DNA of 28,447 bases. Origin: Candidatus Lindowiibacteriota bacterium (lineage in GTDB: Bacteria; Lindowbacteria; 2-12-FULL-62-27). Location of the stretch: positions 1 through 28,447 of the forward strand of contig JAHFCY010000011.1 in the NCBI GenBank assembly GCA_023249255.1, in the 5' to 3' direction. Made by a program: the position numbers and the translations under genes. Shown piece by piece: positions 1 through 28,447 of this stretch. Under the pieces are notes generated by a model that saw only the letters and a list, made by a program, of their open reading frames with translations, ran no database searches and was not told the origin of the DNA. Every line of letters begins with the position of its first letter. The stretch's first letter is position 1.

Positions 1-254
1 AGTTCGTTGATGTAGTAGCGGTAGCCCTTGTCGGTGGGACTTCGTCCGGCCGACGTGTGCGGCTGTTCGAGAAATCCCCATTCCTCAAGGTCCGAGCAGA
101 TGTTGCGGACCGTCGCCGGAGACATCTCGAAGTCAAACGCCCTGGAGATGGTCCGCGATCCCACCGGCTCACTCTCCTTGATGTGTGTATGGATCATGAA
201 ATAGAGAATCCGCCGTTCGCGTTCGGTCAGTTCCCGTTCGTCCGGATGCGGCAT
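1..254 (-). CDS. hrcA: Heat-inducible transcription repressor HrcA (partial, N-terminal 84 residues)
   Basis: HrcA represses chaperone genes by binding CIRCE operators as a dimer. Only the N-terminal winged-helix domain lies in the window and the gene runs off the left edge. Visible are the opening LTERERRILYFMI, the recognition-helix segment VSPATVRNICSDLEE, the PVGSRT motif and the wing-proximal GRSPTDKGYRYYI, all typical of the family. The ATG at 254 is preceded by a strong Shine-Dalgarno (AAAGGAGGG, about 260-269). A perfect CIRCE element lies 30 bases upstream, so the gene is almost certainly autoregulated. It follows the clp1-like gene on the same strand but has its own promoter. dnaK/grpE-type genes often follow hrcA but would lie outside the window. 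Confidence 0.93.
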   Translation of the reverse strand, partial: MPHPDERELTERERRILYFMIHTHIKESEPVGSRTISRAFDFEMSPATVRNICSDLEEWGFLEQPHTSAGRSPTDKGYRYYINE

Positions 255-283
255 CGCCCACCCTCCTTTCAACCCGCCCTATT

Positions 284-310
284 TTAGCACTCATCGCACG
301 AGAGTGCTAA
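284..310 (-). promoter_or_regulatory. CIRCE operator
   Basis: This is a perfect inverted repeat, TTAGCACTC (284-292), a 9-base spacer, then GAGTGCTAA (302-310), identical to the consensus CIRCE half-sites. It overlaps the predicted transcription start of hrcA, so HrcA bound here would block initiation. Confidence 0.96.
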
Positions 311-313
311 TGA

Positions 314-343
314 TTTTTACAAAGGCGCCGCGCAGGTTGTCAA
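314..343 (-). promoter_or_regulatory. Sigma-70-type promoter of hrcA
   Basis: On the minus strand a consensus -35 box TTGACA (338-343) is followed after 18 bases by TAAAAA (314-319). The predicted start near 307 falls inside the CIRCE element. The -35 is perfect, the -10 is A-rich but imperfect, and the spacing is one base longer than ideal. Confidence 0.65.
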
Positions 344-385
344 GTGGGGTCCCAGGTGGTGACGAACAAAGCCGAAATTTCGGTT

Positions 386-1660
386 TTAAAACGTCCCCGG
401 TTCGATAAATCCCGATTCCGTGCCGTCCGGATCATACCGGACGGATCCCACGACGACACCCCGGACTGCGGCGGGATCGCGCAGGGGCGTGAAAACGCGG
501 ACCTTGCGGGATTTGAAATCGAAGCGGTCGAGGATTCCCATTCCCACACAATGCTGTTTTTGGTCAAGGAGGCCGATGAGGACGCCCTGTTCGTCGCCGC
601 TCTGAAGCACGCGAAGGTTCGGCCCGACTGCTTGCGTGATTTTGGCGCGATCCGTTTTGGTCAGAGGTTTGCGGACGACCAGAAGCGTGCCTTCGAAGGC
701 GGGCAGGCGTTCGGCCCAGAGGACGTTCGGATGTTTGAGGGTGACGGGCTGGCCGCTGAAGAGGTAACAGCGGTAGAAGAAAATAGAATCAAGCGGGAGA
801 TCGAGATGCGAGCCGTTTTTGAAATATGATTTGCTTAGATTTTCCCGCAGGGCTTTTCGGACGGTCGGCGACGTCGGCGACGCTTTCTTGGAAACCTTGA
901 TCCGCACCATGTGTTTTTCGGGCCGGCCTTTGACGAGATGTTCCAGTTCGCGCTCGCGCTGGAGCAGGACCACGAGGTCGGGCAGAAGAATGTCCATCTT
1001 GGCGGCCTTGAGCATCCGTCCGCCGTCGCCGGCGACCCAGCCGGTCGTATCGACGATGACCGTGGCCTCGCGCCGGAGGGCGTGCCACGTGAGTTGCCGG
1101 ACGCCGATCAGGGCATGGAGAAGATGCAGGCCGGGGGAATGCGATCCGAGAAAATACATGCCGTCGACGGGCGCGTCGTGCAGAAAAAGAAGCGGCTCGC
1201 GAAGAAAAGACAGGCCGAACGTGCAGGGCGGGCCGATGTCGCTCTGGCCGGCGTCGCAGTCGACCACCGCGACCTTGCGATGAAGCCCGAACAGGCGATT
1301 GGCCACATACGTGGAGAAAAAAGTCTTGCCGCTATCCATCTCGCCGAGGACAAACACCAGCCGCGCGTGCTCCTTGTAAATCCGGTAGACAAGATCATCC
1401 CAACTCTGCGGGATCGTCCGCTCCGGAATTTTTTCAGCGGGATTGGCCAGTGCGCTGTCGATCCGGATTTCGGCGCGTTCGCCGAATTCAAACGGAATTT
1501 TTTTGTTTTCCGGAATGTGAATGGTCTCGCCCGGCACGATGGGTTTGCCGATCGCCTCGGCCGCCCCGCGCAGAACTTCGACGCGGCTTGGGCCGCCGAT
1601 GAGATAGAAACTGCCGGCCGGGATAGCTACCACCTTATTCGACGAAAGATCGGGATTCAT
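386..1660 (-). CDS. Clp1/Grc3-type polynucleotide 5'-hydroxyl kinase
   Basis: The 424-residue protein fits the Clp1/NOL9/Grc3 family, which phosphorylates 5'-OH ends of RNA or DNA with ATP. Residues 1-95 form the small beta-rich N-terminal domain (VVAIPAGSFYLIGG onward). The P-loop GEMDSGKT is at 106-113. The family's DxDxGQ signature follows at about 134-139 (VVDCDAGQSDIGPP). A lid-like Arg-containing helix, RKALRENLSKSYF, precedes a C-terminal beta domain. The ATG at 1660 overlaps the upstream stop (ATGA) and has a GGAGAA Shine-Dalgarno. It is the last gene of the salvage string. The role could be RNA repair or processing, or kinase action on salvaged ends. Substrate specificity cannot be read from sequence. 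The family is well known in eukaryotes and archaea and less studied in bacteria. Confidence 0.85.
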   Translation of the reverse strand: MNPDLSSNKVVAIPAGSFYLIGGPSRVEVLRGAAEAIGKPIVPGETIHIPENKKIPFEFGERAEIRIDSALANPAEKIPERTIPQSWDDLVYRIYKEHARLVFVLGEMDSGKTFFSTYVANRLFGLHRKVAVVDCDAGQSDIGPPCTFGLSFLREPLLFLHDAPVDGMYFLGSHSPGLHLLHALIGVRQLTWHALRREATVIVDTTGWVAGDGGRMLKAAKMDILLPDLVVLLQRERELEHLVKGRPEKHMVRIKVSKKASPTSPTVRKALRENLSKSYFKNGSHLDLPLDSIFFYRCYLFSGQPVTLKHPNVLWAERLPAFEGTLLVVRKPLTKTDRAKITQAVGPNLRVLQSGDEQGVLIGLLDQKQHCVGMGILDRFDFKSRKVRVFTPLRDPAAVRGVVVGSVRYDPDGTESGFIEPGTF

Positions 1661-2100
1661 GATGTTCTCCGTTTTACCGTTCCTGTTTTTTTGTCAAACA
1701 CGAGCGTCGGCCAGAATGCCTCCAGTGTGTCGGCCCGGAACCGTTCAACGAGGCGGATACGGGACCGGGAAAGTTTCACGCGTGACGTCCGGCCGGACGA
1801 TTCCTCCACATCGACTGAAATCGCGCCGGTCGTCCATGCCGACAGCTGGCCGGCAAGCGCGCGGCCGCGGGTTGGCCACACGACAACGCGCGATCCTTTC
1901 GCCGGCGCCGGTTTGTCCGCCGCGCATGGCTCGAAGGCTTTCCAGAGGCACACGCCGACAAGACCGGGATAGACCGGGATCGCGCGGTAAATTCTCGCCA
2001 TCTCGCGCACGAACCAGGTGACGGCCGCGGGCGGATATTTGTCGAGGATGGTCTCCAACTGGGTCATGAGTGACGGGAATTCGGATTCGCGGAATGTCAT
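1657..2100 (-). CDS. Conserved-looking protein of unknown function (147 aa)
   Basis: I do not recognise this protein. The N-terminal half is helical and aromatic (MTFRESEFPSLM, then YPPAAVTWFVREMARIYRAI). The C-terminal half, about residues 66-125, looks like a small beta-barrel, with GSRVVVWPTRG, a turn and AISVDVEESSGRTSRVKL, possibly a nucleic-acid- or ligand-binding fold. No signal peptide or membrane span is visible. The ATG at 2100 was chosen over a longer in-frame extension because it overlaps the upstream stop as ATGA and has GGAGA ten bases upstream (2111-2115). It sits between the P-loop kinase-like gene and the Clp1-type kinase and overlaps both, so it is probably made together with them. 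Function unknown. Confidence 0.7.
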   Translation of the reverse strand: MTFRESEFPSLMTQLETILDKYPPAAVTWFVREMARIYRAIPVYPGLVGVCLWKAFEPCAADKPAPAKGSRVVVWPTRGRALAGQLSAWTTGAISVDVEESSGRTSRVKLSRSRIRLVERFRADTLEAFWPTLVFDKKTGTVKRRTS

Positions 2101-2744
2101 CGCCGGACTGTCTCCGGACTCAAAATGGCGCGAAGTCTTGCCATGATATTCGCCTTGTCGGCCTCCCACTTCGAATAATCACCGCTCGAATCGTCGATCA
2201 GCATCGTGTTCAATCGCGGGTCACGCAGGAGCGTGTCATGGTCGTCGCTTGCATACGTGTTTTCCATCTCCTCCCGCGAGACGAGATGGTCGTCTCCGCC
2301 TTCTTTCTTCGCGGCCTTGTGCCGCGCGACGTTTCTTTTCCAGCAGACGTCAAAGGGGCACAGTGCGTAGAGGACAAGCGAACGCTTGAGAATTTCCGGA
2401 GAGAAATTGGCGGTCAGTGAATGAACCATGTTCGGGCGGGAAAATTCGATAAAGATCACGCGGCTGTCGTCCTGCATTTTAAGGACGTCGCGGTTGACCT
2501 CTTTCAGAATTTCGTCCCAGATAGACTGGTCTGTGACTTTGTATCCGCCATCGGCCGTCCGCCGGCATCGTTTGTATTCCCGGTCGGTCTGAAAAATGTT
2601 CCAGAGTTTCGGGAAATCGTCGATGCGCGGCGTTTCCCGCGCCAGTCCCTCCCGCACGATCTGTTCAGACAGTGTCGGATAAAAGACTTCGGACTTTCCG
2701 ACGCCGGGAGTGCCGAGGAGAAAGAGGTGAAAACACCCGGCCAT
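2097..2744 (-). CDS. P-loop NTPase, small-molecule-kinase-like (215 aa)
   Basis: The protein opens MAGCFHLFLLGTPGVGKS, a Walker A at residues 11-18 directly after the first strand, as in adenylate/nucleoside kinases and simple AAA-like NTPases. A hydrophobic strand VIFIEFSR around residue 98 resembles the E-x-S/R site of nucleoside kinases. A basic segment CWKRNVARHKAAKK resembles a lid. No sensor or arginine-finger motifs typical of AAA+ proteins were seen. The ATG at 2744 overlaps the cytidine deaminase stop (TGATG), which rules out the longer in-frame reading that runs antisense-like through cdd. Its place among nucleoside salvage enzymes, with no other nucleoside kinase in the window, suggests a nucleoside or nucleotide kinase. 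That role is inference. Confidence 0.72.
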   Translation of the reverse strand: MAGCFHLFLLGTPGVGKSEVFYPTLSEQIVREGLARETPRIDDFPKLWNIFQTDREYKRCRRTADGGYKVTDQSIWDEILKEVNRDVLKMQDDSRVIFIEFSRPNMVHSLTANFSPEILKRSLVLYALCPFDVCWKRNVARHKAAKKEGGDDHLVSREEMENTYASDDHDTLLRDPRLNTMLIDDSSGDYSKWEADKANIMARLRAILSPETVRR

Positions 2745-3145
2745 CAGAGGTCCTCGGGGCCGAACGATCCGGGTAGAAGTTGTTCGACGGGTTCGATGCG
2801 GAATTTCCCGCGCGTGTTGGCCAGAATGACGGTGGTCGATTTTCCGAACTCGCGGATGACCTGCCGGCACGCGCCGCAGGGAGAGGCGAGATGTTCGGGA
2901 TGATAAACGATCGCGACGGCCCGGATCTTTTTTTCACCGGCCGACACGGCGCCGAAAATCGCTGATCGTTCGGCGCAGATCGTGAGGCCGTAGGAGGCGT
3001 TTTCGACGTTACAGCCGCCGTAAATCTTTCCGGAGCCGCCGAGCGCCGCGGCGCCGACGTGAAATTTCGAATAGGGCGCGTAGGCGTTTTTGCGCGCTTG
3101 TGACGCCGCTCGAATGAGTTTTTGAATTGTCCGGGCCGGAATCAT
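2744..3145 (-). CDS. cdd: Cytidine deaminase (homotetrameric type)
   Basis: Cdd hydrolyses (deoxy)cytidine to (deoxy)uridine in pyrimidine salvage. The 133-residue length matches the small tetrameric class. Zinc ligands and the catalytic Glu are visible as CAE (C58, E60) and PCGACRQ (C90, C93). YAPYSKFHVGAA and GCNVENASYGLTICAERSA are the family's substrate-site signatures. The ATG at 3145 follows GGAGAACGGC and overlaps the add stop as ATGA. The stop overlaps the next gene by one base. Its uridine product is a substrate of the pyrimidine-nucleoside phosphorylase further upstream in the same string. Confidence 0.95.
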   Translation of the reverse strand: MIPARTIQKLIRAASQARKNAYAPYSKFHVGAAALGGSGKIYGGCNVENASYGLTICAERSAIFGAVSAGEKKIRAVAIVYHPEHLASPCGACRQVIREFGKSTTVILANTRGKFRIEPVEQLLPGSFGPEDL

Positions 3146-4170
3146 GCCGTTCTCCTTTTTGGTCGAAACCATTTTTGATCGATGATCCGCCGGAGTCGCC
3201 GGCGGGTGGCGCGGTCGCAGAACGCTGCGTCGGCTGCGGCGCGAACCGACAGGGCGAGTTGGTCGTGTGTGAGACCGCACTGCGTCACCGCCGCCGTGTA
3301 TTCGTGCGAGAGCGTGATGTTGGAGACGCCGGGGTCGTCCGAGTTGATCGTGACGGAAACGCCGGCGTCGGCGAGTTGTTTCAATGGATGTGCGCGGAAA
3401 CTCGGGGCGCATCGCGTTTGGACGTTCGAGGTCGGACAGATTTCGAGAGTGACCTTTTGTTCGAGAAGCATGTCGAGAATACGGCGGTCATCCACGCTGT
3501 GGATGCCGTGGCCGATCCGCCGCGCGCCCATGCGCGTGAGAGCCTCGCGAACGCGTTCCGGCCCGCAGGCCTCGCCGGCGTGGACCGTGATCGGAATGCC
3601 GTATTTTTGCGCCAGACAAAACGCCGGATAGTGCGGCCTCGCCGGGTAGCGGACTTCGTCTCCGGCCAGATCGACGCCGACAACGCCGCGGCCGAGATGC
3701 CGTTTGGCGATTTCAACCGTGTCAATGGAACTTGCGGGCGATTCGGAACGATAACAACAGAGGATGAGCCGGACCGTGATGCCGAATCGTTTCTGTCCGC
3801 GGGCGATGCCGCGGAGAGCGCAGGCGACGGTGTCCTCCATCGAAAATTCGCGAGTAGCCTGAAGGATGGGGGCAAAGCGGGTTTCGAGGTAAATGATGTT
3901 GTCTTTCGCCGCGTCCTCACAGACTTCGTAGGCGATCCGCTCGACGGCTTCAGGCGATTTCAGAAAGTCGTAGAAGAAAAAGAATTTCTGAAGAAATTGG
4001 CCGAGGCTGCGGCAATTTCGGCCGACCCGGCAGTGGGGCGCAAGCCGGTCGAGGTCTCGTGTTGGCAGGGGAAATCGGCCCGCGACCGCCAGATCACGAA
4101 TCGTTTTGACCCGCACGGATCCGTCCAGATGCCGGTGAAGTTCGATCTTCGGAAATTTCCGGTAATCCAT
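3142..4170 (-). CDS. add: Adenosine deaminase
   Basis: Add converts (deoxy)adenosine to (deoxy)inosine, which the purine-nucleoside phosphorylase in this operon can cleave. The 342-residue TIM-barrel metalloenzyme shows all key sites: KIELHRHLDGS (H12, H14), TVHAGEA (H197, E200), RRIGHGIHS (H221) and INSDDPG (D278, D279). The ATG at 4170 is preferred because an AAGGG Shine-Dalgarno lies seven bases upstream. A GTG two codons earlier (4176) would overlap the mtnP stop as GTGA but sits too close to that Shine-Dalgarno. Related adenine and aminofutalosine deaminases share this fold, but the motif set and salvage context favour adenosine. Confidence 0.9.
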   Translation of the reverse strand: MDYRKFPKIELHRHLDGSVRVKTIRDLAVAGRFPLPTRDLDRLAPHCRVGRNCRSLGQFLQKFFFFYDFLKSPEAVERIAYEVCEDAAKDNIIYLETRFAPILQATREFSMEDTVACALRGIARGQKRFGITVRLILCCYRSESPASSIDTVEIAKRHLGRGVVGVDLAGDEVRYPARPHYPAFCLAQKYGIPITVHAGEACGPERVREALTRMGARRIGHGIHSVDDRRILDMLLEQKVTLEICPTSNVQTRCAPSFRAHPLKQLADAGVSVTINSDDPGVSNITLSHEYTAAVTQCGLTHDQLALSVRAAADAAFCDRATRRRLRRIIDQKWFRPKRRTA

Positions 4171-4172
4171 TC

Positions 4173-5102
4173 TCACTTCCCTTTTTTTGGTTTCTGCCGC
4201 CCGGCCGGTTGAAAATATTTGTCGAGCAGAAATGCGAGGCGCGCGCGCGTTTTTTTCGGAATCAGGTCAGGCGCGGTGACGATGGCGTTGGAAAGCGCCG
4301 AATGGCATGGGCAGGATTCACCGGGGTGTTTAGCGAGCGCGAGGATCACCGACCGCGCGATTTTTTTGGCGTTACCGGCGTTTTTCAAAAGAGTCTGGAC
4401 GACCATGTCAGCCGTAACGGCGTCGTGTCCCTCGCGCCAGCAGTCGTAGTCGGTCGGCAGCGCGCAGATCGCGTAACAAATTTCGGCTTCCCGCGCGAGT
4501 TTGGCCTCCGGCAGGGCGGTCATGCCGATGACCGATGCCCCCCACGAGCGGTGGAGATTCGATTCGGCTTTGGTCGAAAACTGGGGGCCTTCCATGACGA
4601 CGTACGTGCCGCCGCGGTGCGTGTTGAGTTTTTGCGCGCTCGACGCGTCGGCCAACATGTTCGAAAGCCGGCCGCAGAATGGATCAGCGAAGGCAACGTG
4701 CGCGACGACGCCGTCTCCAAAAAACGTGCTGGGCCTATGTCGTGTCCGGTCAATGAGCTGGTCAGGAATGACGATGTCGCGTCCCGGCACGATTTCCTCT
4801 TTGAGTGATCCGACGGCCGACAGCGACAGGATCCAACGAACTCCGAGCGATTTCAGCGCGCAGATGTTTGCCCGCGAGTTGACTTCAGTCGGCAAAATCC
4901 GATGCCCCCGTCCGTGCCGGGGCAAAAACGCGACGCGCAGTCCGCCGAGGCGTCCCACGCGGATCACGTCGGATGGCGGGCCGTAGGGTGTGTCGATTTC
5001 GACTTCCTGCAACTCCTCGACTCCCTCCATATCATAAATGCCGCTTCCGCCGATGACGCCGACGGCCGGTTCGGCGCCCGATTTTCCGATTTTTGGTTTC
5101 AT
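4173..5102 (-). CDS. mtnP: S-methyl-5'-thioadenosine phosphorylase
   Basis: The enzyme cleaves methylthioadenosine with phosphate to adenine and methylthioribose-1-phosphate, recycling the polyamine-pathway by-product. The 309-residue sequence has the phosphorylase signatures GGSGIYD, DTPYGPPSD, PRHGRGH, the ribose-site EGPQFST and GMTALPEAKLAREAEICYA. TDYDCW carries the Asp that selects 6-amino purines and separates MTA phosphorylases from hypoxanthine/guanine-specific PNPs. The ATG at 5102 lies three bases after the DUF3006 stop, with AAAGGGAAA upstream. The tail is Lys-rich (RQKPKKGK). It is the second phosphorylase of this superfamily in the string. The other, at 8972-9886, is the ordinary PNP. 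Confidence 0.93.
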   Translation of the reverse strand: MKPKIGKSGAEPAVGVIGGSGIYDMEGVEELQEVEIDTPYGPPSDVIRVGRLGGLRVAFLPRHGRGHRILPTEVNSRANICALKSLGVRWILSLSAVGSLKEEIVPGRDIVIPDQLIDRTRHRPSTFFGDGVVAHVAFADPFCGRLSNMLADASSAQKLNTHRGGTYVVMEGPQFSTKAESNLHRSWGASVIGMTALPEAKLAREAEICYAICALPTDYDCWREGHDAVTADMVVQTLLKNAGNAKKIARSVILALAKHPGESCPCHSALSNAIVTAPDLIPKKTRARLAFLLDKYFQPAGRQKPKKGK

Positions 5103-5105
5103 GAT

Positions 5106-5333
5106 TCAGGGTTTCCCTTTCTTGTCTTTGAGGTGTTTTCCGGCGAGCAGGTCGCGCTGAAGATCGGCGATCTCGTCGCGCCGTTTTTTCGTTTCCGTTT
5201 CGTCCACGACAATCTCGACGACAAGACCTTCCTTCGCGCCCGCGATGTATTTCGCCGGAATTTGAATCTGTCCGCCATCGTCGAACTCGATCACCGCGAT
5301 GCCCTCTTCAATCCGATCAATGACGCCTTTCAT
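5106..5333 (-). CDS. DUF3006 family small protein
   Basis: The 75-residue protein begins MKGVIDRIEEGIAVIEFDDG and continues IQIPAKYIAGAKEGLVVEI, the short beta-barrel pattern of DUF3006. A charged helix rich in Lys/Glu/Asp follows (TKKRRDEIADLQRDLL). DUF3006 proteins are often encoded beside nucleases or DNA-modifying proteins, but no biochemical role is established. The ATG at 5333 has a GGGGGG stretch seven bases upstream and is preferred to an in-frame TTG two codons earlier. It sits 31 bases after recJ and three bases before mtnP, so it is part of the operon. An accessory role for RecJ is possible but only inferred. Confidence 0.85.
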   Translation of the reverse strand: MKGVIDRIEEGIAVIEFDDGGQIQIPAKYIAGAKEGLVVEIVVDETETKKRRDEIADLQRDLLAGKHLKDKKGKP

Positions 5334-5364
5334 ATCCAATCCCCCCGTTGTATGGATGTTGTGA

Positions 5365-7659
5365 TCAACACCGAATGTCCTCCAGCATCATCTGAATGTC
5401 GACCCGCCCGTTCCATTCGTTTCTCGAAAGGTCAAAAATCAGATCGGCCTGCCGGCCAATCCGGTCTGCGACGCCGCCCATGCCCCATCCGACCGCTGTG
5501 ACCGTGCGCCGCGCGTCAGGACCGACACGGATCCGGAGATGTTTCCCGTCCTCGCCGATCTGCCGGCGCTCGCCGATCGGCGCTGCCGTCATGACGAATT
5601 TCGGAAACGGATTTCCCTTGCCGAACGGCTCAAGAACGGAAAGCGCGTCGAGCGTTGCAAGCGTCAAGTCTTCGAACTTGAGTTCCGCATCGGCCTCGAT
5701 TTGAGGCTCCGGCATATCGCGGAGCCGTCCGGCGACCACGCGTTTGATTTTTTCGAAAAATCCCACAATGTTTTCCGGCCGAATCGTCATTCCGACCGCC
5801 TGATGATGCCCGCCGAATTTTTCCAGAAGGTCGGCGCATTCTCCGACTGCTTCGACCATGTTCAGGGATTCGATCGACCGCGATGATCCCGTGCCTTTGC
5901 CGTCTTCGATCAGGACAATCAGCACCGGCCGCCCGGTCTCGTTTTTGATTCGGGACGCGACGATGCCCGTCACTCCTTGCGGGACGCCCTCGGCCGACAC
6001 ACAGATGATCCGGTCGCGTTCAAGATCGTTCTGGCCGGGCACCAGATCCATCAGCCGTTTGAAATTGTCCTTTACGAGTTGCTTGCGTTCCGTGTTCATC
6101 CGGACGATGCTCCCGGACAGTTCGCGCGCCTCGGATTTTGACGTCGCGATCAGAAGATCGAGCGCGGGGGTTGCGTCGCCGAGCCGGCCCGGCGCGTTGA
6201 GAAGCGGTCCGAGCAAAAACGCGATGTCACGGCCGGTCGGTGCGGAAAGTTCGACGGATTCGAGAAGAGCCTTGATCCCGAGCGGTGGCGCGTCGCGCAT
6301 GACGCGAAGACCTTCGGCGACGATCGCACGGTTTTCGTCCACCAGCGGCATCATGTCGGCCACCGCCGCCAGCGCCGCCAGCGGAACCAGCCTCTCATAA
6401 AACACGGACTGCTCCACGTTCTGGCGGTCCAACAGGCGGTGAAACACCTCGGCTGCGGCAACGGTGTCCGCCAGAGCCCGGTGTGCTCCCGTCAGCGGCA
6501 CGCCCAGTTCCGCCGCGACGGATGTGAGTTTCCGGCTGGCCAGTCCCGGCAGGGCGCCGCTGGCTACCGCCATGATGTCTTCGGTTGGATATGCCCACTC
6601 GACGCCAAGATTGCGTTTGAATTCCGCCGCGAGGAAATCGCGGTCGAACTCGACGTTGTAGGCAAGAACGAGAACGTCCGGCTCGGACAAAAATTTGATG
6701 AGACCGCGCAAAGCGATTTTTCGATCGATGCCCTTTTCCGCGAGTTCGGAGTCGGTAATCCCCGTGATGCGCGTGATTTCTTCGGAGACCGGAGCGGACG
6801 GCGCGGTCAGGCAGACATATTCATCGAGCCGGATACCGTTTCGATATTTGACCGCCGCGATTTCGATGACCTCGTCCTTGACGCGGTCAAGCCCCGTCGT
6901 TTCGACATCGAGGACGACAAGCGTGCGGTTGGCGAAAGGCGACCGCGCGGCAAACAGCGCCATCGCGAGTTTGAACGCGACGCCCGCGCCCGAGAGATGT
7001 TTGAAGGGATATGGTTCGCCCGGAATGCCCGGATGGAGGATTGCATGAGCCGCCGGAAGAAGAGGCGATCCATCCCCGGCTGTTTTATGCGTGTGATGGT
7101 CGGCGATGAGGACGTCCATGCCGCCTGCGTTCGCTTCCGCCACTCGATCGATTTCACAAATGCCGGTATCGACCGTGATGCCGAGCGTGAATCCGTCGCG
7201 GAGCGCCCGTGCCATGATGTCGGGATGAACGCCATATCCTTCCGCGCCGGCCGGAATGTGGGCATCGACCGTCGCTCCGAGCGCCCGAAGCGTCAGGATC
7301 AGGATCGCGGCGCCGGAGACGCCATCGGCGTCGCGGTCGCCGAACACAAAAATCTTTTCCTTGCGGTTAATCGCGCGCCGGATTCGAGCAAGCGCCTTCT
7401 CCATGTCGCGGAACAAAAACGGCGAATGCATCTGGTATTTGGATGGATGCAAAAATGTTTCAGCGTCTTTGGGCGCGCGAACGCCGCGGTTGACCAGAAG
7501 CCGAGCGACAATCGGGTGTAGATTGAGTTTGTCCGCCAGATCACGTTCGGCGTCGGCGTCTCCGGCCCGGATCATCCATTTGGATCTGGTCGGCGCTGTG
7601 GAAGGAACCTCGAGCAGCGCCGCAAGACGCCCCTGCTCCGGAGATTCCTGATCCATCAT
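5365..7659 (-). CDS. recJ: RecJ single-strand exonuclease with an inserted DnaQ-like (DEDDh) exonuclease domain
   Basis: RecJ degrades single-stranded DNA 5'-3' in recombination and repair. The 764-residue protein has the DHH core: DRDADG at about 108-113, VDTGI, DHHTH at 187-191, VADMMPL near 433-439 and LLNAPGRL. It also has the DHHA1 part with KFGGHHQAVGMTI near 614-626 and a C-terminal OB-like domain. Between the DHH motif and VADMMPL, about residues 245-410, lies a complete DEDDh exonuclease domain: DVETTG (D251, E253), AYNVEFD (N335, D339) and HRALAD (H393, D398). One uninterrupted frame covers both, and all expected metal ligands of both sites are present. The ATG at 7659 overlaps the pdp stop. 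A TTG at 7674 is an alternative start. I infer a dual-polarity nuclease feeding nucleotides to the salvage genes. Confidence 0.93.
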   Translation of the reverse strand: MMDQESPEQGRLAALLEVPSTAPTRSKWMIRAGDADAERDLADKLNLHPIVARLLVNRGVRAPKDAETFLHPSKYQMHSPFLFRDMEKALARIRRAINRKEKIFVFGDRDADGVSGAAILILTLRALGATVDAHIPAGAEGYGVHPDIMARALRDGFTLGITVDTGICEIDRVAEANAGGMDVLIADHHTHKTAGDGSPLLPAAHAILHPGIPGEPYPFKHLSGAGVAFKLAMALFAARSPFANRTLVVLDVETTGLDRVKDEVIEIAAVKYRNGIRLDEYVCLTAPSAPVSEEITRITGITDSELAEKGIDRKIALRGLIKFLSEPDVLVLAYNVEFDRDFLAAEFKRNLGVEWAYPTEDIMAVASGALPGLASRKLTSVAAELGVPLTGAHRALADTVAAAEVFHRLLDRQNVEQSVFYERLVPLAALAAVADMMPLVDENRAIVAEGLRVMRDAPPLGIKALLESVELSAPTGRDIAFLLGPLLNAPGRLGDATPALDLLIATSKSEARELSGSIVRMNTERKQLVKDNFKRLMDLVPGQNDLERDRIICVSAEGVPQGVTGIVASRIKNETGRPVLIVLIEDGKGTGSSRSIESLNMVEAVGECADLLEKFGGHHQAVGMTIRPENIVGFFEKIKRVVAGRLRDMPEPQIEADAELKFEDLTLATLDALSVLEPFGKGNPFPKFVMTAAPIGERRQIGEDGKHLRIRVGPDARRTVTAVGWGMGGVADRIGRQADLIFDLSRNEWNGRVDIQMMLEDIRC

Positions 7660-8975
7660 TTCAACACATCCCAAATCAATTTCCGTTTTTTCGGTTTTAC
7701 CGCGCCGATTTCCACGGTCGATAGAAAGCGCTCTCCGGCGCCGGACATCCGCGCGCGGTCGTTCGCATGAAAATATGCGATCGGCTCGCCTTTTTTCACG
7801 CGATCCCCAACTTTTTTCGCCAGCATGATGCCGGCGGCGTAATCGATCGGATCGGCCGATTTCGTCCGTCCAGCGCCCAACATGAGCGAAGCGACTCCGA
7901 TGTCGCGCGCCGCGAGTCTCTGAATCACGCCCGATTTTGGCGCTTTGATCGCGTCGACGTGTTTGGCCGACGGCAGGCGCGCCTGATCGTCAACCACGGA
8001 TGCGTCGCCGCCTTGCGCCGCGACCATTTCCGAAAATTTCTTTTTTGCCGCGCCGTTTCCGAGAACCTTCTCGATGGCCTTGCGTCCCTCCGCCGCCGAT
8101 TTCGCGGCGCCGGCAAGACTCAACATCTCGGCCCCGAATACGATGACCAGCTCCCGAAGGTCCGCCGGTCCGCCGCCGGACAGACATTCGATCGTCTCGC
8201 GGATTTCCAGCGCGTTACCGATGGCCAGTCCCAAGGGTTGATCCATGTCGGTGATGTAAGCCACCGCGCGGCGTCCCGATTTTTTGCAGATACCCAACAT
8301 TGCCTTCGCGAGGCGCTTTGAGCCGGCCATGTCCTGCATGAACGCGCCGTCGCCGGTTTTAACATCGAGCACGAGCGCCTCGGGTCCCGCCGAAAGTTTT
8401 TTCGAGAGGATGCTCGCCGCGATCAGCGGGATGCAGTCGACGGTGGCCGTGACGTCCCGGAGCGCGTACATTTTTTTGTCGGCCGGCGCGATCGTTTTCG
8501 TCTGGCCGATCATGGCGCATCCAACGCGTTCAACAGCGCTGATGAATTCATCTTTCGAAAGTTGTGTGCGAAATCCGGGAATCGATTCGAGTTTGTCCAG
8601 CGTCCCGCCGGTGTGGCCAAGCCCCCGGCCGGACATCATCGGCACGGGAACACCGCAGGCCGCAACTGCCGGCGCCAGCGGCAGGGAAACCTTGTCGCCG
8701 ACTCCTCCCGTCGAATGTTTGTCCACGCTTCGGACCTTGAACCGCCCCCGCAGGTCGATCAATTCGCCCGACCGCATCATCGTTTCGGTCAAAGCGGCCG
8801 TCTCGGCGTCGTCCATGCCGCGAAAAAAAATGGCCATCAACAGCGCCGACATCTGATAGTCGGGCAGGGTCCCGTCTGTGAAGCCATTCACCAGAAACGC
8901 GATCTCATCGTCGCCGAGCCGCGCGCCATTTCGTTTTTTGAAAATGAGTTCGTAGGGAAGATACGTCTTTGTCAT
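7656..8975 (-). CDS. pdp: Pyrimidine-nucleoside (thymidine) phosphorylase
   Basis: The enzyme cleaves thymidine, uridine or deoxyuridine with phosphate to the base plus (deoxy)ribose-1-phosphate. The 439-residue length is normal for DeoA/Pdp. The phosphate-binding segment DKHSTGGVGDK is at 85-95 and the full family signature, SGRGLGHTGGTLDKLESIPG, at 115-134. VLDVKTGDGAF follows, and a C-terminal PYNP domain with an IMLAKKVGDRVKKGEPI lipoyl-like hammerhead. The ATG at 8975 overlaps the PNP stop (ATGA) and the stop overlaps the recJ start. DeoA and Pdp cannot be separated firmly. The C-terminal domain and homology pattern are compatible with a broad-specificity Pdp. Confidence 0.93.
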   Translation of the reverse strand: MTKTYLPYELIFKKRNGARLGDDEIAFLVNGFTDGTLPDYQMSALLMAIFFRGMDDAETAALTETMMRSGELIDLRGRFKVRSVDKHSTGGVGDKVSLPLAPAVAACGVPVPMMSGRGLGHTGGTLDKLESIPGFRTQLSKDEFISAVERVGCAMIGQTKTIAPADKKMYALRDVTATVDCIPLIAASILSKKLSAGPEALVLDVKTGDGAFMQDMAGSKRLAKAMLGICKKSGRRAVAYITDMDQPLGLAIGNALEIRETIECLSGGGPADLRELVIVFGAEMLSLAGAAKSAAEGRKAIEKVLGNGAAKKKFSEMVAAQGGDASVVDDQARLPSAKHVDAIKAPKSGVIQRLAARDIGVASLMLGAGRTKSADPIDYAAGIMLAKKVGDRVKKGEPIAYFHANDRARMSGAGERFLSTVEIGAVKPKKRKLIWDVLK

Positions 8976-9886
8976 GCGCGCCGGTTCGAAGATCGGCCCT
9001 GCCGGGATGGCGTCGGCGTGACCGGATCGCCCGGAGTCGAATGCGTCCTATCCGGAAGGTCGACCGTCTTCAGAAGTTCGATGACGAGGCGTTGAAGTCC
9101 GTTGCCGGCGTTCCGGCCGGCTTCCATGACCTCCTCGTGGGACAGCGCGAATTTGGTTACGCCGGCGGCCATGTTCGAGATGAACGAGATCGACAGGCAC
9201 GTCATGCCCATGTGCCGTGCGGCCAGAACTTCCGGCACCGTCGACATGCCGACCGCGTCAGCGCCGAGTTTGCGGAGCATCCGGATCTCGGACGGCGTTT
9301 CGTAACTTGGACCCATGCATGCCGCGTAGACGCCTTCGTGGAGGCGAAGCTTGAGCTTCCGTCCGAGGCGCGCGGCCTGCGCGCGAAGATGGGGATCGTA
9401 GGCCGCGCTCATGTCGTAAAATCTCGACCCCAGCGCGTCCGGATTCGGGCCGCGCAGAGGATGGTCGCCCTGAAAATTCAGATGATCGCGGATGATCATG
9501 AAATCGCCGACCTTGTATTTTTTGTTGATCGCTCCGACCGCGTTCGACGTGATCAGCGTGTGCGCTCCCAACAGACGCATGAGCCGGATGCCGAACACGA
9601 CTTTGCTCATCGGATGTCCCTCGTAAAAATGCACCCGGCCCTGCATGGCGACCACGGGAATATTCGACAGCGTTCCGAAAACCAGATTGCCCGCGTGTCC
9701 CACGATTTTCGCCGTCGGAAAATCTGGAATATCCTTGAACGGAATCGCGTGCCGGCCCGCGATCGCGTCTGCCAGTCCGCCCAATCCCGATCCGAGAACG
9801 AGCGCGACGGCCGGTTTGAGCGTCACCGTGCGGCGGATAAACTGAAATGCGGGAATAAACTCGTTCATGCCCTGGCTTTCGCTCAT
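8972..9886 (-). CDS. punA: Purine-nucleoside phosphorylase (trimeric class)
   Basis: The enzyme cleaves (deoxy)inosine and (deoxy)guanosine to the base and (deoxy)ribose-1-phosphate. Phosphate-site residues are visible in GSGLGG (S33) and GRVHFYEGHP (H86). GPSYETPSE has the base-site Glu near 200, and ISNMAAG has the Asn (about 238) that marks 6-oxopurine-specific trimeric PNPs. Residues from about 278 on form a polar Pro/Ser/Arg-rich tail that looks disordered and extends beyond the usual end. The ATG at 9886 has AAGAGGCAGG upstream in the 19-base gap after uvrA. An ATG six codons later is possible. Together with Add it completes adenosine salvage to hypoxanthine. Confidence 0.93.
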   Translation of the reverse strand: MSESQGMNEFIPAFQFIRRTVTLKPAVALVLGSGLGGLADAIAGRHAIPFKDIPDFPTAKIVGHAGNLVFGTLSNIPVVAMQGRVHFYEGHPMSKVVFGIRLMRLLGAHTLITSNAVGAINKKYKVGDFMIIRDHLNFQGDHPLRGPNPDALGSRFYDMSAAYDPHLRAQAARLGRKLKLRLHEGVYAACMGPSYETPSEIRMLRKLGADAVGMSTVPEVLAARHMGMTCLSISFISNMAAGVTKFALSHEEVMEAGRNAGNGLQRLVIELLKTVDLPDRTHSTPGDPVTPTPSRQGRSSNRRA

Positions 9887-9905
9887 GGACGAACTGCCTG
9901 CCTCT

Positions 9906-12761
9906 TCATGACGCGAGGGCCACAGCGGCTGAAACCGTCTCGGCCCGTCCGCCTGAAAACCAGGATTTCAAAAATTTTCCGGTCTGTGACGTCGGATGCT
10001 GAACGATCTGCGCCGGCGGTCCCCCAAACACCAACTCGCCGCCGCGGTCGCCGCCCTCGGGACCCAGATCGACAATCCAGTCCGAGTTGCCGATGACGTC
10101 GAGGTTGTGTTCGATGACGACGACGGTGTTGCCGGCCGACACCAGCCGCCGCAAGACTTTCACGAGTTGTTCGACGTCAGCGAAATGCAATCCGGTGGTC
10201 GGCTCGTCCAGAAGATAGAGCGTCTTTTGCGTGTCGGGTCGGCCAAGTTCTGACGCGAGTTTCACACGCTGGGCCTCTCCGCCCGACAGCGTAGTCGCGC
10301 TCTGGCCTAGCCGGAGATAGCCGAGCCCGACGTCCTTGAGAAGTTTGAGTTTTCGGACGATCTGCGGATGCCGCGAGAAGAAGCGGTAGGCCTCGTCGAC
10401 CGGCATGTCGAGCACGTCGGCGATGGTTTGGTCATGGTATTTGACTTCGAGCGTCGATGAATTGTAGCGGCGGCCCTGGCAGACGTCACACGTGACGTAG
10501 AGGTCCGACAAAAACTGCATTTCGATTTTCAGCATTCCGTCGCCTTCACAGCGCTCGCACCGCCCGCCCGCAACATTGAAACTGAACCGGCCCGGAGAGA
10601 AGCCGCGCATTTTGGATTCAGGAATGTTCGCGAAGAGCATCCGGATGAACGAAAAGAGGCCGGTGTAGGTCGCGGGATTCGACCGGGGCGTGCGGCCGAT
10701 CGGGGACTGGTCGACGTTGATGACTTTGTCGATCTGTTTGACGCCTTGAATACTCTGGCATTTCCCGGGAACAACGTGGGCGTTATGAAGATGCCGGGCG
10801 AGGGTGTTGTGGAGGACGTCGTAGACGAGAGTGCTCTTTCCGGAACCCGACACGCCCGTGACGGCAACGAGCCGGCCGATCGGCAGGGCGACCGAGATGT
10901 TTTTGAGGTTGTGTTCGGTTGCGCGCCGGATTTCCAAAAAGCGATCAGGTGGCGTGGCGACGGTCGGCACGTCCAGTTTTCGCGCGCCGAGCCGCATGTA
11001 TTTTGCCGTGAGCGTGGCGCTGTTGAGAAGTTCAGCCGGAGTTCCGGAAAAACAGACTCGTCCGCCGTTTTCTCCCGCGCCGGGTCCCATGTCGACGACA
11101 AAATCGCTTTCGCGGATGAACTGCTCGTCGTGCTCGACGACGACGACCGTATTGCCGAGATCACGCAGTCCCTTGAGCGTCGACAGAAGCCGTTCGTTGT
11201 CGCGCTGGTGCAATCCGATGGACGGCTCGTCCAGGACATAGAGCACGCCAGAAAGCGCCGATCCAATCTGCGTCGAGAGTTTGATCCGCTGGGCCTCGCC
11301 GCCTGACAGGGTTCCGACTCTGCGATCAAGCGTGAGATAAGCAAGTCCGATGTCGAACATGAATCTGATCCGCTCGCGAATCTCTTTCAGAATCGGCGCC
11401 GAAATCCGCGCCCGCGATCCTTCGAAGATCAGCCCGGCGAAGAATTCCCGCGCCTGGGCGATCGTCATCGCGTTGACCTCGGCGATATTTTTTCCGCAGA
11501 CCCGAATCGCAAGCGCTTCCGGCCGAAGCCGGAGGCCCTTGCACGCGTCGCAGGTTTTGTGCGCCATGTAGTGCCGAAGACCGGTCCGGACATGGATGGA
11601 ATTACTGTGCTCGTAACGGTCCTTGAGATACGGCATGACGCCGGGAAAATCGGTCCTGTAGCTGACGACGCGGTTCTTTTTATGAATCCGGACCGTCAGG
11701 TCGCCGCCTTCGAGACCGTAGAGCAGAATCCGCCGCACGTCCGGCTTGAGACTCCGGTACGGAGTCGTCAGGCTGAACCCGATCGCGCCGGCCAGCGCCT
11801 CGACCTGCCGGAACAAAAACGATTCGCGGTTTCTCAGCGGAAAGAGAGCGCCATCGGCAATCGACTTGCTTTCATCGCCGACAATCAGGCTTTCGTCAAA
11901 TTCAAGATTCGATCCGAGTCCAGTGCAGGACTCGCAGGCGCCGTAGGGGCTGTTAAATGAAAATGTCCGGGGCTCAATCTCGGGAAGGCTGACATCGCAG
12001 TTCGGACAGGACATATTTTTTGTGAAGAGATGCTCTGTCTCCTCCTCCCCGACCAGAAACGTCACGCGTCCTTCCCCGACCGTGAGGGCTGTCTCTACAG
12101 ACGCGGTCACGCGGTCCTGGAGGCCCGGTTTGACGTTCAGCCGGTCGACGATGACCTCGACGGTATGCTTCATTTTTTTGTCCAACTGCGGCATGTCCTC
12201 GAGATAATAGACCTGGCCGTCGATCCGGACGCGGACGAATCCGGACATGCGGAATTTCGTGAACATGTCGGCGAATTCGCCTTTGCGCCCCCGAACGACT
12301 GGTGCGAGAATCTGCACGCGCGTGGCCTCCGGAAAATCGAAAAATTTCCTGACGATCTCGTCCACGGCGTATCCGACCACCGGCCGGCCGCATTTGTAGC
12401 AGAAGGGATCTCCGACGCGGGCGAAGAGCAGGCGCATGTAATCGTAGACTTCGGTTGTCGTCGCGACGGTCGACCGGGGATTTCCGGAACTGGCACGCTG
12501 GTCGATCGCGATGGCCGGTGACAGTCCCGTGATGCTTTCGACGTCGGGTTTGTCCATTTGTCCGAGGAATTGCCGCGCGTAGGCCGACAGCGACTCGACA
12601 AACCGCCGCTGACCTTCGGCAAACAGCGTGTCGAACGCCAGCGAGGATTTGCCCGATCCGGACAGACCCGTGATGACCACGTACCGCCCCTTCGGAACCC
12701 GCACGTCGATGTTTTTCAGATTGTGGACTTTCGCCCCGCGAACTTCTATCCAGTCGGGCAT
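9906..12761 (-). CDS. uvrA: Excinuclease ABC subunit A
   Basis: UvrA is the damage-sensing ATPase of nucleotide excision repair. The 951-residue protein has two ABC modules. The first has Walker A GLSGSGKS at 32-39 and signature LSGGEAQR near 485-492. The second has GVSGSGKS at 636-643 and another LSGGEAQR. A UvrB-interaction/insertion region fills the first module. Zinc clusters are intact: C252, C255, C276, C279 and C735, C738, C758, C761. The length is normal and nothing is missing. The ATG at 12761 has a purine-rich GGAAGGGG upstream, within a G-tract cluster. As the first gene of the string it probably carries the main promoter, linking repair to the downstream salvage genes. No LexA-type box was recognised. 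Confidence 0.97.
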   Translation of the reverse strand: MPDWIEVRGAKVHNLKNIDVRVPKGRYVVITGLSGSGKSSLAFDTLFAEGQRRFVESLSAYARQFLGQMDKPDVESITGLSPAIAIDQRASSGNPRSTVATTTEVYDYMRLLFARVGDPFCYKCGRPVVGYAVDEIVRKFFDFPEATRVQILAPVVRGRKGEFADMFTKFRMSGFVRVRIDGQVYYLEDMPQLDKKMKHTVEVIVDRLNVKPGLQDRVTASVETALTVGEGRVTFLVGEEETEHLFTKNMSCPNCDVSLPEIEPRTFSFNSPYGACESCTGLGSNLEFDESLIVGDESKSIADGALFPLRNRESFLFRQVEALAGAIGFSLTTPYRSLKPDVRRILLYGLEGGDLTVRIHKKNRVVSYRTDFPGVMPYLKDRYEHSNSIHVRTGLRHYMAHKTCDACKGLRLRPEALAIRVCGKNIAEVNAMTIAQAREFFAGLIFEGSRARISAPILKEIRERIRFMFDIGLAYLTLDRRVGTLSGGEAQRIKLSTQIGSALSGVLYVLDEPSIGLHQRDNERLLSTLKGLRDLGNTVVVVEHDEQFIRESDFVVDMGPGAGENGGRVCFSGTPAELLNSATLTAKYMRLGARKLDVPTVATPPDRFLEIRRATEHNLKNISVALPIGRLVAVTGVSGSGKSTLVYDVLHNTLARHLHNAHVVPGKCQSIQGVKQIDKVINVDQSPIGRTPRSNPATYTGLFSFIRMLFANIPESKMRGFSPGRFSFNVAGGRCERCEGDGMLKIEMQFLSDLYVTCDVCQGRRYNSSTLEVKYHDQTIADVLDMPVDEAYRFFSRHPQIVRKLKLLKDVGLGYLRLGQSATTLSGGEAQRVKLASELGRPDTQKTLYLLDEPTTGLHFADVEQLVKVLRRLVSAGNTVVVIEHNLDVIGNSDWIVDLGPEGGDRGGELVFGGPPAQIVQHPTSQTGKFLKSWFSGGRAETVSAAVALAS

Positions 12762-12833
12762 CCCGCCACCCCTTCCGCCCTTGCCGCCGCCCGAGCGCCT
12801 TAGGCCGCCCGAAGCACTTTGGATGAACCGCTC

Positions 12834-12863
12834 ATCCTCTCTTACTTTTCAGGTTGGTGTCAA
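12834..12863 (-). promoter_or_regulatory. Candidate promoter of the uvrA operon
   Basis: On the minus strand a perfect -35 TTGACA (12858-12863) is followed after 18 bases by GAGGAT (12834-12839), which keeps the important A2, A5 and T6 positions of a -10 box. Predicted start is about 12827, giving a 5' leader of about 66 bases with G-rich sequence over the ribosome-binding site. Confidence 0.5.
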
Positions 12864-12940
12864 ATTTGCGGGGGAAATCGGGGGTTGGAAAGAATCTGTT
12901 GCGTTCCCTCTTCCGGCTTGTTAGCGTTGGCGTACACTAG

Positions 12941-13157
12941 GAAGGAGGTGGTCCCAGCGTGAGTATAAGACATTTGACCAGTGAGGTGCCTGACCGTTAG
13001 GCGTTTTGCCTGACTTGTGGCAACCGGTTGGGTCCCGTCCAGCAACATATCGGGACGGCGCCTGACGGAATCCCAACAGGTTACCGGACCCGGTAAGCCC
13101 CGCGGCATAGGTCACCGCGGGCGGCCTCACTGGCCGTCAGCGCTTCCGGGTTTTTTT
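12941..13157 (+). ncRNA. Structured RNA / candidate attenuator leader upstream of the lolA-like/RND operon
   Basis: This stretch has many complementary arms on the plus strand. Fold A: closing helix 12978-12986 with 13125-13133 (9 perfect pairs, CCAGTGAGG/CCTCACTGG) enclosing four hairpins. They are 12996-13014 (7 pairs), 13027-13077 (GTTGGG/CCCAAC with an inner GTCCCG/CGGGAC), 13081-13096 and 13099-13121 (CCCGCGG/CCGCGGG). Fold B: a long stem 13053-13068 with 13134-13147 (14 pairs, two bulged Cs) three bases before seven Ts (13151-13157). Folds A and B cross and should exclude each other, the logic of a terminator/antiterminator. It resembles no riboswitch class I can recall (B12, SAM, TPP, FMN, T-box and c-di-GMP were compared by eye). 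A free-standing small RNA is the alternative. Confidence 0.6.
12959..13000 (+). CDS. Possible 13-codon leader peptide with extended Shine-Dalgarno
   Basis: GTG at 12959 opens a frame of 13 codons, reading MSIRHLTSEVPDR, that ends at TAG (12998-13000). Upstream, AAGGAGGTGGTCC (12942-12954) can pair with the 3' end of 16S rRNA over 13 contiguous positions, one of them G-U, and lies at a suitable distance. The reading frame covers the 5' arm of the closing helix of the structured RNA, so ribosomes here would prevent fold A. No run of a single regulatory codon is visible, so a classical amino-acid attenuator is not supported. Too short to judge by coding statistics. Confidence 0.4.
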   Translation: MSIRHLTSEVPDR

Positions 13158-13234
13158 ATTGCCCTTTTGATATGTCATCGGCGGTATCGTCGGTCTTGTC
13201 GCCGCTGATCTCCCTATTGTACGGTTAGACTTTC

Positions 13235-14038
13235 ATGAGGACGTTCGGGATTGTGTGGATTTTTTGTCTGGTTCTGTCATGCGCCGTTCGGGCAACGGCG
13301 GATGCGCTCGATACGACAGCGGTTCGAGCGCTCATGGAAAAGGTCGACCGGAATTTGTATCCGGACGACGAGATCGACGAAGTGTCGCTCATTCTCATTC
13401 ATCCCAACGGACAGCAGAGGCAGTGGCGAATCAGGCAGTATTACCAGCGCGCGTATGAAAACGGCATGGGCGCAATTCTTCTGCGCTTTGTTGACCCGAC
13501 CGATCTTCACGGCACGACGCTTGTCAGCGTGAACCAGCCCGGCGGCGAAAACAATCAGTGGCTGTATCTGCCGGCGTTTCGGATGCCGCAGTTTCTCGCG
13601 GACAGCCGCAAGAGCGATTACGTTTTCGGAAGCGATCTGACGTTTGAGGATTTTACGCCTTGCATTCTCGACGAGTACGACTACGCGTTCGTCCGGGAGG
13701 AAATCTTCGCCGAGCGGCATGCGATCGTCATCCGAAAAACGCCGACCGCCCCGAAACTCCAAAGCCGCGTCAAGTACGCATATCAGATGCTGTGGGTCGA
13801 TCCCGACCGAAACATCTTTCTTCGCGCCGACTTTTTTGATTCGATCGGACAGATGTACAAAACGGTGACGTGGGGGGATTTTTATCAGCCGGACCGCATC
13901 CACTGGCGGGCCAGGCGCGTCGCGTTTTTCAGCCCACTCCGGCCGCACTGGACCCAACTGTCGGTTGAAGACATCCAGCTGAACCGCGGCCTGCCGGCCG
14001 AATTTTTCTCCGAACGAAATCTTACGAACATCCGATGA
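13235..14038 (+). CDS. Outer membrane lipoprotein-sorting protein (LolA-like), periplasmic partner of the RND protein
   Basis: The 267-residue protein starts with a clear signal peptide (MRTFGIVWIFCLVLSCAVRATA, cleavage probably after residue 22). Its body matches the LolA-like family that accompanies MMPL/RND exporters: LILIHPNGQQRQWRIRQYYQ, LLRFVDPTDLHGTTLVSV, NNQWLYLPAFRM, SDYVFGSDLTFEDF and YKTVTWGDFYQ. Such proteins have a half-barrel that binds lipids or lipid-like groups and probably hand substrate to or from the transporter. Its stop overlaps the RND start (ATGA). The ATG at 13235 is the first start after an in-frame stop at 13226 but lacks a visible Shine-Dalgarno. Transcription likely passes through the structured RNA upstream, though a separate weak promoter cannot be excluded. 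Confidence 0.85.
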   Translation: MRTFGIVWIFCLVLSCAVRATADALDTTAVRALMEKVDRNLYPDDEIDEVSLILIHPNGQQRQWRIRQYYQRAYENGMGAILLRFVDPTDLHGTTLVSVNQPGGENNQWLYLPAFRMPQFLADSRKSDYVFGSDLTFEDFTPCILDEYDYAFVREEIFAERHAIVIRKTPTAPKLQSRVKYAYQMLWVDPDRNIFLRADFFDSIGQMYKTVTWGDFYQPDRIHWRARRVAFFSPLRPHWTQLSVEDIQLNRGLPAEFFSERNLTNIR

Positions 14039-16794
14039 GCCGCGCCTATATCCGATTTCTCGACCGCCGTCTGGTCTGGGTCGCGCTTGTGTTGACTCTC
14101 ATTACGCTGGTGTGCGGCGCCGGTGTCTGGAAACTTCTTGGCGGAGACCTTCTGCCGCCAACCGCCGACAGCCTCCGGCACCTGAAACTCCGGATCGATA
14201 CGTCCGACCGGCAGTTTTTGGCCGCGCATGATCCGGATCTTCAAGCCTATCAGGAAAGCACGCGGATTTTCGGCGACGACCGGTTCCTTGTCGCGGTTCT
14301 CGAGTTCGACAACGTTTTCACGCCCGACCACCTCGCCCTGATTTCCCGGGCGTGTTCCGCTCTCTCCCGCCTGCCGGGCGCCAAGCGCGTCACGAGCGTC
14401 ACGCACGAACCGCTTTATTCCGGCGCCGCCCAAAGTCTCGCCAACGCGCAAATCGCAACGCGTCTGCCGAAAACGCAGGCTGAGGCTGACCGTATCCGCG
14501 ATCAGGTCCTGTCCGATTCAACGTTCGTCCGAAATCTCGTTTCGGCTGACGGCCGATACGCCGCTATTTATGTCCGCACGTGGCCGCATGTGCGCGGACC
14601 GGAACTCGATTTTCTCGTCCGGCGATTCAAGCAGACGCTTCAGCGGGAAGCGCGCAACGTGCCGGTTCTGTTCGCCGGCAACCACATCCAGACCATCGAA
14701 CTTCACGAGGCGACCCTGCGGGAGATGAAACGCCTCCTGCCGGTGACGGCCGTGATCATGGCGATCGTCCTCGCGCTCATTTTTCACTCCTGGCGCGGCG
14801 TGGGCCTGCCGCTGGTTACGATGGCGCTGTCGCTGATCTGGACGTTCGGCGTGCTTGGATGGGCCGGTGTCTCTCTCACGCCGATCGACGTGATCCTCCC
14901 GACGCTTCTCATGACGCTCAGCATCACCTACTCGCTTCAATTCATCACCCGATATTATCAAGTGATGGAGGAGGCCCGGCCTACCGACAAAGTTTCCTGC
15001 TGTGAGCTGGCCGCCGAAGATTCTTTTTTTGCGCTGTTTATCGCCCAGTTCACCACCATCATCGGCACGGCGTCGCTCTGCTGGACTGACATCCCGGCCA
15101 TTTTTCAATTCGGCGCCATCTCCGCGCTCGGGACGGTGTTCACTGCGGTCCTCGTCTACACGTTTCTGCCCGCCGCCCAGCTGGTGCTCCCGATGCGTCC
15201 GCGCCGCCGCCGGCCCGAAACGTCCTGGATGGAACGCATCAGCCGCCGTGCCCAGGGATTCTATCTTCGCAAGGAAATGACGCTTTCTGTGGCGTTCGGC
15301 GTCACCGCCGTTCTGGCGCTCGGATTGTTCGCCCTGAAAGTCGAAAACGATCCGAAAACGTTTTTCAAATCCGATTCGCCGATTCGTCAGGCGTTTCAGA
15401 CGATCGAAGACAAACTCGGGGGCGCGCTCAGCATCAGCGTTGTGGTCGACGGCGGCCGGCCCGGCGCGATGAAAGATCCGGAGACGCTGCGGGCCATCGA
15501 ATCGCTTCAAACATTCGCCGAACAGCAGTCTCCCGTCCTCAAAACGATTTCTTTTGTCGACACCGTCAAACGTCTGAACCGCGCCGTCCATGGCGACTCG
15601 GCCGCGTTCGAAACCGTTCCGGAAAGTTCTGATGAGATTTCCCAGCTGTTGCTTCTGGCCGCGATCGGAGATGATCCGGCGAATATCGACCGGCTGGTCG
15701 ATTACGATTACCAGCATGGCCGGCTGGAAATTCGTGTGAAAAACGTCGACTCCAAATCTCTCCTCGCCCTTGCGTCTGATTTGCAGTCCCACGTTGACCG
15801 GACGTGGCCGCGTGGATTGCATGGAACCGTGACCGGCGATCATTACATGACGTGCCGGGCCAACTCGGCGATTCTGACGGGACAGGTTCGGGGATTTTTA
15901 GGGACGGCCATCGTCGTGTTTCTGGTGATGTGGATCTGTTTCGGCTCGCCGCAGATCGGGTTGATCGCGATGATTCCGAACGTCGCACCGATTCTGTCGG
16001 TGCTCGGCCTCATGGGGTATTTCGGCGTGAGAATTGATGTCGGCACGGCGCTTCTGGCGTCGGTTGCCCTCGGCATCGCGCTCGACGACACGATCCATTT
16101 CATCATTCACTACATTCGAAACATACAATCTCATCCTCATGGCCGCCGGGCCATTCACAACGTCGTCGGCGGTGTGGGCCGCGCCATGGTGTTCAGCAAC
16201 GTCGCGCTGGCGGTCGGATTTGCGGTCCTCATCCTTTCGACTTTTCAGCCGGTGCGACTCTTCGGTCTCTTCATGCTCGTGTCGATGATCATTGCCTGTT
16301 TCGACGATTTCGTGATGATGCCGGCGCTGATCGGATGGATGCCGATGGTCGGCGTCTGGGAGCAGTGGCGGATCAAATTCAAGTCGGACGTGACGCAGAT
16401 ACCGCTTTTTGCCCGGATGTCGCCGGCCGACATCAAAAAAGTCGTGTCGATGGGTCGGATGCTGACGCTCCCGGCGAACGCGCGGTTGATGGAGGAAGGA
16501 GAGCCGGGCGCGGAGCTGTTTCTGATTCTTGAAGGATCGGTCACGGTCCGAAAAAACAAGGTTGTCGTCACGATGCTCGGCCGGGGTGAGACGGTCGGCG
16601 AGATGGGACTCATCAGCGACCATCCGCGAAGCGCTGACGTTTCAGCTGACAAGGAAACGACCGTGCTTGCGTTCGGCTATGAAGCCCTGGAGCGATTGGA
16701 GCGCCGCTACCCGCGCCTTGCCGTTCGCCTCCTGCACAATCTCTCCACGATCCTCAGCCGCCGCCTTGCCGCCACAACGGAGTTGTTGAAGTAG
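14035..16794 (+). CDS. RND/MMPL-family exporter with C-terminal cyclic-nucleotide-binding domain
   Basis: The 919-residue inner-membrane protein has the duplicated MMPL layout. There is a TM helix at about 13-33, a periplasmic loop to 232, TM helices 235-385 and another single TM at 415-434. A second periplasmic loop runs to 615 and the last TM cluster spans 618-770. The second half has LGIALDDTIHF (about 679-689) with acidic residues usual for proton coupling. The matching place in the first half, LMTLSITYSLQF (292-303), has none. Residues 787-910 form a Crp-like cNMP-binding domain. Its phosphate cassette GEMGLISDHPRSADVSA (855-871) keeps the Glu and Arg used to bind cAMP/cGMP in Crp-type domains. 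It overlaps the LolA-like gene and ends convergently near the PLD-like gene. Inferred role: export of a lipid or hydrophobic substrate, gated by a nucleotide. Confidence 0.9.
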   Translation: MSRAYIRFLDRRLVWVALVLTLITLVCGAGVWKLLGGDLLPPTADSLRHLKLRIDTSDRQFLAAHDPDLQAYQESTRIFGDDRFLVAVLEFDNVFTPDHLALISRACSALSRLPGAKRVTSVTHEPLYSGAAQSLANAQIATRLPKTQAEADRIRDQVLSDSTFVRNLVSADGRYAAIYVRTWPHVRGPELDFLVRRFKQTLQREARNVPVLFAGNHIQTIELHEATLREMKRLLPVTAVIMAIVLALIFHSWRGVGLPLVTMALSLIWTFGVLGWAGVSLTPIDVILPTLLMTLSITYSLQFITRYYQVMEEARPTDKVSCCELAAEDSFFALFIAQFTTIIGTASLCWTDIPAIFQFGAISALGTVFTAVLVYTFLPAAQLVLPMRPRRRRPETSWMERISRRAQGFYLRKEMTLSVAFGVTAVLALGLFALKVENDPKTFFKSDSPIRQAFQTIEDKLGGALSISVVVDGGRPGAMKDPETLRAIESLQTFAEQQSPVLKTISFVDTVKRLNRAVHGDSAAFETVPESSDEISQLLLLAAIGDDPANIDRLVDYDYQHGRLEIRVKNVDSKSLLALASDLQSHVDRTWPRGLHGTVTGDHYMTCRANSAILTGQVRGFLGTAIVVFLVMWICFGSPQIGLIAMIPNVAPILSVLGLMGYFGVRIDVGTALLASVALGIALDDTIHFIIHYIRNIQSHPHGRRAIHNVVGGVGRAMVFSNVALAVGFAVLILSTFQPVRLFGLFMLVSMIIACFDDFVMMPALIGWMPMVGVWEQWRIKFKSDVTQIPLFARMSPADIKKVVSMGRMLTLPANARLMEEGEPGAELFLILEGSVTVRKNKVVVTMLGRGETVGEMGLISDHPRSADVSADKETTVLAFGYEALERLERRYPRLAVRLLHNLSTILSRRLAATTELLK

Positions 16795-16807
16795 AAAATA
16801 AAAGCGA

Positions 16808-17329
16808 TCATTTTTTCTTCGGGCCCCAGCACTGACTGTAAAAAAAACAGGGGGGACAGAGCCGTTTTTCGGTGATCTCGTCGAATCGCGCGCCGACCGC
16901 ACGGATCAGGGCCGCGTCCTGCGTGATGAATCCCATTTCAAAATTTCTTTTGCGTTCCGATTTCGCGCCCAGACCCGCGCCGGTAAGATTGGCCGACCCG
17001 AGGTACATCCAGCGCTCATCGACGATCACAGACTTGAAATGGACCCGCGGGCACTGGAATAAGACGATATTGGGATTGGCCGACAGTTTGCGCCGATCCG
17101 CCTCCTTTCGGAATGAAAACGACGGAGGCGAGGCGTGCAGAAGATGCACAAAAACATCGCGTCCCGCCAGGTCCAGCAGAACCTCGACCAGAGACTTGGA
17201 ACTTCGACGCCCCGTCGGAATCCGGATATTTTTTAGATTGGCGGTGGAAATCAACACGGATTTTTTAGCCTGAAGAAATCCGTCCTCGATGATGGAGCGG
17301 TACAATTCGAAGTCCTGGAGAAGTTTCAC
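16808..17329 (-). CDS. Phospholipase-D-like protein with a single HKD motif
   Basis: The 173-residue protein matches the small PLD/Nuc-type family. Residues 97-116 carry the catalytic HxKxxxxD pattern (VHFKSVIVD with H97, K99, D104) followed by MYLGSANLTGAGL. A single motif implies that two subunits form one active site. No signal peptide or membrane segment is visible. The last 16 residues contain three cysteines (CPPC at 158-161 and C167), a possible metal site. The GTG at 17329 has GGGGAGAG about ten bases upstream in the 19-base gap after the lipoprotein gene, so it belongs to the ABC-transporter string. Function could be nuclease-like or lipid phosphodiesterase, not decidable here. Confidence 0.8.
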   Translation of the reverse strand: MKLLQDFELYRSIIEDGFLQAKKSVLISTANLKNIRIPTGRRSSKSLVEVLLDLAGRDVFVHLLHASPPSFSFRKEADRRKLSANPNIVLFQCPRVHFKSVIVDERWMYLGSANLTGAGLGAKSERKRNFEMGFITQDAALIRAVGARFDEITEKRLCPPCFFYSQCWGPKKK

Positions 17330-17348
17330 GATGCCCGTCTCTCCCCGT

Positions 17349-18065
17349 CTAATTTTTCCGGCTGGGACTTCGGTTCAGAAGCTGTTTCTGAAGGTCCATG
17401 ATTTCTTTCGTCGCCTTGCGGATGTCTTCGAGTTCCGCCCGCGTTTCTTTGGGGAGAATATCCTCGGATATCGGCTCGATGGACCATGCGTCCATCCGGT
17501 AGAACGTCATGAATCCGTTGACGTCCCGTTTTCGGCCCGCATCCAGCCTGCCGACGACTCGCACGGGGGTTTTGAGCACGTTGAACTTCGGAGGCGCGGA
17601 ATTGTAGACGATGACCTGTTCGTTGGCCGCCGGCGGATAACAAAAATAACATTCATTGAACGGAACTTTCGTGAGGGAAAAATAGGAAAAATCAGCCGAT
17701 CCCAGCGGGATCACGAATCCATTAATCTCGACTTTCCGATCCTGCAATTGCGCGATGTGATCGGGCTCCGGCGCGTCCGTGTCCAGGCGCAACGTCCGCA
17801 GATCTTGAAACGTCACCGGCACGGCTGTCATGCGTTCGAATTCTTTTGAAAATTCGATGTCCCGTTTTTCACTCAAAAATTCGTGCGGGACGTTTCGGAC
17901 ATGCCCCGTTGCCGGCGCATCCGGCGCATCCGACGAATCAGCCGGCGGACTCTCCGGCGATTTGCCGCAAGCACCAATGCCTATCGTCAATCCAATTCCC
18001 ACGATCAAAATAAGTGCTGTCTGTGTCTGTCTGTGTCTGTCTGCGGTTCCCAGGGTTTTACGCAA
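17349..18065 (-). CDS. DUF3299-like lipoprotein, part of an ABC-transporter operon
   Basis: The 238-residue protein begins with a charged region, a hydrophobic helix (ALILIVGIGLTIGIGAC) and a plausible lipobox Cys at 33. A Ser/Pro/Asp-rich linker follows, as in lipoproteins. The domain VEINGFVIPLGSADFSYFSL, the motif NECYFCYPPAANEQV with two cysteines (C139, C142) and VRVVGRL fit DUF3299-like proteins. These are frequent neighbours of MacB/LolC-type ABC systems, some linked to metal uptake loci, but their role is not settled. The start is a TTG at 18065 with GGCGGA upstream, overlapping the permease stop. No better start precedes the hydrophobic helix. A 10-base tandem repeat encodes residues of the N-terminal region. 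Confidence 0.75.
   Translation of the reverse strand: MRKTLGTADRHRQTQTALILIVGIGLTIGIGACGKSPESPPADSSDAPDAPATGHVRNVPHEFLSEKRDIEFSKEFERMTAVPVTFQDLRTLRLDTDAPEPDHIAQLQDRKVEINGFVIPLGSADFSYFSLTKVPFNECYFCYPPAANEQVIVYNSAPPKFNVLKTPVRVVGRLDAGRKRDVNGFMTFYRMDAWSIEPISEDILPKETRAELEDIRKATKEIMDLQKQLLNRSPSRKN
18017..18043. repeat. 2.7 copies of a 10-base tandem repeat
   Basis: CTGTCTGTGT occurs at 18017-18026 and 18027-18036, and CTGTCTG continues to 18043. The repeat lies within the first 17 codons of the lipoprotein gene. Since ten is not a multiple of three, gain or loss of one unit would shift the frame ahead of the signal peptide. Confidence 0.85.
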
Positions 18066-19266
18066 GATATTCCGCCGCCGCGACGCGGTACGCCCGCCAG
18101 GCCGGCCATGCGCCGAAGACCAGACCCGTCGCGCCCAGCGCGCCCAAAATCATGCCCTCCCATCCGGTCATTACGCTCCATGAGAGATCGACGCCCGTGA
18201 ACGACTGCACCACGCCGCCGAGAACCGCCATGAGCCCGTGTCCGAGCGCGATGCCTGTCAGAGCGCCGCCCAGCGACAGAAGAAGCGACTGGATGAGAAT
18301 CAAGCGCGTGATGCGTGTGCGTGACGCTCCGAGCGCCCGAAGAAGCGCGATGTCGGCCGCACGTTCTTCAACGAACGAATAGAGCGTGATGCAGACGGAC
18401 GTCAGCGCGACCGCCACGACCGTCCAGCAGAGAACCTGAACGACCCGCTTCCAGATTTCGAGCGTATCGAACAACTGATAGAGAGCCGACGTCGGAAAGA
18501 CCGCTTGCGCGCGGCCTGACATCTGGATCTGTCTCTGTAGAAGCGGCAAGGCCGTCAGGTCTTTCGGCCGCACCAGAACAGCCGTCATCTGGTTCGGCGC
18601 CGCCGTACCGCCGGATTCGGCGTATTCATTCGCGTGCCGGTGAAATTCATGAATACTTTCGAGCGAACAATAGACCGCGCCGTCCCGCGGTCCGCCGGTC
18701 GGTTCGAGAATTCCGACAACCGTCATGGGCTCGGCGTGCTGTTCGCCGCCGGAAAATCCATGCGAACTTCGAAATTGCGCGCCGATTTCAAGACGCGTTT
18801 CGGCCGCGACCCGCGCGCCGATCACAGCTTCGAAATTGCCATTGAACAACCGACCCGCCCGCAGGCGCAGGGGAAATTTTTCGCCAGGCAGGGGATCGAA
18901 AAATTCCTTCGTCGTGCCCACAATCGCGTGACCCCGGAAACTGTCGCCCATCGCGATCGGGACGGCGCGGTCGACCGCCGGGTCGTTTTTCAGTTCTTCA
19001 TAAACGTCGCGCGAAATATTTCCGACAGGCCTGTCGAGGAAAAACACGCCGCTCAAGACCAGTTGAACGGGACTGCCCGGCGCGCCGACGATCAGGTTGT
19101 AGGGCGTCGCGTGCCGCACGAACGCCTCCCGAACCCCGCCCGTCACGCCCTGAAGCCACACAATCAGCGCGACGCCGGACGCGACGGACAGAATCGTGAG
19201 CGCGGTTGAGAGAATCCGGTCGCGCAGAAATTTTGACGCCAGCCGGATGTCGTCGATGAAACTCAC
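18058..19266 (-). CDS. ABC transporter permease, FtsX/MacB/LolC type
   Basis: The 402-residue protein has the type VII ABC permease layout. One TM helix (about 18-40, STALTILSVASGVALIVWLQGV) is followed by a large periplasmic domain to about 280 and three C-terminal TM helices. Between TM2 and TM3 lies the cytoplasmic coupling motif FVEERAADIALLRALGASRTRITRLI, diagnostic for this family. It overlaps the ATPase stop by four bases (start 19266) and the lipoprotein start. Such systems do not import small solutes but move or extract lipoproteins, peptides or transmit force. With the DUF3299-like lipoprotein it is probably a dedicated tripartite or lipoprotein-related complex. Substrate unknown. 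Confidence 0.9.
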   Translation of the reverse strand: MSFIDDIRLASKFLRDRILSTALTILSVASGVALIVWLQGVTGGVREAFVRHATPYNLIVGAPGSPVQLVLSGVFFLDRPVGNISRDVYEELKNDPAVDRAVPIAMGDSFRGHAIVGTTKEFFDPLPGEKFPLRLRAGRLFNGNFEAVIGARVAAETRLEIGAQFRSSHGFSGGEQHAEPMTVVGILEPTGGPRDGAVYCSLESIHEFHRHANEYAESGGTAAPNQMTAVLVRPKDLTALPLLQRQIQMSGRAQAVFPTSALYQLFDTLEIWKRVVQVLCWTVVAVALTSVCITLYSFVEERAADIALLRALGASRTRITRLILIQSLLLSLGGALTGIALGHGLMAVLGGVVQSFTGVDLSWSVMTGWEGMILGALGATGLVFGAWPAWRAYRVAAAEYLA

Positions 19267-19946
19267 CGGAATTGCCCCATCGCGGCCCGTTTTGAAAACA
19301 GGTTGGCCAGTTCCGGATCGTGCGTCGCCACGATCAATGTCGATCCGTTCTGGTCGACCAGATCGCGCAACAGTTCAAAGAGCATTCGACGCCTCTGCGC
19401 GTCGAGGTGGGCTGACGGCTCGTCGGCGAGAACCAGCCTCGGCCGGTTGACCAGAGCCCGCGCAATCACCGCCCGCTGTTTTTCTCCCGCGCTCAACTGT
19501 CGCGGATGGGAGGATATCTTTCCGGAGAGATCGAGCCGTTCGAGAATCTGGAGAGCCATCGCCCGTCGCTCCGCCGCCGCCACGCCGGCGAACATCAGCG
19601 GCATCTCGGTATTTTCCAGCGTCGTCAGCGCGGAAAAAAGGTAGTAATTTTGAAAGACGTATCCAACCGTGCGGCTTCGCCAGAGGTCCCGCCGCGATTC
19701 CGGCAACGCGGAAATATCCTCGTCATCGACGGCGATACGGCCTGCGGTTGGGGCGCGGATGCCCGATAGAAGATGCAGGAGTGTCGTCTTGCCGGAGCCG
19801 GATGGCCCCAGCAGAACCACCTGTTCGCCCCGGCCGACTTCCCATTGATTGATCCGCAGAATCGGCGCCGAATCTTTGGGCGCGCCCGTGTAGCGCATCG
19901 TCAGATTCTCGACGCGAACGAGGCTTCCCCGTTCCACCGCGTTCAC
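19263..19946 (-). CDS. ABC transporter ATP-binding protein, LolD/MacB type
   Basis: The 227-residue ATPase has Walker A GPSGSGKT (47-54), a Q-loop in VFQNYYLF, signature LSAGEKQR (151-158), Walker B LVLADEP (171-177) and switch His in ATHDPE (209). The Q-loop context YVFQNYYLFSALTTLENTEMPL is typical of the LolD/MacB/FtsE subgroup, matching the FtsX-type permease that overlaps it. The GTG at 19946 is the likely start, but it lacks a clear Shine-Dalgarno. The sequence just upstream is a set of GC-rich inverted repeats, so the start could also be a GTG three codons later. Confidence 0.92.
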   Translation of the reverse strand: MNAVERGSLVRVENLTMRYTGAPKDSAPILRINQWEVGRGEQVVLLGPSGSGKTTLLHLLSGIRAPTAGRIAVDDEDISALPESRRDLWRSRTVGYVFQNYYLFSALTTLENTEMPLMFAGVAAAERRAMALQILERLDLSGKISSHPRQLSAGEKQRAVIARALVNRPRLVLADEPSAHLDAQRRRMLFELLRDLVDQNGSTLIVATHDPELANLFSKRAAMGQFR

Positions 19947-19949
19947 AGA

Positions 19950-19990
19950 CCGCGGACCGCCCGCGGGGATTTCATCCCGTCCGACGGGAT
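19950..19990. repeat. Intercistronic GC-rich inverted repeats
   Basis: Between the NCS1 transporter and the ATPase gene lie CCGCGG twice (19950-19955 and 19961-19966) and ATCCCGTC/GACGGGAT around a single central base (19974-19990). On the minus-strand mRNA the latter gives a 7-pair stem with a 3-base loop directly after the transporter stop. No U-tract follows, so it looks like a processing or partial-attenuation hairpin rather than a terminator. Confidence 0.6.
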
Positions 19991-19992
19991 GT

Positions 19993-21486
19993 TCATTTCT
20001 TTTTGAACAGGCTTGTCAATATCCAGTAGGAGGCAAACGACAGAAAAAATCCGGCGAACCACGCGAAGGGATAAATCTGAACAAAAATGGAATCGGCCGG
20101 CAGGGAGACGACCTTGATCTGGCTTAAAAATCCGGGAACGTTGGGAAGAATGCCGACGAGGAGCGACACGACGGCTACCGGATTGAATCCACCCGAATAC
20201 CAGTACGTCCCGTCCCTCTGGTACAGGTCAAAGAGATCCAGCGTCGCGTCTCGAATGACGTAGTAATCGGCAATAAGCACGCCGCCGATGGCGCCCAACA
20301 ACGCCGAGTAGCCGACCAGCCAGGTAAAAATGTATCCGGTCGGGTCGGCCACCAATTTCCACGGCTGAATCAGGATGCCGATGACGCCCGTGATGAGCCC
20401 GCCGATGCGAAACGTGATTTTCTGCGGCCAGAGATTGGAGAAATCGTTGGCGGGGCTGACAACGTTGGCCGCGAGGTTCGTCGCCAGCGTGGCGAGACAC
20501 AGGGAAAAGAGCGAGATGGTGAGCACGAGCGGGTTGGTGAATTGGGTGATGAGCACGACCGGATCCCATATTGTCTTTCCATAAATGACGATCGTCGCCG
20601 ACGTCACGGCAACGCCGATGAACGAATAGAGCGCCATCGTTGTCGGAAGTCCCAGCGTCTGGCCGATGATCTGATCGCGCTGGGTGCGCGCGTACCGCGT
20701 GAAGTCGGGCATGTTGAGCGACAGCGTCGCCCAGAATCCGATCATCCCCGTGAGCGACGGAAAGAAAACCGCCCAGAACATTCCCTCCTTTGCCCCGCCT
20801 GAAACAAATTGCGACGGCTGGGACAGCATCGGCCCGAATCCCCCGGCCTGCCGATAGGCCCAGGCCAGAAGCGCCAGACCGAGGAGAATCAGAAGAGGCG
20901 CTTTGATGTCGAGAAGAAACCGGATGGTCTCAATTCCCCGGTAGATCACCAGCATGTTGATTCCCCAGAAAAATATAAAGCAGGCCCACTGGGCGATGTT
21001 GATGCCTCCCCAATCCGGCGGCAGGGCTTCCCACGACGGAAAATAAATCGCCGCGATTTTGTAGATCGCCCATCCGCCGATCCACGACTGGATGCCGAAC
21101 CACCCGCAGGCAACCAGCGCCCGCAAAAGCGCCGGGATGTTCGCGCCTCGAATTCCGAACGCCGGCCGGCAGTAGACCGGAAACGGAATGCCGTATTTGG
21201 TTCCGGCATGCGCGTTGAGAATCATGGGAACGAGGACGATGGCGTTGCCGAGGAAAATCGTGAGCACCGCCTGATACCAGTTCATGCCTTCCGCGATCAG
21301 CGACGAGGCCAGCATGTAGGTCGGAATGCAGGCCGACATCGAAATCCACAGCGCGGCGATATCAAAGAGTTTCCATTTCCGCGTGCCGACCGAGGTCGGG
21401 GCGATGTCGTGGTTCCAGTATTCCGACTCGGATACGTCAGCCGTCAACTCATGGATGCCGTCAACAACTCGAACACGATCGCTCAT
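19993..21486 (-). CDS. NCS1-family nucleobase:cation symporter
   Basis: The 497-residue membrane protein has about twelve hydrophobic helices and matches the NCS1 family (cytosine, purine, uracil, allantoin, hydantoin carriers related to Mhp1 and PucI). Typical features are the N-terminal WNHDIAPTSVGTRKWKLFDIAALWISM, a TM1 stretch with a conserved Trp, GIPFPVYCRPAFGIRGANIPALLRA and GWFGIQSWIGGWA. FPSLTGMIGFWATLSLNMPDFTRYA and NLAANVVSPANDF near the sodium and substrate sites follow. A purine-rich GGGAGGG lies 14 bases upstream of the ATG at 21486, a little far. The subfamily looks closer to allantoin/hydantoin/uracil carriers than to cytosine permease, but the substrate is inferred only. It supplies bases that the salvage enzymes of this window could process. 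Confidence 0.9.
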   Translation of the reverse strand: MSDRVRVVDGIHELTADVSESEYWNHDIAPTSVGTRKWKLFDIAALWISMSACIPTYMLASSLIAEGMNWYQAVLTIFLGNAIVLVPMILNAHAGTKYGIPFPVYCRPAFGIRGANIPALLRALVACGWFGIQSWIGGWAIYKIAAIYFPSWEALPPDWGGINIAQWACFIFFWGINMLVIYRGIETIRFLLDIKAPLLILLGLALLAWAYRQAGGFGPMLSQPSQFVSGGAKEGMFWAVFFPSLTGMIGFWATLSLNMPDFTRYARTQRDQIIGQTLGLPTTMALYSFIGVAVTSATIVIYGKTIWDPVVLITQFTNPLVLTISLFSLCLATLATNLAANVVSPANDFSNLWPQKITFRIGGLITGVIGILIQPWKLVADPTGYIFTWLVGYSALLGAIGGVLIADYYVIRDATLDLFDLYQRDGTYWYSGGFNPVAVVSLLVGILPNVPGFLSQIKVVSLPADSIFVQIYPFAWFAGFFLSFASYWILTSLFKKK

Positions 21487-21589
21487 CGGCGCGGTCGAAG
21501 CCCTCCCTTTTCAGTCTGAAGAAGAAAACCAACCATACCATGCGGAAAATCAGATTTCACCGTCATCACCCAATCGCCTTCAGCCGTCT

Positions 21590-23485
21590 TCACTCACCCG
21601 GCATCGCGATGTCCGACACCGGGAACGTCCTGGCCCACGTGTAGAGGAAGAGCAGATTCCAGAGGCGCGTGTCGTTTTTTCGGCGGTGGTTGACGTGGTC
21701 GTCCAGAAGAGATTTTGCCGCGTCCGGTTGAAAGAGTTCGGCCAGCACGCCGGGCGGCTTATCGAGCGCGTCGCGCGAAAAGGCGTTGAGGTCCTTTCGG
21801 AACCAGTGTTCGAGCGGCACGCCGAACCCCATTTTGCCGCGTCGCCGGATGGATGGCGGCAGAAGATCTTTGAAAACGGTTTTAAGGAAATGTTTTTTCC
21901 GGCCGCCCGGCATCTTGAGATCCGGCGGAAGGGACATCGCAAACGAAATCACTTCCTGATCCAAAAATGCGGATCGTGTTTCGAGCGAATTTGCCATGGA
22001 CGCGATATCGACTTTGACCAGAATGTCCTCCGGCAGATACGTGTGGATGTCGAGATAGGACACGGCCTGAACGACCGGGCAATCTTCGGGAAAAAATTGC
22101 CGAAGATACGTTTCCGCCGCCGTTGCACCGCCCGTGAGACCCCGAATCCGCCCGATCGCCTCCGGTCGATACAGCTGCCGCCGGTCCTCCGGCGTGAAAT
22201 GCGAGACCACATCGAGATAACTCCCAATAATCGGCCGGCCGCTCATCTGCAAAAGCCGCACGGCCTGCCGGGCGCGTTTGTGCCGGATCTTCGACAAAAT
22301 ATTTTGAGCGGCATTTCGAATCGGCGCGGGACAGGAATTCAGCATCGGCATCGCGCGCATCGCAAGATATCGGTTGTATCCGAGGAATCCCTCATCACCG
22401 CCGTCGCCTGACAGCGCCACCGTCACATGCTTGCGCGTCTCCCGGCAGAGATAATACGTCGGGATCGCGGAGCTGTCGGCGTAAGGCTCGCCATAATGGC
22501 GAACGAGTGTCGGCAGAAGCTCGATCGCATCGGGTCGGACCACGAATTCGCGGTGATCGGTACCGTGAAACTTCGCCGCCTCCCGGGCGTGCTCAAGCTC
22601 CGAATAGTCCGATTCCTCAAAGCCGATCGCGAACGTTTTCACCGGCTGGTCGGAACAGCGCGTCATGAGACCGACCGTGATCGTCGAGTCGATGCCGCCG
22701 GACAAAAACGCGCCGAGCGGCACGTCGGCGATCATCCGGATCCGGATGGCTTCGAGCATTTTTTTCCGGAGTGTCTCGGCGGCTTCGGCCTCGCTGACCG
22801 CCGCGGATTGCGGCGAGACGGACCAGTAGCGTTCGATCCGGGCGACTTTGCCGTCTTTGGCGGTCAGAAAATGCGCAGGCGGAAGTTTCCGGATCGTCGT
22901 GTAGATGGTCCGGGGCGCCGGAATGTATTGAAGCGAGAGATAGAGATCGAGCGCTTCGACGTCGAGGACGGGCCGGATCGATGGTACGGCCAGAAGGGCG
23001 TTGAGCTCTGAGGCGAAGAAGAGGCCGGCCGGCGTTTCGGCGTAAAAGAGCGGCTTGACGCCCAGCCGGTCCCGCGCCACAAACACTTCGCCCGTCCGTG
23101 CGTCGTAAATGGCGAAGACGAACATTCCCCGAAGCCGCTCCAGCATATTCGGCCCGAAGTCTTCCCATAGGTGGACCAGCACCTCGGTGTCGGTGTGGGT
23201 CACGAGCGAATGGCCGCGGGCCAGCAGGTCTTTTCGGATGTCGGGAAAATTGTAAATTTCGCCGTTGAACACAACCTGAACGGTCCCATCCTCGTTGCCG
23301 ACAGGCTGTTTGCCCGTGCTGAGGTCGATGATCGACAGCCGCCGATGGGCAAGCCCCGCCCGGGCGCCGATAAAATAACCGTCGTCGTCCGGACCCCGAT
23401 GGACCATCCGGTCGGCCATGGTTTGAAGGAGCCGCCGGGGATATTCGGGAGGCTTTGTCCACTGCCATCCTGCGATGCCGCACAT
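21590..23485 (-). CDS. asnB: Asparagine synthetase, glutamine-hydrolysing
   Basis: AsnB makes asparagine from aspartate, ATP and glutamine. The 631-residue protein starts MCGIAGW with the nucleophilic Cys2 exposed after Met removal. The class II glutaminase domain (to about 205) includes HRGPDDDG, HRRLSIIDLS and FNGEIYN. The synthetase domain has the PP-loop SGGIDS at 262-267 and ALSGDGGDE further on. EDILVKVDIASMANSLETRSAFLD is the family's C-terminal signature. The start is fixed by the required N-terminal Cys. No Shine-Dalgarno is visible and the predicted promoter places transcription start almost at the ATG. Members of this family also amidate other carboxylates in cell-envelope or natural-product pathways. 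Nothing nearby points there. Confidence 0.93.
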   Translation of the reverse strand: MCGIAGWQWTKPPEYPRRLLQTMADRMVHRGPDDDGYFIGARAGLAHRRLSIIDLSTGKQPVGNEDGTVQVVFNGEIYNFPDIRKDLLARGHSLVTHTDTEVLVHLWEDFGPNMLERLRGMFVFAIYDARTGEVFVARDRLGVKPLFYAETPAGLFFASELNALLAVPSIRPVLDVEALDLYLSLQYIPAPRTIYTTIRKLPPAHFLTAKDGKVARIERYWSVSPQSAAVSEAEAAETLRKKMLEAIRIRMIADVPLGAFLSGGIDSTITVGLMTRCSDQPVKTFAIGFEESDYSELEHAREAAKFHGTDHREFVVRPDAIELLPTLVRHYGEPYADSSAIPTYYLCRETRKHVTVALSGDGGDEGFLGYNRYLAMRAMPMLNSCPAPIRNAAQNILSKIRHKRARQAVRLLQMSGRPIIGSYLDVVSHFTPEDRRQLYRPEAIGRIRGLTGGATAAETYLRQFFPEDCPVVQAVSYLDIHTYLPEDILVKVDIASMANSLETRSAFLDQEVISFAMSLPPDLKMPGGRKKHFLKTVFKDLLPPSIRRRGKMGFGVPLEHWFRKDLNAFSRDALDKPPGVLAELFQPDAAKSLLDDHVNHRRKNDTRLWNLLFLYTWARTFPVSDIAMPGE

Positions 23486-23493
23486 GCCGTATG

Positions 23494-23522
23494 GCTTTAC
23501 ACGTGCGCCGCGGCCGGGTCAA
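23494..23522 (-). promoter_or_regulatory. Candidate promoter of asnB (near-leaderless)
   Basis: On the minus strand TTGACC (23517-23522) is followed after 17 bases by TAAAGC (23494-23499). The -35 matches five of six consensus bases and the -10 is weak. Predicted transcription start is about 23487, two bases from the asnB ATG, which agrees with the missing Shine-Dalgarno. Confidence 0.4.
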
Positions 23523-23671
23523 GAGAGATTATGTCAACAGCGACGTGAGCCGATTTTTCCGAAATAGTTTCAGTACGGGCTAATTTTTTTGAGGGAACAA
23601 CCGAAAAGGCAAAGTAGAGAAGCAGGACAAAATTTCGGAGGCAGGATGCCTCCCGCGCAAGGAACAAGAAC

Positions 23672-23938
23672 ATGGACGTTCTTAAAACCGGCGAGACTCA
23701 GAATTCAAACTCATCCCGAAATTATACGAGCGGACTTATTCCGACTCATACTCATTCGGAACCACTTTCTTCATCCAAGTCGCCTGCGCCTCTTTCCGGG
23801 TCTATCCCCGGGGAGGGCGCAGGCGCAGATTTTCATACCAATCATATCGCGTTCCAAGTGAGACGGCTCCGTACAACGGGGCCGAATACCAGGTGGTTGA
23901 ACGTGAACACGCAGCCGTCAGCCACCATGTCTAGGTGA
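23672..23938 (+). other. Open frame of 88 codons inside the structured region, probably not coding
   Basis: An ATG at 23672 has AAGGAA seven bases upstream. The frame would encode a Ser/Thr/Pro-rich polypeptide (for example SGLIPTHTHSEPLSSSKSPA) ending at TGA 23936-23938. The 19-pair hairpin (23781-23825) and two 9-pair hairpins lie entirely within it, third positions are not GC-biased as in neighbouring genes, and the composition is not protein-like. I read it as non-coding. The start codon itself sits in the loop of the 23666-23683 hairpin. Confidence 0.3.
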
Positions 23939-23944
23939 CGTCCC

Positions 23945-24139
23945 ATGGTCGTTTCATCCGTGACGCTCGCCGATGCCAGCCAGAGGTACTATTCTCTCGC
24001 GTCACAAGTGAAACCGAAAGCGATGCCGGATCCCGGCTCGGTGACGGTTCCGCAGGCGACGCAAACTTCTGGATCGGCACCGGCCCAAAGTGCACCGGAT
24101 AGTAGTGGGCGCGGCAACCTCGTAGACACGTACGTGTAA
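23945..24139 (+). CDS. Possible small protein of 64 aa, unknown function
   Basis: ATG at 23945 is preceded by AGGTGA at a good distance. It opens a frame reading MVVSSVTLADASQRYYSLAS and ending DSSGRGNLVDTYV. It has a helical-looking N-terminus and a Ser/Pro/Gln-rich, likely disordered middle. There is no signal peptide, membrane helix or cysteine. It lies in the same frame as the upstream open frame, separated by TGA and two codons. A terminator follows 71 bases after the stop, as expected for a short monocistronic gene. However, a 7-pair hairpin spans its start region (23960-24005) and another overlaps the stop, so the frame may be incidental to a structured RNA. I do not recognise the family. 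Confidence 0.45.
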   Translation: MVVSSVTLADASQRYYSLASQVKPKAMPDPGSVTVPQATQTSGSAPAQSAPDSSGRGNLVDTYV

Positions 24140-24209
24140 GCTGGTTTTCAACTTACCATCCGTCCTATAGGGAGCGCCGGTCCTTCCGGGCACCCTGAGC
24201 TTGATTCGA

Positions 24210-24258
24210 GTTAGGCCGTCTTCGCGAAAGCGAAATCAGGCGGCCTAACTTTTTTTTT
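24210..24258 (+). terminator. Rho-independent terminator
   Basis: GTTAGGCCG (24210-24218) pairs perfectly with CGGCCTAAC (24241-24249), with an inner TTCGC-GAAA-GCGAA tetraloop hairpin. Nine Ts follow (24250-24258). The T-run is on the plus strand only, so it ends the plus-strand transcript and not deoB. Confidence 0.93.
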
Positions 24259-24281
24259 ACCTACAGGGATGCCATATGGGA

Positions 24282-25460
24282 TCAGATATCAGATAAAAAA
24301 CTTCGGGCGCCGGTCCAGCCGTCAATTCCAAAATTTTCCGAAATCGTCTGACCGATGTCCCAGAATCCCTGCCGGATGCCGAGGTCGACCGGCCGGTCCA
24401 TCGCCGAATGCCAGGCGAGAAGCGGCACGATCTCGCGGGAGTGATCGGTGGATGGCGTGGTTGGATCATTGCCGTGATCGGCGGAAATGAGAACGAGATC
24501 GGTCGGCGAAAGTTTTCGCAGAAAAGCGTCCAGCCGGCTGTCGAATTCGACCAGCGCGCTCGCAAACCCGGGGACGTCGTTTCTGTGGCCGTAGAGCATG
24601 TCGAAATCGACCAGATTCAAAAACGCAAGACCGGTGAACGGCCGGTCGGCCATCTCCGTCAGGCGATCCATGCCGATAGCGTTGCTTTCCATGCCGACGT
24701 GGTCTGTCACGCCGCGTCCGGCGAAGATATCCTGAATTTTTCCGATGCTGATCACGTCGAGGCCGGCGCGTTTCATCCGGTCGAGGAGCGTCTCCCTCGG
24801 CGGCTCGACCGAATAGTCGTGGCGGTTCGGCGTGCGCTTGAACTGCCCGGTCGCCCCGATGAACGGCCGCGCGATGACGCGGCCGACACGGTGTCTGCCG
24901 GTCAACAGTCCCCGGGCGATTTTACAGATGCGGTAGAGTTCCTGGAGTGGGATGATCTGCTCGTGCGCGGCGATTTGAAAGACGCTGTCAGCGGACGTGT
25001 AGACGATGGGACTGCCGGTTTTGACATGCTTTTCGCCAAGTTCCTTGATGATTTCTGTTCCCGAGGCCGCTTTGTTCCCGATGGTTTTCCGGCCGATCGC
25101 GCGTTCAAAGGGCTCAATGACTTCCGGCGGAAATCCCTTTGGATACGTTGGAAAATTTTCCTCGACAATCACGCCGGCCATTTCCCAGTGGCCGCTGGTC
25201 GTGTCCTTGTTCGACGATTTCTCGACCATCACGCCAAAGGCGCCGGCCCGCACACCGGCGGGATCAACGCCCAAAATCCTGCCCGTCCGGCCCAGGCCCA
25301 TCCGTTCAAGCGCCGGCAGACGCAGTCCGCCGACCGCCTTTGACAGATTTCCCAGTGTGTCGGATCCCACGTCACCGAATGCCGCCGCATCCGGCGCTTC
25401 GCCGCACCCCACACCGTCCATGACAATCAAAAAGATCCGCTGAAATCTCGCCGGTTTCAT
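24282..25460 (-). CDS. deoB: Phosphopentomutase
   Basis: DeoB interconverts (deoxy)ribose-1-phosphate and -5-phosphate, the step that links the nucleoside phosphorylases of this window to central metabolism. The 392-residue protein has the alkaline-phosphatase-superfamily metal motifs VMDGVG (D15), NLVDFDMLYGHRNDVPG, ISADHGNDP and TDHSREIVP. The mutase segment KDTTSGHWE at 85-93 contains the phosphorylatable Thr. YTSADSVFQIAAHE and GRVIARPFIG are characteristic of DeoB. The ATG at 25460 has no Shine-Dalgarno. The 61 bases upstream are a low-complexity AGGCAG/TAGTC-rich stretch. It is probably cotranscribed from the TolB-N-like gene or has its own weak promoter. It is separated from the other salvage genes by more than 11 kb. 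Confidence 0.95.
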   Translation of the reverse strand: MKPARFQRIFLIVMDGVGCGEAPDAAAFGDVGSDTLGNLSKAVGGLRLPALERMGLGRTGRILGVDPAGVRAGAFGVMVEKSSNKDTTSGHWEMAGVIVEENFPTYPKGFPPEVIEPFERAIGRKTIGNKAASGTEIIKELGEKHVKTGSPIVYTSADSVFQIAAHEQIIPLQELYRICKIARGLLTGRHRVGRVIARPFIGATGQFKRTPNRHDYSVEPPRETLLDRMKRAGLDVISIGKIQDIFAGRGVTDHVGMESNAIGMDRLTEMADRPFTGLAFLNLVDFDMLYGHRNDVPGFASALVEFDSRLDAFLRKLSPTDLVLISADHGNDPTTPSTDHSREIVPLLAWHSAMDRPVDLGIRQGFWDIGQTISENFGIDGWTGARSFLSDI

Positions 25461-25521
25461 TGATGAATGAGTGTACTACGGACTACCTTCTGCTGACTAC
25501 TGCCTTCTGTTTCCTGCCTAC
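25461..25521. repeat. Low-complexity spacer upstream of deoB
   Basis: On the minus strand the spacer repeats short related words (AGGCAG, AGAAGG, CAGTAGTC, GTAGTCC, GTAGTAC). Between them GTAG and CAGTAG recur, resembling a degenerate interspersed or slippage-derived repeat. No Shine-Dalgarno or promoter could be seen in it. Confidence 0.5.
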
Positions 25522-26562
25522 TTACAGAGCCGAAAGTTCCTGCTTCAGTTTCGCTCCGACTTTTTCGATGAGGGAGAAAATGTCGTTGCGGTCGCCTTCG
25601 ACGCGGAATTCCCGAACGGTCGCCATGTTGGGCGTCAAAAACCAGGTGGTCACGACCAGCCGCTCGCCCGCCTCCTCGAATTCGCCGCTGATGATGAGGT
25701 CCGCCATCGGACCCGTGGCCTGATAGGTGGCCGGATCGAATGTCTTGTCCGTCTTTTCCCGGTCGATCAACTGGATGTTTTTGACTTCAAGCACGTCAAA
25801 TTTCAAAATGTTGGCGATGCCGCGCTCAAGCCACGCAAACTGCGAGCCGGAAGTCTTGTCTTTGTAATTGAAGAGAGCCGTGCGCTTCATGCCTCCCGGA
25901 ATGCCGACCGTCGGGGCCGCGGCAGGGTTTGATGGCTCGCGGCGGATCGGCATCATGGCGGAAGACGCCGGAGAGGCGTTCATGGACTGCGGGCCGGAAT
26001 TCATCGGCGCGGCCGCCGGGGTATTTTGCGCGGGGTAGGTCGACATGGGTTTCGGTTTTCCTTCGGGCGGAGCAGCCGGTCCACTGATGGTCTTCAACTT
26101 GGGCGCTCCGGTTGAGATCGTCGGCGCGGGTGGCGGCTGAATTGAGGGTTTGACAGGAGCCGGCGCGGGCATATAGGCCGCCTGGGGCGTCGCCGTTCCG
26201 CCGGATGATTCCTCCGGAGTCTCATCGGCCGGCGTGGACCACAAGACTGGTGGTGACGTCGTCGGCGAGAGCGTCGGAAGAGGTGGAGATGCCGTTGCGG
26301 TCGAAGCAGCCGTCGTCGCCGACGCCTGCGTTGTCCAAGTCTGCCGCACATCCGGCATGACTTTTGTGAATGAAATTTTTCCGTTGATTTCTCCCTGATT
26401 GATGAGGACAACAAACCCGTCCGGCGCGGCAGGCGACGACACTAACACGTCGGGTTTCCCGTCTCCGTTAAAATCAGCCACAAAGACTTCTGAAAAAGCC
26501 GCTCCTGACAACAGGAGCAAGCCACCACAGACAACCCCCGCGCGCCCGATCAACGCGCTCAC
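25522..26562 (-). CDS. Secreted protein with FG-GAP-like segment and TolB-N-like C-terminal domain
   Basis: The 346-residue protein starts with a signal peptide (VSALIGRAGVVCGGLLLLSG, cleavage near 24). EVFVADFNGDGKPDVLVSS (25-43) follows, a calcium-loop motif of FG-GAP/VCBS repeats (D30, D34, D38). Residues about 72-224 are a long Pro/Ala/Thr/Ser linker. The last 122 residues fit the TolB-N/FlgO-like fold used in envelope proteins: MKRTALFNYKDK, then LERGIANILKFDVLEVKNIQLIDRE and MADLIISGEFEEAGERLVV. The GTG at 26562 has GGAGAG six bases upstream and leads straight into the signal peptide. An in-frame TTG at 26613 would add unlikely residues. It follows the TPR gene after 47 bases. Possibly part of an envelope-associated complex. 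Role unknown. Confidence 0.75.
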   Translation of the reverse strand: MSALIGRAGVVCGGLLLLSGAAFSEVFVADFNGDGKPDVLVSSPAAPDGFVVLINQGEINGKISFTKVMPDVRQTWTTQASATTAASTATASPPLPTLSPTTSPPVLWSTPADETPEESSGGTATPQAAYMPAPAPVKPSIQPPPAPTISTGAPKLKTISGPAAPPEGKPKPMSTYPAQNTPAAAPMNSGPQSMNASPASSAMMPIRREPSNPAAAPTVGIPGGMKRTALFNYKDKTSGSQFAWLERGIANILKFDVLEVKNIQLIDREKTDKTFDPATYQATGPMADLIISGEFEEAGERLVVTTWFLTPNMATVREFRVEGDRNDIFSLIEKVGAKLKQELSAL

Positions 26563-26609
26563 GCCCCACTCTCCATGAGCGCGAATCTTAAGTAAGCATG
26601 GAAAGGATG

Positions 26610-28447
26610 TCAAGGAGCGTCGGAACCGGCCGAACCGGCTGTTGTGCCGGCGGACCTGACGATATCCCGCATCCGCGCTCCGGCCGAGGCGGCGTAAGGC
26701 CCGGCGCCGGCCTGATTCAGAATCGTCCGAAACGACAGCTCGGCAAACGCCGGATCGCCGGTTTTCAGAGCCAGCTCCCCGATGCGGTATCTCGCGGCGA
26801 CAAACGTTTCATCATCTCTTACGGCGGCCTTGTATAGCTCGATCGCCTCCTTGTATTTGCCGTTCTGTTCAAAAAGTTTCCCAAGAAAAAATTTTCCGCG
26901 GACGCTCTTTTGCGCCAGATGCTCCAAAATTTGTTGTCCCTGCTCCGGTGATTTCGATTCGGCGAGCGCCATCCCCCACGCCAGAATCAATTCGGATGGA
27001 TCGACCGCGGGACCTGACTTGTCCAGATACGCCAATGCCTCGACCGGCCGGCCCCGGATGAGTTCGAGCTGGCCCAGGCGGAGGTTCGCGGGCATGCTCC
27101 AGGCATCCGACCGGGCCGCCACCGTCAGCGCGTTCTTTGCATCGTCATACAATCCCAGTCTGAGCAGGGTTAATCCTTCGAGATATCGCGCCTGCGGCGC
27201 GTCAATGCGCGCGGTAATCGCCCGGCAGATGTCCAGCGCCGCTTCGCAATCGCCGGACTCCATGCGCCGCCGCGCCGTCGACAGCATTTGCGCCGTCCAC
27301 CGATCCGAGGGCTTGCGTGAATCGCCGCCGTCCGGCGAAAGTTCGCCGATGACGGTTCTCAACAACACGGGGTTTTGCGAGCGAAGTTTGTCAACCCGCC
27401 CCTCCTCCGCCTCGAGAATCGCCTCGAAGAGCCCACCCTTTTCCGCGTACTGCGCCGCTTCGTCATACTGGCCGGCCCTGAACAGATACAATGCCGTTCG
27501 GCCTTTTTCCTCCCCGGCCGCGCCTGATTTTTCCAGCCATCCCGCCGCCATCCGCCACTCGCCCCGGTCGGCGTACACTTGCGACAAGAGTTTGCACACG
27601 CCGGGTGATTTTGGATCGATCGCCGCGAGAATCTGGATTGCCTGATCCGACTGTCCGCTTTCCCGCATGACCCGGGCCAGATCGATGGCCGCGTCCGGTT
27701 GATTGGGATGAGTTCGGACCCATGCCATCTTTTCCGCCATCGTCGAAGGATACGGTTCCTCCACAGTCCGGCCCGAAATTGGAAATGATTCGGCGCGGGT
27801 TTGCGACATCTGATCGCGCGCGACCGACATCATCCGTGCCTCGTTCTCGTGAAGCGGCCGGAGTTGTTTGAGGCGAAGATAGATGGACGCGGCATCCGAC
27901 ATCCTCCCTTCCGCAAGGGTCAATTCCGCCGCCATGGTCAATCGGTCCGCAGTCTCGCTTGCCGATGACTGGATGGCCTGCGTCATGCGCCGCACCGCCG
28001 CGGTGTCGCCGAGTTGAAGGAGCCTGCGGCCGAGGATTGTGCCGGGCGAAATTTCCCACAGACCGCGCGTTTCGTCCAAAGTCAGCGCCGCCAACACCCG
28101 CGTGAGATCGTCTGTCCGCCCAAGCCGCAACGCGGTCCGCGCAAGACCCATCCGCGCGGATTTCGAGCGGCCGTTCAGGCTCCACGCCAGAGAATATTTT
28201 TCAAGCGCGCGATCGACCTGTCCGCGCCGTTCGAGCCGCCCGGCCCAGAGCTGTTGCGCGGCGGCGGAATTCGGCATCCGGTCCGCCAATTTTTCGAACA
28301 GCGTGTCCGGGGCCGCCGGAGGATTTTCTGGATCCTGCCGCGCGAGCCACTCCTCCACGCGGGCCTGCGCTTCCCGGCGATCCGGTTCCGTCAACAGCCC
28401 CTCCAGCGCCGTCAGATATGTCAGCACCGATTCGATCCCAAGACCTT
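26610..28447 (-). CDS. TPR-repeat protein (5' end outside the window)
   Basis: The frame is open to the right edge. A GTG at 28427 is possible, but in-frame residues continue upstream to the window end, so the start is probably outside. The 612 visible codons encode many helical repeats of TPR type, for example RGQVDRALEKYSLAWSLNGR, ESGQSDQAIQILAAIDP, LRLGLYDDAKNALTVAARSD, QNGKYKEAIELYKAAVRDD and KTGDPAFAELSFRTILNQ. The tail is Gly/Ser/Ala-rich. TPR proteins act as scaffolds in envelope, polysaccharide or secretion complexes. With the secreted TolB-N-like protein downstream, a periplasmic or lipoprotein form is likely, but no signal can be seen because the N-terminus is missing. Confidence 0.8.
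   Translation of the reverse strand, partial: GLGIESVLTYLTALEGLLTEPDRREAQARVEEWLARQDPENPPAAPDTLFEKLADRMPNSAAAQQLWAGRLERRGQVDRALEKYSLAWSLNGRSKSARMGLARTALRLGRTDDLTRVLAALTLDETRGLWEISPGTILGRRLLQLGDTAAVRRMTQAIQSSASETADRLTMAAELTLAEGRMSDAASIYLRLKQLRPLHENEARMMSVARDQMSQTRAESFPISGRTVEEPYPSTMAEKMAWVRTHPNQPDAAIDLARVMRESGQSDQAIQILAAIDPKSPGVCKLLSQVYADRGEWRMAAGWLEKSGAAGEEKGRTALYLFRAGQYDEAAQYAEKGGLFEAILEAEEGRVDKLRSQNPVLLRTVIGELSPDGGDSRKPSDRWTAQMLSTARRRMESGDCEAALDICRAITARIDAPQARYLEGLTLLRLGLYDDAKNALTVAARSDAWSMPANLRLGQLELIRGRPVEALAYLDKSGPAVDPSELILAWGMALAESKSPEQGQQILEHLAQKSVRGKFFLGKLFEQNGKYKEAIELYKAAVRDDETFVAARYRIGELALKTGDPAFAELSFRTILNQAGAGPYAASAGARMRDIVRSAGTTAGSAGSDAP

Follow-up and report, generated by a model that had tools for sequence, protein, structure and literature searches.

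A predicted Ms_IGR-5-like small-RNA gene with a conserved micro-ORF in a Lindowbacteria genome

In the 28,447-nucleotide stretch of a Candidatus Lindowiibacteriota bacterium contig that was analyzed here (the window), a structured intergenic region lies between a divergent uvrA gene on one side and, on the other, a LolA-like gene with an MMPL/RND-type transporter gene (14035-16794, + strand) behind it. According to Pfam, the transporter carries a C-terminal cyclic-nucleotide-binding domain and is paired with the LolA-like protein. The initial annotation took the region for an RNA with two mutually exclusive folds that controls the lolA-like/RND operon. The locus thus raises the question of whether this RNA is a leader of the downstream genes or a gene of its own, and how it might work. 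In other parts of the window (2665-9886 and 24282-25460, − strand), nucleoside-salvage enzymes were recognized by eye from the translations, namely cytidine/adenosine deaminase-like proteins, phosphorylases, and a phosphopentomutase-like protein; the PNP family alone was tested, with Pfam.

Alternative folds and neighboring genes

The initial observation was confirmed in part, and its interpretation was partly supported. A real structured RNA with a terminator end is present, and both the three copies of GCCTGAC (12988, 13008, and 13060) and the run of seven Ts (13151-13157) were found again. The first proposed helix (helix A; CCAGTGAGG, 12978-12986, with CCTCACTGG, 13125-13133) does consist of nine perfect pairs, but it is not conserved beyond one of the two other genomes of the same family in the sample: in the comparison with homologues it was kept in G001 and gone in G002 and in the homologue G049. 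A perfect 9-bp inverted repeat arises in ∼7% of mononucleotide shuffles. The competing helix B (13053-13068/13134-13147) likewise exists in the window, with 14 pairs, small bulges, and −20.4 kcal/mol, but in both G001 and G002 its energy shrinks to about −5 kcal/mol, and it is kept in no relative. Both helices are absent from the minimum free energy fold (−91.7), which contains the terminator and two helices described below, P2 and P3. The fold energy of the region was unremarkable, 1.3 standard deviations better than that of shuffled sequences (z = −1.33), and 15 of 200 shuffles were as good. A terminator/antiterminator or riboswitch leader was rejected, because neither the exclusive folds nor an association with a downstream gene is conserved.

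The proposed control of the lolA-like/RND operon did not hold up either. In G001 and G002, which both have the RNA, no lolA, RND, or uvrA gene lies within ∼5 kb of it. Flanking ORFs, picked mechanically at 79 loci, vary from locus to locus in their length, spacing, and orientation, and in many cases the next ORF lies on the other strand. Since the neighbors are not conserved among the homologues, the RNA is not the leader of the lolA/RND operon.

Relation to Ms_IGR-5, gene boundaries, and distribution

In Rfam scans no known riboswitch matched, as the initial annotation had supposed, and there were zero matches at gathering thresholds. The RNA is nevertheless not as undescribed as it had looked: a focused Rfam scan gave a match to RF02471 (Ms_IGR-5) at 12934-13159 with 40.4 bits and an E value of 8.4e-8, below the gathering cut-off of 45 bits. 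RF02471 is listed in Rfam as an orphan non-coding sRNA of actinobacteria. The alignment is full-length (model positions 1-184), and the conserved 5′ block GGAAGGAGGUGGUCC is identical in the window. Two homologues score above the cut-off (G049, 52.3 bits; L183, 58.9 bits). By sequence comparison, the window RNA is a distant relative of Ms_IGR-5, linked to it through the homologues that pass, and not a formal member. Common to both are the 5′ motif, GUGAGGUG..CUG, similar helices, a terminator, and stand-alone transcription, and the Ms_IGR-5 loci of mycobacteria and streptomycetes carry the same kind of short ORF as the window. The window RNA differs in its host, which is outside the actinobacterial range, in a bulged P2, and in a branched terminator. 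No mention of an ORF in Ms_IGR-5 was found in the open-access literature searched; an earlier report elsewhere is possible.

Genomic contexts differ both within the family and across phyla, in keeping with a stand-alone sRNA gene such as Ms_IGR-5. A putative promoter precedes the RNA on the + strand, with a −35 element TTGCGT (12899-12904), a 17-nt spacer, and a −10 element TAGCGT (12922-12927). The predicted +1, A12934, lies 7 nt past the −10 hexamer on a conserved ACAC, seven bases upstream of position 12941, where the initial annotation had let the RNA begin. A simple consensus promoter scan made no call at this site. Most actinobacterial homologues have the same layout in front of them (TTG, spacer of ∼17 nt, TAnnnT, and ACAC where the RNA begins). 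At the 3′ end, the minimum free energy fold contains a branched intrinsic terminator with a T7 tail (13089-13157, +; 13089-13098 paired with 13142-13150), and most homologues have a terminal hairpin 3′ of P2. Published mapping in Streptomyces avermitilis lists MS_IGR-5 among the sRNA transcription units (PMC8780764), RNA-seq supports Ms_IGR-5 in Streptomyces lividans (PMC8079986), and an sRNA overlaps IGR-5 in Mycobacterium smegmatis (PMC10454040). Because of the variable context, the recurring promoter layout, the terminal hairpin, and these published sRNA data, we regard the RNA, as far as sequence can tell, as an independent small-RNA gene (12934-13157, +) whose promoter and terminator, both predicted, are its own.

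A DNA search of relatives located the RNA in G001 (78% identity) and G002, and a search with RF02471 added copies in G041, G049, and G086. A pattern scan of GTDB genomes gave at least 79 true loci and one match (L089) that was rejected as a chance hit. Most loci are from Actinomycetota; the others carry the metagenome-assembled genome labels Sumerlaeota, Deltaproteobacteria, Nitrospinae, Zixibacteria, Rokubacteria, Spirochaetia, and Acidobacteriota. The Acidobacteriota copy resembles the acidimicrobial ones and could come from a mislabeled bin. A covariance model built from ten diverse sequences recovered 66 of 67 sources, missing the chance match alone, and found the RNA in 15 of 290 broadly sampled relative genomes at E < 1e-9. 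In the phylum of G246, a second covariance model found the RNA in 110 of the 298 genomes sampled, 109 of which have a single copy. The sole two-copy genome of this sample (G441, loci L255 and L256) has 7% contamination and may represent two organisms. Since the family is absent from many genomes, even within its main phylum, it is not generally essential.

Other known RNAs were compared as well. The consensus of CC2171 (RF01867), an orphan sRNA of Caulobacter, opens with GAAAGGAGGUGAUCC, a full-length Shine-Dalgarno (SD) sequence, and then GUG, as in the window. A CC2171 model search of the window's own genome (G000) gave no match. Sub-threshold CC2171 matches that carry an EV-type ORF were seen at two loci, L201 (∼1462-1637, −; LNSDRSGLVEVAFP) and L203 (∼1496-1660, +; VSSDRCGSVEVASLS). 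CC2171 and the Ms_IGR-5-like families may be related; the link is unproven. A further full-length SD, at L210 (∼1510, −), precedes a 15-codon ORF of another kind (LSSHSIIWGASGKTC) and a terminator; this may be one more RNA built along similar lines. The raiA RNA (RF03072), a further candidate, is likewise a widespread, structured bacterial RNA of ∼210 nt that is not a riboswitch, but it differs in sequence and fold; it had no match in G000 or the homologous loci and only chance-level matches elsewhere. Upstream-ORF attenuators such as the E. coli topAI leader also place a short ORF in a structured RNA whose fold translation would alter. They act on the gene directly downstream, whereas the window RNA family has no conserved downstream gene.

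Shine-Dalgarno sequence, micro-ORF, and conserved helices

The initial annotation missed the main feature of the RNA, a 13-nt SD complementary to 16S rRNA followed by a conserved micro-ORF. The SD (AAGGAGGTGGTCC, 12942-12954, +) is complementary to the 16S 3′ tail GGATCACCTCCTT over its full length with one G-U pair. The duplex has −23.6 kcal/mol compared with −12.2 kcal/mol for an ordinary SD, and a complement of 12-13 nt to the 16S rRNA 3′ end is present in every main-set homologue. As the fragmented assembly of the window's own genome yielded no 16S 3′ end, the anti-SD was taken from, and confirmed in, the 16S end of G001. Apart from this locus, the 12-mer AGGAGGTGRTCC is found in G000 at a single unrelated site, on C91.

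The ORF comprises 13 codons from GTG to TAG (MSIRHLTSEVPDR, 12959-13000, +). All 85 loci have an NTG start codon in frame with the stop codon and at SD spacing, compared with 2 and 3 loci for the other frames. All 80 distinct sequences are free of in-frame stops up to that codon (22 and 2 in the other frames), and all end in a stop, TAG in 58, TGA in 12, and TAA in 10; the 22 departures from TAG are thus TGA or TAA and never a sense codon. The pattern used to find the loci specified neither start nor stop. ORF length is 11-15 codons, mostly 12, and the start position shifts with the length of the loop around it while staying in frame. Start codons are TTG (38), ATG (29), GTG (7), and CTG (6). 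For high-GC genomes in general, such a TTG-rich set is unusual. Most loci found by the models, where the exact motif was not required, have the same ORF, a few with an ATT, ATC, or ATA start. Judged by this comparison, the ORF is under selection, which is shown by the homologues; part of the start and stop conservation could be structural, as both codons lie in or beside conserved helices.

The peptide itself is weakly conserved, with all three positions of its N-terminal codons free to vary. An internal SD-like motif, GAGGTG (12983-12988, +), lies 9 nt ahead of the stop codon. Its distance from the last sense codon is thus that of an SD, which suggests a positional role. The motif was fixed by the locus-search pattern and is still present in most model-found loci. 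In one subgroup (L225, L239, L249, L253, and L258), GAGGTG and the kept ORF are in different frames, some of the starts being ATT or ATC; the start and the TAG stop are retained while the peptide is quite different. Start and stop being kept while the peptide differs, selection appears to act on translation to the stop and less on the peptide.

Three helices accompany the ORF, each with a strand in it or overlapping its ends. P1 (12950-12953 with 12976-12979, +) is formed by the 3′ portion of the SD and bases of the ORF and leaves the start codon looped out. Its last three pairs are formed in 74 to 84 of 85 loci, and one SD position shows a G-C to A-U exchange (Fisher p = 2.5e-7, not corrected for phylogeny). 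P2 (12985-12992 with 13077-13085, +) has the form GGUGxCUG with CAGnYCACC and shows compensatory changes, 96% of the cells being paired in 66 sequences. P3 (12995-13002 with 13060-13067, +) holds the stop codon in its 5′ strand and pairs it and the last codon with a downstream strand; seven of its eight pairs show changes on both sides in the same 66 sequences. Between P3 and P2 lies a conserved linker (GAATCCCAA, 13068-13076, +) with near-invariant A, T, and C columns.

Conservation was scored in two alignments. In a plain MAFFT alignment of ten diverse sequences (A2), which is the cleaner test and in which the 3′ strand of P2 in G049 is one T short, 85.7% of the cells were paired, compared with 75% in shuffles and 24-44% when slid. 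In the alignment of 66 sequences (A3), which uses the true sequences but was fitted to the structure, the values were 87.3, 80, and 28-44%, with 98 double-change cells compared with 35 in shuffles; the shuffles ignore relatedness. MAFFT with RNAalifold on 20 sequences had yielded just three pairs, none of them informative, owing to poor alignment near the P2 bulge, and the later alignment was model-fitted to a hand-defined structure. By this comparison P1, P2, and P3 are shown to be conserved.

A proposed translation-gated RNA and competing explanations

The architecture of SD, ORF, helices, and terminator is well supported. Because the helices overlap the ORF, a translating ribosome must open them, and this favors a regulator gated by translation. 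We infer translation and gating, and consider it probable, though far from certain, that the fold, stability, or pairing partners of the sRNA hinge on whether it captures a ribosome and has its micro-ORF translated. Without a ribosome the RNA would be folded. A ribosome initiating at the strong SD would open P1, then P2 and P3, and reach the stop, and this would free CAGnYCACC and the conserved AAUCCC linker. The second SD-like motif, GAGGUG, located at an SD-like distance behind the final sense codon, could hold the terminating ribosome.

The main rival is a ribosome decoy, in which the over-strong SD is a sink for the 30S subunit or its anti-SD and the ORF merely lets captured ribosomes leave. 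The 13-bp complementarity to 16S rRNA (−23.6 kcal/mol), the weakly conserved peptide, and the second SD-like motif ahead of the stop all fit such a sink. However, to titrate ribosomes a single-copy gene would have to be expressed very highly, P1 masks part of the SD, and a sink does not need the elaborate P2 and P3, so that we consider the decoy unlikely. Still less probable is a small mRNA for a functional peptide of 12-15 residues: start, frame, and stop are indeed kept in every main-set locus and a C-terminal T-x-E-V-x-x-R is frequent, but the N-terminal codons are free to vary, and E-V is encoded by the RNA-level GAGGTG and is gone in the frame-shifted subgroup (LLKTSGGDCR, LGDHCGGGSS). 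That the RNA is purely structural and the ORF a by-product of conserved RNA motifs would agree with a start codon in the P1 loop and a stop codon within P3; it is very improbable given that all 22 non-TAG variants among the 80 distinct sequences are still stops and that the start tracks loop length, keeping the frame. A cis-acting attenuator or riboswitch leader of the lolA-like/RND operon is hardly tenable, for although the RNA is on the same strand, has its terminator 77 nt upstream of the start codon of the lolA-like gene, and has complementary alternative helices in the window, those helices are not conserved, homologues have other and often convergent neighbors, and the RNA is an independent unit by experiment in Streptomyces (PMC8780764).

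Extending the translation-gated reading, we tentatively suggest a cross-phylum RNA class, including Ms_IGR-5 and perhaps CC2171, in which the micro-ORF, and not its peptide, would read the state of ribosomes or initiation. The over-strong SD and the mostly non-AUG starts would capture a ribosome, the second SD would hold it, and the switch in fold would be the signal. Of interest is an ORF under clear selection, as judged from its homologues, in an RNA that was until now an orphan known from actinobacteria alone and that is here traced over many phyla. This gives a testable idea of what the RNA may sense, namely ribosomes, in the tractable M. smegmatis and Streptomyces, and mycobacterial ribosome-profiling data for such a test already exist.
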